Positions 1 through 64,000 of a DNA stretch of 64,000 nucleotides are shown one piece after another (position 1 is the first letter of the stretch; every line of letters starts with the position of its first letter). The DNA comes from an uncultured Bacteroidales bacterium (GTDB taxonomy: Bacteria > Bacteroidota > Bacteroidia > Bacteroidales > F082): contig CAMZAM010000006.1 of NCBI GenBank assembly GCA_947304185.1, positions 1 through 64,000 of the forward strand, in the 5' to 3' direction. Made by a program: the position numbers and the translations under genes. The notes beneath the pieces were generated by a model. It did no database searches, was not told the DNA's origin, and saw only the letters and a list, made by a program, of their open reading frames with translations.

Positions 1-683
1 AGATGGGTCATTACATGACAGGCGCCTATGCTCTCAAAGCCTCGCAGGACCCTGACGTTCAGGCTGAGTTTTACAACTATTTCCCGCAGTACAACCTCAC
101 CGGAAATGTGGAAAACGATATCTATAATTACCTCATGATGAACGACCAGATTCCTGATTCGATGAAGGTTCCTGAGATGAAAGACGAAGACTACGTCAAC
201 TTCATGGTGTGGCACCGTGGTTTGGCTGTTCCGGCAGCCCGTAACCTCGACGATCCTGAGGTGCAGCGTGGTCGTGAGTTGTTCACCGAGATGGGTTGCG
301 CCTACTGCCACCGTCCTTCATGGGAGACCGGCGACGATGTGTTCACCGACCCTGCAGGATTCTTCACCACCGCTGACTCGAGATTGCCTCGTTATCCTCA
401 CCAGAAGATTTGGCCTTATAGCGACTACATCCAGCATAAGCTCCACATGGAGAACGATATACGCACTGGATGGTGCCGCACAACCCCTCTATGGGGCCGT
501 GGACTTTCGGCAATTTGCACAGGTTCAAGCGATCGTATGCACGACTGCCGCGCTCAAACAGTCATCGAGGCCATCATGTGGCACGGAAACCCACAGAGTG
601 ACGCACGCCGCACAGTGGAGAAATTCCGCGAACTGTCGAAAGCCGACAGAGATGCTGTCGTAAAATTTATTGAAGCGATTTGA
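1..683 (+). CDS. Di-haem oxidoreductase (DUF1111/DHOR family), C-terminal part
   Basis: The reading frame is open at the left edge, so the N-terminus lies outside the window; an in-frame ATG at position 3 is probably internal. About 227 residues remain of a family that is usually 400-500 long. A c-type haem site CAYCH lies near residues 99-103, followed by the family's C-terminal pattern: a PYSDY segment, TPLWGRGL, then MHDCRAQTVIEAIMWHG and a closing helix. The N-terminal haem site would be upstream. Members are exported periplasmic or surface di-haem proteins of the peroxidase-like 'thiol oxidoreductase' group. The true substrate is unknown. The cytochrome c assembly gene directly downstream fits, since this protein needs covalent haem attachment. 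Confidence 0.85.
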   Translation, partial: MGHYMTGAYALKASQDPDVQAEFYNYFPQYNLTGNVENDIYNYLMMNDQIPDSMKVPEMKDEDYVNFMVWHRGLAVPAARNLDDPEVQRGRELFTEMGCAYCHRPSWETGDDVFTDPAGFFTTADSRLPRYPHQKIWPYSDYIQHKLHMENDIRTGWCRTTPLWGRGLSAICTGSSDRMHDCRAQTVIEAIMWHGNPQSDARRTVEKFRELSKADRDAVVKFIEAI

Positions 684-707
684 ATTTAGTTAATAATAAT
701 GACGATT

Positions 708-735
708 GTAGAGACGTGCCATGGCGCGTCTCTAC
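708..735. repeat. Dispersed palindrome, GTAGAGACG...CGTCTCTAC family
   Basis: A 28-bp near-perfect palindrome has 9-bp outer arms GTAGAGACG and CGTCTCTAC around a GCCATGGC core. A second member with the same arms lies at 29540-29568, and a diverged one at 39736-39753. It separates the cytochrome gene from the cytochrome assembly gene and could act as a terminator or processing hairpin. Confidence 0.8.
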
Positions 736-749
736 ATTAAAATTTGAAA

Positions 750-2795
750 ATGAAAAACAACAAAATATCCCTCGCAATCTGGATTATCACAATTATCACA
801 TTGATAATCAGTACATTAGTTAAGACGCCATTTTACGACAAATGGTGGTTCGTGGCACTGCTTTTTGTGTCCGCAGCGATGTTTCTTATTAATATATTTA
901 AAGCAAAAATCTGGAAAAGTCCAGCTGTTCTCGGGGTTCACGTTTCAGTCTTGCTGATACTTCTCGGAGGCTTCCTTACTTTTACCACAAGCCAAAACGG
1001 GAATATGCATCTGACTGAAAATGAGTCTGTTAATACCTTTTTAGTTGGTGAAAACCAAGTCCAAATGCCATTTTATGTAAAACTGAAAAAATTTGATGTC
1101 GTCTATTATCCAGGCACCATGTCGCACGCCGATTACGTATCGTATGTAGAGATTTCCGATAACGACAACATCCTCAAAGAAGATAAAATCTCGATGAATA
1201 ACATCATGAAATACAACAGCTTCCGTTTCTTCAACGAAGATTTCGACGAAGACTTGAAAGGCTGTACCCTCACAGTCCAACACGATCCTTGGGGCATACT
1301 TGTCACCTATATAGGATATATTTTACTGATAATCTCAATGCTCGTTATTTTTGTTAAAAAATTAACGAAAAAATCTGCCTCTAAATCAATACGAGGTGTT
1401 TTTATCTTATTGATAATGATGATAGGTTCTGTTGCCAACGCTGGTGAGCTCAAGACTTTACCCAAAGAGGTGGCCGCGGAGTTGGGCGATATTTACATAT
1501 ACAACAGCGGCAGAATCGCCCCGATGCAGACCTTTGCGAAAGATTTTGCCTGCAAGCTGTACGGTAAACCTACTTACCAAGGCTACACCTCTGAGCAGGT
1601 CCTTGCCGGCTGGATGTTCTACCCGACATATTGGAAAGGCACTGAGCGTCAAGTTAGTAAGCGCGACGAGATAAAACATTTAGTCGAGTCGTTCCAGACG
1701 GGTGCGATGACGAAAATCTTCCCTTGCCAGATGCCTGACGGCACCGTGAAATGGTTCAGTCCTAACGACAACCTTCCGGAAAACCTGAGCGAAGAAGAGT
1801 GGGTGTTTATCAGAAAATCAATGAGTTACCTCAACGAACTCGTTGTTAAGCAAGACTATGTGACATTTGCAGTGACACTTCAAAAAATCAAAGTTTACCA
1901 GAAGAAAAACGCTGTCGCCGCTGATGGTACCACCTCATTACCATCGGATTTCCGCTTCAAAACGGAGAAAATATACAACGGTTGGTCGAAATACAATTAC
2001 GTGGCTTATTTATCGCTGTTTTTCGGAATAGTATTCTTTGTGTTTTACTGTGTGTTCACAGCTATCGGAAAACAAGCTCCAAAATCTATTGCAAATATCT
2101 CATTATCAATAAATTGGATTATCTTTGCCTTCTTGACATTTTTGATAATCTTACGTTGGATTGTGGCCGGTCATATTCCGTTGGCGAGAAGCGTCGAGAC
2201 CCAGCATTTCATGGCATGGGTGTCGTTGCTCATCGCGGGTATTATGGCCTTGAAACAAAACAGCAGAATCAACACCGTCGCTACCGGCTTGATCGTCAGC
2301 GGCTTGATGATGCTTGTCTCGGTTATGAGCTCGGCAAACCCGAAGATCACCCCTTTGATGCCGGTGCTCTCGTCGCCGTTGCTCGGACTGCATGTAGCAA
2401 TCATTATGGTAGCATACGCCTTGCTCGCCTTCATGTTAATCAACGGCTTGGCGGCAGTGATTGTCAGGATATGCAACAAAAATGCGCAGCTTGAAATCGA
2501 GCGTATGGCTGAGGTGTCGCGTGGCTTGCTTTTCCCTGCTGTGATGTGCCTCGCCTTCGGCATTATAATTGGCTCGGTGTGGGCAAACATCTCATGGGGT
2601 AACTATTGGGCCTGGGACCCGAAAGAGACATGGTCACTTATAACGCTGATGATTTATGCCACGGCGCTGTTCAAATACATGGCCCCAGGCTTGCAGAAAC
2701 CTCTTAATTTCCACATTTTCAATATCTTAGCCTTCTTAAGCGTACTCATGACCTACTTCGGTGTAAATCTTCTTGGCGGAATGCACGCATATTGA
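750..2795 (+). CDS. ccsBA: Cytochrome c biogenesis protein CcsBA (fused ResB-CcsA, system II)
   Basis: Inner-membrane protein of 681 residues that moves haem outward and attaches it to apocytochrome c. The N-terminal half is ResB-like: membrane segments near residues 10-85 with a GVHVS histidine, then a periplasmic stretch. The C-terminal half is CcsA-like, with several membrane helices, the conserved histidine in GLHVAII, and the tryptophan-rich haem-handling motif WGNYWAWDPKETWSLIT from about residue 616. A late FHIF histidine precedes the last helix. A TTG six bases upstream is in frame, but ATG 750 is preferred. The gene lies just downstream of a di-haem protein, a likely client. Such ResB-CcsA fusions are known in Bacteroidota. 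Confidence 0.92.
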   Translation: MKNNKISLAIWIITIITLIISTLVKTPFYDKWWFVALLFVSAAMFLINIFKAKIWKSPAVLGVHVSVLLILLGGFLTFTTSQNGNMHLTENESVNTFLVGENQVQMPFYVKLKKFDVVYYPGTMSHADYVSYVEISDNDNILKEDKISMNNIMKYNSFRFFNEDFDEDLKGCTLTVQHDPWGILVTYIGYILLIISMLVIFVKKLTKKSASKSIRGVFILLIMMIGSVANAGELKTLPKEVAAELGDIYIYNSGRIAPMQTFAKDFACKLYGKPTYQGYTSEQVLAGWMFYPTYWKGTERQVSKRDEIKHLVESFQTGAMTKIFPCQMPDGTVKWFSPNDNLPENLSEEEWVFIRKSMSYLNELVVKQDYVTFAVTLQKIKVYQKKNAVAADGTTSLPSDFRFKTEKIYNGWSKYNYVAYLSLFFGIVFFVFYCVFTAIGKQAPKSIANISLSINWIIFAFLTFLIILRWIVAGHIPLARSVETQHFMAWVSLLIAGIMALKQNSRINTVATGLIVSGLMMLVSVMSSANPKITPLMPVLSSPLLGLHVAIIMVAYALLAFMLINGLAAVIVRICNKNAQLEIERMAEVSRGLLFPAVMCLAFGIIIGSVWANISWGNYWAWDPKETWSLITLMIYATALFKYMAPGLQKPLNFHIFNILAFLSVLMTYFGVNLLGGMHAY

Positions 2796-2806
2796 TAATT
2801 TTTTTG

Positions 2807-2814
2807 TACCTTTG
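2807..2814 (+). promoter_or_regulatory. -7 box TACCTTTG of the riboswitch transcript
   Basis: This matches the Bacteroidota sigma consensus TAnnTTTG. It lies 12 bases after the ccsBA stop and just before the cobalamin riboswitch, so transcription should start close to 2820. Confidence 0.75.
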
Positions 2815-2815
2815 C

Positions 2816-2957
2816 AGCCGCATTGGAAAAGGGAATGCCGTGCAAATCGGCAACAGTACCCGCTGCTGTAAGCCCGCATAACGGCCTGTCAATCAAGCCA
2901 CTGTCGAAAGATGGGAAGGCGACAGGCTCGGGCGAGTCAGAAGACCTTGCCAGGCAA
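2816..2957 (+). promoter_or_regulatory. Cobalamin (vitamin B12) riboswitch
   Basis: Class features appear in the expected order: GGGAATGCCGTGCAAATCGG near 2831, then CAACAGTACCCGCTGCTGTAA, the AAGCCACTG segment at 2895-2903, GATGGGAAGG at 2910-2919, and a B12 box GAGTCAGAAGACCTTGCC at 2934-2951. The aptamer begins just after a -7 box and ends about 40 bases before the ATG at 2996. In Bacteroidota this RNA normally lowers expression of corrinoid uptake genes when cobalamin is plentiful. Here the downstream gene encodes a secreted DUF4465 protein rather than a TonB receptor. Confidence 0.93.
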
Positions 2958-2995
2958 CATAGTTAAATTTATTTCGGGATTAAAATTAAATTATC

Positions 2996-5899
2996 ATGAA
3001 AAAGTGTTTCTTCTTAACACTGTCGCTTCTATTTGCGACAATTGTAAATGCCCAATTATCAGGTACTTACAGCATTAGCAGTAATTCTTCCTCAAACCCA
3101 GACTACACCTCGTTGAGTGCTGCAGCAACGGCTTTGCAAGCTGGCGTTTCTGGACAGGTGATTTTTGAAATCGCCCCAGGAACGTATGAGGAATACGTAA
3201 CAATCAACCAAGTCGGTGGAGCATCGGCTACCAATCGCGTTATCTTCAGAGGCATGGGCGCTGATAATCAGCAAGTTGTAATAACCAGCAACGCCGGTTA
3301 CACCGACAACAGCACTCTCAAACTCAATGGTGCCGACTACGTAACATTCGAGAATATGACGGTGACGACGACATCGACAGCCAAAGCGCGTTTGTTGGTA
3401 TTCGACGGCCAATGCGACTATGATCGTTTCGAAAATGTGCGTTTCGTGGGCGTGGAAGTAGCTTCAAATTCAAGCGATAACGACAAAAACCTCGTTCACA
3501 TGAACAACGGCGATGGCATCGTTGACCACGACACACAGTTTGTCGGATGCCAGTTCATAAACGGATGTATCGCTCTTTATCTGCAAGGAAAGAACATGAC
3601 GTTGTTCAACGAAGGTGTGCTCATAGAAGACTGCACCTTTGAAAACCAACAGTTTAAGTCGATTTATCTCACATTTTACCATAATATCGTGCTTAGTGGC
3701 AACACCATCGTCAATGCCAACGACTTCAAGACCGACTACAACGCTATCGACATTTTTCAATGCTACAACGGTGCCATCATCGAGAAAAACGTGATGAACG
3801 TGACTCGCACAACGGCTTATACTACAGTGTTTAGAATCCGTCCGCTGGTTGGAACTGCTGATAATCATGTAATCATCAGAAACAATATCGTCAACCTTCA
3901 GGCCAATTCGAGCAGTTATGCTTTCGCCATCGACTACAACGACTGCGCATATATAGATTTCGCGCACAACACGCTGAAATGCACAGGAACAGGCGAAAAC
4001 ATCAATATTTTTGTACAGAAAAACGGTACAAACTTCAACTTTTACAACAATTTGCTTGTAAATGAGACCAACGGTTATGTCTTCCGTTTTAACAACGATG
4101 TTGACAGCCGTGTTTGCGACTATAACAGGATTCAGTATTCAGGTACAAAACTCGGTCGTTTCACCAGCACCGACTGCGCCACGCTGGCCGACTGGACAGC
4201 GGCATCAGGTTTCGATGCACATTCAACAATGTGTACACCTAACTTTGTAGGTACCAACGATTTACACATTACTGATGCAACAAATTTGACAGTTGCAAAT
4301 CCTCTTTCATATGTCACTACCGACATCGACGACCAGAGCCGTTCAATGACAACACCTTGCGCTGGCGCCGACGAGTTTGCAAGCGGCACCAACCTGCCTC
4401 CAGTCGTAGCAAATCCTGTTAGTAACATCACTTTCGAGACTTATCCGGCAAGCCAGACCGTGAACTTAAACAACACTTTCAACGACCCTGACGATCCGAA
4501 TGAAAATATAGTCATCACAGTGGCTTCGAACAGCAACTCAACGCTCGTTTCGGCTGTTTTGAACAACAGAACTTTAACCGTGACACGTCTTGTGGCAACA
4601 GGAGGAACGGCGACTATCACGCTCAATGCGGAGAGTGCCGGACAGTCGGTGCAGACCTCGTTTTCGGTGGAGTGCGTTGCTGAAGACCTGCCGCCTGTAG
4701 TGGCGAACCAGCTGGCTCCAATCAGCTTCACAGAATACCCACAGACGTTGGCTTTCGACCTCAGCAACACCTTCGATGACCCTGACAATAACAACGACTT
4801 CATAGAAATCAGCGTGCAAAGCTGTCCGTCGGAAATTACAGCAACAATCGATGAGGAAGATGTGCTTACAGTCAGCAGGACGACATCTAACGCATTTACC
4901 AACAAGACTTTAGTCATCCGTGCCACCAGCAACGGAAAACATGTTGACATGAATGTCAGCGTATCGGGTAACGAAGTCTCAGTGACAATCGGAACCGCCA
5001 CTTTCGACGATGTCGTTTTGGGTTCAGGAGGCTACTGGGTCGGCGAAGAAGGTGAAAATGAAATCTTCAGCGGCGGCTGGATGTTTACCAACTATTATTC
5101 ATCGTATTTCTGGGGCGGATTCACTGCCTCTAACCATACCGATTTAACTCAGACTGGCTTGAATGCTCAGTACACCGCGGTTACAGCTGAAGGTTACGAC
5201 GGTTCATCACAATATGGCGTGGCCTACACTTTCGGTGCTCAGACCGACGTCTATGCCTCTGACGGTCAAGAACATACAGTAACAGGATGCTATGTGACAA
5301 ACAATCTCTGGGCTTATCAGAGCGTAGTCAATGGCGACTCTTACTGTACTCCTTTCGGCGGCACAACAGGTAACGATCCCGACTGGTTCAAACTTACCGC
5401 TACAGGTAAAAACGCAACTGGTCAGACGGTAGGAACACTCGATTTCTATCTCGCTGACTATCGTTTTGCAAATAACGAAGAAGACTATGTCGTCGACACA
5501 TGGGAATGGTTTGACCTCAGCCCTCTCGGTGCCGTTCACACCATCTCGTTCAGTCTTTCTTCGACTAAAGGTGACCAATATGGCATGCTCACGCCTGCTT
5601 ATTTCTGCATCGATAACTTCAACGGCGAGGGTCCGACACCTCCAAATCCGCCACAAGGTCTGTCGGAAAATGAATTATTGAATATTGCGATTTACCCGAA
5701 TCCTGCACATGATTTTATTCGTGTGGAGACACAATTAATCGCGTCTGTACAACGTGTTGAAATATATGGCATTACCGGACAAATGATGCTATCTACAACA
5801 GATACTGAAATCAATATAGGTGAATTGCCGGAAGGCGTTTATTTTGTTGCAGTTTTCACTGATAATCAGAAATTTGTTGAAAGAATTGTAATAAAATAG
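2996..5899 (+). CDS. T9SS-exported surface protein with beta-helix, two Ig-like repeats and DUF4465 domain; candidate corrinoid binder
   Basis: Protein of 967 residues. A signal peptide ends near residue 19 (IVNA|Q). Residues about 30-460 look like a right-handed parallel beta-helix of the pectate-lyase type. Two Ig-like repeats of about 99 residues both begin with LPPVVAN (near 465 and 564). Residues about 665-878 form a DUF4465 domain, recognised from TFDDV, SGGWMF, NDPDWFKL, DFYLADYR and the closing CIDNF. The last 79 residues are a type A T9SS sorting domain (YPNPAHDF near 900, VYFV). A cobalamin riboswitch sits directly upstream. From memory, DUF4465 occurs in Bacteroides surface lipoproteins implicated in B12 capture (BtuH). 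Corrinoid binding is therefore my inference; no ligand residues can be assigned by eye. Confidence 0.85.
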   Translation: MKKCFFLTLSLLFATIVNAQLSGTYSISSNSSSNPDYTSLSAAATALQAGVSGQVIFEIAPGTYEEYVTINQVGGASATNRVIFRGMGADNQQVVITSNAGYTDNSTLKLNGADYVTFENMTVTTTSTAKARLLVFDGQCDYDRFENVRFVGVEVASNSSDNDKNLVHMNNGDGIVDHDTQFVGCQFINGCIALYLQGKNMTLFNEGVLIEDCTFENQQFKSIYLTFYHNIVLSGNTIVNANDFKTDYNAIDIFQCYNGAIIEKNVMNVTRTTAYTTVFRIRPLVGTADNHVIIRNNIVNLQANSSSYAFAIDYNDCAYIDFAHNTLKCTGTGENINIFVQKNGTNFNFYNNLLVNETNGYVFRFNNDVDSRVCDYNRIQYSGTKLGRFTSTDCATLADWTAASGFDAHSTMCTPNFVGTNDLHITDATNLTVANPLSYVTTDIDDQSRSMTTPCAGADEFASGTNLPPVVANPVSNITFETYPASQTVNLNNTFNDPDDPNENIVITVASNSNSTLVSAVLNNRTLTVTRLVATGGTATITLNAESAGQSVQTSFSVECVAEDLPPVVANQLAPISFTEYPQTLAFDLSNTFDDPDNNNDFIEISVQSCPSEITATIDEEDVLTVSRTTSNAFTNKTLVIRATSNGKHVDMNVSVSGNEVSVTIGTATFDDVVLGSGGYWVGEEGENEIFSGGWMFTNYYSSYFWGGFTASNHTDLTQTGLNAQYTAVTAEGYDGSSQYGVAYTFGAQTDVYASDGQEHTVTGCYVTNNLWAYQSVVNGDSYCTPFGGTTGNDPDWFKLTATGKNATGQTVGTLDFYLADYRFANNEEDYVVDTWEWFDLSPLGAVHTISFSLSSTKGDQYGMLTPAYFCIDNFNGEGPTPPNPPQGLSENELLNIAIYPNPAHDFIRVETQLIASVQRVEIYGITGQMMLSTTDTEINIGELPEGVYFVAVFTDNQKFVERIVIK

Positions 5900-5904
5900 T
5901 CGCC

Positions 5905-7218
5905 ATGAGAAAGCAATATCAAGCAGTTACAGCGGCCGAGGCCGTAAAAGTAATAAAATCGGGCGACCATGTTCATATCAGCTCAGTATCCAATGTGCCG
6001 CAATGTCTGGTGAAGGCGCTCTGCGACCGAGGCCGCGCCGGTGAGTTGAAAAATGTGTACATCCATCATCTTCACACTGAGGGCGCTGCCCCTTACGTCA
6101 ACCCTGAATTTGAAGGTATTTTCCAGCATAATGCCTTCTTCGTGGGCGCCAATGTTCGCGAGAGTGTGCAGAAAGGGTTAGCCGACTATATCCCAGTATT
6201 TCTTGGTGAAACCTCAAAATTATATCGTGAACGATATATTAAATGTAATGTGGCTATGATCCAGGTGTGTCCGCCTGATAAGTTCGGTTACGTGTCGTTG
6301 GGTTCATCTGTTGACGCCACTTTGGCAGCCATGGAGAGTGCCGAGTTCGTTATCGCAGTTGTCAACAAACACGTGCCACGTACCTTCGGCGATGCCTTGG
6401 TACATATCAGCAGAATCAACGTGTTCGTCGAAGACGACACCCCTCTGCTCACCGTCGACATGCCTGAGCCTAACGAGGTGGAGAAAACCATCGGACGTTA
6501 TTGTGCCGAGCTCATCGAAGACGGCGCCTGCCTCCAGATGGGCATCGGTTCGATACCGAACGCCATCCTGTCGTGCCTCCATAACCACAAAAACATTGGC
6601 ATCCACACCGAGATGTTCTCCGACGGTATACTGCCGTTAGTGAAAAAAGGCGTCATCACAGGTGAAAACAAGAAACTCGACAAAGGTAAGATCGTCTCCA
6701 CCTTCGTGATGGGTTCGAAGAAAATATATGACTTTATCGACAGCAACCACGAGGTGGTCATGAAAGACGTGGAGTACACCAACGATCCGTTTATCATAGC
6801 GCAGCAGCCTAAGATGACGTCAATCAACTCGGCCATCCAAGTCGATTTGTCGGGACAGGTATGTGCCGACTCTCTCGGCGACAAGATTTACTCGGGTGTA
6901 GGCGGTCAGATTGACTTTGTGTACGGTGCCTCGCGCTCCAAGGGCGGAAAGGCCATCATCGCCATGCCCTCGACCACCAGAAAAGGCATCAACAAGATTG
7001 TGCCGGCTCTGGATCTGGGCTCTGGCGCTGTCACCACGCGTAATCATATCCACTGGTTTATCACTGAATACGGTGCGGTGAACCTCTACGGCCGTTCGCT
7101 GCAGGAGCGCGCCAAGCTCATCATCTCCGTCGCTCATCCGAAATACCAGGAGGAGCTCGATGAGGCGGCATTCAAGCGCTTTGGTCCACATTATCATTAT
7201 ATTTGCAAAAACTTATAA
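5905..7218 (+). CDS. CoA-transferase of the acetyl-CoA hydrolase/4-hydroxybutyrate CoA-transferase family
   Basis: Cytoplasmic enzyme of 437 residues, full length for the family. It exchanges CoA between an acyl-CoA and a carboxylate. Glu236 in GIHTEMFSDG matches the position of the catalytic glutamate that forms the glutamyl-CoA intermediate in AbfT-type enzymes. The substrate-loop pattern SGVGGQIDFVYGASRS is near residue 331. Acetate, butyrate, propionate, succinate and 4-hydroxybutyrate partners cannot be told apart from sequence alone. The ATG lies five bases after the DUF4465 gene stop, so it is probably cotranscribed and also under the B12 riboswitch. A link to the B12-dependent succinate-propionate route would make sense but is only an inference. 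Confidence 0.88.
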   Translation: MRKQYQAVTAAEAVKVIKSGDHVHISSVSNVPQCLVKALCDRGRAGELKNVYIHHLHTEGAAPYVNPEFEGIFQHNAFFVGANVRESVQKGLADYIPVFLGETSKLYRERYIKCNVAMIQVCPPDKFGYVSLGSSVDATLAAMESAEFVIAVVNKHVPRTFGDALVHISRINVFVEDDTPLLTVDMPEPNEVEKTIGRYCAELIEDGACLQMGIGSIPNAILSCLHNHKNIGIHTEMFSDGILPLVKKGVITGENKKLDKGKIVSTFVMGSKKIYDFIDSNHEVVMKDVEYTNDPFIIAQQPKMTSINSAIQVDLSGQVCADSLGDKIYSGVGGQIDFVYGASRSKGGKAIIAMPSTTRKGINKIVPALDLGSGAVTTRNHIHWFITEYGAVNLYGRSLQERAKLIISVAHPKYQEELDEAAFKRFGPHYHYICKNL

Positions 7219-7266
7219 TGATTACCAACAATTGTTAACTATTAGTAATTATCAATTAAACAAGGA

Positions 7267-7860
7267 ATGTTAGGACATATCAATTTCATTGAGATCTTCG
7301 GCGCCTTCTTCGTGATGGCCGCCATTATCGATATTTTTGGGTCGATACCTATTTTTGTGAGCATGAGGGAACAGAACAAAGTCATCAAGGCGGGTCAAGC
7401 CTGCCTTGTGGCTTTGGGCTTGTTTTTGGCGTTTTTCTTCGCCGGCGACGGGTTGTTGAGGCTCTTCGGCATCGACTCGGCCTCGTTTGCAGTAGCAGGC
7501 TCATTTGTGCTCTTCGTGCTAGCCGTCGAGATGATTTTAGGTCGCGAGATCATTAAAAACGAGAACAACAGTGGTGGAGCGAGTATAGTGCCGGTGGCAT
7601 TTCCACTCATCGCTGGTCCGGGCGCGCTGACAGGTCTGCTGTCGCTGCGTGCCGACTACGGAATCATCAACATCCTGATAGGATTGCTGCTGAATATCGC
7701 CCTCGATTATGTGGTGATTCGACATCTCGACAAGATTCAGAAGCTGTTAGGACAGAATCTAATCTTTATCCTAAGAAAATTCTTCGGCGTGATATTGCTA
7801 GCGATAGCCGTAAATATGTTTGTCAACAACATTATGGTGATTATTGCAAAAGTTCATTAG
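7267..7860 (+). CDS. MarC family integral membrane protein
   Basis: A 197-residue hydrophobic protein with six predicted membrane segments and the MarC (UPF0056) signatures GSIPIFVSM near residue 26 and AGPGALTGLLSL near residue 117. Length and pattern are normal for the family, whose function is still unsettled; a transporter-like fold is assumed. It starts 48 bases after the CoA-transferase stop. It may belong to the same transcript, although no clear promoter or terminator is visible in the short gap. Its stop codon directly abuts the stop of the oppositely oriented gene at 7861. Confidence 0.88.
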   Translation: MLGHINFIEIFGAFFVMAAIIDIFGSIPIFVSMREQNKVIKAGQACLVALGLFLAFFFAGDGLLRLFGIDSASFAVAGSFVLFVLAVEMILGREIIKNENNSGGASIVPVAFPLIAGPGALTGLLSLRADYGIINILIGLLLNIALDYVVIRHLDKIQKLLGQNLIFILRKFFGVILLAIAVNMFVNNIMVIIAKVH

Positions 7861-8586
7861 CTATTGATAATCAATATAATACTGTAATTTTGGATTGATT
7901 GCATCACCAACAACATTTGTCAGTTGCTCCCACGATGTGATCAATCCTTTTTGTTCACGGTAGTTTACGATTTTCTTTACATCGTCGTATTCGAGATAAG
8001 GATGTTTTAATAACGTTTTAAACTCATCGTTATTGATTTTCAATTGGTTAGGGATGAAAGAAAGGCCAATCTCTACATGATTTTTAATCTCATCGTAGCG
8101 TGAGCTGTCCATGCGGTAAACCTCCAGCAACTGCTCGGCCTCGCAGTATCCACCCAGTTTTATGCGGTATTCCACAATTCTTTTTGCGAATGCTGACCCG
8201 ATTCCTGGCAGTTGCTTCAACTGCGTGGTGTCGGCAGTGTTGAGATCTACGACCGTCATTTCGACAATAGGGACATGGTGTGATGGCTTGTCATTCCGAG
8301 CGTAGCGAGGAATCTCATTATGATGAGGTTTGTCTTTTTTAGTAGGTTTTTCAATTGTTTTTACCTTGGCCTTCTCCACGGAATCCGCTTTTCTTACTGA
8401 ATCCAAAACAGCCTCTCTTCTTGCAATTATCGAATCCAAATCATGCTTGAAATAATCCTTTTTTGGAGGATTGTTGATAAGTAAATATTTGATAATCAAC
8501 GCTATAACTATCATTGAAACGATAGTTATGATAGCTATGCGCTCGCCACGCGAGAAGGTCATAAATCTCTTAAAATTGTCGGTCAT
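7861..8586 (-). CDS. Helix-hairpin-helix (ComEA-like) protein with N-terminal membrane anchor
   Basis: Protein of 241 residues. A single membrane helix at about residues 16-34 (IAIITIVSMIVIALIIKYLL) is followed by a charged linker. A ComEA-type helix-hairpin-helix domain near residues 113-172 carries DLNTADTTQLKQLPGIGSAFAKRIVEYR, with a second, weaker HhH unit towards the C-terminus. The family binds DNA non-specifically; ComEA itself acts in DNA uptake, but this protein could serve elsewhere in the envelope. Oddly, the linker contains HNEIPRYARND, the translation of a dispersed intergenic repeat (DNA about 8289-8318). The repeat appears to have entered the gene without breaking the frame. 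Confidence 0.85.
   Translation of the reverse strand: MTDNFKRFMTFSRGERIAIITIVSMIVIALIIKYLLINNPPKKDYFKHDLDSIIARREAVLDSVRKADSVEKAKVKTIEKPTKKDKPHHNEIPRYARNDKPSHHVPIVEMTVVDLNTADTTQLKQLPGIGSAFAKRIVEYRIKLGGYCEAEQLLEVYRMDSSRYDEIKNHVEIGLSFIPNQLKINNDEFKTLLKHPYLEYDDVKKIVNYREQKGLITSWEQLTNVVGDAINPKLQYYIDYQ
8289..8318. repeat. Dispersed repeat copy inside a coding region
   Basis: The + strand reads TCATTCCGAGCGTAGCGAGG followed by AATCTCA, a close relative of the ATTTCGA repeats between genes (for example 8607-8696). It lies in frame within the helix-hairpin-helix gene and encodes HNEIPRYARND in the low-complexity linker. Confidence 0.75.
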
Positions 8587-8606
8587 AATTTTAGTTTTGG
8601 TTTTTT

Positions 8607-8696
8607 CGTCATTTCGACCGACCGCAGGGAGCGGAGAAATCTCCTATACATGAGTCAGAGATTTCTCGATTCCGCTACGCTCCACTCGAAATGACG
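8607..8696. repeat. ATTTCGA-type long inverted repeat, copy 1
   Basis: Begins CGTCATTTCGACCGACCG and ends CTCGAAATGACG, with internal GGAGAAATCTC and GAGATTTCTCG arms that can pair. It fills the gap between the symporter gene's 3' end (8708) and the helix-hairpin-helix gene's start. Related elements are at 18672-18809, 41728-41779, 48059-48173 and 51787-51879. Confidence 0.85.
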
Positions 8697-8707
8697 AGAA
8701 GTGGAGA

Positions 8708-10051
8708 TTATTTAATAAACTGTGTTATCAAAATAACTGTGATTGCTACCGGTGCAATGAATTTAATGATGAAATAAATAATTTTTCTTAATCCTATATT
8801 GACTTTGCCGCCGTTGGTGTATTCGTCGTAGAAGTCGGCTTTCTTCATCTTCCAGCCGAGGAAAATGACAGTCAACAGTCCACCGACAGTCAGCAGGAAT
8901 GTCGATGAGAATGTGTCGAGGGCTTCAAACACATTTAAGCCGAAAAGCTTCAGTGGTGTGTCTGCATGCAGACTTTCACTTGAGATGACACACAGCACAA
9001 ACGCTCCGATTGCCGAGTAAATAGTGGCTTTTTTGCGACTTGTCTTCAGCTGTTCGGTGAGATATAAAACCGGCACTTCCAGCAATGAGATGGAGGAGGT
9101 GAGGGCTGCTATTGTCAACAGCAGGAAGAATATCAGGCAGAAGAAATAGCCGCCGACCATCTGGTTGAACAGCATCGGCAGGGTGACAAACGCCAACTCA
9201 TTGCCTGCTTCAGGTCTGATGCCGAATGTGAATGCCGCCGGGAAGATGACGATGCCCGCCAGAATCGCGATGAGGGTGTCGCTAATACACACAGCAAATG
9301 CAGTGGATGTGAGGTTGTCTTTCTTTGCGATGTACGAGCCGTAGGTAATCAAACAGCCCATGCCCAAACTCAACGAGAAGAAAGCCTGACCGAGTGCGCT
9401 GATGAGCACTTTGCCCGTTATCTTTGAGAAATCAGGTTTCAAGAAGAACGATATACCTTTACCGGCACCTGGCAAAGTCAGCGATTTGATGCATAGGACA
9501 ATCAAAATGCCAAGCAGGATAGGCATGAGGATTTTTGAGTATTTCTCGATGCCTTTTGTCACACCTTTCACTATGACAAAAGCGGTGAGGAAGATGAAAA
9601 TGCCTTCGCTGAGGATAGGTTGCCACGACTCATTCATCAAGTTGTTGAAATCGCCCTGTATGGTATCCTTATCCAAACCGTGATAGTAGTTTATGATAGA
9701 TTTACCCACCGCGTCGATGGTCCACCCTGCCACTGTGGAATAGAATGCAAGGATGAGGAATGCAGCCAGCACGCCTAAATAACCGATTACGCCCCATCCT
9801 TTTGACTCTGGAGCCAGTGCTTTGAATGCTCCCACCGGGTTCTTGCCCGAGCGTCGTCCGATTACGAACTCCGACAGCATCAGTGGTAAGCCCATGAGGA
9901 TCACTATGGCGAGATATACGATAAAGAATGCGCCGCCGCCGTTGGCGCCCGCCTCACATGGAAAACGGTAGATGTTTCCGAGACCGATCGCCGAGCCTGC
10001 CGCTGCAGCGATAATCCCGAATTTTGAACCGAAATTCTCTTTATTTGCCAT
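8708..10051 (-). CDS. Sodium-dependent neurotransmitter/amino-acid symporter (NSS/SNF family)
   Basis: Membrane protein of 447 residues, the usual size for bacterial LeuT/MhsT-type members. The N-terminus carries the first-helix signature AAAGSAIGLGNIYRFP, which forms part of the Na+ and substrate site, then ANGGGAFFIVYL. About 11-12 hydrophobic helices can be counted. It probably imports an amino acid together with Na+; the substrate cannot be read from the sequence. It starts three bases after the upp stop and is the last gene of a leftward operon that ends at a palindromic repeat. Confidence 0.92.
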   Translation of the reverse strand: MANKENFGSKFGIIAAAAGSAIGLGNIYRFPCEAGANGGGAFFIVYLAIVILMGLPLMLSEFVIGRRSGKNPVGAFKALAPESKGWGVIGYLGVLAAFLILAFYSTVAGWTIDAVGKSIINYYHGLDKDTIQGDFNNLMNESWQPILSEGIFIFLTAFVIVKGVTKGIEKYSKILMPILLGILIVLCIKSLTLPGAGKGISFFLKPDFSKITGKVLISALGQAFFSLSLGMGCLITYGSYIAKKDNLTSTAFAVCISDTLIAILAGIVIFPAAFTFGIRPEAGNELAFVTLPMLFNQMVGGYFFCLIFFLLLTIAALTSSISLLEVPVLYLTEQLKTSRKKATIYSAIGAFVLCVISSESLHADTPLKLFGLNVFEALDTFSSTFLLTVGGLLTVIFLGWKMKKADFYDEYTNGGKVNIGLRKIIYFIIKFIAPVAITVILITQFIK

Positions 10052-10054
10052 AGT

Positions 10055-10714
10055 CTATTCTTTTTCTCCGTAAGCCAAATCGCCTGCGTCGCCCAATCCT
10101 GGAACGATGTAGGCCTTTGCAGTGAGCTCGTCGTCGATGTTGCCGACCCATAGTGTGGCGTCGAATTTTCTGAGTTTCTTCTTCACATAGTCGACACCTT
10201 CGGCGCTTGCGATGACTGCCACGAGATGCAGTTTCTTAGGCATCATCTCTTCATGGAGCAGTCCTTCGAGGCACTGTACCAGCGACGATCCTGTGGCGAG
10301 CATCGGGTCGACGAGTATCAGCACGCGATTGTCGATGTTGGCGGCAGAGTAATACTCGATGCGGATCTCGAAGTCTTCGTTTTTGTCATATTTTCTGTAC
10401 GCCGCGATGAAGGCGTTGTCGGCCTTGTCGAAAACGTTCAAAAAGCCCTGATGCAACGGCAGTCCTGCGCGCATGATGGTGGCGAGGACAGGCTGGTCAA
10501 CGAGGATATTCATATCTTTCTCGCCGAGAGGTGTCCTGACACATACCTTCTTATAGTCGAGGGTCTTACTGATTTCGTAAGCTGCCAGCTCGCCGATGCG
10601 CTCAAGGTTTCTGCGGAAACGCATGCGGTCGCCCTGCACGTTAACGTCTCTCAGCTCCGCGATGTAGTTGTTGATAATGGTGTTCGAAGCACCGAGTTCT
10701 ATGACTTTAACCAT
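10055..10714 (-). CDS. upp: Uracil phosphoribosyltransferase
   Basis: A 219-residue cytoplasmic enzyme that makes UMP from uracil and PRPP (pyrimidine salvage). It shows the PRPP-binding loop VLILVDPMLATGSSL near residues 131-145, the upstream TIMRAGLPLHQG segment and the C-terminal uracil-binding VPGLGDAGDLAYG. The length is normal. The gene follows the FemAB-like gene by six bases, and its own -7 box (TAACTTTG at 10753-10760) is visible inside that gene, so it may be transcribed both from the operon promoter and alone. Confidence 0.95.
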   Translation of the reverse strand: MVKVIELGASNTIINNYIAELRDVNVQGDRMRFRRNLERIGELAAYEISKTLDYKKVCVRTPLGEKDMNILVDQPVLATIMRAGLPLHQGFLNVFDKADNAFIAAYRKYDKNEDFEIRIEYYSAANIDNRVLILVDPMLATGSSLVQCLEGLLHEEMMPKKLHLVAVIASAEGVDYVKKKLRKFDATLWVGNIDDELTAKAYIVPGLGDAGDLAYGEKE

Positions 10715-10720
10715 GGTTTG

Positions 10721-11632
10721 TTAGTTTTTATGTCGTTTTAAAATTTTCAATGCAAAGTTAGAAATTTTATTGAGTTTGTTGAACTTAACTTCTTGATAAA
10801 ATTTTTCTTCTCCTCCAAAACCCTTGTAAAATCTTGCTAATCCCTCGTTGTCAGATCCTTCGAAATCGAGGATGTTATCCGTTCCGCTGTACTTTTCAAT
10901 GACGTGATCGAGTAAAAATGTCAGTCCGTGCAGCTCTTTATTCGACTCATCGGAGCCAGAGAAGAGAAACACTGTCTTTTTATGGCTTATCATGAAAAAT
11001 GCACCTGCAACTAACTGATTGTCAGTGTTTTGCACTCCTAAGACCATGCATTTTCCGTGATTTTTCGCTGTCTCGACCAACTCAAGCAGCCGTTTATATT
11101 CTATATCGCCCCATTTGTTGATACCGGAGCCTCTGTTTTCCCTGAAAAGACTGACAATTGCTGAAGGATCGGCATCCTCAAACACCTTCAGGTTCTCTTT
11201 TTTCGCTTTCGCGAGATTTCGTTTTGTGTTGGAGTTGTAATTTTCAGCTAAAACATCATATTTTTCTGATAGATTCAGCTCGATATTTCTGTGTTTTTCA
11301 CCGCCATCACCATAGGTTCTAATCTCCGCAAACTTGAACTTCTCGGGAATCGCCTCTAAAAACTCTTCGATTTTCTCTTTTGTGACCTCTTTTTTGCCGA
11401 AAACGCCGAATTTTTGAGTGAAAAACGGTTGAAAAAGGTAGTTGATGCCGAATTTTTTGCCACCTGTGAGCGGCATCACAGCATCATAATCATCTTCTAC
11501 GAGCGCTTCCCAACCTGGATGCACCACGTCGAGATACCACGACCAGGCATACACCAAGCCGTCAGGACTCTGCTCAATACATTCATCCCAACGTTGTATA
11601 TCTATCTGATTATGAGTGATATAGCGTATCAT
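10721..11632 (-). CDS. FemAB-like GNAT acyltransferase
   Basis: Protein of 303 residues (MIRYITHNQ start). The ATG overlaps the upstream stop in an ATGA, which decides the start; a longer in-frame start at 11677 would lie inside the upstream gene. The fold pattern matches the FemAB/Acetyltransf_6 group: an N-terminal half with YAWSWYLDVV, a central helix region YNSNTKRNLAKAKK, and a C-terminal half with GVQNTDNQLVAGAFF and DFEGSDNEGLARFYKGFG. Relatives transfer aminoacyl or acyl groups to cell-wall or polysaccharide precursors. Coupling to a polysaccharide deacetylase supports an envelope-sugar role, but the substrate is unknown. Confidence 0.82.
   Translation of the reverse strand: MIRYITHNQIDIQRWDECIEQSPDGLVYAWSWYLDVVHPGWEALVEDDYDAVMPLTGGKKFGINYLFQPFFTQKFGVFGKKEVTKEKIEEFLEAIPEKFKFAEIRTYGDGGEKHRNIELNLSEKYDVLAENYNSNTKRNLAKAKKENLKVFEDADPSAIVSLFRENRGSGINKWGDIEYKRLLELVETAKNHGKCMVLGVQNTDNQLVAGAFFMISHKKTVFLFSGSDESNKELHGLTFLLDHVIEKYSGTDNILDFEGSDNEGLARFYKGFGGEEKFYQEVKFNKLNKISNFALKILKRHKN
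10753..10760 (-). promoter_or_regulatory. -7 box TAACTTTG, possible internal promoter for upp
   Basis: Fits TAnnTTTG on the minus strand, 39 bases before the upp ATG and within the last codons of the acyltransferase gene. Confidence 0.5.
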
Positions 11633-12942
11633 GAGTTGAGCGCGTAGTCGAGAATTTTTCTGTAAAGCACTTTCCATCCGGTCCAGCGTTTCTCGTCGCT
11701 GAGCGTCTCGTTATGCCACAGGAGTATGAATGTGCCGTTAACGTTCTTCACCTCTTGGATGAGTTTGGTGGCGGTCTCAAACGACTCGTCGGTGTTCAGC
11801 TCGAGGTAGTCGCGCATGGTGCCGTCCATCAAGGCAAACGGGTGGATATTGAGGTTCGTCACGTTGTCGTGTTCGAGGTCGAAGAAACGGAAGGTGTCGG
11901 CGATGCCTGCGCGGAATCCAGGCAGGGTGGCGTAACCCATGGTGTAGTCGTCGGTGATGTCGAGGTCGATGAGGATCTGATAGCTCAGAGGCAATCGGAG
12001 TCTCAGGAAATGCTGGCGACTGATGGTGATCTCGCGGTTCAGCACCTTTGAAAGTTTGGTGATCTCGTTTTTGACTTTTTCTTTGTTGAGATATGACGAA
12101 AACGAAGGGTGGATGCCTACTTTGGCGTAGTCGCCCAGACGTTTTATCAGGTTCTGGAAGTTGGTGTTACGCAACGAGATGTTCTTGTCGTTGAGGTCGT
12201 ACTCGCCGCAGAGTATGAAATAGAGCGGATGCAGGTTGAGTTCTTTCTGCAACTGCAGCTGGTAGTCGAAGGTGTCGAACGGGTCGATCTCTTTGCCGAT
12301 GATGACTCTCCATCTTCTCTTGGCTTCCTTGAAATCCAGGTTGAAGATGTCGCGGGCGAGTGCCGCCGTTGTCCTGAAGATACCTTTATGTCTATACGCC
12401 CAAGCCGCGTCGACGTCGTAGGTCGGGATGAATGTGAACGACTTCTTTTTCAGCTGTAAATCGGGATAGATAGCCTTCAGGATGTTACCGAGTTCGATGG
12501 CCCAGATGTTGATTAAAGGCTTATCTAACATATTCATTTTGAATAGGATAGAGTCCTTGGCCTGAAAACGGTTGTATTTGTCGTTGATGTGAGGCAGGTA
12601 TTCCTCGTAACGTGTCACGAGGTAAAATGAAGCCGCGAAGATGTCGAACGGAAGCACTGATTTCTCGTTATAGACAGGGAAGAAGGCCTTGACATCTTTA
12701 TAATCAACGATTTTCAGCTCTTTTTCGGTGATGTCGTGTTCAAAAAGTAAGCTTGTCGCCTTCTGGAATGGCTCGTTCCAAAACTGACTGTCGCCGTAGT
12801 GGAACTTCGGACCGTTAAACGACGTAAATGTCTCGTTATCAGTCGTCAATTTAAACGAAATACCTAGTAAGTCTTTGAAAATCAAGTCAAAGATATAATG
12901 CAGACGGTTGGTCGTTTTCGGAACTAAAATGAGCATATCCAT
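11629..12942 (-). CDS. Polysaccharide deacetylase-family protein
   Basis: Protein of about 437 residues. The core FTFIPTYDVDAAWAYRHKG near residue 165 holds the Asp-Asp type metal site of the NodB/CE4 fold. KVGIHPSFSSYL supplies histidine and FRAGIADTFRFFD the substrate-side motif. FILLWHNETLS near the C-terminus is the second histidine strand. A long N-terminal region (LVPKTTNRLHYIFDLIFKDLLGI) is typical of Bacteroidota members often found in O-antigen or capsule loci. The start is taken as ATG 12942, but ATG 12936 is equally possible. A -7 box ends only four bases before 12942, so the mRNA may be almost leaderless. It is the first gene of the operon through the acyltransferase, upp and the symporter. 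Confidence 0.83.
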   Translation of the reverse strand: MDMLILVPKTTNRLHYIFDLIFKDLLGISFKLTTDNETFTSFNGPKFHYGDSQFWNEPFQKATSLLFEHDITEKELKIVDYKDVKAFFPVYNEKSVLPFDIFAASFYLVTRYEEYLPHINDKYNRFQAKDSILFKMNMLDKPLINIWAIELGNILKAIYPDLQLKKKSFTFIPTYDVDAAWAYRHKGIFRTTAALARDIFNLDFKEAKRRWRVIIGKEIDPFDTFDYQLQLQKELNLHPLYFILCGEYDLNDKNISLRNTNFQNLIKRLGDYAKVGIHPSFSSYLNKEKVKNEITKLSKVLNREITISRQHFLRLRLPLSYQILIDLDITDDYTMGYATLPGFRAGIADTFRFFDLEHDNVTNLNIHPFALMDGTMRDYLELNTDESFETATKLIQEVKNVNGTFILLWHNETLSDEKRWTGWKVLYRKILDYALNS

Positions 12943-12946
12943 AATG

Positions 12947-12954
12947 CAAAGATA
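12947..12954 (-). promoter_or_regulatory. -7 box TATCTTTG of the deacetylase operon
   Basis: A perfect TAnnTTTG, with its last base four nucleotides from ATG 12942. Transcription would begin at or beside the start codon. Confidence 0.75.
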
Positions 12955-12975
12955 CAAATTTTCTTAAAAAACAAC

Positions 12976-15180
12976 TTAAATTATGATTTTTTCTCGCTGA
13001 CGGATGTCGTCCGACGAGCCTCCCACCATTATTGTGAACTCTCCAGGCTCGAGATTTTCTGTTGGGATGGTGAATGTAACGTGTTGAGTATCAGCTTTTT
13101 GTATGAAGACACGTTTAAATCCTTTGAGAAACTTCTCGGCTGGGGTGACGGTGGCGTATTCGTCGCGGAGATATAGCTGCACCACCTCGTCGCCATCGTA
13201 GTCGCCGATGTTTGTCACGTCGACGGAGACTTCTATCGTGTTATCTAATTTGTTGATATTCAGATTTTTATATTCAAATTTCGTATAACTGAGGCCGTAG
13301 CCGAAGCAGAAGAGAGGAGAACTCTCGCATTCGAGGTAGTCGTGAGGTTTTGGTTGTGAGTAGTAGACCGGTATCTGGCCTGTGCTGCGAGGCTGCGACA
13401 TCGGCAAACGCCCGGCCGGGTTATAGTTTCCGAAGATGACGTCGGCGATGGCGTTGCCTCCTTGAGCTCCGGGGTAGAAGGCGGTGAGAAGGGCGTTTGC
13501 CGATGTGTTAGCGGTGTTTTTCAACGTAGGCCGTCCTTCTATATATATGACTATCAATGGCTTGTTAAGTTTTGCTATCTCTTTGATGAGGTCTTCCTGC
13601 AAGCCTGATAGCTCTATCGACACGCGGTCGTAGCCTTCGCCGCAGTCCATGTCGCTGATGTGGTCGCTGACGAGGGCGGCTCCGGTGGATTCGTATGATG
13701 TCTTGAAGTCGCGTGCTGAGGAGCCGCCCACGACGAGGACTGTCACGTCGGCAGCTTTGGCTGTCTTCACGGCCTCTTTAAAGTCGGCGTCACGTTCATC
13801 ACGGATCGAACAGCCCTTGGCGTAGAGGATCTTAGTGTCGGCGCTGGCACGGTTTCTGATGCCTTCGAACACCGTCACCACGTCGTCGGGATGCTGCGGA
13901 GCTGTGTAGTCGCCAAGTTGGTTGTAGACGTTGTCGGCATTAGGTCCGATGACAGCGATTTTTTTGTAGTTTTTCGATAGAGGAAGAATGCCATCGTTTT
14001 TTAAGAGAACGATTGATTTTACTGATGCTTCCAAAATCAATGATTCGACATTTTTGTCATCGGGGATTTCGATATACGGATTGTCGAATAATCCTATCTC
14101 ATATTTGAATCTTAACATCCTGCGGACAGCGTCGTCGACGTTTTTCATCGGCACTAAGCCATTTTCTACAGCTGTTTTGAGATATTTCCCATAATTCGAA
14201 CCACCCAAGTCGATGTCGACGCCCGCGTTGATGGCTTGTGCTGTCGCTTCCAGTTGGCTCTCCGCTGTCCTGTGTGTGCTGTGCAGCGCCCAGATGCTGC
14301 CGAGGTCGGAGAACACTATGCCTTTGAATCCCCATTGCTCGCGAAGGATGTCTTTAAGAAGATAACTATTTGATGTACAAGGTGTTCCGTCGATGGCGTT
14401 ATACGACGTCATGATGCTCTTGGCACCGTCCTTCACAGCCATCTCGAAGTTTGAGAGGTAGTCGGATGCCAGCATCTTCGGTCCCGTCTGTGCGGCAGCG
14501 CCGTTATGGCCGCCTTCGGGGATGCCGTATGCTGCAAAGTGTTTCACTGTCGCCGCCAGATGTTGTTGCATGCCTCGGATGACGGCGCTGCCGCACACCC
14601 CTGAGAGATAAGGGTCTTCGCCCATCGTCTCTTCCACGCGAGACCATCTCGGATCGCGGGCGATATCTATCACCGGTCCGAAGGCGAATTGTGCGCCTCG
14701 GCCTGCGGCCTCGGCGCCGATGGCGTCACCTACTCTGTATAACAACTCGTCATCCCATGTCGCCGCTAACCCTAAGCCTGTCGGAAACACATTGGCTCCC
14801 ACCGCCATCAGGCCGTGCGGACATTCCTCAGCGAAATATATCGGGATGCCAAGCCTCGTATTCTCCACCGCATAACGCTGCATCGCATTGAAAATCAACG
14901 CCGACTCACGAGCATCCGGACCGGTCTCAAGGGTCTTCTGCGACCAAGGATCGGCACGCTGCACGGCCCACAATCCGCCTACAGGCAGAGTGTCCATCAA
15001 CCGATGGTAAGCCTTGTCGTCGAGATTGAAGCCTATCGGACAACACAGCTGTCCGACCTTCTCGTCTAACGTCATCTGACTCAATAAATTATCGACCTTC
15101 ACGTCGATGTCGTCTTTCTTCGGTGTCGAGCACGATACCAAGAAAAACAGCGTTATTATGGCTAAAACTCGCATTTTCAT
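12976..15180 (-). CDS. Glycoside hydrolase family 3 lipoprotein (beta-glucosidase/xylosidase type)
   Basis: Protein of about 734 residues. A lipoprotein signal with lipobox LVSC puts the cysteine at about residue 17, so it should be anchored in the periplasm or outer membrane. The GH3 TIM-barrel follows (VDNLLSQMTLDEKVGQL, GRGAQFAFGPVIDIARDPRWSR, KHFAAYG), with the nucleophile Asp292 in KGIVFSDLGS. Next come the alpha/beta sandwich (IVLLKNDGILPL, VIGPNAD) and a C-terminal fibronectin-like domain (YFSQPKP-like start, GDYDGDEVVQLYLRD). It likely releases glucose or xylose from beta-linked oligosaccharides; exact specificity is not readable. The start at ATG 15180 lies four bases after a -7 box; the second ATG, two codons on, is an alternative. 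Confidence 0.92.
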   Translation of the reverse strand: MKMRVLAIITLFFLVSCSTPKKDDIDVKVDNLLSQMTLDEKVGQLCCPIGFNLDDKAYHRLMDTLPVGGLWAVQRADPWSQKTLETGPDARESALIFNAMQRYAVENTRLGIPIYFAEECPHGLMAVGANVFPTGLGLAATWDDELLYRVGDAIGAEAAGRGAQFAFGPVIDIARDPRWSRVEETMGEDPYLSGVCGSAVIRGMQQHLAATVKHFAAYGIPEGGHNGAAAQTGPKMLASDYLSNFEMAVKDGAKSIMTSYNAIDGTPCTSNSYLLKDILREQWGFKGIVFSDLGSIWALHSTHRTAESQLEATAQAINAGVDIDLGGSNYGKYLKTAVENGLVPMKNVDDAVRRMLRFKYEIGLFDNPYIEIPDDKNVESLILEASVKSIVLLKNDGILPLSKNYKKIAVIGPNADNVYNQLGDYTAPQHPDDVVTVFEGIRNRASADTKILYAKGCSIRDERDADFKEAVKTAKAADVTVLVVGGSSARDFKTSYESTGAALVSDHISDMDCGEGYDRVSIELSGLQEDLIKEIAKLNKPLIVIYIEGRPTLKNTANTSANALLTAFYPGAQGGNAIADVIFGNYNPAGRLPMSQPRSTGQIPVYYSQPKPHDYLECESSPLFCFGYGLSYTKFEYKNLNINKLDNTIEVSVDVTNIGDYDGDEVVQLYLRDEYATVTPAEKFLKGFKRVFIQKADTQHVTFTIPTENLEPGEFTIMVGGSSDDIRQREKIII

Positions 15181-15184
15181 ACTA

Positions 15185-15192
15185 CAAAAGTA
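15185..15192 (-). promoter_or_regulatory. -7 box TACTTTTG of the GH3 gene
   Basis: TAnnTTTG on the minus strand with four bases between it and ATG 15180, the same tight spacing as at 12947-12954 and 49291-49298. Confidence 0.7.
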
Positions 15193-15246
15193 CAAAGAAA
15201 ATCGTTAGAAATGACAAAAAAAAGCCACACGGTTTCAAAAAAAGTG

Positions 15247-15254
15247 TATCTTTG
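15247..15254 (+). promoter_or_regulatory. -7 box TATCTTTG of the C25 peptidase gene
   Basis: A consensus -7 element 35 bases upstream of ATG 15290, leaving a leader of about 30 bases. Confidence 0.75.
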
Positions 15255-15289
15255 CAAACTTTATAGCTTAATCATTAAAAACTCATACA

Positions 15290-18200
15290 ATGAAGAAACT
15301 TACTTTTTTTGTGCTCCTGTCGTTGATGAGCGTCTTCGTCTTCGCTCAGACAGTAGAGATGACCTATCATTTTGATAATCCGAAAGTTACAACACTTCGT
15401 GGCTATCAGCAGATCAGCTTTGAGGGCTGCATGCAGACAGCTTTGGCCGGCAACCCTACGCTGCCATACCAGATGGTGAGCCTCGTCCTGCCACAAGGCA
15501 CTGAAGCCGAATCAATAGAAGTAGAACTCTCTGATTTTCAAGAAGTTGAAGGTAATATCAGTCTCTTCCCTTATCAGCCTTCACGTACTGTTGGCGACAA
15601 CGAGAAGAGAGATTTGATTGTCAACGAAGCCATCTATGCTTCAAAAGGCGTCTATCCTGCTGAGAATCACGGCGTTGTGACCACTCAGTACAAAAACGGC
15701 TACGGCTTCGCCAACGCTGCCTTCACCCCGGTGCAATACATCCCTTCAGAAGGCAAGGTGATGTACGCCCGCACTGCCAATGTGCGAGTCAACACTAAAA
15801 CTTCGAAGGCCGACCACAGCGACATGCTTTGGGGCACAGAGGAGATTAAAAACACCGTCCGCCGTCTCGCCCAGAACCCTGAGATGGTCGACACCTACAA
15901 CACACAAGGCCGCGAGGTGACAAACTACGACGTCTTGATCATCACCGATGCACAATATGTCGATAGCTATGCCGAATACTGCGACTATTACAACAGCATC
16001 GGCATGCGTAACAGAATCGCCACAACAGCCGACATCTACGCCACAATGACAGGTGTCGACAATCAGGATAAGATCCGTAACTACATCATCCAGGAATACC
16101 AGAACAACGGTATCCTCATGGTGGTTCTCGGCGGTGACGTCAACATCGTGCCTTACCGCGGATTCTACTGCTACGTCATATCGGGCGGTGGCAACCAGGA
16201 GAGCAGCAATATCCCGGCCGACCTTTATTACAGCGGTCTCGACGGCACTTGGAACGATAACGGCGACGGTCGCTGGGGCGAGCCTGGCGAGGACGACCTC
16301 TATCCTGAGATCGGTGTCAGCCGTATGTCATTCCAGAATAATACCGATCTTGCAAACATGATCCATAAAACCTTGATGTATCAGCAGAATCCTGTCATGG
16401 GAGAGTTCCACAAGGTGATTCTCGCTGGTGAACATCTCTACGATAACCCATTATCCAACGGCTCCGACTATCTCGAGCTCCTTATCGGTTTGCATGATGA
16501 TAACGGATATACTACTTTGGGATATCCTGCCAGTTATGATTATACCAGGCTCTATGAAGAAGAAGGTACCTGGAGCGGTTCGGCATTGAAACAGGCCATC
16601 AACGCAGGCACAAGCTACGTGCATCACAATGGTCACGCCAACTCAAGCTATGTGGCCGGATGGTACGGAATATCTAACGACGACTTCTCGGGTGCCAATG
16701 GCACAACACATAACTACACCTTCTTCCATTCGCAAGGCTGCGACTGCGGCGCTTTCGACGAGAGCTGTATCCTCGAGAAGATGGTGAAGATAGAGAACTT
16801 CGCCGTCGCAGTCATCGGAAACTCGCGCTACGGCTGGTTTAACGAAGGTCAGACCGAAGGTCCGGGCACTCACCTCGAACGTGAGATGACCGACGCACAG
16901 TGGGGCGACCGCGTGGGATGGCTCAGCATGGCTCACGCCATAGGTAAATGTGCGACAGCACCATGGGTGACAGCCCCGGGACAGTGGGAGGAAGGCGCTC
17001 TGCGCTGGAATTTCTACGATATGAACGTGCTTGGCGACGGCGTGGTCAACGTCTGGCTCGACGAGCCGATGACAGCACTTGTCGAAGCACCTGCACAGGT
17101 GGTGGTCGGCACACAGTCGATAGATGTCACAGTCACCGACGAAGACGGTAACGGACTGATGAACTACCGCTGCCTCATCTTCATGGACGGTGAAGTCATA
17201 GCGATGGGCGCCACCGACGAAAACGGCGTGGCAGAGCTGGAGTTCGAAGGCGGACTGCAGAACGTCGGCACGATGATAATGAAGGTTCAAGGAGTGAACT
17301 CTTACCCGATTGATGTCGAGATGATGGCAGTGCCTAGCGACACACCATACGTCGTTTACGAAAGCTACACCCTGAACGGCGGCACACATCTGGAATACAA
17401 TGGCAATTACAGCTTCAACATGGTTCTTAAGAACGTCGGCAGCGTCAACGCCAACAACGTCACTGCTACGATAGCATGCGACAGCGAATATGTGACATTC
17501 AACGAGACTACAGTTACTCTGGGTGATGTGGCTGGCAGTCAGAGTGTTACACTCGACAACGCCTTCGCTTTCACGGTGAGCGACAACGTGCCTGACAACA
17601 CCGTCGTGCGTTTCGATATCACCTGCACCGACGGCACCGATACATGGGAGAGCCACTTCAACACAAGGATATATGCTCCTTTGTTTGATATGGTGAGCTT
17701 TGTGGTTGACGTCCCTGGAGACATCCTCAATCCTGGCGACAGCGGAGTGGTTCATTTCACCCTGCAAAACAAAGGCGGCGCAGCAGCACCGGCAGCTATG
17801 TTCAGAATATATAACTCACATGAGGTTATCAGTTTACCTACCACAGAATGGACATATGACGAAATCGCAGCAGGTAGCGAATTTACAGCCGACATGAATT
17901 TTACTCTGGGTGCTGATGCGGAATATGGCGCTTTGTATCAGCTGTTTTATGCTGCATATTATGGCCACTACGTCGCCAATGGCACATTCTATATCACTGT
18001 CGGACAGTCGTTCGATGGCTTCGAGACAGGCGACTTGAGCGCGTTCCCATGGCAATATCCAAGCATCATCTACGCATGGGAAGTCACTACACAGAATCCT
18101 TACGAAGGTCAGTATTGCGCAAAATCCACTTCGATTTCAGATGGCGAGACATCGTCGATTTACATCAATATACACGTTGGAACCGAGAGCGAGATGAGTT

Positions 18201-18667
18201 TCTACTATAAGGTGTCGTCGGAAAACAACTTTGATAAGCTGTTTTTCAAGATCGACGGTATGGAGAAGAATAACTGGTCGGGTGAGATAAGCTGGCAAAA
18301 GGCAACATACACCTTGACACCTGGTGATCATGAACTTAGATGGGAATACCGCAAAGATGTGTCAATGTCGACTGGCGACGACTGCGCATGGATCGACAAC
18401 GTGGTGTTTCCGCCTTCGACAATCATCACAAGCGTTGAAACAGTGGTCGAAAAGAACGTGGAAATGTACCCTAACCCGATGAACGACGTGCTGAACATCG
18501 ACCTCGGTGACAGCCAGTCGGATGTGGTGATTTTCAACAGCCTCGGACAGGTCGTGAGACGCTATGATAACATGTCAGGTGAGATGCAAATCAACGTCGA
18601 AGACCTTAAATCCGGTATGTATTTCGTGAAAATTGGTACAGAAATCACTAAAGTTATAAAAAGATAA
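15290..18667 (+). CDS. Gingipain-like C25 cysteine peptidase with T9SS sorting domain
   Basis: Secreted protein of 1125 residues. A signal peptide ends VFAQ near residue 20. A propeptide-like region of about 170 residues precedes the catalytic domain (NYDVLIITDAQYVDSYAEYCDYY from about 207). The candidate catalytic dyad is His449 in HHNGHANSS and Cys484 in SQGCDCGAF, matching the C25 pattern C-x-x-G-x-F. Ig-like domains follow from about 585 to 900, then a jelly-roll, cleaved-adhesin-type domain (FDGFETGDLSAFPW to DDCAWIDNVVF, about 905-1045). A type A T9SS sorting domain ends the protein (MYPNPMNDVLNI, MYFVKIG). It probably degrades extracellular protein at the cell surface. P1 preference (Arg or Lys) cannot be predicted. 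The gene ends in a repeat shared with pssA. Confidence 0.93.
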   Translation: MKKLTFFVLLSLMSVFVFAQTVEMTYHFDNPKVTTLRGYQQISFEGCMQTALAGNPTLPYQMVSLVLPQGTEAESIEVELSDFQEVEGNISLFPYQPSRTVGDNEKRDLIVNEAIYASKGVYPAENHGVVTTQYKNGYGFANAAFTPVQYIPSEGKVMYARTANVRVNTKTSKADHSDMLWGTEEIKNTVRRLAQNPEMVDTYNTQGREVTNYDVLIITDAQYVDSYAEYCDYYNSIGMRNRIATTADIYATMTGVDNQDKIRNYIIQEYQNNGILMVVLGGDVNIVPYRGFYCYVISGGGNQESSNIPADLYYSGLDGTWNDNGDGRWGEPGEDDLYPEIGVSRMSFQNNTDLANMIHKTLMYQQNPVMGEFHKVILAGEHLYDNPLSNGSDYLELLIGLHDDNGYTTLGYPASYDYTRLYEEEGTWSGSALKQAINAGTSYVHHNGHANSSYVAGWYGISNDDFSGANGTTHNYTFFHSQGCDCGAFDESCILEKMVKIENFAVAVIGNSRYGWFNEGQTEGPGTHLEREMTDAQWGDRVGWLSMAHAIGKCATAPWVTAPGQWEEGALRWNFYDMNVLGDGVVNVWLDEPMTALVEAPAQVVVGTQSIDVTVTDEDGNGLMNYRCLIFMDGEVIAMGATDENGVAELEFEGGLQNVGTMIMKVQGVNSYPIDVEMMAVPSDTPYVVYESYTLNGGTHLEYNGNYSFNMVLKNVGSVNANNVTATIACDSEYVTFNETTVTLGDVAGSQSVTLDNAFAFTVSDNVPDNTVVRFDITCTDGTDTWESHFNTRIYAPLFDMVSFVVDVPGDILNPGDSGVVHFTLQNKGGAAAPAAMFRIYNSHEVISLPTTEWTYDEIAAGSEFTADMNFTLGADAEYGALYQLFYAAYYGHYVANGTFYITVGQSFDGFETGDLSAFPWQYPSIIYAWEVTTQNPYEGQYCAKSTSISDGETSSIYINIHVGTESEMSFYYKVSSENNFDKLFFKIDGMEKNNWSGEISWQKATYTLTPGDHELRWEYRKDVSMSTGDDCAWIDNVVFPPSTIITSVETVVEKNVEMYPNPMNDVLNIDLGDSQSDVVIFNSLGQVVRRYDNMSGEMQINVEDLKSGMYFVKIGTEITKVIKR

Positions 18668-18671
18668 CTAA

Positions 18672-18809
18672 CGTCATTTCGACTGACCGTAGGGAGCGGA
18701 GAAATCCTCTTTAAGAATAATCATTATGTTTTTACTATAATTTAATGATTTCGCTCAAAGAGGATTTCTCCATTTCGTTTCATTTCATTTCACTTCAGTC
18801 GAAATGACG
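18672..18809. repeat. ATTTCGA-type long inverted repeat, copy 2
   Basis: Starts CGTCATTTCGACTGACCG and ends CAGTCGAAATGACG, with internal AGAGGATTTCTCC pairing to GGAGAAATCCTCT. It occupies the whole gap between convergent genes and touches the pssA stop codon at 18810. A bidirectional terminator role is plausible. Confidence 0.85.
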
Positions 18810-19520
18810 CTAACCCCGGTAGCAAACCACCGATAACAGCATATAGAACAGGAAAATAAACGGCAATGCCACCCAGTGAAGGATGACGACCGCTACTATG
18901 GCGAATATCACTACAAAGTAACGAAGGATGTTCTCCTTGAATCGTAATGTCTTGATTTTAAACGAGAAAAACGGCACCTCGCTGACCATGAGCCAGCTGA
19001 AGATGACGACCATTGCCAACAAAAAATAAGGGCTTGCCACGATGCTGTATAACAAACCGTTGTGGTCTATCCGCATCATCATGAACGGTAACGACGCTAT
19101 GAACAATCCCACCGCCGGCACCGGAAGTCCGATGAACGACGAGGTCTGACGTGTGTCGAGGTTGAACTTCGCGAGACGCACTGCCGCAAAAGCTGCCAAG
19201 ATAAAGGCCAAAACAGGAAATATATTGAAGTTGTGAATCCACCAGCCGATGCCTGTTCTGCTCAAAAACCATGCCACGATGAACGATGGCGCCACACCGA
19301 ACGACACCACGTCGGACAACGAGTCGAGCTCAGCACCTATAGGCGATTTCGCGTCAAGCAGACGGGCCGCGAAGCCGTCGAGGAAGTCAAAGACAGCGGC
19401 GACAAAAATCATGGACGCTGCCCATAGAAGACGGTTGTGGCATAGGAAAAGTATTGACACACAGCCACTTATAAGATTACAGCATGTGATGGCATTGGGG
19501 ATGTGCTTGGTGATTTTCAT
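18810..19520 (-). CDS. pssA: CDP-diacylglycerol-serine O-phosphatidyltransferase
   Basis: Membrane enzyme of 236 residues that makes phosphatidylserine, the precursor of phosphatidylethanolamine. The CDP-alcohol phosphatidyltransferase signature is complete: DFLDGFAARLLDAKSPIGAELDSLSD, with the D-G-x2-A-R-x8-G-x3-D-x3-D residues from about 46 to 69. An N-terminal IPNAITCCNLISGC start and about six to seven further hydrophobic helices agree with PssA of Bacteroidota and Firmicutes type. A -7 box lies 15 bases upstream of the ATG. The stop codon directly abuts a dispersed inverted repeat. Confidence 0.93.
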   Translation of the reverse strand: MKITKHIPNAITCCNLISGCVSILFLCHNRLLWAASMIFVAAVFDFLDGFAARLLDAKSPIGAELDSLSDVVSFGVAPSFIVAWFLSRTGIGWWIHNFNIFPVLAFILAAFAAVRLAKFNLDTRQTSSFIGLPVPAVGLFIASLPFMMMRIDHNGLLYSIVASPYFLLAMVVIFSWLMVSEVPFFSFKIKTLRFKENILRYFVVIFAIVAVVILHWVALPFIFLFYMLLSVVCYRG

Positions 19521-19534
19521 GACTCAAATTTTTG

Positions 19535-19542
19535 CAAAGTTA
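19535..19542 (-). promoter_or_regulatory. -7 box TAACTTTG of pssA
   Basis: Consensus TAnnTTTG, 15 bases from ATG 19520. Confidence 0.7.
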
Positions 19543-19550
19543 GTAATTTT

Positions 19551-20459
19551 TTATTTCTGACGATATGAATTTGGCGTGCATCCTGTGCGTAGCTTGAAAT
19601 ATTTATAGAAAAATGAATTGTTAGGGAAGTTTAGCTGGTCGGCTATCTCCTTGACACTCAGGTCGCTATGGCGCAATAGATGTTGTGCCTCGAGAATCAC
19701 ATATTTGTCGATGATCTCAGGCGCCGAGAAGCCGCTCACGTTTTTCACAATCTGTGAAAGATATTTCGACGAGATGCAAAGCTTGTCGGCGTAGAAACTC
19801 ACCGAACGCTCCTTGCTGTGGTGTTTCTCAACCAACTCGATAAACGTCTCAAACACCTTCTTGTGCCGTGATGAAGTCTTATCGTTATTTTCCTCTTCAG
19901 CGTCGAGACGTTTTTTCAGCATGCCGCCGATGAGATAAAATATCGAGGTGAGCAGATAGCCGATGCTGTCGTTGCGGTATTCCGAATCGGTATTTATCAC
20001 ATTATCAATGAGATGTAAGTATTGTGTCGCTATGTTGACCCCCTCCGGAGATATCTCCATGATAGGACTCTTAAGCATACTGATGGCATCGATGTAAATC
20101 TTATTCAAGTCGGAACTGAGCCTATTCATATACTGCGGTGACACCGCAAGAATCGTCATCTCCACAAGCTCATCGGGATCGAAAGGCTCCAGCTGAATGA
20201 TGTTATTCGGTATGTTGACTATCAACATGCCATCGTGAATCTCATATTCGGTGAGATTGATTGTGCATTTGAAATGTCCTTTCCTGCAATATCCTGCAAT
20301 AAAACCATCGATGCGACTCGGGAACCTCAGCAATCTCAAGTCAACGTCGTTGGTCTGTCTCGCAAGGATGAAGTCATCGTCTATGCTGACGATGTCGTCC
20401 TTCAGGAAAAACTCTTTTACCTTCGAAAGAGAGAATCTGTTGTATGACTTATTATCCAC
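19551..20459 (-). CDS. AraC family transcriptional regulator
   Basis: Protein of about 302 residues. The C-terminal 100 residues hold the two helix-turn-helix units of the AraC/XylS family (KLCISSKYLSQIVKNVSGFSAPEIIDKYVILEAQHLLRHSDLSVKEIADQLNFP... ending FYKYFKLRTGCTPNSYRQK). The N-terminal 180 residues are a cupin-like sensor region of unknown ligand. The start is uncertain: no ATG occurs near the beginning, and an in-frame TTG at 20480 is part of the gene's own -7 box. GTG 20459 is therefore preferred. It is transcribed away from the TolC/HlyD/permease operon and probably regulates it and itself through the repeats in the intergenic region. Confidence 0.85.
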   Translation of the reverse strand: MDNKSYNRFSLSKVKEFFLKDDIVSIDDDFILARQTNDVDLRLLRFPSRIDGFIAGYCRKGHFKCTINLTEYEIHDGMLIVNIPNNIIQLEPFDPDELVEMTILAVSPQYMNRLSSDLNKIYIDAISMLKSPIMEISPEGVNIATQYLHLIDNVINTDSEYRNDSIGYLLTSIFYLIGGMLKKRLDAEEENNDKTSSRHKKVFETFIELVEKHHSKERSVSFYADKLCISSKYLSQIVKNVSGFSAPEIIDKYVILEAQHLLRHSDLSVKEIADQLNFPNNSFFYKYFKLRTGCTPNSYRQK

Positions 20460-20477
20460 TTTAGTAGTAATTTTCGA

Positions 20478-20485
20478 CAAAAGTA
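20478..20485 (-). promoter_or_regulatory. -7 box TACTTTTG of the araC-type gene
   Basis: TAnnTTTG on the minus strand. It coincides with an in-frame TTG that might be mistaken for a start codon. Confidence 0.65.
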
Positions 20486-20509
20486 TACTATTTTTTTGAA
20501 ATATACTAT
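20484..20509. promoter_or_regulatory. Direct repeat TATACTAT x2, candidate regulator binding site
   Basis: TATACTAT occurs at 20484-20491 and again at 20502-20509, 18 bases apart. The pair overlaps the AraC gene promoter and lies in the divergent region ahead of the efflux operon. Direct half-sites less than two helical turns apart suit an AraC-type dimer. This is inferred from position only. Confidence 0.45.
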
Positions 20510-20633
20510 AAAAACTTTCAAAAATTCGACTTTTAGATATTTTTTAGTCAAAAATAGACCTTTACAAATATTGAAATGTGTTGTTATTTTGCAGCTCGAA
20601 ATGACGATTCAAAAATTGAAAAATATTTTAAAA

Positions 20634-22133
20634 ATGAGAATAAAACACTTAACTCTTTTAATCTTGATTTGGGTAACCGCCATTACCGCTGCCGCTCAGC
20701 GTGTAGTGACGTTGCAGGACTGCCGCGACATGGCGCTTGAGAACAACAAGAATCTCAGGATTTCGCAGGAGAAGGTCAACATGGCAAACTACGATAAAAA
20801 GATAGCTTTTGCCAACTACCTGCCGACGATATCGGCGCAAGGCACCTACATGCACAACGAGAAGCAGATTCAGCTGCTGAGCGATGAGAAACTCAATGCC
20901 ATCAGCACTGTGGGGAGCACCCTTCAGGGTGACGTCAACGGCTACATCGACCCGATAATACAGAATCTGATGCAAAACCCTATGGTGTATCAGATTATCA
21001 TGAACAGCCCTGAGCTTCAGGCACTTATACAGGATCTGCATAACATCGGGGCATTCGAAACGCTCGACGCGATAGGCGAGGAGGTGGCAAAGAACTTCAC
21101 CCTCGACACACGTAACGTCTACGCAGGTATGATAACGGTGATGGAGCCAGTGTATGCTGGCGGTAAGATTCGTGCCTATAACAAGATGGCACGTTATGCA
21201 CAAGATCTCGCCGAGATGCAGCTCACTACCGAGCAACAGGAGATAATAGTAACGACGGATAAGGCCTATTGGCAGATAGTGTCGTTGGCCAACAAGCAGA
21301 AACTCACTGAAAACTACGTCGAGTTGCTCCGCACCATGAGCGACAATGTCGACAAGCTTGTGGCTGAAGGTATGGCTACCAACGCCGACAAGCTATCCGT
21401 GAAGGTGAAACTTAACGATGCCGAGCTGACGCTGGTGAGGGTGCAGAACGGTGTGGCGCTGTCGAAGATGCTGCTCTGCCAAAGCTGTGGGCTGCCTCTC
21501 GACACTGAGCTGATACTCGAAGACGAGAACCTCGAAGATGTGGCAATGCCAGTGTATACTACCGAATACACTGAAGACGACATCATAAACAACCGTCCCG
21601 AGCTGCAGAGCTTAGAACTGGCGACGAAGATATATAATAAAAAGGTGAACATAGCGCGCGCCGACTTCCTGCCTACAGTGGCGGTGTTCGGCAATTATAT
21701 CGTCACCAACCCTTCGATGTTTAACGGATTCGAGAACGAGTTTCATGGGTTTTATAACTTCGGCGTGGTAGCCAAGGTGCCGCTGTTCCACTTCGGCGAA
21801 GGCTACAACAAGGTACGTAAAGCCAAGGCAGAGGCTATGATAACACAGCTGAAACTCGAAGATACCAAAGAGCTCGTGATGCTGCAGGTCAGTCAGTATG
21901 AGAAACAGATCAAAGAGGCCGAGTCGAGGCTGCAGATGACCACTGAGAAGATGTCGGATGCCGAGGAAAACCTGAGGATGGCGACGGTGGGTTTCAACGA
22001 GGGGATGATACCGTCATCGACACTCGAGGCTGCACAGACGGCATGGATGCAGGCTCATTCGGAATATATCGATGCCAAGATCGATGTTATAATGGCTAAC
22101 ACTTATCTTAAAAAAGCAGTTGGAAATCTATAG
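20634..22133 (+). CDS. TolC-family outer membrane efflux protein
   Basis: Outer-membrane channel of about 499 residues. The start at ATG 20634 gives a clean signal peptide (MRIKHLTLLILIWVTAITAAAQ); the longer in-frame starts at 20496 and 20601 do not. The body shows the long coiled helices of the OEP family and the typical opening VVTLQDCRDMALENNKNLRISQEKVNMANYDKKIAFANYLPTIS, written here in parts only: VTLQDCRDMALENN near residue 26 and AFANYLPTIS near 55. A second repeat half begins RPELQSLELATKIYNKKV. It is the first gene of an export operon with HlyD and two permease genes. Confidence 0.92.
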   Translation: MRIKHLTLLILIWVTAITAAAQRVVTLQDCRDMALENNKNLRISQEKVNMANYDKKIAFANYLPTISAQGTYMHNEKQIQLLSDEKLNAISTVGSTLQGDVNGYIDPIIQNLMQNPMVYQIIMNSPELQALIQDLHNIGAFETLDAIGEEVAKNFTLDTRNVYAGMITVMEPVYAGGKIRAYNKMARYAQDLAEMQLTTEQQEIIVTTDKAYWQIVSLANKQKLTENYVELLRTMSDNVDKLVAEGMATNADKLSVKVKLNDAELTLVRVQNGVALSKMLLCQSCGLPLDTELILEDENLEDVAMPVYTTEYTEDDIINNRPELQSLELATKIYNKKVNIARADFLPTVAVFGNYIVTNPSMFNGFENEFHGFYNFGVVAKVPLFHFGEGYNKVRKAKAEAMITQLKLEDTKELVMLQVSQYEKQIKEAESRLQMTTEKMSDAEENLRMATVGFNEGMIPSSTLEAAQTAWMQAHSEYIDAKIDVIMANTYLKKAVGNL

Positions 22134-22160
22134 GTTATTGAATTATAAAGTTTTAATTAT

Positions 22161-23165
22161 ATGGCAACAGAAAAAACTCAAAGAATTAACACTATCATCG
22201 CGTTGGCGGTGTTAGGATTGGTCGTGGCTACCGTATGTGTCATAGGCTCACTCACTTACGGTAAGACTAACGAGATAATGCAGGGTCAGATGGAGACCAC
22301 CGAATATCGTGTCTCAAGCAAGATACCGGGCCGTATCATGGAGTTCAGGGTGAAAGAAGGCGACAAGGTGAAAGCCGGCGACACCCTTGCTATCATCGAG
22401 GCTCCTGAGGTGAAGGCTAAGAAAGCGCAGGCCGAGGCCGTGAAGACGGCGGCGGTGGCTTTGAACGACAAGGCCGAGGCCGGAGCACGCGAAGAACAGA
22501 TACAAGGTGCCTACGAGCTGTGGCAGAAAGCTAAGGTGAACCGCGACATCTGGGAGAAGTCGTTCAAACGTGTGTCGAACCTATATAAAGAAGGTGTCGT
22601 GAGCGAACAGAAATACGACGAGACCAAGGCGCAGTACGACGCCGCCATCGCCACCGAGAAAGCGGCGAAGTCACAGTACGACATGGCGGTGAAGGGCGCT
22701 CAGAAAGAAGACAAGGCGATGGCGGCGGCTAAGGTAGAACAGGCTAAAGGCGTCGTCGAAGAAGTCGACTCTTACATCAGCGAGACGATACTCCTGGCCT
22801 ACGCCGACGGTGAGGTGACAGACATCTTTCCGCATATCGGTGAGCTCGTCGGTACCGGCGCGCCTATCATGAATATCGCGATGATGGACGACATGTGGGC
22901 CACATTCAACGTTCGTGAAGACCATCTTAAGAACCTACCTCTCGGAAGTCAGTTCACAGCTGAGTTTCCTGCCCTCGGATCATCGGTGGTGATGGAAGTG
23001 ACATATATGAAAGACCGTGGCGATTTCGCTGCGTGGAAGGCTACCAAGCAGACGGGACAATATGACCTCAAGACCTTCGAGGTGCGTGCTGTACCTACCG
23101 CTAAGGTCGAGGGCTTACGTCCTGGCATGACTGTCATTTACAGAGTGGGTGAAGATAAGAAATGA
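22161..23165 (+). CDS. HlyD-family membrane fusion (periplasmic adaptor) protein
   Basis: Protein of 334 residues. One N-terminal membrane helix (about 11-30) is followed by a biotinyl-lipoyl-like half motif (SSKIPGRIMEFRVKEGDKVKAGDTLAIIEAPEVKAKKAQ, around 52-90). A helical hairpin rich in Ala, Lys and Glu comes next, then the second lipoyl half (ILLAYADGEVTDIFPHIGELVGTGAPI) and a beta-barrel domain. It should bridge the inner-membrane permeases and TolC. It starts 27 bases after tolC and overlaps the next gene by four bases (ATGA). Confidence 0.92.
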   Translation: MATEKTQRINTIIALAVLGLVVATVCVIGSLTYGKTNEIMQGQMETTEYRVSSKIPGRIMEFRVKEGDKVKAGDTLAIIEAPEVKAKKAQAEAVKTAAVALNDKAEAGAREEQIQGAYELWQKAKVNRDIWEKSFKRVSNLYKEGVVSEQKYDETKAQYDAAIATEKAAKSQYDMAVKGAQKEDKAMAAAKVEQAKGVVEEVDSYISETILLAYADGEVTDIFPHIGELVGTGAPIMNIAMMDDMWATFNVREDHLKNLPLGSQFTAEFPALGSSVVMEVTYMKDRGDFAAWKATKQTGQYDLKTFEVRAVPTAKVEGLRPGMTVIYRVGEDKK

Positions 23166-24331
23166 AGGCGCTGAATCAGATATGGGCTATCGCGAAACGT
23201 GAGCAGAAACGCATGCTCCAGCGCGGCATCTACACCTTCTGTATGGTGCTGGCGCCTATCATCGCGTTTCTGTTCTTCACCACGCTGATGGGCGAGGGGC
23301 TGCCGTCAGATCTGCCTGCCGGCGTCGTCGATGAAGACAATACCGCTACCACACGTGAGGTGATACGTAACCTCGACGCGTTTCAGCAGACCAACATCAT
23401 CGAGCATTATCCCGATGTGGCGGCGGCGCGTAAGGCCATACAACAAGGCAAAATATACGCATTCTATTATATCCCGAAAGGCACCACGCAACTTGCGATA
23501 TCTGGCAAACAGCCTACGGTGTCGTTCTATACCGCTGCGTCGTATCTCATCCCGGCCTCGCTGGAGTACCGCGACATGAAGATGATGTCGGAATATGCTG
23601 CCGGAGGCGTCGGAAGAGCCACTTTATACGCCAAAGGATATACCGAAGATCAGGCGATGGCGGTGTTGCAGCCTATCAAAATGGAGATGCACGCCGTCAA
23701 CAACCCGTTACTGAATTATTCAGTTTACCTCTGCAACACCATGCTTCCGGGCATCATCATGCTGCTCATCATGCAGGTGTCGATTTACTCTATCTATGTC
23801 GAGTTGAAGGAGGAGACGTCCAAGGAATGGCTCGCCATGGCTGACAACGACATTGTGAAGGCCTTGGCCGGTAAGCTATTGCCGCAGATCGTCACATGGT
23901 CGCTGATGGGGTTGTTCTGTCTGTTCCTGCTCTATGGAGTGTGGAAGTTTCCGTTGAACAGCGGCATCTGGCCGATGATTCTCAATATGTTCTTGCTCAT
24001 CAACGCCTCGCTGGCGCTCGGCGTGTTTTTCTGCGGAGCGGTGCCGTCCCTACGTTGGGCTCTGAGTCTCGCAACGCTTTGGGGCGTGCTGTCGTTCCCA
24101 ATCTCAGGGTTCTCGTTCCCTCAAATGGCGTTCCCCGACACACTGAGAGGCCTGTCGTGGCTGTTCCCGCTGCGTCATTACTTCCTAATATATGTCGACC
24201 AGGCACTCAACGGACTGCCTCTCTATTATTCGTGGCTTAATATTGCCATACAGATAGCGTTTTTGGCATTGCCGATAATGGTTTTAAGCCGTCTGAAGAC
24301 GTTCCTGCTGGAATATCATTATACTCATTAA
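23162..24331 (+). CDS. ABC-2 type transporter permease 1 (YhhJ/YbhR-like)
   Basis: Membrane protein of 389 residues with the ABC-2 permease layout: one N-terminal helix (about 25-42), a large periplasmic loop (GVVDEDNTATTREVIRNLDAF ...), then five helices from about residue 195, with the inner-membrane signature WLAMADNDIVKALAGKLLPQ. It is translationally coupled to the HlyD gene. Relatives work with an ABC ATPase, but none is encoded in this operon. Confidence 0.88.
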   Translation: MKALNQIWAIAKREQKRMLQRGIYTFCMVLAPIIAFLFFTTLMGEGLPSDLPAGVVDEDNTATTREVIRNLDAFQQTNIIEHYPDVAAARKAIQQGKIYAFYYIPKGTTQLAISGKQPTVSFYTAASYLIPASLEYRDMKMMSEYAAGGVGRATLYAKGYTEDQAMAVLQPIKMEMHAVNNPLLNYSVYLCNTMLPGIIMLLIMQVSIYSIYVELKEETSKEWLAMADNDIVKALAGKLLPQIVTWSLMGLFCLFLLYGVWKFPLNSGIWPMILNMFLLINASLALGVFFCGAVPSLRWALSLATLWGVLSFPISGFSFPQMAFPDTLRGLSWLFPLRHYFLIYVDQALNGLPLYYSWLNIAIQIAFLALPIMVLSRLKTFLLEYHYTH

Positions 24332-24341
24332 GTTGTTGATT

Positions 24342-25508
24342 ATGAAATGGTTGAGAAATACAATTGAAGTCTGGACGTATGAGATGAAGTGCGCGTTGCT
24401 CGACGAGGGCGTGGTAGTGTTCTTCCTCGTGGTGCCTCTCTTATACCCGCTTCTTTACGCATATCTGTATAACAATGAGAGCGTGCGAGAGGTGCCTACC
24501 GTAGTGGTCGACAACAGCCATTCCACGTTGAGCCGTGAGTTTACACGTCGTGTCGATGCCTCAGCCGACGTGCAGATTATCTCGCATTGTCAGGATATGG
24601 AGGAAGCCAAGGAGATGATACATCATCGTGATGCATATTGTCTCATCTACATCCCGAAGGACTTCGCCAAAGATATCGCCGAACAACGTCAGACCGTGGT
24701 AGAGCTGTATTCCGATATGAGCGGACTACTTTATTACAAAGCCGTTTTAAGCAGCTGCACCGAGGTGTCGTTGGATATGAACAAGGAGATTAAGGCTCAG
24801 CTTATCCCGGGTGCCACCGACGAACAGATATCTGCATTTCAGTATCCTATTGATTATCAATATGTTCCAATGTTTAACACTCAAAGTGGTTTCGCAACTT
24901 TCTTGATTCCTGCTGTGCTGATAATGATCATACAGCAGACCATGGTTTTGGGTGTTGGCATGATGGCGGGTGAGGAGCGTGAGAAGGTGCGCAAACATAT
25001 CGCCCGGCCATATATCATAGGCAAAAATCCTATCGAGGTGCTGATTGGAAAATCGACGGTGATATTCACCATCTATGTCTTCGTGGCAGTATATCTGGTG
25101 TGTATAGTGCCTCTGTTGTTCAATCTTGTGCATATCTGGCGATGGCAGACTTTGTTGGCTTTCATGGTGCCTTATATCGCGGCATGTGTGTTTTTCAGCA
25201 TCTCCCTCTCGTCGATAGCGCACGACCGTGAGTCGTTCATCATTATGTTTGTGTTTCTCTCCATCCCGTTGTTGTTCGCCAGCGGAATATCATGGCCAGC
25301 CAGTAACATACCGATATTTTGGAAAGGATTCTCGTGGCTGTTCCCTTCAACATTCGGCATCAATGGATATGTGAGAATCACTGAAATGGGCGCTACGCTC
25401 GAGGATGTGCAGCATGAGCTTAATGCACTGTGGATTCAGACTTTCGTATATTTGGGAATATCGTATCTGGTATATAAGAGAACATACGGAAAGCAGCTGT
25501 GGGCTTGA
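24342..25508 (+). CDS. ABC-2 type transporter permease 2
   Basis: Protein of 388 residues, a paralogue of the preceding gene with the same one-plus-five helix layout and a periplasmic loop beginning VPTVVVDNSHSTLSREFTRRVDA. The cytoplasmic signature GEEREKVRKHIARPYIIGKNPIEVLIGK is around residue 210. ATG 24342 is preferred to the in-frame TTG at 24333. It probably forms a heterodimer with permease 1. An inverted repeat that could end transcription lies ten bases downstream. Confidence 0.88.
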   Translation: MKWLRNTIEVWTYEMKCALLDEGVVVFFLVVPLLYPLLYAYLYNNESVREVPTVVVDNSHSTLSREFTRRVDASADVQIISHCQDMEEAKEMIHHRDAYCLIYIPKDFAKDIAEQRQTVVELYSDMSGLLYYKAVLSSCTEVSLDMNKEIKAQLIPGATDEQISAFQYPIDYQYVPMFNTQSGFATFLIPAVLIMIIQQTMVLGVGMMAGEEREKVRKHIARPYIIGKNPIEVLIGKSTVIFTIYVFVAVYLVCIVPLLFNLVHIWRWQTLLAFMVPYIAACVFFSISLSSIAHDRESFIIMFVFLSIPLLFASGISWPASNIPIFWKGFSWLFPSTFGINGYVRITEMGATLEDVQHELNALWIQTFVYLGISYLVYKRTYGKQLWA

Positions 25509-25517
25509 TAGTTAAAA

Positions 25518-25569
25518 GAGAAAAGTTAAAGGTTAAAAGAGATGGGCAAAAAAACTTTTAACTTTTCTC
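25518..25569 (+). terminator. Inverted repeat after the efflux operon
   Basis: A 13-bp perfect stem pairs GAGAAAAGTTAAA (25518-25530) with TTTAACTTTTCTC (25557-25569), followed by a T-rich stretch. The 26-base loop is long for a classic terminator, so an alternative is a dispersed repeat of the GTTAAAAG type. Confidence 0.45.
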
Positions 25570-25592
25570 AATAGTCTTTTAACAAAAATTCG

Positions 25593-25600
25593 TATTTTTG
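25593..25600 (+). promoter_or_regulatory. -7 box TATTTTTG of the MMPL/polyprenyl synthase operon
   Basis: Consensus element 23 bases before ATG 25624. Confidence 0.7.
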
Positions 25601-25619
25601 CAGTTTGTATTAACTGCAA
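25598..25619. promoter_or_regulatory. Perfect 8-bp inverted repeat at the transcription start
   Basis: TTGCAGTT and AACTGCAA flank a 6-bp spacer. The left arm overlaps the end of the -7 box, and the right arm ends just before the ATG. It could be an operator or a 5' leader hairpin that hides the ribosome site. Confidence 0.4.
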
Positions 25620-25623
25620 TGTT

Positions 25624-27927
25624 ATGTGGAATAAAATTGCGATTTATATTTTAAGGCACCGTGTTTTAAACCTCGTTATCGCTTCTATCTTATTCATTTT
25701 CTTAGGGATAAAGACGTTTAGCGTGAAGATGGGGCATAGCATCGCCGCCACTTTGCCCGACACCGACACCACTATGGTGGTGTATCACCAATTCCTTGAA
25801 AAATATGGCAAAGACGGCAATAGCATCTTCATTGGGATGTGTGACGACAGCCTCTTTGCTTTAGAACATTTCCAGGATTTTTATGACCTCAATACCAAGA
25901 TAAGAGAGATTCCTGGTGTAACAGAATGTCTCTCAGTATCAAGGGTTTATAATATTGTTAAAAACGATAGCATTAAGAAATTCGAGCTTGTGCAGGTAGT
26001 GCAGCATCGTCCAGAGACGCAGGCTGAAGTCGACTCCATCAGAGATGTGATAATGAGTCTCGCGATATATGATAAGCTGCTCTTCAACACCGAGACGAAC
26101 TCTACCATGATGCTGGTGACGCTTGACGATGAACACGCCAACACCACCATACGCAAGGAGTTGACCGCCGCGTTATCAACCGTTTTGGATGAATACGGCC
26201 GTGCACATGGCATTGAGACGCATATCTCGGGAATGCCTTACATCCGTGAGATCACCACGCAGACAATGGTGAAGGAGATAGTAGGCTTTACGGCCCTGTC
26301 GATACTTGTGGCCGGATTGATACTGTTCCTGTTCTTCCGCTCATGGCGCCCACTCGTCTCAGTAGTCACAATCGTCATATTATCAGTGATTTACATGTTC
26401 GGCATCATGGTGCTGCTTGGCTACGAGGTGACGATACTCACAGGTGTGCTTCCACCATTATTGATAATCATAGGTGTGGAGAACTCCATCTTCATGCTCA
26501 ACAAATACCACCGCGAATACGACGTGTGTCACGACAGGATGCAGGCTTTGAAAAACATGATAGTGCGCATCGGACCAGCCAACTTCCTGACAAATACAAC
26601 TACTGCGGTGAGCTTCGCCTCGTTCATCATCACCCGTAACATGCTGCTGGTGCCATTTGGAGTGCTTGCAAGTATCTGTATCATGCTTACATACGTGTTG
26701 ACGATGGTGCTTTTGCCGACGTTCTTCAGCTATCAGAAACGTCCGGAGGGCAAGCTCGTCAATTACATGAACAACCCGAGCATCAACTATATCATGGACA
26801 AGGTTTCAGCCTTCGTCTTAAGTCGTAAACGCTATATCTACGCCGTGGTGGTGGTGCTTCTGGTGATATGTACCTTCGGCGCCATGAGAATGTCGACATC
26901 TGGCCGCGTGGTCGATGACATCTCCAAGAAAGACAAGCTCTACAAGGATATAATGTATTTCGAGGAAAACGTTGGCGGAGTGATGCCTTTCGAGATATCT
27001 ATCGACACCCGTAAGCCCAAAGGCATTATGAACGCTGCGTTCATCCGTAAGGTGCAGCAGATGGAAGACACTCTTGCGATGTACCCTGAGTTCAGCGAGC
27101 CTCTGAGCATCGCAGAGGTGGTGAAATTCGCCCGTCAAGGCTTCTACAACGGCAAACGTGATCAGTTTAAGGTGCCGACAAACAACGAGTTCACTTTCAT
27201 CATGAAATATATGCCGGAGACGAAAGACGGCAAGCTGCCGAAGATAGTGACGCAATATGTTGACAGCGCCATGCAGAACACTCGTATCTCGGTGCAGATG
27301 GCTAATATAACGACACCGAAGATCGACAGCATAAGCCGCTCATTGAAGCCTAAGATCGACCAGATATTTCCTGACGACAAATACGATGTGGTGATGACAG
27401 GTAGCGCCATGGTTACGCTGCAAGGCACCAATTACCTCATCGTCAATCTGGCACACTCACTGCTTCTCGCCTTCGTTGTCATCGCCATCCTGATGGTGAT
27501 AACGTTCCATAAGTTTAAAATGGTGGTTATCTCATTGATACCCAATCTAATACCTTTGTTATTCACTGCCGGACTGATGGGTTACAGCGGCGTGCCGCTC
27601 AAGATGTCGACAATCCTCGTGTTCAGCATCGCCCTCGGCATCAGCGTCGATAACACCATACATTATCTGGCGCGTTACAGACTCCAGATGAAGATTAACA
27701 ACAACGACATCAGGAAGTCGGTGATGGCTGCTATCACTGAGACCGGTCCGAGCATGATTTATTCGGCCACCATCCTCATCTGCGGATTCCTCATCTTCGC
27801 CTTCTCGTCGTTCGGCGGAACAAAGATTGTTGGACTTTTAGTGCCGTTTACACTACTTATCGCATTGATAACCAATATCTTGGTGCTTCCTGCACTGGTT
27901 TTGACCTTTAACAGAAAAAAGATATGA
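25624..27927 (+). CDS. RND/MMPL-family exporter (patched-like, hopanoid/lipid transporter type)
   Basis: Membrane protein of 767 residues with two equivalent halves. Each half has one helix, a periplasmic loop and five helices (helix 1 near 13-32, the cluster near 220-380, helix 7 near 400-420, the cluster near 615-760). Sterol-sensing-like segments appear in PPLLIIIGVENSIFMLNKYHREY and FSIALGISVDNTIHYLARYR, with acidic or polar residues in the fourth and tenth helices. This is the size and shape of small RND exporters such as HpnN that move lipids, not of the larger tripartite RND pumps. It overlaps the polyprenyl synthase gene by four bases, suggesting lipid-related cargo. Confidence 0.88.
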   Translation: MWNKIAIYILRHRVLNLVIASILFIFLGIKTFSVKMGHSIAATLPDTDTTMVVYHQFLEKYGKDGNSIFIGMCDDSLFALEHFQDFYDLNTKIREIPGVTECLSVSRVYNIVKNDSIKKFELVQVVQHRPETQAEVDSIRDVIMSLAIYDKLLFNTETNSTMMLVTLDDEHANTTIRKELTAALSTVLDEYGRAHGIETHISGMPYIREITTQTMVKEIVGFTALSILVAGLILFLFFRSWRPLVSVVTIVILSVIYMFGIMVLLGYEVTILTGVLPPLLIIIGVENSIFMLNKYHREYDVCHDRMQALKNMIVRIGPANFLTNTTTAVSFASFIITRNMLLVPFGVLASICIMLTYVLTMVLLPTFFSYQKRPEGKLVNYMNNPSINYIMDKVSAFVLSRKRYIYAVVVVLLVICTFGAMRMSTSGRVVDDISKKDKLYKDIMYFEENVGGVMPFEISIDTRKPKGIMNAAFIRKVQQMEDTLAMYPEFSEPLSIAEVVKFARQGFYNGKRDQFKVPTNNEFTFIMKYMPETKDGKLPKIVTQYVDSAMQNTRISVQMANITTPKIDSISRSLKPKIDQIFPDDKYDVVMTGSAMVTLQGTNYLIVNLAHSLLLAFVVIAILMVITFHKFKMVVISLIPNLIPLLFTAGLMGYSGVPLKMSTILVFSIALGISVDNTIHYLARYRLQMKINNNDIRKSVMAAITETGPSMIYSATILICGFLIFAFSSFGGTKIVGLLVPFTLLIALITNILVLPALVLTFNRKKI

Positions 27928-28898
27928 CATCGGTTGAGAAAATTCAGAAAAAGATAACTCAATTCATTGAGTCTCAAGATTTTATGGGTACTCCGAGCGA
28001 GTTGTACGCTCCTATTGAATATACCATGAGTCAGAAAGGTAAACGTATGCGTCCGACGCTGGTACTCCTCTCATGTGAGATGTTTGGCGGCGACATCGAC
28101 GAATGCCTTACTCCGGCAGTGGCTGCTGAGGTTTTCCACAACTTCACCCTCATCCACGATGATATCATGGACGAGGCACCGTTGCGCCGTGGTCTGGAGA
28201 CCGTTTACCATAAATGGAACTCCAATATTGCACTTCTTTCGGGCGATACTATGCTTATAAAGGCTTTTCAATATGCATTGAGTACCAATAAGTTATACGC
28301 TCATAAGGTGCTTGCAGAGCTTTGTAAGGTGGCTCTTGAGGTTTGCGAAGGACAACAGTACGATCTGAATTTCGAGACCCGCGACGATGTCACTTTGGAC
28401 GAATATATCGAGATGATAAGGCTCAAGACGGCTGTTTTGCTCGGCTCAGTGCTGAAGATAGGTGCTATCGTGGCAGGTGCTGACGAAAAGAACATGCAGG
28501 CAGTCTACGATTTCGGTATTGACCTTGGCATCGCATTTCAGTTGCAGGACGACCTCTTCGACTGTTACGGCGATGTGAAGGTGTTCGGTAAGATGCCTGG
28601 CGGCGATATCGCCGATAATAAGAAGACTTATCTCTATCTTAAGGCTTTGGAGCTCGCTTCCGCTGATGATAAGAAACGTCTCGAGGGCTATTTCTCAATG
28701 CCGAAGGGCCGCGATGAGAAGAAACAACAGGCGGTGCTCGACATTTTTGCAAAATACAATGTAAAAGAAATCGTCACCGACGTGATGACGGGCTATTACG
28801 ACAATTCCTTGAAACACCTTGATAAAATCACAATCCCAGAGGAAAACAAGACGGTGTTGAGGAATTATGCCTCTTATTTATATAATAGGGTGAAATAA
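27924..28898 (+). CDS. Polyprenyl diphosphate synthase (trans, long chain)
   Basis: Enzyme of 324 residues that extends allylic diphosphates with isopentenyl diphosphate, probably for the menaquinone side chain. Both aspartate motifs are present: the first in LIHDDIMDEAPLRRG near residues 74-84, the second in FQLQDDLFDCYGD near residues 205-215. KGKRMRPTL near 35 binds IPP. Product length cannot be fixed by eye. The ATG overlaps the MMPL stop (ATGA), so the two are made together. Confidence 0.93.
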   Translation: MTSVEKIQKKITQFIESQDFMGTPSELYAPIEYTMSQKGKRMRPTLVLLSCEMFGGDIDECLTPAVAAEVFHNFTLIHDDIMDEAPLRRGLETVYHKWNSNIALLSGDTMLIKAFQYALSTNKLYAHKVLAELCKVALEVCEGQQYDLNFETRDDVTLDEYIEMIRLKTAVLLGSVLKIGAIVAGADEKNMQAVYDFGIDLGIAFQLQDDLFDCYGDVKVFGKMPGGDIADNKKTYLYLKALELASADDKKRLEGYFSMPKGRDEKKQQAVLDIFAKYNVKEIVTDVMTGYYDNSLKHLDKITIPEENKTVLRNYASYLYNRVK

Positions 28899-28901
28899 TT
28901 A

Positions 28902-29198
28902 TTATTTTCTTTTGGTTTTGTATATTGCTTCTTTTTCTGCGGCCATATGGTTGGGGTCTTCAGATTGAACAATCTCGGGTAAATCATATAGAAATTCCGG
29001 AGCCAAATCAACACCGCATTCCCATTCGATAGTCCAATGGTTTAAACCATACTGCTTGAATTTTGACAGATCCTTAAGCTGTTCAAATACGCCTCCATTA
29101 AGATATGGCTGTAAATCAACAACCTTTACCACGCCATCGCTGAAAGTAATCGACAACGTGTAATCTTTTATATAATCGACATCTACAATTCGTATCAT
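28902..29198 (-). CDS. DUF2442 domain protein, partner of a DUF4160 protein
   Basis: Small cytoplasmic protein of 98 residues. The DUF2442 pattern is clear: VDVDYIKDYTLSITFSDGVVKVVDLQPYL at the start and WTIEWECGVDLAPEFLYD near the middle. The C-terminus is a short basic tail. It follows the DUF4160 gene by one base. DUF4160-DUF2442 pairs are widespread and often listed as putative type II toxin-antitoxin modules, usually without experimental proof. Which partner would be toxic is unclear. Confidence 0.85.
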   Translation of the reverse strand: MIRIVDVDYIKDYTLSITFSDGVVKVVDLQPYLNGGVFEQLKDLSKFKQYGLNHWTIEWECGVDLAPEFLYDLPEIVQSEDPNHMAAEKEAIYKTKRK

Positions 29199-29199
29199 A

Positions 29200-29457
29200 T
29201 TATTCCAGAGGTTTTATTCTATGTAATTCGTCACCATTTTGAGCCTTATCCCATAATTCAAGCAACTCATTCTCATGTAAATCAATCCATTTGACAATTT
29301 TAGAGATTATTTTTGCAGGAACACTTCCTTCGATAACCTTATCTTTTATACTTATATTGCAATTGTAATCTCCGTAACTAACATGTATATGCGGCGGATT
29401 ATGGTCTTTCCACCACATGTAAACAATGATTCCATAAAATCTGGATATTTCTGGCAT
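29200..29457 (-). CDS. DUF4160 domain protein
   Basis: Protein of 85 residues with the DUF4160 signature at its start: PEISRFYGIIVYMWWKDHNPPHIHV, of which HNPPHIHV (about 19-26) is the most conserved part, then YGDYNCNISI. It is the first gene of a two-gene unit with its own -7 box (29480-29487). Compact size, tight coupling and small neighbouring repeats fit a toxin-antitoxin-like cassette. Confidence 0.87.
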   Translation of the reverse strand: MPEISRFYGIIVYMWWKDHNPPHIHVSYGDYNCNISIKDKVIEGSVPAKIISKIVKWIDLHENELLELWDKAQNGDELHRIKPLE

Positions 29458-29479
29458 ATAAAAACTATATTCAACACTG

Positions 29480-29487
29480 CAAAGATA
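29480..29487 (-). promoter_or_regulatory. -7 box TATCTTTG of the DUF4160/DUF2442 pair
   Basis: Consensus -7 element, 22 bases before ATG 29457. Confidence 0.7.
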
Positions 29488-29539
29488 AACAACAAAGTGG
29501 CTCCTGTCAACATTTTTTCAAAAATTTTTTCAAAAATAA

Positions 29540-29568
29540 GTAGAGACGCCACACTGTGACGTCTCTAC
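29540..29568. repeat. Dispersed palindrome, GTAGAGACG family, copy 2
   Basis: The same 9-bp arms (GTAGAGACG and CGTCTCTAC) as the element at 708-735, around a different core CCACACTGTGA. It lies between the small secreted protein gene and the DUF4160 pair and could terminate the leftward transcript. Confidence 0.8.
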
Positions 29569-29599
29569 ATTATTTAAACAGTAAACGGTAAACCGAAAA

Positions 29600-29857
29600 C
29601 TATTCCTCACGTTTTTTCAACATGGCGTAACCTGCGCCGAGTGCTGTGAGCACTGCGATGCCTGTGCCGAGAGGAGCAGGGGTGTCGCCACCGCCGTGAC
29701 CGCCCGGAAGACCTGGATCTCTCACAGGTTCAAAGGTGTTGATCTTGTCGAGACCGTTGCCCACATCGTCCCAGTCGTTGAAATAGCTGTCGCGCTGTGC
29801 ATTGGCACCAAGACCCAACGCCGTAACTAATGCTAATGATAATAATAACTTTTTCAT
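29600..29857 (-). CDS. Small secreted protein with C-terminal PAPLGTG-helix-basic tail (copy B)
   Basis: Protein of 85 residues. ATG 29857 gives a clean signal peptide ending GANA|Q at 20-21; the longer in-frame start at 29959 lies in a repeat. The mature part is short, acidic, then glycine-rich (LPGGHGGGD). It ends with PAPLGTG (60-66), a hydrophobic stretch of about 14 residues and KKREE. This motif-helix-positive layout resembles a C-terminal sorting or anchoring signal. The same plan occurs in the gene at 36316-36564. It lies downstream of the giant T9SS gene on the same strand. No function is known to me. Confidence 0.8.
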   Translation of the reverse strand: MKKLLLSLALVTALGLGANAQRDSYFNDWDDVGNGLDKINTFEPVRDPGLPGGHGGGDTPAPLGTGIAVLTALGAGYAMLKKREE

Positions 29858-29920
29858 TTTCGTATTTTTTAATTTATTAACTAACCAAATGTTTGTCGTT
29901 TTATTAGTTTTTTGTCGACC

Positions 29921-29959
29921 TTGGCCGTTGACCGTCGGCATTTTACAGCCAACGGCCAA
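29921..29959. repeat. Inverted repeat TTGGCCGTTG / CAACGGCCAA
   Basis: A perfect 10-bp stem with a 19-base loop, just after the giant protein's stop. It belongs to a family also seen at 38301-38370 (GCTATTGGC/GCCAATAGC). It may end or protect the giant gene transcript. Confidence 0.7.
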
Positions 29960-29975
29960 CAGCCAAAATCCAAAG

Positions 29976-32900
29976 TTATCTTACAACGATCTTCTGAGTC
30001 TTAACGGTTTCGCCCATTAACTTGAAGATGTAGACAGCGTTAGCAGGAACGTTGACTTTCTGTACGCCGTTGATCTTGGTGTTCAGAACCATGCGTCCCA
30101 TGACGTCGAACACTTCCAGAGTGCCTTCGCCGTTGACGATGATTTCGTTACCATGCTGGTAAGCGAAGATGTCGCCGGTGAAGTTCTCATCGATGCCTGT
30201 GTAGTTGTTGCAGTCGAAGATGAGTTTGAAGCGGTTCTCAGCGTCGTTTGTAGTAGCTTTGAATGTGTAGCTCGGTGTTACAAGGAGGTTGATTTCTTCA
30301 CCTGTCATGTCGTCGACAAGAATCATGGTGTTGACATCGATGTTCTTGGCGTTGATAGTGATGGTATATTCACCTTCCTCTGCTGCCTTGAAGTTGACCG
30401 GTATTGCACCTGCGAGTTCTTCGACTCTTGCTGCTGCATAGTCTTCACCGCCGTTCATCACATAAACCTTTGTGCCGTTGGCGATGTTGAACTTACGCAG
30501 GGTGTTACCGTTGGCTAAGTTGATGTAAGCGTTGTCGCTGCCGTTTTCGTTACCGGCCACGATGCGGATGTAACCGTTGTTGCTGCTCTTAGCTGTTGTC
30601 GGGTTGAATTCCAATGACTGGCCTTCTGCTGTAGCTTGGACGAAGAAAGCTTCACCAACCAGAATTGGACGCTCGCTGATGTTGTAGGTTGTAAAGCCTG
30701 TACGTGTATCATTCATTGCGAGATAAGCGATGTTGGTCTCGTCGCCTAACTTCACGTCGCCTTCAACGAGGTTGCATGTGAATGGGTTACCAACGAGGTT
30801 ATAACCTCTCACGTCAGCGGTTTGGCTAGTTGTATAATCCAAATCTTTTGTGAGATTATCACTTGTACCTACCATCTGACCATTGTAGCCAACTGTTTGT
30901 GTTGTCTGGCTTGCATGGAGGTAACCGGTGAGTCTGTACATGCTTGAGAAATTATGGTCACCACCGGTATATGCCCACCAGTAAGCTGTTGCCTCGTCAT
31001 ATTTGAACAAGTCGATCGCACCTGTAAATACACCGTAACTAGTACCGGTAATTGTACTATTGGAAGCTGGTGTGGCAACCAGATACCAACCATCGACATC
31101 ATCTTTGCCCCATGATGACGCTGCAGTGATGACCTTATTAGCTGTAGCAAACAAGGAGTTCTTGTGGAAGAGTTGTCCACCGTCTTCAATGATCATCTTG
31201 TCGTTACCTGTTGTGCCGCTGACTGTACCATCAATAGTAAGTGTTGCACCACTTGCTATCGTTATAACATTGCTGTCCCTGTTGATGTTTTTGACAAAAG
31301 CTGTGCCTGTAACGTTGACATTGGCATTGATAATGGCATTGTCGGTGATAGTCGGGATTTCGCCATCCATCCAGTTGGTTGTTGTAGCCCAGTCGCCAGC
31401 GGTGAGGAAGTACTTCTGGTCACTTGCAATAGTGGTGAAGCTTTCTGTAGCTGAATGTGACGCTGGATTGCATTGTGGAACGACATACACTTCATACGTG
31501 GTGCCTGCCTCGAGGCCGGTGAGGTCTGTTGTAGTACTTGAAACAATCTTGGTTTGCCATGTAGACTCAAGCATCTGTCCAACTTTGATGTCATCAATAC
31601 CGACTCCATAACCATAGTTGTCGGTCATCTTAAATCCAAACTGACAGTTGGCGACGAGTGCGTCGGCAGGAAGATTCACGAAAAGTTCTGTCCATGTGGG
31701 GTGCGTATCTGTAGTAGCAAAGATTTCGTTCCATGCACCACCATCAACACGGTAGTAAACACCAAAATCGTCGTTGTCACCAGACCATGATCTGTTGACA
31801 TACCATACATTTATCTTACCATTGGTCAACGAGCTTAAATCCAATGTTGGGGTAACAAGATATGTTACATTGCCTGTAGTATTGTGAGTGATAAGTGCAT
31901 TGTAGTCTCCGCTGTGGGTCCCAGTGGATGTGCTATAGTCACCGATGCCAACTCTCCATGTCTTGCTAGCATCTTGGTTGTCGCCTTCGATAGTCCAACC
32001 TGTAGGCATCTCACCGGCTTCAAAGCCTTCATTTATGACAGTATGATCTGGGTCGAAAGAAGTAGCTTGGCTGTAGTAAACTGTAAAGCCGTCGGAACTC
32101 TCACCGTCCCAGTTGACTGTGGCGTTGTGGTGAGTGATGTTCTCAAATGTCACATTTGCTGCTGAGCAAGCAGGCATTGTCTCAAAGTCGACAGTGTTGC
32201 TCCAGTCGCCATAGCCTTGATACTCTTTTTGACCGCGGACACGTACATAATAATGTGTTTCAGCTGTCAGACCTTCGAGGATGAAGTTTTCGTTGGTGTC
32301 GGCGTCAGCTGTTCCGACGTTTTCTGTAAAGTCGGCATCAGTAGCATACTGAACCTGCCATAAGTCTTGAGTGACATCGAGGAGCTCCCAGCTAAGTTTC
32401 ACAGAAGTTGCCTGTACACTGTTGTAGGTTAAAGTACCCACAGGGAGAACTGCAGGGGCGAGACCCACAAACACGTCGTCGATGCAGCATGAATAATAGC
32501 TTGAATATGGGTTATCCCATCTGAAGACCAAACGTGTGGCTTCTGCCGGTACGTTCTTGATACCGAGATAAACAACGTGATATACCATACTACCGGTGTT
32601 TGGCTCGAATTCTTCAATCACCTGATAGGTGTCGTAGTTGTTGTCTGCGGCAGTGATGTAGCCTAATGAGAGCTTGTAATTGCTTGAACTGCTTTCAGTC
32701 TGCATCCAGAATTGAACCTGTAAGTCATCAAAGTCGTTTGTAAACTCCGGCAATGCGGCATAAGCGCTCTTATTTTGATCGGCTACGAAGCTCAATGACT
32801 TGGTGCCATCATGAACGTAAGCATAGGAAGTACTTACTGCCCGGTCCACGATGTGAGGATAAGGATATGCGGAACTTGTCGAGTAATGATCCCAACAATT

Positions 32901-35900
32901 TGGAACGACGCCTGCACTACTGTAAGTGGTGCCTGTGTAGTCCTCAAAGCCTTCCTCAATATAGTTGCTTGGTGAGATGGTCATCACCTCACACAAAGTG
33001 GCAAATGTGTACTCTGCCGAAGGATCACTTGTTTCGCTTCCAGAGCAGTTGGCCACCACATAATAAACATAGTTAGTTGCGGCATCCAAACCTGTTAAGT
33101 TATATGGATTATCGGTTACATCCATTACTTTAGAGTAGTCTGTTTCGCTGGTCTTCTTGTAAAATACATTCCAAGAGGTCTCACCGCTGTTGGCTGTCCA
33201 GCTTAACTGAGCAGAGGTTGTGGATGGAGTTGCGCCAAGGTCTGATGGAGCTAAGCATGAAGGAGCTTCGAGCACGCGGACTGTGTAGTCGTGAGCATGG
33301 CGGTAAGATCCTGAGCTGCACGGATCGTGGGCTGCGGACCAATTGGTGGTACCATTGTTATAGAAACTGGTGAAATACGAGTCGGCACCATAAATACGCA
33401 TGCGATAGTCGCCTAACTCCTGTGTGGCAGGAATAGTAATGGTCGCATTCAATGTTCCATTACCAGCAGATGCCTTACCTACGTAAAGGACCTCATCGTC
33501 CTCAAATGTAAAGTCTTTGTCAAGGTCAACCCAAATAACGAATGTATAAGGGAAGCTGTTTGTTCCAGTTGTGATAGCAATGGTTGCTGCAAGACCAGCA
33601 TTTACGCCACCTATCATGGAAGTATAGTCGCCATAGAAAGGTGATGAAGCTGGCAAACTGGCGCTACCGTCACCATTGGTGACAACATAAGAGCCTGTGC
33701 CGAACGACACTCCCGTGATACCACTGCCATCGTGGCTTGTTGGGTTAGGTGTGCAATATGAGAGAGATAATGTAGTTGATACCCATGTACTATAGCTGCC
33801 GCCGCAGTTGGCGCGTACCCAAATGGTGTAGTCGCCTTCGGTTAATGAGACAACTTTATAAAGTTCGAATGAGTTTTGATCGGTGGTGCCAACGATGACA
33901 TCTTCCGGATTAGCTGTTGGATCATCGGAGAAAGCGATGTCAAACGAATCGGCTGTGCCAGTCCAACTGACAACGGCATTGAGACCACCATCCAAAGTTA
34001 CATCTGTTGGTGGTAAACAAGCAGGAAGCTCTGTTACCTCGATGTTGTCAATGATGACGTATCCATTTGAGGTAAAAATATCGGAGATTGCGATATATTG
34101 GCCGCTGCCGGTATAGTTGTTGAACATCACGGTGTAGGTGTCGGTGAAGGTGCCATTATATTCTTCTGTGATATCAACTTCTTCAATAAGCTCGAAAGTG
34201 CTGAAATCGTCAGGGTCGGTCATGATACCAACGCCAAGTTTTCCAGCGGTCATGTTGTATGAGCTACCATTATAATATACAGCGTTGAATGAAATTTGGT
34301 ATCCGTTCAACGGATAATTTGCATCCACCTCTGGTAACACAGCGGCCAAATCATCTGATGATGTGCCTCTAAAGAACATAAGAGCATAGTCATCCGTGTC
34401 CAGTTCCACCATTTGCCAACCAGTGTATGTTGGGTTGGTCTGGATAATGTTCCAGCAAACTGTCAAACCACCAGTGTTGAAGTTATAGCTGTATGGCAAT
34501 GACATCGCATAGCATTCGGTGTTGAAGCTGACTGCGCTAGTCCATGCACTTGGTCCCTCGCAAATGGCACGCACATACACATAGTAGGTGCTGGCTGCGG
34601 TAAGACCCGTCAGATTGTAAGGATTATCTGTTGTGTTTGCAACGGTAGGTGTTGTCTCGGCATCCGGAACGACTGTAGAATCGTCAGTTACAAAGATGTC
34701 CCATTCTGTTTCAGTACCGCCGGCAGTCCAGCTGATAGTCGCGCCTGTAGTGGTTTCATTGCTGACTGTTACGCCAGTAGGCTCAAGGCATGACGCTGCC
34801 TCCTCAAAAGTGAAATCATCGAGGAAAACATAGTAACTGTCGGCACCAGTATATTGAACACAGAAATATTTTACGCCGGCAGGATAATTGGCTTTATATT
34901 GCTGATAGGTATCTGTCAATGCAGTTACCTCAGTGTCCCAAACGAAGTCATCTGGGTCGAAGCTGTCAAAATCAACATCGCTTGTTGTGTAGCCGGCTTT
35001 AAATGATTCAGTACCATTAGGTCCTTTGCGATACCAGAACTCCACATGCAAGCCTTTTTCTACATTACCAAGTAATGGTGAAACGAGGTATTGTGGATTT
35101 GTTGAGCCGTTGTATGAACTGAAATAGTAGCATCCATTACCAGTATGGGCATAGGAGTTACCACCGTCATCGTAGAAATAACCGGAAGTCAACTCCGTGT
35201 CAATCTGATTCCAGCAGTTCATCTGCCCTGCAGTTTCAAATCCGTAGGTATAAGGGATGCTATAAGAAGTAGGACAATCTGTGGTAAATGTGCCTGCGTT
35301 AACCCAACCGCTTTGTTCGCCACCACAGTTGGACTGCACCTTTATAGTGTAGGTGGTGGCAGGTGTGACGTTCAACACATAAGGGCTGGAAACATCATTG
35401 GTTATTGTGCCGTTCACATCAATATTGTATGCCTTGGCGTCGCCATCCCATGTGACAGTTGCGGTGGTGCCGCTAGTGTAGTTGGCGACTGCATTGGTCG
35501 GAGCAGCACATGATGATGCAGCGGTGAAGCTGAAGTCGTCGAGGTAGAGGTAATAGCCATCGTCATAATTGTCTGCATCGTATTTGATAGCTACACGAAC
35601 AGTTCCTGCCGGCAATGCTTCCTCATAAGGTTGCCAGGTGGTCGATGAAGTAACCATAGCTCCGTAAGTAAACGCGCTTGGGTCGGTTACGCTCTCGTCG
35701 GTGGTGTAACCCACATAGAAGTGATCCGGATAGTTGCCGGAGTATGCCTTGTAATAGAAAGACACGTTCACTCCATAAGTGCCGCCCGTCAGAATAGGTG
35801 ACATGAGGAAAACATCCGATGAAACAGAGTAGCTAAAACGGTACCCATAAGAACTGCTGTTATAGGCGGCGGCAGAGTTGATAGCTCCTCCTGTTGAGGT

Positions 35901-36023
35901 CCACCCGTTAGTAGTCAGGTCGTTGTCTTCAAAGCCGTATGAATATGGTAGGCTTTGCTGTGCAGCTGCCCATGGCGCCAACAGCGTCATAAGCAGAATC
36001 AGAAGTAAATGTTTTTTCTTCAT
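29976..36023 (-). CDS. Giant fibronectin type III/adhesin-domain surface protein, T9SS target
   Basis: Protein of 2015 residues with signal peptide ending WAAAQ near 22. It alternates jelly-roll 'choice-of-anchor J' domains (about 22-168, 248-405, 502-665, 1009-1185) with fibronectin type III domains starting C-x-x-P (about 171, 412, 668, 922), plus further FN3 units near 1194 and 1286. A GEVED domain (IWVDLDKDFTFEDDE) lies near 756-915. The last FN3 is interrupted by a nested anchor-J domain (about 1328-1480). A beta-helix-like region follows (about 1537-1640), and the T9SS type A sorting domain ends the protein (about 1945-2015; LEVFDVMGRMV). It is probably an adhesin or carbohydrate-binding surface protein. 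Two small secreted proteins flank it. Confidence 0.9.
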   Translation of the reverse strand: MKKKHLLLILLMTLLAPWAAAQQSLPYSYGFEDNDLTTNGWTSTGGAINSAAAYNSSSYGYRFSYSVSSDVFLMSPILTGGTYGVNVSFYYKAYSGNYPDHFYVGYTTDESVTDPSAFTYGAMVTSSTTWQPYEEALPAGTVRVAIKYDADNYDDGYYLYLDDFSFTAASSCAAPTNAVANYTSGTTATVTWDGDAKAYNIDVNGTITNDVSSPYVLNVTPATTYTIKVQSNCGGEQSGWVNAGTFTTDCPTSYSIPYTYGFETAGQMNCWNQIDTELTSGYFYDDGGNSYAHTGNGCYYFSSYNGSTNPQYLVSPLLGNVEKGLHVEFWYRKGPNGTESFKAGYTTSDVDFDSFDPDDFVWDTEVTALTDTYQQYKANYPAGVKYFCVQYTGADSYYVFLDDFTFEEAASCLEPTGVTVSNETTTGATISWTAGGTETEWDIFVTDDSTVVPDAETTPTVANTTDNPYNLTGLTAASTYYVYVRAICEGPSAWTSAVSFNTECYAMSLPYSYNFNTGGLTVCWNIIQTNPTYTGWQMVELDTDDYALMFFRGTSSDDLAAVLPEVDANYPLNGYQISFNAVYYNGSSYNMTAGKLGVGIMTDPDDFSTFELIEEVDITEEYNGTFTDTYTVMFNNYTGSGQYIAISDIFTSNGYVIIDNIEVTELPACLPPTDVTLDGGLNAVVSWTGTADSFDIAFSDDPTANPEDVIVGTTDQNSFELYKVVSLTEGDYTIWVRANCGGSYSTWVSTTLSLSYCTPNPTSHDGSGITGVSFGTGSYVVTNGDGSASLPASSPFYGDYTSMIGGVNAGLAATIAITTGTNSFPYTFVIWVDLDKDFTFEDDEVLYVGKASAGNGTLNATITIPATQELGDYRMRIYGADSYFTSFYNNGTTNWSAAHDPCSSGSYRHAHDYTVRVLEAPSCLAPSDLGATPSTTSAQLSWTANSGETSWNVFYKKTSETDYSKVMDVTDNPYNLTGLDAATNYVYYVVANCSGSETSDPSAEYTFATLCEVMTISPSNYIEEGFEDYTGTTYSSAGVVPNCWDHYSTSSAYPYPHIVDRAVSTSYAYVHDGTKSLSFVADQNKSAYAALPEFTNDFDDLQVQFWMQTESSSSNYKLSLGYITAADNNYDTYQVIEEFEPNTGSMVYHVVYLGIKNVPAEATRLVFRWDNPYSSYYSCCIDDVFVGLAPAVLPVGTLTYNSVQATSVKLSWELLDVTQDLWQVQYATDADFTENVGTADADTNENFILEGLTAETHYYVRVRGQKEYQGYGDWSNTVDFETMPACSAANVTFENITHHNATVNWDGESSDGFTVYYSQATSFDPDHTVINEGFEAGEMPTGWTIEGDNQDASKTWRVGIGDYSTSTGTHSGDYNALITHNTTGNVTYLVTPTLDLSSLTNGKINVWYVNRSWSGDNDDFGVYYRVDGGAWNEIFATTDTHPTWTELFVNLPADALVANCQFGFKMTDNYGYGVGIDDIKVGQMLESTWQTKIVSSTTTDLTGLEAGTTYEVYVVPQCNPASHSATESFTTIASDQKYFLTAGDWATTTNWMDGEIPTITDNAIINANVNVTGTAFVKNINRDSNVITIASGATLTIDGTVSGTTGNDKMIIEDGGQLFHKNSLFATANKVITAASSWGKDDVDGWYLVATPASNSTITGTSYGVFTGAIDLFKYDEATAYWWAYTGGDHNFSSMYRLTGYLHASQTTQTVGYNGQMVGTSDNLTKDLDYTTSQTADVRGYNLVGNPFTCNLVEGDVKLGDETNIAYLAMNDTRTGFTTYNISERPILVGEAFFVQATAEGQSLEFNPTTAKSSNNGYIRIVAGNENGSDNAYINLANGNTLRKFNIANGTKVYVMNGGEDYAAARVEELAGAIPVNFKAAEEGEYTITINAKNIDVNTMILVDDMTGEEINLLVTPSYTFKATTNDAENRFKLIFDCNNYTGIDENFTGDIFAYQHGNEIIVNGEGTLEVFDVMGRMVLNTKINGVQKVNVPANAVYIFKLMGETVKTQKIVVR

Positions 36024-36128
36024 GATAGTTTGATTTAGTTAGTAATTTGTTTGTTGTAAAATAAATAATATATTCATTATCAATAATTTACTACAAAAAC
36101 GGTATAGTTTCCCCCGTCTTAAAAACCA

Positions 36129-36136
36129 CAAAGGTA
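36129..36136 (-). promoter_or_regulatory. -7 box TACCTTTG of the giant adhesin gene
   Basis: Consensus element on the minus strand, about 105 bases before ATG 36023. The resulting leader is AT-rich and contains no recognisable riboswitch. Confidence 0.65.
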
Positions 36137-36222
36137 GAAAAAAATATTTTACGTACAACAATGACGATAATTTTTTTTTAAATATTTATAAATAAGAGAG
36201 GGGAAGGTTATTGGGGTAAAAG

Positions 36223-36258
36223 AAATCGGGTTTCACCGAAGATGATGAAACCCGATTT
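36223..36258 (-). terminator. Hairpin between small secreted gene and giant adhesin gene
   Basis: A 13-bp perfect stem (AAATCGGGTTTCA with TGAAACCCGATTT) and a 10-base loop lie about 58 bases after the stop of the gene at 36316. It would separate the small gene's transcript from the giant gene, which has its own promoter further on. Confidence 0.7.
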
Positions 36259-36315
36259 ATAACAATATCCTGCAGTCTGATTGTTCACGGACTTCGGGAT
36301 TTAATGGTGTGTAGC

Positions 36316-36564
36316 TCACTTTTTGCGACGTGCAACCGCGTAACCTGCACCCATTGCTGTGAGGATGAGTATGCCGCTGCCAATAGGAGCCGGCTGGTCG
36401 TCGGTGAGACCATGGTTCGGCAGAGCCATGATGCCGGTGTTGTCACCACCACTGGAACCTCTGTTCTCATAACCGCCGTCGTCAGCCTTGAAGAAACCGT
36501 CTTGGGCGTTTGCTCCAAAGCCTAACACGATAACTAACACAATTGCAAATAATATTTTTTTCAT
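36316..36564 (-). CDS. Small secreted protein with C-terminal PAPIGSG-helix-basic tail (copy A)
   Basis: Protein of 82 residues. The start at ATG 36564 gives a signal peptide ending GANA|Q at exactly the same place as in the copy at 29600. The mature region is acidic and glycine-rich (KADDGGYENRGSSGGD). It ends with PAPIGSG (58-64), ILILTAMGAGYAV and ARRKK. Shared features with copy B are the signal cleavage site, PAP[LI]G[ST]G, LTA[LM]GAGYA and a basic tail, whereas the middle parts differ. Its own -7 box and a downstream hairpin make it an independent, possibly abundant transcript. Function unknown. Confidence 0.8.
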   Translation of the reverse strand: MKKILFAIVLVIVLGFGANAQDGFFKADDGGYENRGSSGGDNTGIMALPNHGLTDDQPAPIGSGILILTAMGAGYAVARRKK

Positions 36565-36594
36565 CAGGTTATTAATTTCCGTTAATTGAGAGTG

Positions 36595-36602
36595 CAAAAT
36601 TA
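36595..36602 (-). promoter_or_regulatory. -7 box TAATTTTG of small secreted gene A
   Basis: Consensus element 30 bases before ATG 36564. Confidence 0.65.
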
Positions 36603-36693
36603 CTAACTTTTTTTTTATATGATGCCCATTAATTTTGAAATAATTTTCAACAATTAATTGACTAATTATCAAATACATAGTAAAACAAAGGGG

Positions 36694-37914
36694 TTACGGA
36701 ATGAACAGACAGCTGTCGCCATATGATAAAAATCTGAAGCCGTTATCCAATGCAAATCGGTACGCCTCCTTCCATTTGTCGCCAATCAGGGCTGAAACAA
36801 GCAACAAAAGAGTGCTCTTCGGCTGATGGAAGTTGGTGATGAGCGCCTTAGTTATCATGATAGGGCAGGAGGGTGCTATCATCAAGGCGGTGGTGGCATG
36901 CAAGGCATCAAGATGATGCATCTCAAGATATTTCATGATGGCCTCCAAACTTTCTTTTGCGGATGGTAGTTTTTCTCTGTCCTGATACGGAAACCATTGA
37001 TTTACATGGAGATTGCGTTCTTCGAGACCTTGCTCCAGCAGCATCACTCCGATCCAGTACACCGACTCTATCGTCCGCATGCTGGTGGTGCCGACGGGGA
37101 TGATGGTTCGTCCGATGTTATCCCTCAGATGCTCGACACATTGCTTCTTCACTATTATCGACTCCGAGTGCATCTCGTGCTCACCGATAGTGTCGGTCGC
37201 TACTGGACGGAACGTGCCGGCGCCGACGTGCAGAGTCACCTCTTCTATGTTATGTCCTTGCTCTTTGAGCTTGGCTATCAATGGCTTGGTGAGATGCAAC
37301 GACGCCGTCGGCGCCGCCACAGAGCCTTCGTATTTTGCGAATACGGTCTGATAACGGTCCCTATCGCTCGGCTCCGCCTCGCGATGCAGATACGGAGGCA
37401 ACGGGATCTCACCGGCATGCTCGAGGACCTCGGCGAAGCTTATTGCGGCAGGCTCCCACGAGAAACGAACCACAGAATAGGCATCGGTCTTCTCAATGCG
37501 CTCGGCACATAAAACGGCATTGATACCGTCTAGTTTTAATGATAATTTTCCGTTTTTCCAACGACGTGAGTTTCCGACCAGGCAATGCCACTCAACGGGG
37601 GAGCCTGCCGCAAACGCCAACTGATAGTCGCCGTTGCCCGTGATAGGCTCCAGACAAAACACCTCGATGGCGGCTCCCGACTCCTTCACAAACTGCAACC
37701 GCGCCCGCACGACCTTGGTCTCGTTAAACACCAAAACCGACTTCTCCGGAAGGTAGTCGCCGATGTTTCTGAAATGATCTTCAGATATTTGATTGTTTCT
37801 GTAAATCAACAACTTAGATGCATCGCGTTCCGCTAAAGGATACTTAGCAATCCTCTCATCAGGCAGCGGGTAGTCGTACTCTGCGATATTTATATTTTGA
37901 ACGTTTGAAATCAT
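36694..37914 (-). CDS. queA: S-adenosylmethionine:tRNA ribosyltransferase-isomerase
   Basis: Cytoplasmic enzyme of 406 residues that converts 7-aminomethyl-7-deazaguanine in tRNA to epoxyqueuosine. Family landmarks are YDYPLPDERIAKYPLAERDASKLL near the start (given in parts: PDERIAKYPL), VLVFNETKVVRARL, LHVGAGTFRPV near residue 245, and TNFHQPKSTLLLLVSALIG near the end. It is slightly longer than the E. coli protein, as is common in Bacteroidota. Its ATG overlaps the stop of the S4 protein gene by four bases. Confidence 0.95.
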   Translation of the reverse strand: MISNVQNINIAEYDYPLPDERIAKYPLAERDASKLLIYRNNQISEDHFRNIGDYLPEKSVLVFNETKVVRARLQFVKESGAAIEVFCLEPITGNGDYQLAFAAGSPVEWHCLVGNSRRWKNGKLSLKLDGINAVLCAERIEKTDAYSVVRFSWEPAAISFAEVLEHAGEIPLPPYLHREAEPSDRDRYQTVFAKYEGSVAAPTASLHLTKPLIAKLKEQGHNIEEVTLHVGAGTFRPVATDTIGEHEMHSESIIVKKQCVEHLRDNIGRTIIPVGTTSMRTIESVYWIGVMLLEQGLEERNLHVNQWFPYQDREKLPSAKESLEAIMKYLEMHHLDALHATTALMIAPSCPIMITKALITNFHQPKSTLLLLVSALIGDKWKEAYRFALDNGFRFLSYGDSCLFIP

Positions 37915-38294
37915 TCGTCACCCTTCAGTTTATCCAAAATTCGGCGGTCTTTCTTGGTTGGACGACCTGCGCCACGATCACGATATTCGGCCTTATAGGC
38001 ATGCATGAACTCGATGCGCTCGTATTCCTCCGTTGGAGTGCGGTCGACGTAGATGTTCGGCACGTCTTTCGGCGACACACGGCTCTTCGGGATGCTCAGC
38101 ACCTCCACGACTTTATGAAGCTGTCCGAGCTGCACGCCGATCACCTCGCCGACCTTCACGTCGTGCGACGGCTTCATCGATACCTCGTTGACCTTCACCT
38201 TGCCACCCTTACAAGCGTCGGCAGCAAGCGTACGGGTCTTAAACAACCTGGCGCACCACAACCACTTGTCGATTCTTAATTCTTCGTTTTCCAT
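37911..38294 (-). CDS. S4-domain RNA-binding protein (Hsp15/HslR-like)
   Basis: Protein of 127 residues. An S4 domain fills the first 65 residues (RIDKWLWCARLFKTRTLAADACKGGKVKVNEV, around 6-37), followed by a basic C-terminal tail (RGAGRPTKKDRRILDKLKG). This is the Hsp15 arrangement; Hsp15 rescues stalled 50S subunits carrying nascent chains. It is coupled to queA by an ATGA overlap. Its upstream gap carries a dispersed GCTATTGGC inverted repeat. Confidence 0.9.
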   Translation of the reverse strand: MENEELRIDKWLWCARLFKTRTLAADACKGGKVKVNEVSMKPSHDVKVGEVIGVQLGQLHKVVEVLSIPKSRVSPKDVPNIYVDRTPTEEYERIEFMHAYKAEYRDRGAGRPTKKDRRILDKLKGDE

Positions 38295-38300
38295 TTTATC

Positions 38301-38370
38301 GGCTATTGGCTATTGGCCGTTGGCCATTGGCAAGAATAAAAATGCCAATAGCTAAAAGCCAAAAGCCAAA
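38301..38370. repeat. TTGGC-type inverted repeat cluster
   Basis: GGCTATTGGC is followed by a second TATTGGC, then TTGGCCATTGGC; after a short AT spacer come GCCAATAGC and two AAAAGCC units. The opposite arms can pair. It lies between der (stop 38373) and the S4 gene and belongs to the same family as 29921-29959. Confidence 0.75.
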
Positions 38371-38372
38371 GT

Positions 38373-39680
38373 TTATTTTTCTCGGAAAAATAATTGTATC
38401 GGCACCCCGTGGAAGTCCCAGTTACTTCTGATTTTGTTCTCCAAGAATCTCACGTAGTTATCCTTCACATCCTTTGGCAGGTTGCAGAAGAAAATGAACT
38501 GCGGAGTAGGGCTCTTGAGCTGTGTTATGTACTTGATTTTCAAGTATCTGCCTCTCGAGGCGATCTGCGGCGGCTGGTTGTTGATGATCTCCAGCATGGT
38601 GTCGTTGAGCTCGCGCACCGAGACTTTTCTCTCTCTGTTTTCGTACACCTTATGAGCCGTCTCGAGCACCTTGAAAGTGCGTTGTCTGTTGATGGCCGAA
38701 GTGAAGATGATAGGGTAGTCGACAAACGGTGCTGTCTTCTCACGAATCATCTGTTCGAATGCAAGGTGAGTGTTACTGTCTTTCTCTACCAGATCCCATT
38801 TGTTAACCACCAAAACGAGGCCTTTTTTGTTTCTCTCGATGAGCCTCAAGATGTTCATATCCTGAGCGTCGAAGCCTTGTGTGGCGTCGATGATGAGTAT
38901 CGCCACATCGCATTCCTCAATGGCTCTGATCGAGCGCATAACCGAGTAAAACTCAATATTTTCATATACCTTGCTCTTCTTTCTCAGACCTGCTGTATCG
39001 ACCAGCATGAAGTCCATTCCGAAGGCGTTGAAATGCGTGTTGTTGCTGTCTCTCGTAGTGCCTGCGATGTCGGTCACGATGTTTCTCTCCTGACCCAAGA
39101 AGGCATTGATCATCGACGATTTTCCGACGTTCGGACGGCCCACCACGGCGAATCTCGGCAGGTTAGAATAATCCTCCGTTGTATCATTAGGCAGATATTT
39201 CACCACCTCGTCGAGGAGCTCGCCTGTGCCTGTTCCCGTCATGGCTGAGAAAGGATAGATCTCGCCTAATCCGAGGGCATAAAACTCAGCTGCCTCGCCG
39301 AACTTACTCGGGATATCGGTCTTGTTGACGCCAAGGAGCACTTTTTTCTTGCATTTACGCAGAATCAAGGCCACGTCTTCGTCCAACACATGCACTCCGG
39401 CCTGTCCGTCGACCACAAAGATGATGACGTCGGCCTCGTCGATAGCCAAATCTACCTGTTTGCGAATCTCTTCTTCAAAGATATCGTCTGATCCGACCAC
39501 ATAACCGCCTGTGTCGATGACGGTGAACGACTTGCCGTTCCAGTCGCTGTGTCCGTAATGGCGGTCGCGGGTCACGCCGCTGCTTTCTTCCACAATCGCC
39601 TGACGCGACTGCACCAAACGATTGAACAATGTTGATTTACCGACGTTCGGTCTTCCTACTATTGCTACTATATTTGACAT
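38373..39680 (-). CDS. der: Ribosome assembly GTPase Der (EngA)
   Basis: Protein of 435 residues with two consecutive GTPase domains and a C-terminal KH-like domain, the diagnostic Der layout. Domain 1: GRPNVGKST (residues 8-16), DTGG, NKTD. Domain 2: GRPNVGKSS near 180, DTAGL near 229, NKWD near 292. The C-terminal part (from about 345) is KH-like (PPQIASRGRYLKIKYITQ). It acts in 50S subunit maturation. Era lies just upstream on the same strand. Confidence 0.97.
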   Translation of the reverse strand: MSNIVAIVGRPNVGKSTLFNRLVQSRQAIVEESSGVTRDRHYGHSDWNGKSFTVIDTGGYVVGSDDIFEEEIRKQVDLAIDEADVIIFVVDGQAGVHVLDEDVALILRKCKKKVLLGVNKTDIPSKFGEAAEFYALGLGEIYPFSAMTGTGTGELLDEVVKYLPNDTTEDYSNLPRFAVVGRPNVGKSSMINAFLGQERNIVTDIAGTTRDSNNTHFNAFGMDFMLVDTAGLRKKSKVYENIEFYSVMRSIRAIEECDVAILIIDATQGFDAQDMNILRLIERNKKGLVLVVNKWDLVEKDSNTHLAFEQMIREKTAPFVDYPIIFTSAINRQRTFKVLETAHKVYENRERKVSVRELNDTMLEIINNQPPQIASRGRYLKIKYITQLKSPTPQFIFFCNLPKDVKDNYVRFLENKIRSNWDFHGVPIQLFFREK

Positions 39681-39706
39681 AATATCATGTTTTTTCTTTT
39701 GATAAC

Positions 39707-39753
39707 GGACAGACTCGGTCTGTCCCTACGTTATTGACGTGGCACGCCGCGTC
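39707..39753. repeat. Two adjacent palindromes between era and der
   Basis: GGACAGAC-TCG-GTCTGTCC (39707-39725, 8-bp stem) is followed by GACGTGG-CACG-CCGCGTC (39736-39753, 7-bp stem). The second belongs to the same broad class as 708-735. It abuts the era stop codon at 39755. Confidence 0.75.
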
Positions 39754-39754
39754 C

Positions 39755-40636
39755 CTACGCCTCGTATCCAAAATGTTTTAATTCTTCTTCATTATCACGC
39801 CAGTCTTTATCGACTTTCACCCTAAGATCCAAGAAAATCTTCTTTCCGGTGAACTCTTCGATATCGGTGCGCGACTGTATACCGACTTTCTTGATGGCGG
39901 CACCGCCTTTACCTATTAATATAGCTTTCTGCGACTCGCGTGAGGCGAAAATCGTAGCTTTGATGTTGATCATCTTTGCGCTTTCTTCGTAGGCATCTAC
40001 CACAACCTCAACGGAATAAGGTATTTCCTGCTGGTAGTTCAACAGAATCTTCTCACGGATGATTTCCGTCACGAAGAAACGCATCGAACGGTCAGTGAGC
40101 TCGTCTTTCGGGAAGTAAGGCGGACACACCGGCAGCTTCTCCACTATGCTTTCAAACACATACTGAACGTTGGCGTGATGCATGGCTGAGATGGGGAATA
40201 CCGTCGCTGCGGGAAGCGTGTTCTTCCAAAACTCCACCGCCTTAGACACGTCGTCCTGATTCGAGAGGTCGATTTTATTCAACAATACGAATACCGGCAC
40301 TTCCATCTTCTTGATGCGCTCCACCGTTTCCTCGTCGATTTTCTTGTCGGTGATGTCGACCACATACAGTATCAGGTCGGCGTCGATAAACGCCACGTTG
40401 ATATACTGATTCATGATTTCGTGCATCTTGTAGGCCGGATTTTTGATGATTCCGGGCGTGTCGGAGAACACAATCTGGAAGTCGTCGCCGTTCACAATGC
40501 CTAAAATGCGGTGTCGGGTGGTCTGCGCCTTCGACGTGATGATGCTGATACGTTCGCCCACCAAGTCGTTCATCAGCGTTGATTTTCCGACATTTGGCTT
40601 GCCGATAATGTTGACGTAACCTGCTTTATGATCCAT
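39755..40636 (-). CDS. era: GTPase Era
   Basis: Protein of 293 residues: GTPase domain (GKPNVGKSTLMNDLVG at 12-27, DTPGI near 59, NKID near 122), then a C-terminal KH domain containing the Era pattern KAILIGKGGAAIKKVGIQSR. It binds the 3' end of 16S rRNA during 30S assembly. The stop codon TAG is the first three bases of a dispersed repeat (TAGGGACGCGG on the minus strand), so the repeat sets the C-terminus. Confidence 0.97.
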   Translation of the reverse strand: MDHKAGYVNIIGKPNVGKSTLMNDLVGERISIITSKAQTTRHRILGIVNGDDFQIVFSDTPGIIKNPAYKMHEIMNQYINVAFIDADLILYVVDITDKKIDEETVERIKKMEVPVFVLLNKIDLSNQDDVSKAVEFWKNTLPAATVFPISAMHHANVQYVFESIVEKLPVCPPYFPKDELTDRSMRFFVTEIIREKILLNYQQEIPYSVEVVVDAYEESAKMINIKATIFASRESQKAILIGKGGAAIKKVGIQSRTDIEEFTGKKIFLDLRVKVDKDWRDNEEELKHFGYEA

Positions 40637-40695
40637 ATTTTTAAAAATATTTCAATTTTTTTCAAAAAACACTTGACACGAGCACAAAAATGTTG

Positions 40696-40703
40696 TATTT
40701 TTG
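40696..40703 (+). promoter_or_regulatory. -7 box TATTTTTG of the initiator tRNA
   Basis: Consensus element ending 15 bases before the mature tRNA 5' end. Confidence 0.75.
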
Positions 40704-40718
40704 CAGCCCAATTCACGA

Positions 40719-40792
<74 letters not shown>

Positions 40793-40794
40793 CT

Positions 40795-40824
40795 AAAGGA
40801 GGTCAACAGGCCTCCTTTTTTATT
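40795..40824 (+). terminator. Rho-independent terminator of the initiator tRNA
   Basis: AAAGGAGG pairs with CCTCCTTT around an 8-base loop, followed by a run of T. It overlaps the last codon of the opposite-strand Omp28-like gene. Confidence 0.85.
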
Positions 40825-41683
40825 TTATCTTCTTCTCAGCGGTCATCAGCACCTCCTTGGTGTTGTTGTCGCTGATCATAGCCACTATATAGAACTCGTC
40901 GGCGTTGTAATCCTCGCTGACGTTGAACTTCATATTCGTGATGAAATTTCTTCCAGCCGTTATCGACTCAGCATCCGCGTCGAGCGCTCTGCCCCATGTA
41001 AGTCCGTCGGCGGTGCCTCTAAACACGTGACGGTGCTGATAATCAGCAATATAACCCGCAGGATTGACGGAGGTAGGAACCACCTGCATACCGATGATGT
41101 TGTCTTCCATCATGCATACTGTGAGGTGCACGTCGTCGCTTTCGACAGTCTGCAGGAACTTCGAGTGGATGCTGAGCTTCAGCTCTCTTGTGACATCGTC
41201 ATATTCCGACTTGATGATGAGACGCACCGGTGCATCGTTGTCTATGATGTCGCCTACTTCTGTCGTCCATGACGCTGTTCCTATTGCAGCCTGGCGGTTA
41301 ACTGTGCCTGTCGGATATGCTGAGATGTTGAAGTAGTTGTTCCACTCGTTGCCGTCGTCGGTCCTGAAATCAGGGAAGCCGCCGGCAGGATTCTGTAACG
41401 CAGACTTAGGGTGCACGCCCAATACCACGAGATGTTCGCCGTATTGTGCCTGCAGATCTGCCGCTATCTCGGCAGCGGCCGGGCAGTTGACGCATTTCAC
41501 GCCGGTGAAGTCCTCAAGGAGGACGACGATTTTACCGTCGAAATTCACGGTGTCGTCAGCCACTAAAGGTATGGTATCGCTTTGCTGCACAATAGGATCG
41601 GTGAAGTAAGGCTCTTTTAACTTATCGCACGACATCATTCCTAAGATGATAATCATGCAAAATAACATTTTTATATTCTTCAT
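40820..41683 (-). CDS. Omp28-related lipoprotein with thioredoxin-like domain
   Basis: Protein of 287 residues with a lipoprotein signal (lipobox GMMSC, cysteine at 19). The central domain reads as thioredoxin-like: GKIVVLLEDFTGVKCVNCPAAAEIA (about 50-74) holds a C-V-N-C pair, then HLVVLGVHPKSAL and AYPTGTVNR with the cis-proline. This is the pattern of Omp28-family outer-membrane proteins of Bacteroidota. The C-terminal half is a beta-rich domain of unknown role. Next to it lie a DUF6029 barrel and a TlpA-like protein, which suggests an envelope redox or assembly group. Confidence 0.85.
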   Translation of the reverse strand: MKNIKMLFCMIIILGMMSCDKLKEPYFTDPIVQQSDTIPLVADDTVNFDGKIVVLLEDFTGVKCVNCPAAAEIAADLQAQYGEHLVVLGVHPKSALQNPAGGFPDFRTDDGNEWNNYFNISAYPTGTVNRQAAIGTASWTTEVGDIIDNDAPVRLIIKSEYDDVTRELKLSIHSKFLQTVESDDVHLTVCMMEDNIIGMQVVPTSVNPAGYIADYQHRHVFRGTADGLTWGRALDADAESITAGRNFITNMKFNVSEDYNADEFYIVAMISDNNTKEVLMTAEKKIK

Positions 41684-41727
41684 TTCTTTCCTTTCTTTAT
41701 ATATGAGATTTATTAACTTTTAGTTAA

Positions 41728-41779
41728 TGCTTTCGCTTCGCTCAGGTCTCCATTACGCTTCGCTTCAGTCGAAATGACG
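41728..41779. repeat. ATTTCGA-type repeat, partial copy 3
   Basis: Only the right half is present: GCTTTCGCTTCGCTCAGG and the end CAGTCGAAATGACG. It lies at the 3' end of the DUF6029 gene (stop 41788). Confidence 0.75.
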
Positions 41780-41787
41780 AAGGGAAA

Positions 41788-43521
41788 TTAGAATGATGTT
41801 GTAATTGTTAATGAAACTCCGCTTGATGCCGGCACTTCTCTGCAGACGCCGCCAACGCATACGAGACCTTGGCTCTGACGGCCGCCACTCAGCGCTATAC
41901 GTGTCTGATCCTTAATAAATCCTACCGATCCGGTGAAGTAATGGTCGCGATTGTCGGCTATAGGGTTACCATAGTTGTATTTGTCGGCAACGCTAACGAA
42001 CCACTTCGGAGCGATGGTGTATTCAAGCAAAAACGCCATCCAGTTGCCGCGTTTCACGTAGTATTCCTCGTAAAGCGGGTCGATTTCCTGATTCTTGCCA
42101 ACGTTGTCCCACATATGCTGTAACTCCAAGCGTAAGCTGTGTTTTCTGTTGATTTTGTATATCGCCTCACCGAATGCGAAATGTGCCTTCACCGCCTCAG
42201 CACCCGGGTGTCCTTCGATGGTCTCCATGTCGTAATAGAGGTTGATATACATCAAGGTGAGATGCCATTTTGCGCTTATTTTCTTCTCGATTTCGAAGTT
42301 GAAATCGCGGTAGAACATCTTGTCGCCGATGGCGAAGAACGGTGATTCGTAGCCTTTCGTTCCCATCATATTCAGCGTGTTGACGCCGTCGAACATGACA
42401 GAGTCGCGTTTGATGTCGTTGACCTGGCTATAGTTGAATGCCAGCTTTGTGCCGTATTTTCCGCCAAGAGCGGTCTTCTTCGGGATGGTGTAGTTCACTT
42501 GGAACTGCACGCCCATCTCACCGAGAGGCTGTGTGGCGTAGGCAAACATCGACGGCAGGCAGTGTGTGTGCGTGTAGTTGATAGGAGGGATGAAGCCGAT
42601 ATCGAGGTCGTTCTGCCATGCGGTTCTCATCGACTTGAAGCTCATGTTGTCGACACGTTTCGCCTGCAGCACGATGCCGAGACCTTTCTGTGAATACGAC
42701 AACGATGCCAGCACTTCCTGGCCATCGCGGTAAATCCAGTTGTTGAAAAACGACGGGTCGTTGATCTTACGTGCATACTCTGCCGAGAAACCGAAACGAC
42801 CGTATCCGAGGTTCATCCTTCCGGCGTAGGCGCCTACATTCTGTGGCAGCTTGTAGACGCAGCCGTCAAATTCCATCGAAGGCTCGGCCTCGTATTTGCT
42901 CACGAAGCTGGCTCCGAGTGAGGCTTTCAGCTTAGCGTCGTTCAACGCCTCGATGCTGCTGTTGATGTCCCATTCACCGTCGACACCGCGTACCAAGCCG
43001 CGTTCTTCTTCGTACGAGACCCAGTAATAACGCTGTTTTCCATAGATTCCCTTCAAGGTGACGCCGTTACACGGACGGAACACGGCACGTATGCCTCGCA
43101 ATGAGTTGTCGAATCCGAGCGTCCACTCCTCGTAGGTCCTGAAAATCAATCCGTTGCCGAACTGGTCGTAGATGTCGCCCACGGTGATACCGATGGTGCC
43201 GTTGTCGTACGTCGCGAAGAAGTTGGCGACGCCCATACCTTTCACCCTGGCGTCGAAGCCCGACATCGGGGTGGTCTGGTAAGCCTCGAAACGCATGCCT
43301 GCGCTGAAGTCACCCAGCTGATACTGGAGCTTACCGAAGCCGTAAGCACCGAAACTCTCGCCGTTGATGTCTTCAGCACTAATGCCGATGCCGTTGTCTT
43401 CCCAATAATAGTTGCCGTCGATCTGGAAACTTCCGCTGACCTTCGACTTATTCAGGAAATCCTGTGCATAAATCGTGGTGGTGCAACAAATCGCAACAAG
43501 TATTAATAATGATTTCTTCAT
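41788..43521 (-). CDS. DUF6029 outer-membrane barrel-like protein
   Basis: Protein of about 577 residues. ATG 43521 gives a good signal peptide (MKKSLLILVAICCTTTIYAQ). The body is rich in alternating aromatic beta-strands and closes with a terminal strand SGVSLTITTSF, as expected for an outer-membrane barrel. Signature stretches (SKVSGSFQIDGNYYWED, GDIYDQFGNGLIFRTYEEW, LRGIRAVFRPCNGVTLKGIYG) match DUF6029 proteins, known only from Bacteroidota. A longer in-frame start at 43560 lies in a TTATTGG repeat. The preceding TlpA-like gene ends at that repeat, so the two are probably cotranscribed. Confidence 0.85.
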   Translation of the reverse strand: MKKSLLILVAICCTTTIYAQDFLNKSKVSGSFQIDGNYYWEDNGIGISAEDINGESFGAYGFGKLQYQLGDFSAGMRFEAYQTTPMSGFDARVKGMGVANFFATYDNGTIGITVGDIYDQFGNGLIFRTYEEWTLGFDNSLRGIRAVFRPCNGVTLKGIYGKQRYYWVSYEEERGLVRGVDGEWDINSSIEALNDAKLKASLGASFVSKYEAEPSMEFDGCVYKLPQNVGAYAGRMNLGYGRFGFSAEYARKINDPSFFNNWIYRDGQEVLASLSYSQKGLGIVLQAKRVDNMSFKSMRTAWQNDLDIGFIPPINYTHTHCLPSMFAYATQPLGEMGVQFQVNYTIPKKTALGGKYGTKLAFNYSQVNDIKRDSVMFDGVNTLNMMGTKGYESPFFAIGDKMFYRDFNFEIEKKISAKWHLTLMYINLYYDMETIEGHPGAEAVKAHFAFGEAIYKINRKHSLRLELQHMWDNVGKNQEIDPLYEEYYVKRGNWMAFLLEYTIAPKWFVSVADKYNYGNPIADNRDHYFTGSVGFIKDQTRIALSGGRQSQGLVCVGGVCREVPASSGVSLTITTSF

Positions 43522-43559
43522 CATATTTTCAATAACCAATAACCTATAACCAATAACCA

Positions 43560-44054
43560 TTATTTGGCGATTTTAATAATCTCCTCATAGAGATCCTCCT
43601 CGCCGCCGTCGAGATATCCGGTGTGCTGCCACACGATCTTGCCGTTGCCGTCAAAGAGGAAGGTGTGAGGCGGATTGCTGACGTTCATGGCGCGTGCCAG
43701 ATCTTTGTTCACGTCGAGCAAAATCTCGAAAGGCCAGCCCTTGCCGTCGACAAAAGGCTTGATCTTGGCTGTCGAGCGGGCGTCGTCAATCGACACGGAG
43801 ATGATCTTCACGCCGGTCTCCTCAACCCAGTCGTCGTAAACCTCAGTGAGGGCGTTGTGTTCCTTCACGCATGGACCGCACCATGTAGCCCAGAAGGTCA
43901 TCACGAAAGGCTTGCCGCCGTTGTTGATCTCGCTGATGTTAACCGATTGACCGTCAAGGTTTTTCAGTGTGATGTTCGGCAAATCTGATTTGTTTTGGGC
44001 TGTCAGACCGAAAAACATGAAGCCGAAGAGTAAGAATGCTAATAATTTTTTCAT
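43560..44054 (-). CDS. TlpA/ResA-like thiol-disulfide oxidoreductase
   Basis: Protein of 164 residues; ATG 44054 starts a signal peptide ending LTAQ. A thioredoxin fold follows, with active site WCGPC in FWATWCGPCVKEHN near 62 and the cis-proline in NPPHTFLFD near 126. It should act in the periplasm, reducing or carrying disulfides, for instance for cytochrome c maturation or for the nearby envelope proteins. The first gene of the group with DUF6029 downstream. Confidence 0.92.
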   Translation of the reverse strand: MKKLLAFLLFGFMFFGLTAQNKSDLPNITLKNLDGQSVNISEINNGGKPFVMTFWATWCGPCVKEHNALTEVYDDWVEETGVKIISVSIDDARSTAKIKPFVDGKGWPFEILLDVNKDLARAMNVSNPPHTFLFDGNGKIVWQHTGYLDGGEEDLYEEIIKIAK

Positions 44055-44067
44055 GGTATAAGCTTTT

Positions 44068-45057
44068 TTATGATTCAACGATATATGTCTCTAATATTTT
44101 ACAATGATTTAACGCTTTGATTTCCACTTTGTTAATGACATTTGGTATCAAGATGCATTCACCGATATTAACGATTTCTTCGCCGTTTTCGTATTTCAGC
44201 GTGAAGCCGCCTTCGACACATGTCAGGATGACGAAGGAGTCTAGTTCGGAATAGTCTTTCGCCAAGATAGCATCCAGATCGATGTAATTTGTAGTGAAAT
44301 ATGGGCATTCCACCATCGGGACAGTGGCGTCTTTCTTTTCGCGCTCGTACTCGGTGCGGTAGCTGTCCTCATGCTTGTAGTTGAGCGTATACAGCGACTG
44401 CGGGATATGTAGCTCGCGGTACATGCCGTGCTGGTCGAGACGGTCCCAGTCGTACACGCGATAGGTAGTGTCACTGGTCTGCTGAATCTCAGCCACCATG
44501 CAGCCCGGACCTAAGGCATGGATTCTCCTTGCCGGGATGAAGAACACGTCACCGTCGTTAACCTTTTCATAGTTAAGCACTTCCGAGATCTTCTTTTCGT
44601 AGATGAGCTTCTCGACCTCGTCTTTCGTTACCTCGCGGTTGAAACCTGAGACGAGTTCGGCGTCTTTATCGGCGTGCATCACATACCACATCTCGGTTTT
44701 ACCGTTCTCGAGGCCTATCATCTGCGCAATCTCATCGTCGGGATGCACCTGCACCGACAGCCATGTCAGCGGGTCGATGACTTTGATGAGCAGCGGGAAC
44801 GTCTCGCCGTATTTGTCGAAAACATTGTCGCCCACGAGGTCGCCCATAAAGGTTTCGACGAGGTCGTTGAGCTCATCGCCTTCGAAATTGCCGTTCGCCA
44901 CCACGCTGTTCTGACCTTCCACACCCGACAGCAGCCACATCTCGCCACAGTTCATCAGCTTGCCGAAGTCCTTGTGCAGCAATGTCTTAACGTTCTGTCC
45001 GCCCCATATCTTCTCGAGATAAATAGGCTTAAACTTCAATGGATATAGCACGTTCAT
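44068..45057 (-). CDS. manA: Mannose-6-phosphate isomerase, class I
   Basis: Cytoplasmic zinc enzyme of 329 residues interconverting mannose-6-phosphate and fructose-6-phosphate. Zinc-site motifs: VQVHPDDEIAQ near 93, GKTEMWYVM near 107 and the later FIPARRIHALGPG near 170; N-terminal KPIYLEKIWGG. It is the short Bacteroidota/Firmicutes form. ATG 45057 is chosen; the TTG five codons upstream belongs to the leader. Its promoter lies back to back with that of the M20 gene. Confidence 0.93.
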   Translation of the reverse strand: MNVLYPLKFKPIYLEKIWGGQNVKTLLHKDFGKLMNCGEMWLLSGVEGQNSVVANGNFEGDELNDLVETFMGDLVGDNVFDKYGETFPLLIKVIDPLTWLSVQVHPDDEIAQMIGLENGKTEMWYVMHADKDAELVSGFNREVTKDEVEKLIYEKKISEVLNYEKVNDGDVFFIPARRIHALGPGCMVAEIQQTSDTTYRVYDWDRLDQHGMYRELHIPQSLYTLNYKHEDSYRTEYEREKKDATVPMVECPYFTTNYIDLDAILAKDYSELDSFVILTCVEGGFTLKYENGEEIVNIGECILIPNVINKVEIKALNHCKILETYIVES

Positions 45058-45077
45058 TTTATTATCATTCAAAACTG

Positions 45078-45085
45078 CAAAGATA
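45078..45085 (-). promoter_or_regulatory. -7 box TATCTTTG of manA
   Basis: Minus-strand consensus, 20 bases before ATG 45057 and only 12 bases from the divergent -7 box at 45098-45105. Confidence 0.7.
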
Positions 45086-45097
45086 CAAAAAATTTCT

Positions 45098-45105
45098 TAA
45101 TTTTG
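45098..45105 (+). promoter_or_regulatory. -7 box TAATTTTG of the M20 gene
   Basis: Plus-strand consensus, 18 bases before ATG 45124. Its upstream half overlaps the manA start site. Confidence 0.7.
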
Positions 45106-45123
45106 CAGAATAAAATTTTGAAA

Positions 45124-46230
45124 ATGCAAAACATCATAAATCTTCGTCATCTGCTTCACGAAAACGCCGAGCTTTCGGGCAAGGAGGTGAAGACCAATGC
45201 CATTTTAAACGATTTTCTTGAAAAGTTGAATCCCGATGTGCATATTCGTAACATCGGAGGCCAAGGAATTGCTGTGGTTTTTAAAGGGAAGAACCCTGGG
45301 AAACGTATCTTGGTTAGAGGCGACATTGACGCTCTGAACATACCTGAAGGCGACCGTCATTGTTCACATCGCTGCGGTCACGACGGACATGCTTCGATTT
45401 TGGCAGGATTGGCTCAACGTATGAGCGAAAAACGTCCTGAAAACGGCGAGATAGTGCTGCTTTTTCAGCCTGCCGAGGAGACTGGACAAGGTGCCAAGGC
45501 CGTCATTGCTGACCCTCAGTTTGAGCAGATAAAACCCGATATGGCGTTTGCCTTGCACAACATCCCGGGCTATGCGAAAAACAAGATTTTGCTTAGAAAA
45601 GGATGTTTCGCCGCGGGTTCGTTGGGACTAAAACTCATCTTCGATGGTGTCACTGCGCATGCCTCACAGCCTGAGACTGGTCATAGTCCGCAGCATGTGC
45701 TGTCGGCGTTGATAGACATCTTCGGAAAGAAAGCCGAGATGCTTCGCGATGAGAAGCCGCTCACTATGATGACGATGACACATGCTGTTTTGGGTGAGGA
45801 GACCTTCGGCGTGGCACCTGCTCATGCCGAGATCTGGCTGACGTTGAGGTCGTACGACAACGAGAAGTTGCAGCATCTCACAGCCGATGTGGTGCAGCTC
45901 TGCGCCATGGTCGCCGAGAAACAGAACTTCGACTTTGGGAGCAGCATCCATGAGGCGTTTTCAGCTACCATGAATAGCGACGAGGCGGTGCTCGCAGTAG
46001 AAGAAGCCGCTAAGTCGTTAAGTCTTGACTGTCAATATCTTGACGAGCCGTTCCGCTGGTCGGAAGACTTCGGCCGCTTTGCCGATGTGTGCCCGATCTG
46101 TCTGTTCGGACTGGGCTGTGGCGAGGAGCATCTGCCGCTGCATAACCCGGAATACATTTTCGAGGATGAGATTATTGAAACAGGAATAAATATGTTTAAT
46201 AATGTGTTGAAATGTGTAGCCTTCGGCTAA
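45124..46230 (+). CDS. M20 family metallo-amidohydrolase (HipO-like)
   Basis: Cytoplasmic enzyme of 368 residues. Motifs of the M20D group are RILVRGDIDALNIPEG, HRCGHDGHASILAG (metal-binding His and Asp near 84-90), LLFQPAEETGQGA (catalytic Glu pair near 117) and the late HNPEYIFEDEI. It hydrolyses an amide such as N-acyl- or N-acetyl-amino acids. The last codons and stop (GCC TTC GGC TAA) lie inside the first mini-hairpin of a downstream repeat cluster. Confidence 0.9.
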   Translation: MQNIINLRHLLHENAELSGKEVKTNAILNDFLEKLNPDVHIRNIGGQGIAVVFKGKNPGKRILVRGDIDALNIPEGDRHCSHRCGHDGHASILAGLAQRMSEKRPENGEIVLLFQPAEETGQGAKAVIADPQFEQIKPDMAFALHNIPGYAKNKILLRKGCFAAGSLGLKLIFDGVTAHASQPETGHSPQHVLSALIDIFGKKAEMLRDEKPLTMMTMTHAVLGEETFGVAPAHAEIWLTLRSYDNEKLQHLTADVVQLCAMVAEKQNFDFGSSIHEAFSATMNSDEAVLAVEEAAKSLSLDCQYLDEPFRWSEDFGRFADVCPICLFGLGCGEEHLPLHNPEYIFEDEIIETGINMFNNVLKCVAFG

Positions 46231-46307
46231 ATGTGGGCCTTCGGCCAATGTGCGCGAAGCGGACCACATTCTGCAAAGCAGCACATTTTTCACATTCTAC
46301 GAAGTAG
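46219..46307. repeat. Cluster of five mini-hairpins with three-base loops
   Basis: Five short perfect hairpins: GCC-TTC-GGC (46219-46227), GGCC-TTC-GGCC (46236-46246), CGC-GAA-GCG (46253-46261), CTGC-AAA-GCAG (46271-46281) and CTAC-GAA-GTAG (46297-46307). They are separated by AATGTG or CACATT. Stems differ in sequence but keep the three-base loop, so the shape is conserved rather than the bases. Confidence 0.8.
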
Positions 46308-46323
46308 CAAATTATTTTTTTTG

Positions 46324-46331
46324 TATCTTTG
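46324..46331 (+). promoter_or_regulatory. -7 box TATCTTTG of the LOG gene
   Basis: Consensus element 12 bases before ATG 46344; the predicted leader is very short. Confidence 0.7.
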
Positions 46332-46343
46332 CAAAAATTTGAC

Positions 46344-46943
46344 ATGAAAAATATCTGTGTTTTCTGCGGAAGCAGCATGGGCTTTGACAAACGCTACGAG
46401 GAAGCTGCGGCGCGTCTTGGCGATGTCCTTGCCGACAACGGCTGCACCTTATACTATGGTGGCGGAAGCGTCGGCCTCATGAATGTGATAGCGAACCGTA
46501 TGCTGTCGAGAGGCTGCGAGGTGGTAGGCGTGATGCCTGATTTTTTACTCGCCCATGAGATTGGGCACGACAGCATCACTAAGATGATCCCTACCAAGAC
46601 CATGGCTGAGCGCAAGGAGATACTGATTCATGAGGCCGACGCGTTCATCGCCATGCCAGGAGGCTTCGGCACCCTTGACGAGTTCTCAGAAGTCGTTGTC
46701 GCTGACCAACTTAGACTTATTGAGAAGCCTATTGCACTGTATAACACCCTCGGCTATTACGACGACCTTGTACGGTGGATTGATAGGGGAGTGAAAGACG
46801 GCTTCATCCGCGGAGATCATTATAAAAATGTGATTGTCACCGACGACCCGAAGGAATTGTTCGAAAAAATGAGCAATTATCAGGCGGTGAAGATCGAAAA
46901 ATGGATTCACGATATTGTTGACGAGAAAAAGTGTAGAGTTTAA
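46344..46943 (+). CDS. LOG-family protein (cytokinin riboside 5'-monophosphate phosphoribohydrolase type, TIGR00730)
   Basis: Protein of 199 residues. It shows ICVFCGSSMG at the start, YYGGGSVGLMNVIAN near 38 and the active-site motif PGGFGTLDEF near 103, together with the conserved MAERKEIL arginine-lysine region. LOG proteins cleave nucleoside 5'-monophosphates at the N-glycosidic bond. The bacterial role is usually general purine or pyrimidine nucleotide turnover. A TTG at 46329 is in frame but belongs to the -7 box, so ATG 46344 is used. Confidence 0.9.
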   Translation: MKNICVFCGSSMGFDKRYEEAAARLGDVLADNGCTLYYGGGSVGLMNVIANRMLSRGCEVVGVMPDFLLAHEIGHDSITKMIPTKTMAERKEILIHEADAFIAMPGGFGTLDEFSEVVVADQLRLIEKPIALYNTLGYYDDLVRWIDRGVKDGFIRGDHYKNVIVTDDPKELFEKMSNYQAVKIEKWIHDIVDEKKCRV

Positions 46944-47010
46944 AGTTTAAAGTGTAAAGTCAGTTATAAAGTTTATAGTTTAGAGTTTTAAGTGGAATAA
47001 ATCTCAAGAT
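46944..47010. repeat. AT-rich GTTTAAAG-type degenerate repeats
   Basis: Several imperfect copies of AGTTTAAAG or AGTTTAGAG run between the LOG gene and the next ATG. They have no clear hairpin and hold no gene. Confidence 0.55.
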
Positions 47011-48048
47011 ATGAATATTATAGGAATCACAGGAACTTTAGGAGCCGGAAAGGGCACTATCGTTGATTATCTGGTGCAGAAAAAAGGCTACGTCCACTAT
47101 TCAGTGCGCGCGTTTTTGTCGGAAGAGGTGAAACGCCGCGGTCTCGAGGTCAACCGTGACACTCTGACGTCGGTGGCTAACGATCTGAGGGCTAACAACA
47201 GTCCGAGTTACATCGCTGAGCAACTCTACGACCGCGCCTACAACAACGGTAAGGACGCTGTCATCGAGAGCATCCGCACCCCAGGAGAGATCGCTGCTTT
47301 GCGTTCAAAGGGTAACTTCCATCTCTTCGCTGTCGACGCCGACCGTAAGGTGCGCTATGAGCGTATCACAGAGCGTAAGTCGGAGACCGACTCGGTGAGT
47401 TACGAGACGTTCGTGTCAAACGAAGAGCGTGAGATGACTAACGCTGACCCTAACAAACAGAACCTCGGCGAGTGCATCCACCAGGCTGACTATGTGTTCC
47501 AAAACAATGGCACCATCGAAGACCTTCACAAAAGAGTGGAAGAGGTACTGCAAGAGATTGAAAGTCAGAAGTATAAACGTCCGTCGTGGGACGAATATTT
47601 TATGAATTTGGCCGACACTGTGGCTGAGCGCGCCACCTGCGACCGTGGCCGTAGCGGCTGTGTCATCGTGAAGGACCGTCAGATCCTCGTGACAGGCTAC
47701 GTGGGCTCGCCACGCGGACTCCCGCACTGCGACGAGGTGGGGCACTTGTTCCGTAAGATGATCCATGCCGACGGCCGTATCACCGAGCACTGCGTGAGGA
47801 CTGTGCATGCTGAGCAAAACGCCATCGCACAGGCGGCAAGAAGAGGCATTGCACTCGAAGGCAGCACCTTGTATTGCAGGATGACCCCATGCCGCACATG
47901 CGCCATGCTCATCATCAACTGCGGCATCGTTCGCGTAGTGTGCCAACGTAAATATCACGATGGCGCTGAGTCGGAAGAGATGTTCCGTCAGGCAGGAATC
48001 AAGCTGGAATACGTGTATGACGAGGTTCAGACGTACGAAAGACAATGA
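47011..48048 (+). CDS. Fusion of a P-loop nucleotide kinase-like domain and a dCMP deaminase
   Basis: Protein of 345 residues in two parts. Residues 1-175 form a P-loop domain of the nucleoside monophosphate/dephospho-CoA kinase fold (GTLGAGKGT at 8-16, DAVIESIRTPGEI, and a lid-like RKVRYERITERK). Residues 185-345 are a zinc cytidine/deoxycytidylate deaminase: HAEQNAI with zinc His266 and catalytic Glu268, and PCRTC with zinc Cys294 and Cys297. The deaminase should turn dCMP into dUMP for thymidylate synthesis. The kinase part may phosphorylate a (d)NMP or regulate the deaminase. A similar domain order occurs in some nucleotide-depleting phage-defence proteins, but the neighbours here are housekeeping. 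Confidence 0.85.
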   Translation: MNIIGITGTLGAGKGTIVDYLVQKKGYVHYSVRAFLSEEVKRRGLEVNRDTLTSVANDLRANNSPSYIAEQLYDRAYNNGKDAVIESIRTPGEIAALRSKGNFHLFAVDADRKVRYERITERKSETDSVSYETFVSNEEREMTNADPNKQNLGECIHQADYVFQNNGTIEDLHKRVEEVLQEIESQKYKRPSWDEYFMNLADTVAERATCDRGRSGCVIVKDRQILVTGYVGSPRGLPHCDEVGHLFRKMIHADGRITEHCVRTVHAEQNAIAQAARRGIALEGSTLYCRMTPCRTCAMLIINCGIVRVVCQRKYHDGAESEEMFRQAGIKLEYVYDEVQTYERQ

Positions 48049-48058
48049 TCATCCGACC

Positions 48059-48173
48059 CGTCATTTCGACTGAAGCGAAGCGGAATGGAGAAATCTCAAT
48101 CAAATGGAGGAGATTTATTCACCAGAGGCGAATGCTTTCGCAAGCTCAGGTCTCGACTTCGCTCGAAATGACG
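48059..48173. repeat. ATTTCGA-type long inverted repeat, copy 4
   Basis: Starts CGTCATTTCGACTGAAGCG and ends CGCTCGAAATGACG. It fills the space between convergent genes and abuts the pdxA stop (48174). The centre has a short insertion compared with copy 5. Confidence 0.85.
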
Positions 48174-49187
48174 TCAGGAACGATTATGAAGGATATCGAT
48201 TGCTAAATATATCGCGTGCCTCATCGCTTCGGGGTCCGCGATATTTTTATTTGCGATGTCGTAGCCTGTGCCGTGGGTCGTGGAGGTGCGCACCACCGGT
48301 AATCCCGCGGTATAGCTGACGCCACCATCGACGGCGAGCACACGGAAAGGAATGAGTCCCTGGTCGTGATACATGCTCAGGATGCCGTCATATTTGCGCC
48401 AGGCGTCGGATCCGAAGAAGCCGTCAGCAGGGAACGGCCCGAAAGCCATGACACCTTGTTCCTTGGCGACTTCGATGGCTGGCTGTATGATGTCGCGTTC
48501 CTCTGTCCCCATGATGTTGCCGTCGCCGGCATGCGGGTTGAGACCCAGCACAGCAATCTTAGGAGCCTCGATGCGGCAATCGTTTATCAAAGCTTTGTTT
48601 ATAAGCATTAATTTCTTGGTAATCAGGTCTTTGTTGATAGCGCTTGGCACATCTTTTAATGGGATGTGGTTGGTGACAAAACCAATGCGCATCTGATGGT
48701 TGACGAGAAGCGTAATGTATTCATTATCAGGGAAAAATGATTTGATATAATCGGTCTGACCCTTGAATTTGAACTGTTCCGACTGCATGTTAGCTTTGTT
48801 GACCGGTGCCGTCACCAAGGCGTCGATAAGACCGTTGCGAAGGTCGTTGGTGGCGAGTTTCAATGCAGCGAACGACGCTTTTCCTGCAATAGTAGTGGAG
48901 AATCCTGGCTCCACCTTCAACTCCTCGTCGGTATGGTTGATGATGTTGATACGCTTCGGCTGAGCCTGCGAGGCATCGCGAATCACGGTGTACGACATCT
49001 CCTCCATGCCGAAATTTTTCTTGTAATAAGAGAAAACTTTCGACTGCCCGTAGACTATCGGTATGAATGCGTCGAGGATGCGGGTGTCGGATAAAACTTT
49101 GAGTATCACCTCATAACCAATTCCGTTGATGTCACCTTGGGTGATACCTATTTTCGGAAGATTTAATGTCTTAAATTGTGGAGTCAT
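48174..49187 (-). CDS. pdxA: 4-hydroxythreonine-4-phosphate dehydrogenase
   Basis: Enzyme of 337 residues in pyridoxal phosphate synthesis. Motifs: IGITQGDINGIGYEVILK near 12, VTAPVNKANMQ near 125, NPHAGDGNIMGTEE near 226, MYHDQGLIPFR near 280 and HGTGYDIANKNIADPEAM near 306. The metal-binding histidines lie in the last three. The length is typical of the family. The gene has a -7 box 25 bases upstream and ends directly at a dispersed repeat. Confidence 0.95.
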   Translation of the reverse strand: MTPQFKTLNLPKIGITQGDINGIGYEVILKVLSDTRILDAFIPIVYGQSKVFSYYKKNFGMEEMSYTVIRDASQAQPKRINIINHTDEELKVEPGFSTTIAGKASFAALKLATNDLRNGLIDALVTAPVNKANMQSEQFKFKGQTDYIKSFFPDNEYITLLVNHQMRIGFVTNHIPLKDVPSAINKDLITKKLMLINKALINDCRIEAPKIAVLGLNPHAGDGNIMGTEERDIIQPAIEVAKEQGVMAFGPFPADGFFGSDAWRKYDGILSMYHDQGLIPFRVLAVDGGVSYTAGLPVVRTSTTHGTGYDIANKNIADPEAMRHAIYLAIDILHNRS

Positions 49188-49211
49188 AATGTGGCGCTAG
49201 AATTGAAAGTT

Positions 49212-49219
49212 CAAAATTA
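49212..49219 (-). promoter_or_regulatory. -7 box TAATTTTG of pdxA
   Basis: Consensus element 24 bases before ATG 49187. Confidence 0.65.
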
Positions 49220-49290
49220 CGAAATCGATTTCAAAAAAACAAATATTTTTTCAAAAAAATAATTATCAGTGATTTACGTTAAATTTTTAG

Positions 49291-49298
49291 TAAATTTG
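49291..49298 (+). promoter_or_regulatory. -7 box TAAATTTG of murF-alr
   Basis: A perfect TAnnTTTG with four bases to ATG 49303, implying a leaderless or nearly leaderless mRNA. Confidence 0.7.
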
Positions 49299-49302
49299 CG
49301 AT

Positions 49303-51780
49303 ATGCAAAACGAAGAATACACGATAAAACGGATAGCCTCTGTTGTTGGGGGTCAACTGATTGGTAATCAATCAGATACGATTATTGTAAAAGATATTCT
49401 GTTTGACAGCCGACTACTCGTTGATGCAGAAAACACGCTGTTTTTCGCGTTAAGCGGCGGCAGAAACGACGGCCATAAATATATCAAAGAATTGTATGAA
49501 AAAGGTGTTAAAGCCTTTGTCGTCAACCGAAATTACGTAAAAAACGGTTGTGATGACGCGATTTTTATCGCTGTCGACGATACCCTTGTGGCCTTGCAAA
49601 CCCTTGCAGCATATCATCGCTCGCTATTCGACATCCCGGTGGTGGGAATCACGGGAAGCAATGGCAAGACGGTGGTGAAAGAATGGCTATATCAGATTCT
49701 ATCGCCTTCGATGTCAGTATGTCGCAGCCCGAAGAGTTATAACTCGCAAATCGGCGTGCCGTTGTCGGTGTGGCAGATGAATTCTTCAAACGAGGTGGCA
49801 ATCTTCGAAGCCGGGATTTCACGTCCGGGTGAAATGGAGAAACTACGCGGAATAATAAAACCGACAATAGGAGTTTTTACCAATATCGGCTCGGCTCACG
49901 GCAAGAATTTCAAGGATATTCAGCAGAAAATCGAAGAGAAAATCAAATTATTCGATAAAATTGGAAAATTAATCTATTGTTCTGATAATAAAGAAATTTC
50001 TGAAATTGTTGAAAAACATAGTATTAACACTTTTTCTTGGAGCAAAACCGATAAAAGTGCCGACTTGTTTGTTTCAGAAATAAATATTACAGATAACACG
50101 AATATTTCCGCGATTTATCAAAATAAAAAAATACAAATCACCATCCCGTTTATCGACGACGCTTCTATCGAAAACGCCATCAATTGCTGGTGTGTGGCGC
50201 TGTTGCTGGGGATTCCTAATGATGTTATCACCGAACGTATGGCACATCTCGAAGCTGTGGAGATGCGAATGGAACTTAAAGCAGGTGTTCGAAACTGTCT
50301 GATTATCAACGATTCGTATAATAACGATCGTAACGCTCTCGCCATCGCCCTCGACTTTATGAATGCGCAGCATCACGACAACAAGGTGCTGATATTGTCC
50401 GATATCCTTCAGAGTGAACTGAAAGAAGAAGAACTATATAAAAACGTCGCTCAACTCATTGAAAATAAAGGTGTTGACACCTTTATCGGCATCGGAGAGG
50501 CAATTTGTCGAAACATGAAGAATAAATTGAAAATCAATTCATTTTTCTATAATTCGACTGCTGATTTTCTCAACCATCATCCGATGAAAATGTTTGAGAA
50601 TCAGATAGTACTGTTGAAAGGTGCGCGTAGCTTTGAGTTTGAGCGTATCATGAAGGTGCTGCAGCAGAAGTCGCATGAGACGATCCTGGAGATCAACCTC
50701 GACAACCTCGTCAAAAACCTCAACTATTATCGCGGAAAGCTCAAAAAAGACACCAAGATGATGGTGATGGTGAAAGCCTTTGCCTACGGTAGCGGCAACT
50801 ATGAGGTGTCGAACGTCCTGGCTTTCCATCATGTTGATTATCTTACAGTTGCGTATGCTGACGAAGGAGTGGAACTGCGCCATAAAGGCATAAAACTGCC
50901 AATCATGGTGATGACACCCGAGACCAACACCTTTGACATAATCATAAAGCATGGCTTGGAGCCCGATATCTATAGTTTCCGTTGCCTCTCACAGCTTGAA
51001 GACGCCATAGATCAACTTGATACTGAGCTCAAGGAGCCTGTCGGCATTCATATCAAGGTCGACACCGGCATGCATCGCCTAGGCTTCTTGCCTGAAGACA
51101 TCGACGCACTTATTGATCGTATAAAATCGAATCCGAAGATTAAAATTATGAGTGTTTTCTCGCATTTCGCGACGAGCGACATGCCAGAGGAGGGCGATTT
51201 CGTGATGCATCAGGTCGAGCAGTTCGAGCTGATGAGCCAGAAGATCATCAATGCATTCCCGTATAAGATTATTAGGCATCTGTTAAACACTGCCGGCATC
51301 ACGCGATTCACTGAGTATCAATACGATATGGTGCGCTTGGGCATTGGCGTTTACGGCGTGCCGGTCTGCGATGAAGACCGTGGCAAGCTGCATAATGTGA
51401 TGTCGCTGAAGTCGACCATCAAACAGATTAAGGAATATGGAGCTGGCGAGACAGTGGGTTACGGTCGTCACGGGAAGATTACGAAGCCAACGAGAATAGC
51501 AGTGATTCCTATAGGTTACGCCGATGGATTACGTCGTGAGCTTGGCAACGGCAATGCCTGTTTCTGGGTCAACGGCAAGGCGGCACCTATTGTCGGCAAC
51601 GTCTGCATGGATCTCACCATGATCGACGTCACGGGCATCGATTGTCAGGAAGATGACACCGCGGTGTTGTTCGACGACAATCATCCGATTGAAATCATAG
51701 CAAACGCCTGCAACACGATTCCATACGAAATCATGACCAGGATCTCACAAAGGGTTAAGAGAATTTACGTTAAAGAATAG
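49303..51780 (+). CDS. murF-alr: Bifunctional MurF (UDP-MurNAc-tripeptide:D-Ala-D-Ala ligase)/alanine racemase
   Basis: Fusion of 825 residues. The N-terminal 455 residues are MurF: P-loop GITGSNGKTVVKEW near 114-127, FEAGISRPGEM, and NDSYNNDRNAL near 330. The C-terminal 365 residues are alanine racemase: EINLDNLVKNLNYY, PLP-binding Lys491 in MVKAFAYGSG, HIKVDTGMHRLGF near 592, RLGIGVYGV and GNVCMDLTMIDVT, with the opposing-subunit catalytic Tyr likely in GETVGYGR. It joins the supply of D-Ala to its incorporation in peptidoglycan. The fusion is usual in Bacteroidota. Confidence 0.96.
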   Translation: MQNEEYTIKRIASVVGGQLIGNQSDTIIVKDILFDSRLLVDAENTLFFALSGGRNDGHKYIKELYEKGVKAFVVNRNYVKNGCDDAIFIAVDDTLVALQTLAAYHRSLFDIPVVGITGSNGKTVVKEWLYQILSPSMSVCRSPKSYNSQIGVPLSVWQMNSSNEVAIFEAGISRPGEMEKLRGIIKPTIGVFTNIGSAHGKNFKDIQQKIEEKIKLFDKIGKLIYCSDNKEISEIVEKHSINTFSWSKTDKSADLFVSEINITDNTNISAIYQNKKIQITIPFIDDASIENAINCWCVALLLGIPNDVITERMAHLEAVEMRMELKAGVRNCLIINDSYNNDRNALAIALDFMNAQHHDNKVLILSDILQSELKEEELYKNVAQLIENKGVDTFIGIGEAICRNMKNKLKINSFFYNSTADFLNHHPMKMFENQIVLLKGARSFEFERIMKVLQQKSHETILEINLDNLVKNLNYYRGKLKKDTKMMVMVKAFAYGSGNYEVSNVLAFHHVDYLTVAYADEGVELRHKGIKLPIMVMTPETNTFDIIIKHGLEPDIYSFRCLSQLEDAIDQLDTELKEPVGIHIKVDTGMHRLGFLPEDIDALIDRIKSNPKIKIMSVFSHFATSDMPEEGDFVMHQVEQFELMSQKIINAFPYKIIRHLLNTAGITRFTEYQYDMVRLGIGVYGVPVCDEDRGKLHNVMSLKSTIKQIKEYGAGETVGYGRHGKITKPTRIAVIPIGYADGLRRELGNGNACFWVNGKAAPIVGNVCMDLTMIDVTGIDCQEDDTAVLFDDNHPIEIIANACNTIPYEIMTRISQRVKRIYVKE

Positions 51781-51786
51781 GACTCC

Positions 51787-51879
51787 CGTCATTTCGACTG
51801 TAGCGTAGCGAAATGGAGAAATCTCATTAAATGAAATTGAGATTTCTCGACTACGGCTTTGCCTTCGCTCGAAATGACG
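51787..51879. repeat. ATTTCGA-type long inverted repeat, copy 5
   Basis: The best-paired copy: CGTCATTTCGACTGTAGCG ... ATGGAGAAATCTCATT opposite AATTGAGATTTCTCG and ...CGCTCGAAATGACG. It lies between convergent genes: murF-alr ends at 51780 and the nuclease ends at 51887. Confidence 0.87.
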
Positions 51880-51886
51880 GCAGGTG

Positions 51887-52945
51887 TTACATTTTCTTCA
51901 ATAAAATCAGGTAAACCGGGAAGTGATCGCTGTATCCTGCAAGCCACACTCCGCCGGCGAATGAACGCCATGGGTAACCGTTGTAGCGACCGTCGTGCTG
52001 TTTCAAGAATTCCTTGGAATGCACCATAGGCTTAAACATCTGATATGTCGCGAACGGGTCGTTCTCATCTTTCAGCAATGCCGGTGTGATGATGCATTGG
52101 TCGAGCACGCCTTTCACGTCGCGGTAGTAGTTAGTGCCTTCGCCGTTTTTATGCATCTTCCACATCGGGTTGAAGAAGTCACCTTCTTCCATGTCTTCGA
52201 CGCGACCTTTGGCACGCAGTCCTTCGATGATACTCTTGTTGGTAGGATAGTCGTTGTAGTCGCCCATCATAACTATCTTGGCGTTAGGATTGTCGGCTAG
52301 GATGGAGTCGGCTATATGACGGCAGAGGTTTGCTGCAGCCATACGTCCAGGCAGTGAACGTTTCTCGCCGCCGTAACGTGAAGGCCAGTGCATCACGATG
52401 AAACTCATCTCCTCATCGTCGAGGATGCCTGTCACCACAAGCTGATCACGTGAGATGAAGTTAGGCTGTCCGGGGACATCCAAGCGATATGACTTATGGT
52501 TGGTCGCCTTGAAATATTTCGGGTTGTAGAGCAATGCCACGTCGACACCACGACGGTCAGGTGAGTCGTAATGAATAATCTGGTAGTTGCGGTCGGCAAG
52601 TTCAGGCTGGGCGACGAGGTCTTCGAGTACCTGACGGTTTTCGATCTCCGAGACGCCGAGCACCATCACTCCGTCGGGGGAATAGAACTTATCGCTCTTG
52701 TCGGCTCCGATGGTCGAGATGGCGTAGGCCATGTTATGCAGTTTTGTGGTATATTTCTCGGTGTTCCATGCATTCTTTCCTTGAGGCAGGAACTCCTCGT
52801 CGTTCTTTTGTGGGTCGTTAATCGTATCGTAAAGATTCTCAAGGTTATAGAAACCCACGATGCTCATCTTATACTGTTGCTGGGCGGTCAATGAAGTGAT
52901 GAAAAATAACATCACGACAGCTAAAATGTTCAGTTTTCTCAACAT
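51887..52945 (-). CDS. Secreted endonuclease/exonuclease/phosphatase-family protein
   Basis: Protein of about 352 residues; ATG 52945 starts a signal peptide (MLRKLNILAVVMLFFITSLTAQ). The EEP fold motifs are IVGFYNLENLYDT, GVSEIENRQVLEDL (metal Glu), HWPSRYGGE, MMGDYNDYPTNKSI (Asp/Asn) and the final YSDHFPVYL (Asp-His). The family cleaves phosphodiesters in nucleic acids or lipids, so an extracellular nuclease is likely but not certain. It is divergent from the TonB receptor/OB-fold lipoprotein operon. The two promoters share a gap of about 140 bases, suggesting joint function. Confidence 0.88.
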   Translation of the reverse strand: MLRKLNILAVVMLFFITSLTAQQQYKMSIVGFYNLENLYDTINDPQKNDEEFLPQGKNAWNTEKYTTKLHNMAYAISTIGADKSDKFYSPDGVMVLGVSEIENRQVLEDLVAQPELADRNYQIIHYDSPDRRGVDVALLYNPKYFKATNHKSYRLDVPGQPNFISRDQLVVTGILDDEEMSFIVMHWPSRYGGEKRSLPGRMAAANLCRHIADSILADNPNAKIVMMGDYNDYPTNKSIIEGLRAKGRVEDMEEGDFFNPMWKMHKNGEGTNYYRDVKGVLDQCIITPALLKDENDPFATYQMFKPMVHSKEFLKQHDGRYNGYPWRSFAGGVWLAGYSDHFPVYLILLKKM

Positions 52946-52970
52946 AGTTTTAAAAGAATGAATTTGGGTA

Positions 52971-52978
52971 CAAATATA
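52971..52978 (-). promoter_or_regulatory. -7 box TATATTTG of the EEP nuclease gene
   Basis: Consensus element 25 bases before ATG 52945. Confidence 0.65.
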
Positions 52979-53056
52979 GTGAAAAAAATTCACAAGGGAT
53001 AAAAATTTATTAAAAATTAATTTTCACCTTTTTTATTTTTATAAGGAAAAAATTTG

Positions 53057-53064
53057 TAGTTTTG
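53057..53064 (+). promoter_or_regulatory. -7 box TAGTTTTG of the TonB receptor operon
   Basis: Consensus element 19 bases before ATG 53084. Confidence 0.7.
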
Positions 53065-53083
53065 TACGATTAAAATTTGTTAA

Positions 53084-55645
53084 ATGAAAAAATATCTACT
53101 GTTAATTCTAACTGTCGCTTTCAGTTATCATCTGTTTGCACAGGAGGTGGTCACTGATACAGTCAGTGAGAACACCACATTGCCGACAATCATTATGATT
53201 GACACGGATTATGATGAGACGAACAGCTCGACCGACATTTCGAGTTTCCTGCAGTCGTCGCGTGATGCGTTCAACAACATCGCGGCTTATAATTTCAGCT
53301 CGAGAAGGTTCCGTATCCGTGCCTACGATTCGAAATACACCGATGTGATGATCAACGGTGTGTTGATGAATGACCCTGACGGCGGTCGTCCGTACTACTC
53401 CAACTGGGGTGGTCTGAATGACGTGATGCGTAATTCGGTCATCATGGTCAACACAGGTATCACATACGAGACCTTTGGCGGTCCGGGCGGTGTGACGGCA
53501 ATCACCACACGTGCCAGCAACTACCGCAAGCAGATTTCCGGAAGCTACTCGTTCTCAAACCGTTCGTATAACCATCGTATTATGGCCACATACAGCACAG
53601 GCTTGATGAAGAACGGATGGGCTTTCGCAGCATCCATCTCGGGCCGTTACACCCCGATGGGCAGCAAGATCAACTGGCAGGAAGGTACATGGTATGGTGG
53701 AACGAGCTATTTCTTCTCGGCTGAAAAGAGGCTCAACAATAAGCATGCATTGGGCTTCCTGGTGTTCGGATCACCATCGGAGCGCGCCAGTTCATCGCCA
53801 GCGGTACAAGAGGTGTTCGACCTCCTCGGCACGAACTACTACAACCCGAACTGGGGATGGCAGACCGACAAGAACGGCAACCGTTTTATGCGTAACGCTC
53901 GTGTGAGCTCATATCACCAGCCGATGTTCCAGCTTCAGCATTACTGGAAGGAAAGTGATAAGTTTGAACTCAACACCACGGCATATTTCTGGAAAGGAAA
54001 GGGCAGTTCTACGTCGCTCGAATGGGGTGAAGCCGCTGACCCGCGTCCTGACTACTATCGTAACCTGCCGAGCTACTACAAATATATGCTCGACCTCGGC
54101 AAAGAAGGCTATACATATCAAGGCTATCTCGATTATACAAAACAGTGGATTGCCGACGAGAATATGCACCAGCTCAACTGGGACGAGCTGTATGCAGCCA
54201 ACTTGAGAAACCTCAAAACCGTCAATAATGTCAACAACGGCACGGAGTCAGTGCAAGGCTATTTCTCAAAATATATCGTCGAGGAACGCCGTCAGGATAA
54301 GTTACAATACGGTCTGGCAAGCAATTTCAAATATGAGTTCAACCCTTATCTCCATCTCTATGGAGGCTTGAAGGCTGGCATCTCGAAGACCCATTACTAC
54401 AAGAAAGTGGCCGACCTCCTTGGCGGTGACTATTATCTCGATATCGACAAATACGCTGACGGCGAAGCTTTCGACATCTCCGACGAACAGCAGAACAATA
54501 TCCGTAACAAGAATCATGTTGCGAAAGTTGGCGACATCATCGGCTACGACTACTTTGCACATGTCAACAAAGTCATGCTGTGGAGCCAGATGACATATGT
54601 CAAGAAACGCTGGTCGACATATGTTGGCGTGGAAGGGGTGTACACTCAGATGTTCCGTACCGGTAACTTCGAGAATGGCCGTTTCCGTGGCGACGAGTCG
54701 TATGGAGACTCCAAAAAACTCAACCAGATCAACGGAAGTGCGAAGGCTGGCGGCAGCTACGCCATCAACGGACGTAACTACATTGTGGCTAACTTAATGA
54801 TGAAGACTGAATCTCCTGAGTTCAGAAGCGTATTCGTGGCACCGCGAGTGCGTAACACCATCGTGAATGATGTCGACAATGAAAAGATTTTCAGCATCGA
54901 CTTAGGCTATGAATACCGTTCACCATTGATCAAGGCACGTTTGAGCGCTTATCGTTCACAGCTGAACGACCTCACATGGAACCGCTCGTTCTACTACGAG
55001 TCGACAGGTAAGTATGTCAACTACATCATGAACGACATTAACCAATACGCTCAAGGTATCGAACTTGGCGCCGACATCAACATCACACCTACCATCAGCG
55101 CACAGCTGGCTGGAACCGTGGGCGAGCATCGTTATGCAAACCGTCCGAAAGTGTATGTTTATGAAGATAACAACGCCAGCCCGATTTACGAAGGCGAGAC
55201 AGTATATCTCAAAGACTACTACGTAGGTGAGATGCCGCAGACAGTGGGATCAATCGGATTGAAATACAATTCACCGAAGTACTGGTGGATCAGCATGAAC
55301 GCCAACTACTTCGCCGATTACTATCTGGCAGTGAACCCGACAAACCATGTCGCTGAAGCATTCACAGGCTTGTATGAGCAAGACTATCGGACAGAAATGC
55401 TTCTCAAACAGAAGAAACTCGACAACGCATTCACACTCGACCTCTACGCAGGCAAATCGTGGAACTACAAAGGATATTACATCCTTCTAAACCTCAGTGT
55501 CAACAATGTGTTGAACAACAAGAACATCGTTCTCTATGGCTACGAACAGCTTCGTTCCGACTATGACGATCCTGAACGTTTCCCTGAGAAATATTCATAC
55601 CTATATGGAACTAACTTTTTCTTAAGTTTAACAGTCAGATACTAA
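53084..55645 (+). CDS. TonB-dependent outer-membrane receptor
   Basis: Protein of 853 residues with signal peptide ending LFAQ at 20. The N-terminal plug (about 45-150) carries FRIRAYDSKYTDVMINGVLMNDPDGG and FGGPGGVTAITTRAS; the remainder is a long barrel with alternating aromatic strands and a terminal strand LYGTNFFLSLTVRY. No carboxypeptidase-like regulatory domain precedes the plug, which sets it apart from SusC proteins. The substrate is unknown. It is the first gene of an operon with two OB-fold lipoproteins, one base before the next ATG region, and is divergent from a secreted nuclease. Confidence 0.9.
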   Translation: MKKYLLLILTVAFSYHLFAQEVVTDTVSENTTLPTIIMIDTDYDETNSSTDISSFLQSSRDAFNNIAAYNFSSRRFRIRAYDSKYTDVMINGVLMNDPDGGRPYYSNWGGLNDVMRNSVIMVNTGITYETFGGPGGVTAITTRASNYRKQISGSYSFSNRSYNHRIMATYSTGLMKNGWAFAASISGRYTPMGSKINWQEGTWYGGTSYFFSAEKRLNNKHALGFLVFGSPSERASSSPAVQEVFDLLGTNYYNPNWGWQTDKNGNRFMRNARVSSYHQPMFQLQHYWKESDKFELNTTAYFWKGKGSSTSLEWGEAADPRPDYYRNLPSYYKYMLDLGKEGYTYQGYLDYTKQWIADENMHQLNWDELYAANLRNLKTVNNVNNGTESVQGYFSKYIVEERRQDKLQYGLASNFKYEFNPYLHLYGGLKAGISKTHYYKKVADLLGGDYYLDIDKYADGEAFDISDEQQNNIRNKNHVAKVGDIIGYDYFAHVNKVMLWSQMTYVKKRWSTYVGVEGVYTQMFRTGNFENGRFRGDESYGDSKKLNQINGSAKAGGSYAINGRNYIVANLMMKTESPEFRSVFVAPRVRNTIVNDVDNEKIFSIDLGYEYRSPLIKARLSAYRSQLNDLTWNRSFYYESTGKYVNYIMNDINQYAQGIELGADINITPTISAQLAGTVGEHRYANRPKVYVYEDNNASPIYEGETVYLKDYYVGEMPQTVGSIGLKYNSPKYWWISMNANYFADYYLAVNPTNHVAEAFTGLYEQDYRTEMLLKQKKLDNAFTLDLYAGKSWNYKGYYILLNLSVNNVLNNKNIVLYGYEQLRSDYDDPERFPEKYSYLYGTNFFLSLTVRY

Positions 55646-55664
55646 TATGAAAGGAGAAAATATC

Positions 55665-57851
55665 ATGAAAAAACTCGCTATATTATTAATAGGTGTATTG
55701 CTGGTGTTCGTCTCTTGTAAGAAGAAGTTAGACCAGCCGGAAATAACCAGTTTCCCTGAGACAAACGTATGGTCGGTAGGTCAGATTCTCGACTCGTTGT
55801 CACACGGAGCGTTTACTTTTGATCAGGATAGAGACAAGGACGCCATCGTGAAAGGTTACGTCATCGCTGATGAGACAGGCGGAAACATCTATCGTACCTT
55901 CTACCTCAGAGGTGAAGACGGCAAATGCATCGCAGTCTATAGAAAAGGCTCTAACGAAGGCGGCAGCGACGACTTCAACGTAAAGGTCGGCGACCATGTC
56001 GGTTATAAGCTCTACGGATCAATAATCTCGGAATACAGCAAGCTTCCGCAGATTCAGGTACAGGAACACGATGTCAATAGTCTTATAGTGATTTACGAGA
56101 GAGGCTGCACCGATAAGGTTCGTCCTATCAGCACAACAATTGAAAATATCAACGCAGGCAAGCATCTCTGCGACCTCGTGAAGATCAGCGACGCACAGTT
56201 TGAGCCATATCAAGGCTTGACATACGCCGACGGCCAGAGCAACACGAACAGAAATCTCGTGACATGCTCAGGTGAAGGTATCATAGTGAGAACCAGCGGC
56301 TATGCCAGTTTCGCAGCCGAACCGCTCCCAGAAGGAAGAGGAACGCTGACAGCAATCGCATCGGTTTATAACACCACATGGCAGATGCTTGTCCGTAACA
56401 CATCTGATGTTAATATGAACGACGTTAGATGTGGCGGTGGCGGCGATATTATGGAAATGCCTTATAATCAGGTGTTTAGCTCGTCATTTGGCACGTATAC
56501 CACTTACAGCGTGATCGGTGACCAGACTTGGGTCATCGACTATTCGACAGCAGTGATGAAAGGTAAGGTCGGCAATGAGTTCTATGAGAATGAAGACTGG
56601 CTTATCTCATCGCCAGTGCATATCGCAAATGTTGAGCATGCAAAGGCTGTTGTGAGTTACGTGGCACAGTACACCGGTCCTGATGAAGACGTGACAGCTC
56701 AAATCTCAGCAGATTATGAGTATGGTGACGATCCTACCAACGCTACTTGGACCCAGTTGAATGCAACATTTGAGAACTCAGCAGGATGGAACGACTTCTT
56801 GAATAAAGAAATCAGTCTTGACGCATATATCGGACAGACAGTGACCTTTGCCATCAAGTTCGTGTCATCGACAACACAGTCGCGCACCATCGAGATCAAG
56901 AGCATCGGCATCCAGGAAGGCGAAGCCGGCGGTGGCGGAGGCGGTACCCTGACAGGTGACGGAACACGCGAGAACCCTTATACTGCACAGGATGTCATCA
57001 CGATGAACACTCAGACTTCAGACGGTAACAAATATTGGGTGAGAGACTACATCGTAGGATTTGTTAACACAGATTATGCGTATGTGTTCTCGGATCAGGC
57101 CGGCGACGTCAAAACAAACATCGTTTTGTCGTCGAATCTCGACACCAACGACGAAGACGAGTGCATCCCGATCCAGTTGCCTACAGGTGCTATCCGTGAA
57201 GGACTTAATTTGGCCGACAACCCAGGTAATTACAAACAGGAAGTGCTTATCTACGGTACTTTGGAGAAATACTTCCAGGTCGCCGCTGTCAAGAACGTGA
57301 CATACGCTGAAATCAACGGTAACAGCTATGGTACTGAGCCTAGTGGCGGATTCACCACTATTTATCTTGACGAGGTATTGACAAACCAGGCAAGTTTCAA
57401 CACCTTCAGTGCTTACAGCGTTGCCGGCAGTCAGGTATGGACTATGGGCAACGCCTATGGTGCTACGATGTCGGGATACGAAGGTGGTACCTCATACGCC
57501 AACGAAGACTGGTTCATCAGTCCTGCCATCGACCTTAGCAATGCAACTAATCCGAAGGTCACATTCGACCATGCAAGAGGACCGGCGGGCAGCATCAACG
57601 TGGGTGTCAACGAAGGCTATTACAAGGTATTTGTGAGCACTGACTATCAGTCAGGTGACCCAACAGCCGTGACATGGACCGAGCTTACCGGTGTCACACA
57701 CGGAACAACGGCATGGGGCTATGTGAACTCAGGCAAACTCAGCATCCCTGAGGCATGCCATGCAGCAAACTGCCGTATCGCATTCAGATATCTGAGTATC
57801 GACGGCGCCTCAGCCACATGGGAGATAAGAAATGTTGTTGTTGGAGAATAA
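55665..57851 (+). CDS. DUF5689/DUF6359 surface lipoprotein with anchor-J domains
   Basis: Lipoprotein of 728 residues: MKKLAILLIGVLLVFVSC, cysteine at 18. ATG 55665 is preceded by a Shine-Dalgarno-like AGGAGA, rare in this phylum, and is preferred to ATG 55647. Domains: DUF5689 OB-fold-like region (about 30-250; KGYVIADETGGNIYRTFYLR), a jelly-roll 'choice-of-anchor J' domain (about 265-420), a second OB-like DUF6359 domain (GDGTRENPYTAQDVI, about 430-560) and a final jelly-roll domain to the end. OB folds often bind oligonucleotides or oligosaccharides. Probably exposed next to the TonB receptor to deliver its ligand. Confidence 0.83.
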   Translation: MKKLAILLIGVLLVFVSCKKKLDQPEITSFPETNVWSVGQILDSLSHGAFTFDQDRDKDAIVKGYVIADETGGNIYRTFYLRGEDGKCIAVYRKGSNEGGSDDFNVKVGDHVGYKLYGSIISEYSKLPQIQVQEHDVNSLIVIYERGCTDKVRPISTTIENINAGKHLCDLVKISDAQFEPYQGLTYADGQSNTNRNLVTCSGEGIIVRTSGYASFAAEPLPEGRGTLTAIASVYNTTWQMLVRNTSDVNMNDVRCGGGGDIMEMPYNQVFSSSFGTYTTYSVIGDQTWVIDYSTAVMKGKVGNEFYENEDWLISSPVHIANVEHAKAVVSYVAQYTGPDEDVTAQISADYEYGDDPTNATWTQLNATFENSAGWNDFLNKEISLDAYIGQTVTFAIKFVSSTTQSRTIEIKSIGIQEGEAGGGGGGTLTGDGTRENPYTAQDVITMNTQTSDGNKYWVRDYIVGFVNTDYAYVFSDQAGDVKTNIVLSSNLDTNDEDECIPIQLPTGAIREGLNLADNPGNYKQEVLIYGTLEKYFQVAAVKNVTYAEINGNSYGTEPSGGFTTIYLDEVLTNQASFNTFSAYSVAGSQVWTMGNAYGATMSGYEGGTSYANEDWFISPAIDLSNATNPKVTFDHARGPAGSINVGVNEGYYKVFVSTDYQSGDPTAVTWTELTGVTHGTTAWGYVNSGKLSIPEACHAANCRIAFRYLSIDGASATWEIRNVVVGE

Positions 57852-57878
57852 ATTATTGATAATCAAAATATTAGAGAT

Positions 57879-59084
57879 ATGTTTAAGTCAATAAAAAAAT
57901 ACGGCATATTAGTTCTTATCGCGATGATTGTCATGTCGTCGTGCATCAATAAGAATCAGAGAAAGAACAACTATCCTACACCGGGTGTTGACTTCACTCT
58001 TCCTGTCGGACATGTGTACACCATCGACACACTGTTGTATATGCAGCAGGCCGAGGGTACGCATAAGTTCACCCAGGACGCCTCTGTTTATGGCATTGTC
58101 ACAGACGACGAGACGTCAGGAAACCTTTATAAGGCTTCGTTTATCCAAGACGGTGACAAGGCCATCGAACTTTATATGAAGAGCACCAGCGGCCTGCGTA
58201 TCGGCGACTCAGTGCGTGTGTATCTGAAAGGCGCTACCTTGTCGGAATACAGCGGCACGCCACAGATTCAGGATCTCGATCCTAAGAATGTAACAATTCT
58301 TGCCAATGGCAAGTTTATCGAGCCGACAGAGATTCTTACCACTCAGGTGAATAACAGCTTGAAATGCCGTCTGGTGAAGTTCAACCACGTGGAATTTAGA
58401 GCTGCTGACCGCGCTAACACCTACGCACCTGACGATGCTTACGGACAGTTCAACCTGGCACAATACGACGAAAACTGCAACCTCTTGGATGAGAGCATCA
58501 TCGTTAGAACCAGTAACTACGCCAGCTTCGCAAAGAGACAGCTGCCACAGGGCAACGGCTCTATCGTCGGCATCCTGACATACTATAGCACTGGCGACGC
58601 ATGGCAGTTCACCATCCGCACTATTTCGGAGGTTCAGATGAATAACGACCCATGCGAAGCAACACCTGAGCCGCCAGTCCAGCCTACAGGAACTGGTACA
58701 GCCGACGATCCGTATAACATGGCTGCGGCTATCATCCATCAAGGTGATACGGCACAATGGATTAGAGGTTATATCGTAGGATCAGCTAACATCGCTAGCG
58801 GCGCAATCATAAGCGACGACCAAATTTCATGGGGTCCTGAGTTTACCAACGAAAACAATAAGGCGAGCATTATTATGGCCGATAAGATTGACGAGAGAGA
58901 CATCAACAATTGTATAGTTTTATATCTGCCGAGCGCAACTGTCTCGTCTATTCGTGAGATCAACTTGAAAGACCATCCGGAGAACCTTGGCAAGACCTTG
59001 AAGGTGTTGGGCAATCTGAAACCACATCTTGGCAAGTCAGGTATGAAAGATACAAAAGGCGATAACTACGAATTAATCAATTGA
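57879..59084 (+). CDS. DUF5689/DUF6359 lipoprotein
   Basis: Lipoprotein of 401 residues with lipobox VMSSC (cysteine near 22). It is a shorter relative of the preceding protein: DUF5689-like region (about 45-255; VYGIVTDDETSGNLYKASFI, IIVRTSNYASFA) and a DUF6359-like region (GTGTADDPYNMAAAI, about 272-400), without jelly-roll domains. Third gene of the TonB receptor operon, 27 bases after the second. The shared IVRTS/NYASFA segment shows that the two lipoproteins arose by duplication. Confidence 0.82.
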   Translation: MFKSIKKYGILVLIAMIVMSSCINKNQRKNNYPTPGVDFTLPVGHVYTIDTLLYMQQAEGTHKFTQDASVYGIVTDDETSGNLYKASFIQDGDKAIELYMKSTSGLRIGDSVRVYLKGATLSEYSGTPQIQDLDPKNVTILANGKFIEPTEILTTQVNNSLKCRLVKFNHVEFRAADRANTYAPDDAYGQFNLAQYDENCNLLDESIIVRTSNYASFAKRQLPQGNGSIVGILTYYSTGDAWQFTIRTISEVQMNNDPCEATPEPPVQPTGTGTADDPYNMAAAIIHQGDTAQWIRGYIVGSANIASGAIISDDQISWGPEFTNENNKASIIMADKIDERDINNCIVLYLPSATVSSIREINLKDHPENLGKTLKVLGNLKPHLGKSGMKDTKGDNYELIN

Positions 59085-59095
59085 TTTTAAATAAT

Positions 59096-59833
59096 ATGGC
59101 TGAAAACTTAGTAATCATCCCGACATATAACGAGAAAGAGAATATCGAGAAAATCATCCGATACGTCTTCAACCTCCCGATGGCATTCGATATTTTGGTT
59201 GTTGAGGATAACAGTCCAGATGGCACCGCCGACATCGTGAAAGGTCTGATGAAGGAGTTCCCCGACAGGCTTTTCATTGAGGAGAGAAAAGGCAAACTCG
59301 GTCTCGGCACGGCTTACATCCATGGCTTTAAGTGGGCATTAGAGCGTGATTATCAGTATGTTACGGAGATGGATGCTGACTTTTCGCATAATCCTGACGA
59401 TCTCATCCGCCTACACGACGCCTGCGCCAACGGTGCCGACTTGGCAATCGGCTCACGTTACAAATGCGGCGTGAACGTGGTAAACTGGCCGATGGGACGA
59501 GTGTTGATGTCGTATTACGCCTCCGCCTACGTACGTTTTGTGACGAGGATGAAGGTGCGTGACACCACGGCAGGTTTTGTGTGTTACACACGTAAGGTGT
59601 TGGAAACCATCGACTTCGACAGAATCAAATTTATTGGATATGCCTTCCAGATTGAGATGAAATACACTGCTTGGAAGCTCGGATTTAAGATTGAAGAGGT
59701 GTCGATCATCTTCACCGACAGACGTGAGGGCACGTCAAAGATGTCGGGAGGTATATTCAGAGAGGCTATCTTCGGAGTCATTAACCTGAGATGGAGAGGC
59801 ATGTGGGGCAAGATAAAACCAAGAAAGAAGTGA
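59096..59833 (+). CDS. Polyprenol monophosphomannose synthase-like glycosyltransferase (GT2)
   Basis: Protein of 245 residues. GT2 features: LVIIPTYNEKENIEKI at the start, VVEDNSPDGTADIV (first Asp motif), TEMDADFSHNPDDL (metal Asp) and a late FTDRREGTSKMSG. It should move a mannose or similar sugar from a nucleotide donor to a polyprenyl phosphate on the inner face of the membrane. ATG 59096 is used; a TTG at 59081 overlaps the previous stop. It ends in a TGATG overlap with pyrC. Confidence 0.9.
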   Translation: MAENLVIIPTYNEKENIEKIIRYVFNLPMAFDILVVEDNSPDGTADIVKGLMKEFPDRLFIEERKGKLGLGTAYIHGFKWALERDYQYVTEMDADFSHNPDDLIRLHDACANGADLAIGSRYKCGVNVVNWPMGRVLMSYYASAYVRFVTRMKVRDTTAGFVCYTRKVLETIDFDRIKFIGYAFQIEMKYTAWKLGFKIEEVSIIFTDRREGTSKMSGGIFREAIFGVINLRWRGMWGKIKPRKK

Positions 59834-61188
59834 TGGGATATATCATCAAAAACGCGACACTTGTCAACGAGGGTAAGACCACGCTGGCAAGTGTTGTCAT
59901 TTCCGGCGACCGAATTGAGAAAATTTTGGTTGGAAATAATGATTTTTCCAAATGGAATAATTATGAAATAATAGATGCTCAAGGAAAATATTTGATTCCC
60001 GGCATCATCGACGAGCACGTGCATTTCCGTGAGCCTGGGTTGACGCAGAAGGCTGATATGTTTACCGAGAGCAGGGCCGCGGTGGCGGGAGGTGTGACGT
60101 CGTTTATGGACATGCCGAACACTAACCCGCAGACCACGACAATCGAGCATTTGGAACAGAAACTCGCCACCGCGGCCAATAAATCGGCGGCTAATTTCTC
60201 GTTTTATCTGGGGGCGACAAACGATAACATCGATGAGATTAAGAAAGTCGACCCGAAGAAAGTGTGCGGTGTCAAGCTGTTTATGGGATCGAGCACCGGT
60301 AACATGCTTGTGAACGAAGATGACGCCTTGGTAAGTCTGTTCAAGGAGTCACCATGCCTGATAGCTGCACATTGCGAGGATGAACAGATGATTCACGCTA
60401 ACACAGTGTGCTGTAAAGACTTAACCGCAAAAGGCGAAGTTATTGCTGATGCCGGAATACATCCTTTTGTCAGGACGACAGAGGCTTGTTATAAGTCGAC
60501 AGCCAAGGCAGTGGAGATGGCGACGAAATTCGGTGCAAGATTGCATGTGCTGCATATATCTACAAAATCGGAGCTGACGCTGTTTAGAAACGATATCGCA
60601 TTGAAAGACAAGAAGATAACGGCAGAGACATGTCCGCATTATCTCACTTTCTGCGACAAAGATTACGAAGAAAAAGGCTTTGCCATCAAGTGTAATCCAG
60701 CTATCAAGATGGCATCTGACCGTGAGTTGTTGCGGCATGCTATCGTCGACGGACATATCGACACCATCGGCACCGACCATGCGCCGCATCTGTGGCAAGA
60801 GAAGATGACCGACGACTATTTCACGGCGAAATCTGGCTTCCCGTCAATACAAAACAGCCTTGATATGATGCTTAATCTCTATCATCAAGGCCTAATTTCA
60901 TTGGAGAAAATCGTTGAGTTGATGTGTCATAATCCGGCCATCCTTTATCAGATAAAGGGTAGGGGTTTCATCCGCGAAGGCTATTATGCCGACCTAGTTT
61001 TGGTCGATTTGAATCATGAAAAAGTGATTAAAAACGATGATATGCTTTACAAATGCGGCTGGACTCCATACGATGGAATAAAGGTGAAATCGCAGGTTAC
61101 GCATACTTTCGTGAACGGAAATCTCGTTTATCACGAAGGGAAAGTTGTGGATAATATTTTTGGAAAACCATTGGAATTTGAACGTTAG
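59833..61188 (+). CDS. pyrC: Dihydroorotase (class I)
   Basis: Enzyme of 451 residues in pyrimidine synthesis that closes carbamoyl aspartate to dihydroorotate. Metal and catalytic motifs: GIIDEHVHFREPG near 58, GSSTGNMLVNEDD, LHVLHIST, ETCPHYLTF and GTDHAPH near 313. The start codon is set by the TGATG overlap with the glycosyltransferase gene. It is the middle gene of a four-gene operon. Confidence 0.95.
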   Translation: MGYIIKNATLVNEGKTTLASVVISGDRIEKILVGNNDFSKWNNYEIIDAQGKYLIPGIIDEHVHFREPGLTQKADMFTESRAAVAGGVTSFMDMPNTNPQTTTIEHLEQKLATAANKSAANFSFYLGATNDNIDEIKKVDPKKVCGVKLFMGSSTGNMLVNEDDALVSLFKESPCLIAAHCEDEQMIHANTVCCKDLTAKGEVIADAGIHPFVRTTEACYKSTAKAVEMATKFGARLHVLHISTKSELTLFRNDIALKDKKITAETCPHYLTFCDKDYEEKGFAIKCNPAIKMASDRELLRHAIVDGHIDTIGTDHAPHLWQEKMTDDYFTAKSGFPSIQNSLDMMLNLYHQGLISLEKIVELMCHNPAILYQIKGRGFIREGYYADLVLVDLNHEKVIKNDDMLYKCGWTPYDGIKVKSQVTHTFVNGNLVYHEGKVVDNIFGKPLEFER

Positions 61189-61191
61189 AAT

Positions 61192-61647
61192 ATGAAGAAA
61201 CTATTGATAGTCATAATGTTGGCGCTTGTTTTTGTCGCTTGTCAAGACAATCAAGTGCGTCATGTGCAGAAGGTGGCTTATTATTATGCCGAGACCGACT
61301 TGCCTTGGGTTATTTATTATTACGATGTTGTCGGCGCTGACTCCACCTGGGTAGAGGAGAGATGGTTTCATGAAAACGGTGTGCTTATGTTGGAAGGTCA
61401 AATCGTTGATAATCAACGTGAAGGCGAATTTAGAGGCTATTTCCCTAGTGGTGAGTTGATGAGCGTCGGCAGCTATGTGAATGGTAAACGTGAAGGTAGG
61501 GGTAAGATTTATTACGACAACGGTCAGGTTCATGTCGAGAACGAATATCACGATGACAAACCTGTCGGAATGTGGCGTATATACGACGAATACGGTAATT
61601 TGATTAAAGAAGGCGATTACAAAGATGTTCTCTATCTTTTCAGATGA
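61192..61647 (+). CDS. MORN-repeat lipoprotein (YwqK-like)
   Basis: Protein of 151 residues with lipobox FVAC (cysteine at 17). Four MORN_2-type repeats of about 22 residues follow: WFHENGVLMLEGQIVDNQREGEF, YFPSGELMSVGSYVNGKREGRG, YYDNGQVHVENEYHDDKPVGMW and YDEYGNLIKEGDYKD, each near the pattern Y-x-x-G-x-L-x-x-E-G-x-Y. YwqK-like proteins are sometimes listed as antitoxins, but a lipoprotein form suggests an envelope role. It starts three bases after pyrC and overlaps tadA by 23 bases. Confidence 0.85.
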   Translation: MKKLLIVIMLALVFVACQDNQVRHVQKVAYYYAETDLPWVIYYYDVVGADSTWVEERWFHENGVLMLEGQIVDNQREGEFRGYFPSGELMSVGSYVNGKREGRGKIYYDNGQVHVENEYHDDKPVGMWRIYDEYGNLIKEGDYKDVLYLFR

Positions 61648-62065
61648 AAACTATATGCAGCAGGCTTTGGTCGAAGCGCAAGCCGCTGCCGACGTCGACG
61701 AGGTGCCGGTGGGTGCCGTCGTGGTGGTGAACGACAAGATCATCGCCCGCGCACACAATCAGGTCGAGTTGTTGTCGGATGTCACCGCACACGCTGAGAT
61801 CCTCGCTATCACGGCAGCCTGTAACGCGCTGGGTACTAAATATTTAGATGACTGCACACTCTATGTCACGCTTGAGCCATGTGTGATGTGCGCGGGCGCA
61901 TTGGAACATTGTCATATCAAGAAGGTGGTGTGGGCTTGCGATGACCCGAAAAACGGTTTTCAGCGTTTCGGTAACCTCCTTCATCCGAAAACCGAAATAA
62001 AAACAGGCATCCTCAAGGAAGAATGCCTGCAAGTCTTGACCGATTTCTTTAAGAAGAAACGGTAG
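61625..62065 (+). CDS. tadA: tRNA-specific adenosine deaminase
   Basis: Protein of 146 residues that deaminates A34 to inosine in tRNA-Arg. Zinc motifs are THAEILAI (about 57-64, His and catalytic Glu) and PCVMCAGAL (about 87-95). The start MFSIFSDENYMQQAL fits the family. The gene begins inside the MORN-lipoprotein gene in a different frame, so translation is coupled. Confidence 0.94.
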   Translation: MFSIFSDENYMQQALVEAQAAADVDEVPVGAVVVVNDKIIARAHNQVELLSDVTAHAEILAITAACNALGTKYLDDCTLYVTLEPCVMCAGALEHCHIKKVVWACDDPKNGFQRFGNLLHPKTEIKTGILKEECLQVLTDFFKKKR

Positions 62066-62068
62066 ATT

Positions 62069-63496
62069 TTACTTCACCATATCTCTGAAGAAACGCATCA
62101 GCAGCCTCACATGGATGCCGACGCCGCCTGCCGGTTTGTATGCCTCGGCTTTCTCCATGAACGCTGTTCCAGCGATGTCGAAATGCACCCACGGATAGTC
62201 GGTGAAATGCTCCAGGAACTTACCTGCTGTGCTGGCGCCGCCGTACGCTCCTCCAATATTCTGTATGTCAGCGAGGTCTGACTTGATCATCTCGCCGTAT
62301 TCTTCATACAACGGGAACTTGACAAGGCGTTCGTAAACGCGCTCGCCGACAGCCTCGAGTTGCTTGTATATCTCTTCTGCATTATGTTCCATTGCCACTG
62401 TAGCTACCGGTCCTATTGCTCTTGACGCTGCTCCCGTGAGGGTGGCGAAATCGAACACCATCATAGGATCATACTTTTTGGCATAGGCGAGCGCGTCGGC
62501 GAGAATCAGACGTCCCTCGGCGTCGGTGTTGAGCACCTCAACGGTAGTGCCGTCGTACATGGTGATGATGTCGCCGCATACACGTGCGTTGCCGTCGATA
62601 CGGTTGTCGGTGGCTGGCACGAGAGCTATCACATGAACAGGCAGCTTAGCCTTAGCTACGGCATACACGGTGCATGCCACTGTGGCTGCGCCCGACATGT
62701 CGTCTTTCATGTCGTTCATGAATGTCGAGGTTTTGAGGTTATAGCCTCCGGTGTCGAACACAATGCCTTTGCCCACAAGCACTATAGGTTTCTCGTTGAC
62801 GGGTTTCTCCGGCTTCCATTCAAGGATGGTGAACGTAGGCTCGTCGATGCTTCCAGCGTTGACGGCAAGCAATCCGCCCATCTTCAAGGCCTCGATCTTC
62901 TTTTTATTGAAGACCTCAGCCTCACCACCTACCGAGCGTACCTTCTCACTTATAAACTCTGCCAGTTTCTCGGCGTTGAGATGGTTAACAGGCTCGTTGA
63001 TGAGGTCGCGTGCCATCAGGGTAGCCTCAACGGTGATGTTGAGCTTCTCGACGCAGTCGTCGCATGCTGTTCCCTCAAGGAAATAGATGGTTTTCAAGGT
63101 GTTAGCCTTGGCATCGGTCTTGTATTTCTTGAACTCGTAGTTGGCGAGCATCATACCTTCGGCGCAACCCATCTTCACGCAACGTTTCTCACCGAAGTTT
63201 TGAATCAAAACATCCTCGAACTTATTGGCGTTCAACCATTTGCATATCGAGGCACCTTTCTTGCGGCACTTCTCCATGAACTTGCTCTCATCGACGGTAG
63301 TGTCGACGACGAAGATATGGTAACACTCTGTGTATCTGTTGATTACGACGGTTTTATCCTTATCGTCATCGTAACATTTCTTAACGTAATCTGCTTCTTC
63401 TTTGTTGAGATTGATTTTATCGATATTTTCTATCGAATCAAGGATAAAAACTTTGGCAGAAACCTTGTCGTCGTTTCTAAATTTTAATGTTGTCAT
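62069..63496 (-). CDS. Leucyl aminopeptidase (M17 family)
   Basis: Cytoplasmic two-metal exopeptidase of 475 residues. Metal and catalytic motifs: VGKGIVFDTGGYNLK near 255, MKDDMSGAA near 275 and the signature NTDAEGRLILADAL near 334. The start at ATG 63496 overlaps the stop of the upstream Kdo transferase gene (ATGA); an ORF extension to 63568 lies within that gene. It removes N-terminal residues from short peptides, so it could use products of secreted peptidases. Confidence 0.93.
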   Translation of the reverse strand: MTTLKFRNDDKVSAKVFILDSIENIDKINLNKEEADYVKKCYDDDKDKTVVINRYTECYHIFVVDTTVDESKFMEKCRKKGASICKWLNANKFEDVLIQNFGEKRCVKMGCAEGMMLANYEFKKYKTDAKANTLKTIYFLEGTACDDCVEKLNITVEATLMARDLINEPVNHLNAEKLAEFISEKVRSVGGEAEVFNKKKIEALKMGGLLAVNAGSIDEPTFTILEWKPEKPVNEKPIVLVGKGIVFDTGGYNLKTSTFMNDMKDDMSGAATVACTVYAVAKAKLPVHVIALVPATDNRIDGNARVCGDIITMYDGTTVEVLNTDAEGRLILADALAYAKKYDPMMVFDFATLTGAASRAIGPVATVAMEHNAEEIYKQLEAVGERVYERLVKFPLYEEYGEMIKSDLADIQNIGGAYGGASTAGKFLEHFTDYPWVHFDIAGTAFMEKAEAYKPAGGVGIHVRLLMRFFRDMVK

Positions 63497-64000
63497 GCTA
63501 AAAATTCCTTTAAAACCCTCATTGTCTTTTCGGTTGCACCGATTTTTCCCGCTACGTAATCGTGGCAAATCTTCGATGCTTCCTTGTAAAACGCCTCGTC
63601 GTCGATAAACTTTTGGAACATATTCTCAAGTTCTGCTTGGTTGTTGATGACGAAGGCGCCTTTCAGTTTCACCAAGTCAACGGCCTCCTCGAACGAATGG
63701 TATTTCGGTCCGAAGATCACCGGCACGTCGTAGACGATGGCTTCTTGGATGTTGTGTATGCCGTCGTAGAATCCCGCGCCGATGTATGCAAAGCGGGCGT
63801 ATCTGTAAATCTTTGATAAAATACCTATTTTATTGATTACCAATGTTTTAGTCTGCTTTTTTGGGTCAAAGTCGGTATACAATTGGTAATCATGGAGATG
63901 CGATTCGATCTGTTTGATGTGTGAGTCGGAGATGTCGTGCGGCACCATGATGAAGCAGTAGTCGTTAGGCATTGTCTCGATGAAGCTGTAAAGCAGTCGT
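63493..64000 (-). CDS. waaA: 3-deoxy-D-manno-octulosonic acid (Kdo) transferase, C-terminal part
   Basis: The frame runs off the right edge. About 169 residues of the C-terminal glycosyltransferase domain remain of a protein usually near 410. The GT-B nucleotide-sugar site is visible: IYRYARFAYIGAGFYDGIHNIQEAIVYDVPVIFGPKYHSFEEA, quoted in parts as YIGAGFYDGIHNIQEA and VPVIFGPKYHSF. It adds Kdo to lipid A in lipopolysaccharide synthesis. Translationally coupled to the leucyl aminopeptidase gene. Confidence 0.93.
   Translation of the reverse strand, partial: RLLYSFIETMPNDYCFIMVPHDISDSHIKQIESHLHDYQLYTDFDPKKQTKTLVINKIGILSKIYRYARFAYIGAGFYDGIHNIQEAIVYDVPVIFGPKYHSFEEAVDLVKLKGAFVINNQAELENMFQKFIDDEAFYKEASKICHDYVAGKIGATEKTMRVLKEFLA

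Follow-up and report, generated by a model that had tools for sequence, protein, structure and literature searches.

A cobalamin riboswitch ahead of a T9SS-tailed DUF4465 protein and a CoA-transferase: a candidate B12-starvation operon of ruminant-gut Bacteroidales

The genes metE and nrdDG encode B12-independent isozymes of B12 enzymes, and MetE substitutes for MetH. Cobalamin riboswitches placed over genes for such isozymes have been described as a functional class in the available part of PMC3766115. On the side of corrinoid capture, the closest described proteins are BtuJ1 and BtuJ2 of B. thetaiotaomicron (PDB 9FCT, 9QPM, 9I2L), lipoproteins encoded in btu operons which combine a DUF4465 domain and riboswitch control with the sequence T-P-x-Y in the HI loop. 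The domain entry IPR026444 is assumed here to be the T9SS sorting domain. According to the accessible portion of PMC12751083, this entry is the C-terminal targeting motif of 229 of 824 DUF4465 proteins, a picture that differs from that in the accessible text of PMC13398666, which predicts lipoproteins for more than 70 % of the family and a periplasmic location for the remainder. The latter source also reports B12 binding for eight DUF4465 members, all of them distant from the protein described below. BtuH2, as presented in the excerpt of PMC8941943, carries its B12-binding domain at the C-terminus, behind an Ig-like stalk.

The window, i.e. the whole stretch of DNA analysed here, comprises 64,000 nt from an uncultured Bacteroidales bacterium (F082; assembly GCA_947304185.1, contig CAMZAM010000006.1). 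The host genome of 2.08 Mb is 98.8 % complete and contains three cobalamin riboswitches. The features of the locus are as follows.

2796..2967, plus strand: cobalamin riboswitch aptamer RF00174 (cmscan, 85.4 bits against a gathering score of 31.5)
2807..2814, plus strand: TAnnTTTG at the 5' end of the aptamer match (TACCTTTG at 2807)
2859..2862, plus strand: CCCG in a loop read as L5, present in 16 of 16 window-layout leaders
2964..2992, plus strand: AT-rich hairpin read as P13/L13, with a CGGG loop (2975-2978) invariant in 16 of 16 leaders
2996..5899, plus strand: T9SS-tailed DUF4465 (BtuJ-family) protein, 967 aa (profile and PDB matches)
3053..4240, plus strand: right-handed parallel beta-helix, residues ~20-415
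4391..4969, plus strand: two Ig-like repeats, residues ~466-658 (AF2 strands, pLDDT about 80; Foldseek Ig/cadherin matches)
5099..5620, plus strand: DUF4465 B12-binding-type domain, residues 702-875 (Pfam E 3.7e-53; BtuJ1 chain 9qpm E 4.9e-25)
5690..5893, plus strand: T9SS type A sorting domain, residues 899-966 (PF18962, TIGR04183)
5905..7218, plus strand: AcetylCoA_hydro-family CoA-transferase, 437 aa (profile and PDB matches)
7267..7860, plus strand: MarC/NAAT-family membrane protein, third gene in the row (PF01914, 101.2 bits)

The first-pass annotation, made from the sequence alone, had proposed a cobalamin riboswitch before a 967-residue protein, a DUF4465 domain joined to a beta-helix and two Ig-like repeats, a T9SS tail, and a CoA-transferase gene five bases downstream; the RNA family search, the profile and structure matches and the presence of SprA in the genome bore out all of these parts. 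The DUF4465 profile PF14717 gave 180.9 bits against a cut-off of 25. TIGR04183 was found at 45.8 bits against 23, which together with the SprA encoded in the host genome (2506.5 bits) marks the protein as T9SS cargo.

The protein resembles BtuJ1 and BtuJ2 in its DUF4465 domain, riboswitch control and HI loop, and differs from these lipoproteins in the T9SS tail, the beta-helix, the Ig-like repeats and the CoA-transferase neighbour. With the C-terminally tailed DUF4465 class it shares export by a C-terminal signal, whereas neither a CoA-transferase/MarC row nor a beta-helix/Ig stalk is mentioned in the portion of PMC12751083 available. As in BtuH2, an Ig-like stalk precedes a C-terminal B12-binding domain, but that of BtuH2 has another fold, and DUF4465 is not mentioned in the excerpt of PMC8941943. 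The BtuH label given to the protein in the first-pass annotation was rejected: the literature assigns DUF4465 to BtuJ (accessible part of PMC12751083), and BtuH has a different fold (excerpt of PMC8941943). A PDB search with the 967-aa protein listed no BtuH chain, in a PDB copy for which the presence of BtuH is not established.

The annotation's proposal of corrinoid capture stood as likely. In the HI loop, T866-P867-A-Y869-F870, the T, P, Y and F are identical in 23 of 23 homologs; T866, P867 and Y869 align with T242, P243 and Y245 of BtuJ1, and F870 also matches BtuJ1. Tyr146 in the DE loop of BtuJ1 aligned to Trp772, with Y774 two residues on (W772 and Y774 are both invariant in the 23), and Asn241 of BtuJ1 aligned to Leu865. 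DUF4465 and the T9SS tail occur together in all 23 homologs, which were picked from the long homologs with exclusion of shorter ones. Foldseek on the DUF4465 region matched 9hmu and 9qpm, although the DUF4465 core was poorly modelled by AF2; among the 50 Foldseek matches listed, the beta-helix proteins from a second look were absent, phage tail entries excepted. By analogy with the eight distant B12-binding members (available text of PMC13398666), the protein is likely a T9SS-exported corrinoid trap. Tailed DUF4465 proteins were already reported in the accessible part of PMC12751083, and the capture half of the locus is not new.

DUF4465 was found in 60 of 149 genomes of a family sample and occurs once in the host genome. 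A divergent DUF4465 subgroup of about 590-670 aa (L075-L081) was seen in six genomes, genus members in which no window-type CoA-transferase was seen; a YgfH-type succinate CoA-transferase is present in 4 of these 6 genomes.

The TAnnTTTG motif, presumably the Bacteroidetes-type −7 element, is found close to the beginning of 96 of the 97 riboswitches compared. The AT-rich hairpin with the CGGG loop stops 3 nt short of the start codon in the window and a few bases short of it in all 16 window-layout leaders, and the plus strand between the riboswitch and the DUF4465 gene showed no terminator-like site. With the CCCG loop read as L5, this arrangement fits a translational off-switch acting through a kissing loop of CCCG with CGGG. 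In B. thetaiotaomicron, B12 nearly abolishes the activity of reporters placed behind btu leaders, and transcription termination was proposed (accessible part of PMC12751083), a mode different from the translational one read here. The sign and mode of the switch in the window organism are deduced, since the reporter data come from B. thetaiotaomicron.

The unexpected half of the locus is the CoA-transferase. Its place beside cobalamin riboswitches is conserved and likely means the opposite of what the first-pass annotation proposed. Its gene starts 5 nt past the DUF4465 gene and is followed by marC. In the genus, a copy of at least 90 % identity is present in 60 of 99 genomes (62 copies). The close set comprised 61 of those 62 copies and 13 further distinct ones at 88-92 % identity obtained by a contig scan, giving 74 copies at ≥88 % identity, of which four were without upstream DNA (L097, L069, L070 and L071; the 54 nt of riboswitch end in L070, at 28.6 bits, was not counted). 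A cobalamin riboswitch stands over 64 of the 70 close copies with usable upstream DNA: directly, at a distance of 30-261 nt from the start codon, in 46; with a DUF4465 gene between in 16, as in the window; and with other genes between in 2. The six close copies without a riboswitch (L105, L106, L114, L115, L122, L100) gave none by nhmmer or a custom covariance model, and four of them none by Rfam either, over upstream stretches of 1.05 to 5.1 kb. Eleven distinct copies with 71-74 % identity all lack a cobalamin riboswitch.

Riboswitches were identified by Rfam in the window and in loci among L036-L067, L095, L096, L119, L120 and L189-L203 (without L192), and by nhmmer alone in those loci from L098-L118 and L121-L129 that were classed. 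Omitted as duplicates were L192, L193 and L204 (the same as L125, L126 and L127) and 54 loci with transferase DNA identical to other copies (L135-L188); a second copy in G139 (C16) and partial copies in G138, G166 and G171 were omitted as well.

The gene order around the transferase varies. In the 16 window-layout loci the distance from the DUF4465 stop codon to the transferase start is −4 to +18 nt. Among the 46 direct loci, 7 have DUF4465 past MarC on the same strand and 1 has it upstream, also on that strand; 6 have it in convergent orientation and 4 in divergent orientation, there with a riboswitch of its own; in the other 28 it is not within the retrieved DNA, which often extended only 3 kb downstream. 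In two loci (L119:662-4966 and L120:467-4961) the riboswitch is followed by one or more large secreted-looking genes at the place of DUF4465, and then by the CoA-transferase. In 73 of 85 distinct loci MarC follows the CoA-transferase at a distance of ≤700 nt. Three of the 11 distant, riboswitch-free loci (L206, L208, L209) also have the CoA-transferase-MarC pair, and the pairing with MarC may therefore predate the riboswitch link. The sequence TATATTTG at 7198 could be a separate promoter for MarC. The link between CoA-transferase and cobalamin riboswitch is real as a genomic pattern and is kept while the gene order changes. Among the literature matches listed, covering titles and the beginnings of abstracts, a cobalamin riboswitch was not tied to this CoA-transferase.

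In the riboswitch tree (FastTree, short sequences) the 16 window-type riboswitches form one clade (0.90), the sister of which (0.87) contains 22 of the 33 riboswitches that precede DUF4465 alone. In the transferase tree, made by a quick method with support below 80 at 41 of 82 inner branches, the window layout is flanked by copies directly behind a riboswitch. Such topologies suggest that the order riboswitch-then-CoA-transferase is the older one. On the simplest reading, the transferase would have lost its own riboswitch and retained B12 control by relocating behind DUF4465.

The CoA-transferase belongs to the AcetylCoA_hydro superfamily, with PF02550 at 87.1 and PF13336 at 203.5 bits, both above cut-off. 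It missed the equivalog cut-off for butyryl-CoA:acetate CoA-transferase (TIGR03948, 317.4 against 674.8 bits) and the subfamily cut-off for succinate CoA-transferase (TIGR03458, YgfH; 113.4 against 658.7 bits), and its best PDB match was 2oas, named 4-hydroxybutyrate CoA-transferase. The P. gingivalis enzymes PGN_0725, PGN_1341 and PGN_1888 are assumed to belong to the same broad family; PDB entries 3eh7 and 3d3u, presumably of P. gingivalis origin, scored 592 and 518 bits with the 4-hydroxybutyrate (4HB) operon paralog described below and 409 and 338 bits with the window enzyme, and orthology of the P. gingivalis CoA-transferases with the latter is not established. All three PGN enzymes have butyryl-CoA:acetate activity, two also act on propionyl-CoA:acetate, and the CoA-transferases tested showed no 4HB activity and no use of succinyl-CoA (available part of PMC4949257). 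The window enzyme would be an acyl-CoA:carboxylate, probably an acyl-CoA:acetate, CoA-transferase.

Nearly all of the 80 named CoA-transferase relatives carry a Bacteroidales or Bacteroidia label, bacterium F082 included; a ruminant host appears in the titles of 37, and another 25 bear RUG labels, taken here to denote rumen genomes. In the host genome of the window, the first of the three cobalamin riboswitches stands ahead of a BtuB-like receptor (TIGR01779, 101 bits, under the cut-off of that model) and a DUF5074 propeller protein, presumably of the BtuG type; the second precedes two T9SS proteins without a recognisable fold, and the third is that of the window. The second locus (L006:12713-14877, contig C1, minus strand) is a riboswitch-led row for two T9SS-tailed proteins of 394 and 327 aa; Pfam gave the tail only and PDB the T9SS tail plus weak matches. 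Of 25 loci encoding the 327-aa protein, the host's own among them, 22 showed a riboswitch, and both proteins are possibly further T9SS corrinoid traps. Inclusion of the fumarate reductase genes in the B12 regulon was considered and rejected, since sdhC is set apart from the btuB/btuG-like genes, on inspection by eye, by a GC stem plus T-run and by a TAttTTTG element.

The B12-dependent enzymes encoded by the host are MutB and KamE, and two mutase-family genes are adjacent. A PF02310 search of the host genome gave four B12-binding-domain matches, one below cut-off and none MetH-like. Methylmalonyl-CoA mutase was found in 91 of 99 genus genomes, and its presence does not mark transferase carriers, so that this co-occurrence is uninformative. 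On contig C17 (L260:6113-12491) the genes kamE, atoA, crt, hbd, acyl-CoA dehydrogenase, etfB and etfA stand in a row, which probably serves lysine fermentation to butyrate with one B12-dependent step; the riboswitch scan of the host genome gave no cobalamin riboswitch there.

A precedent for a cobalamin riboswitch over a fermentation branch was found in relatives. A CoA-transferase paralog 45-46 % identical to the window enzyme occurs in 5 of 99 genus genomes, in a row comprising 4HB-CoA dehydratase (PF11794/PF03241), a NifU-like protein, the CoA-transferase, Fe-ADH and aldehyde dehydrogenase; the complete row was read in L134 only, and the dehydratase is present in all five (L130-L134), each time behind a cobalamin riboswitch. 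PF11794 was above cut-off in 10 of 295 genomes of an order sample. Outside the genus, six close homologs of the dehydratase were compared: L246 and L247 (family f88) have a riboswitch, L242, L244 and L245, from other families, have none, and L243 has only 168 nt of upstream DNA. In family f88, PF11794 is present in 26 of 38 genomes; of the 23 loci where the dehydratase start is intact and upstream sequence is available, 17 have a riboswitch ahead of the gene and 6 have none. These loci were L246, L247 and L262-L283, with L264 and L284 (without upstream DNA) and G470 (interrupted dehydratase frame) excluded from the 23; the G470 loci L285 and L286 gave no riboswitch by nhmmer. Fifteen of the 17 riboswitches were found by nhmmer and a custom model built with L246 and L247, which themselves were identified by Rfam.

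In Tannerella, a cobalamin riboswitch was noted in one sentence upstream of 4-hydroxybutyryl-CoA dehydratase, a gene glossed there as adenosylcobalamin biosynthesis (excerpt of PMC7160235), and among the literature matches listed this sentence is the only link between a riboswitch and 4HB. As in that case, the loci described here place a riboswitch over a B12-independent butyrate-branch gene, now in two groups, but the window genome differs from the Tannerella case in having no 4HB dehydratase (PF11794), and the precedent is for this reason not directly applicable to it. A B12-repressed 4HB route has the look expected of a B12-free replacement for the mutase route, an expectation that may be carried over to the window transferase by analogy.

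The observed parts, their order and the riboswitch-transferase link seen through several gene orders can be joined into a model that we regard as probable, though by no means secure: a B12-starvation operon in which a capture protein and a B12-independent fermentation exit are under one switch. With B12 present, the riboswitch would turn the operon off, as judged from the B. thetaiotaomicron reporters, the CCCG-CGGG kissing loop probably holding the hairpin against the start codon; translational coupling would carry the control to the CoA-transferase gene, as the two genes nearly touch. When B12 is scarce, the BtuJ-family protein, predicted to bind B12, would be made, exported by T9SS and displayed on its beta-helix/Ig stalk, and the captured corrinoid would be handed to the BtuB/BtuG-like pair, whose genes lie at another locus behind a riboswitch of their own. 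Since B12 represses such leaders in B. thetaiotaomicron, the acyl-CoA:carboxylate (probably acyl-CoA:acetate) CoA-transferase should likewise be made at low B12, together with MarC, and would provide a B12-independent finish to fermentation while methylmalonyl-CoA mutase and lysine 5,6-aminomutase idle. As in the class of B12-independent isozymes, B12 would here turn off a B12-free substitute; unlike the known members of that class, which are isozymes of B12 enzymes, the window gene encodes a fermentation CoA-transferase.

The riboswitch might instead control the DUF4465 gene only, the CoA-transferase and MarC following downstream with their own or read-through expression. Translational control, suggested by the lack of a terminator-like site, need not reach a second gene, and the transferase-MarC pair of the distant loci exists without any riboswitch. 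Such an uncoupled arrangement is nonetheless quite improbable: no TAnnTTTG occurs from 5600 to the CoA-transferase start, the short intergenic distances favour coupling, and in 46 distinct loci the transferase follows the riboswitch with no DUF4465 between. The strongest counter-argument is the move proposed above, in which the transferase would have left its own riboswitch for a place behind that of DUF4465.

Two other explanations accept B12 control of the transferase and assign it another task. The first-pass annotation had tied the enzyme to B12 as a servant of the B12-dependent succinate-propionate route, co-regulated to match the cofactor supply; the tie to B12 held as a genomic pattern, and the direction is probably the reverse. 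The two adjacent mutase-family genes and the absence of a YgfH-type succinate CoA-transferase from the host genome speak for that route, and the window enzyme could fill the YgfH place, since YgfH-type enzymes (4 of 99 genus genomes) were never seen together with a copy of the window transferase. A B12-repressed switch, however, would shut the enzyme off exactly while the route runs, the score on the succinate CoA-transferase model is far below its cut-off, and the four cobalamin riboswitches of Xylanibacter ruminicola KHP1 are all away from propionate genes (available part of PMC11575231), which leaves service to this route hardly probable. Alternatively, the transferase may free CoA from succinyl-CoA or propionyl-CoA when the mutase stalls without B12, with no butyrate branch involved. 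X. ruminicola accumulates succinate without B12, according to the same portion of PMC11575231, and the only other transferase match in the host genome is a 28 %-identical subunit of the 3-oxoacid CoA-transferase type. Recovery of CoA is possible but rather unlikely in view of the crt-hbd-acyl-CoA dehydrogenase-etf cluster of the window genome and of the P. gingivalis CoA-transferases, of unestablished orthology, which did not use succinyl-CoA in the available part of PMC4949257.

With the B12-starvation operon as the preferred reading, a wider and more tentative proposal may be put forward: in ruminant-gut Bacteroidales, and in the 4HB-operon carriers of a second family, riboswitches would choose the end products of fermentation. 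Low B12 would bring on the CoA-transferases, and the 4HB route where present, shifting carbon from B12-dependent propionate to B12-independent butyrate or acetate; in the window lineage, a surface trap that fetches more B12 would be made from that transcript as well. The propionate and butyrate formed by rumen and gut Bacteroidales feed the host animal, and propionate formation competes with methanogenesis for hydrogen. If B12 sets the end product by riboswitch, beyond the mere loss of mutase activity, it would be a regulatory signal for fermentation. The window lineage would then differ from X. ruminicola KHP1, since the latter has no cobalamin riboswitch near a propionate gene in the accessible portion of PMC11575231. 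By analogy with the Bacteroides lipoprotein B12 traps, the DUF4465 protein would represent a beta-helix-stalked T9SS alternative to them, and the locus as a whole suggests an organism that hunts for B12 and alters its fermentation when B12 is short.
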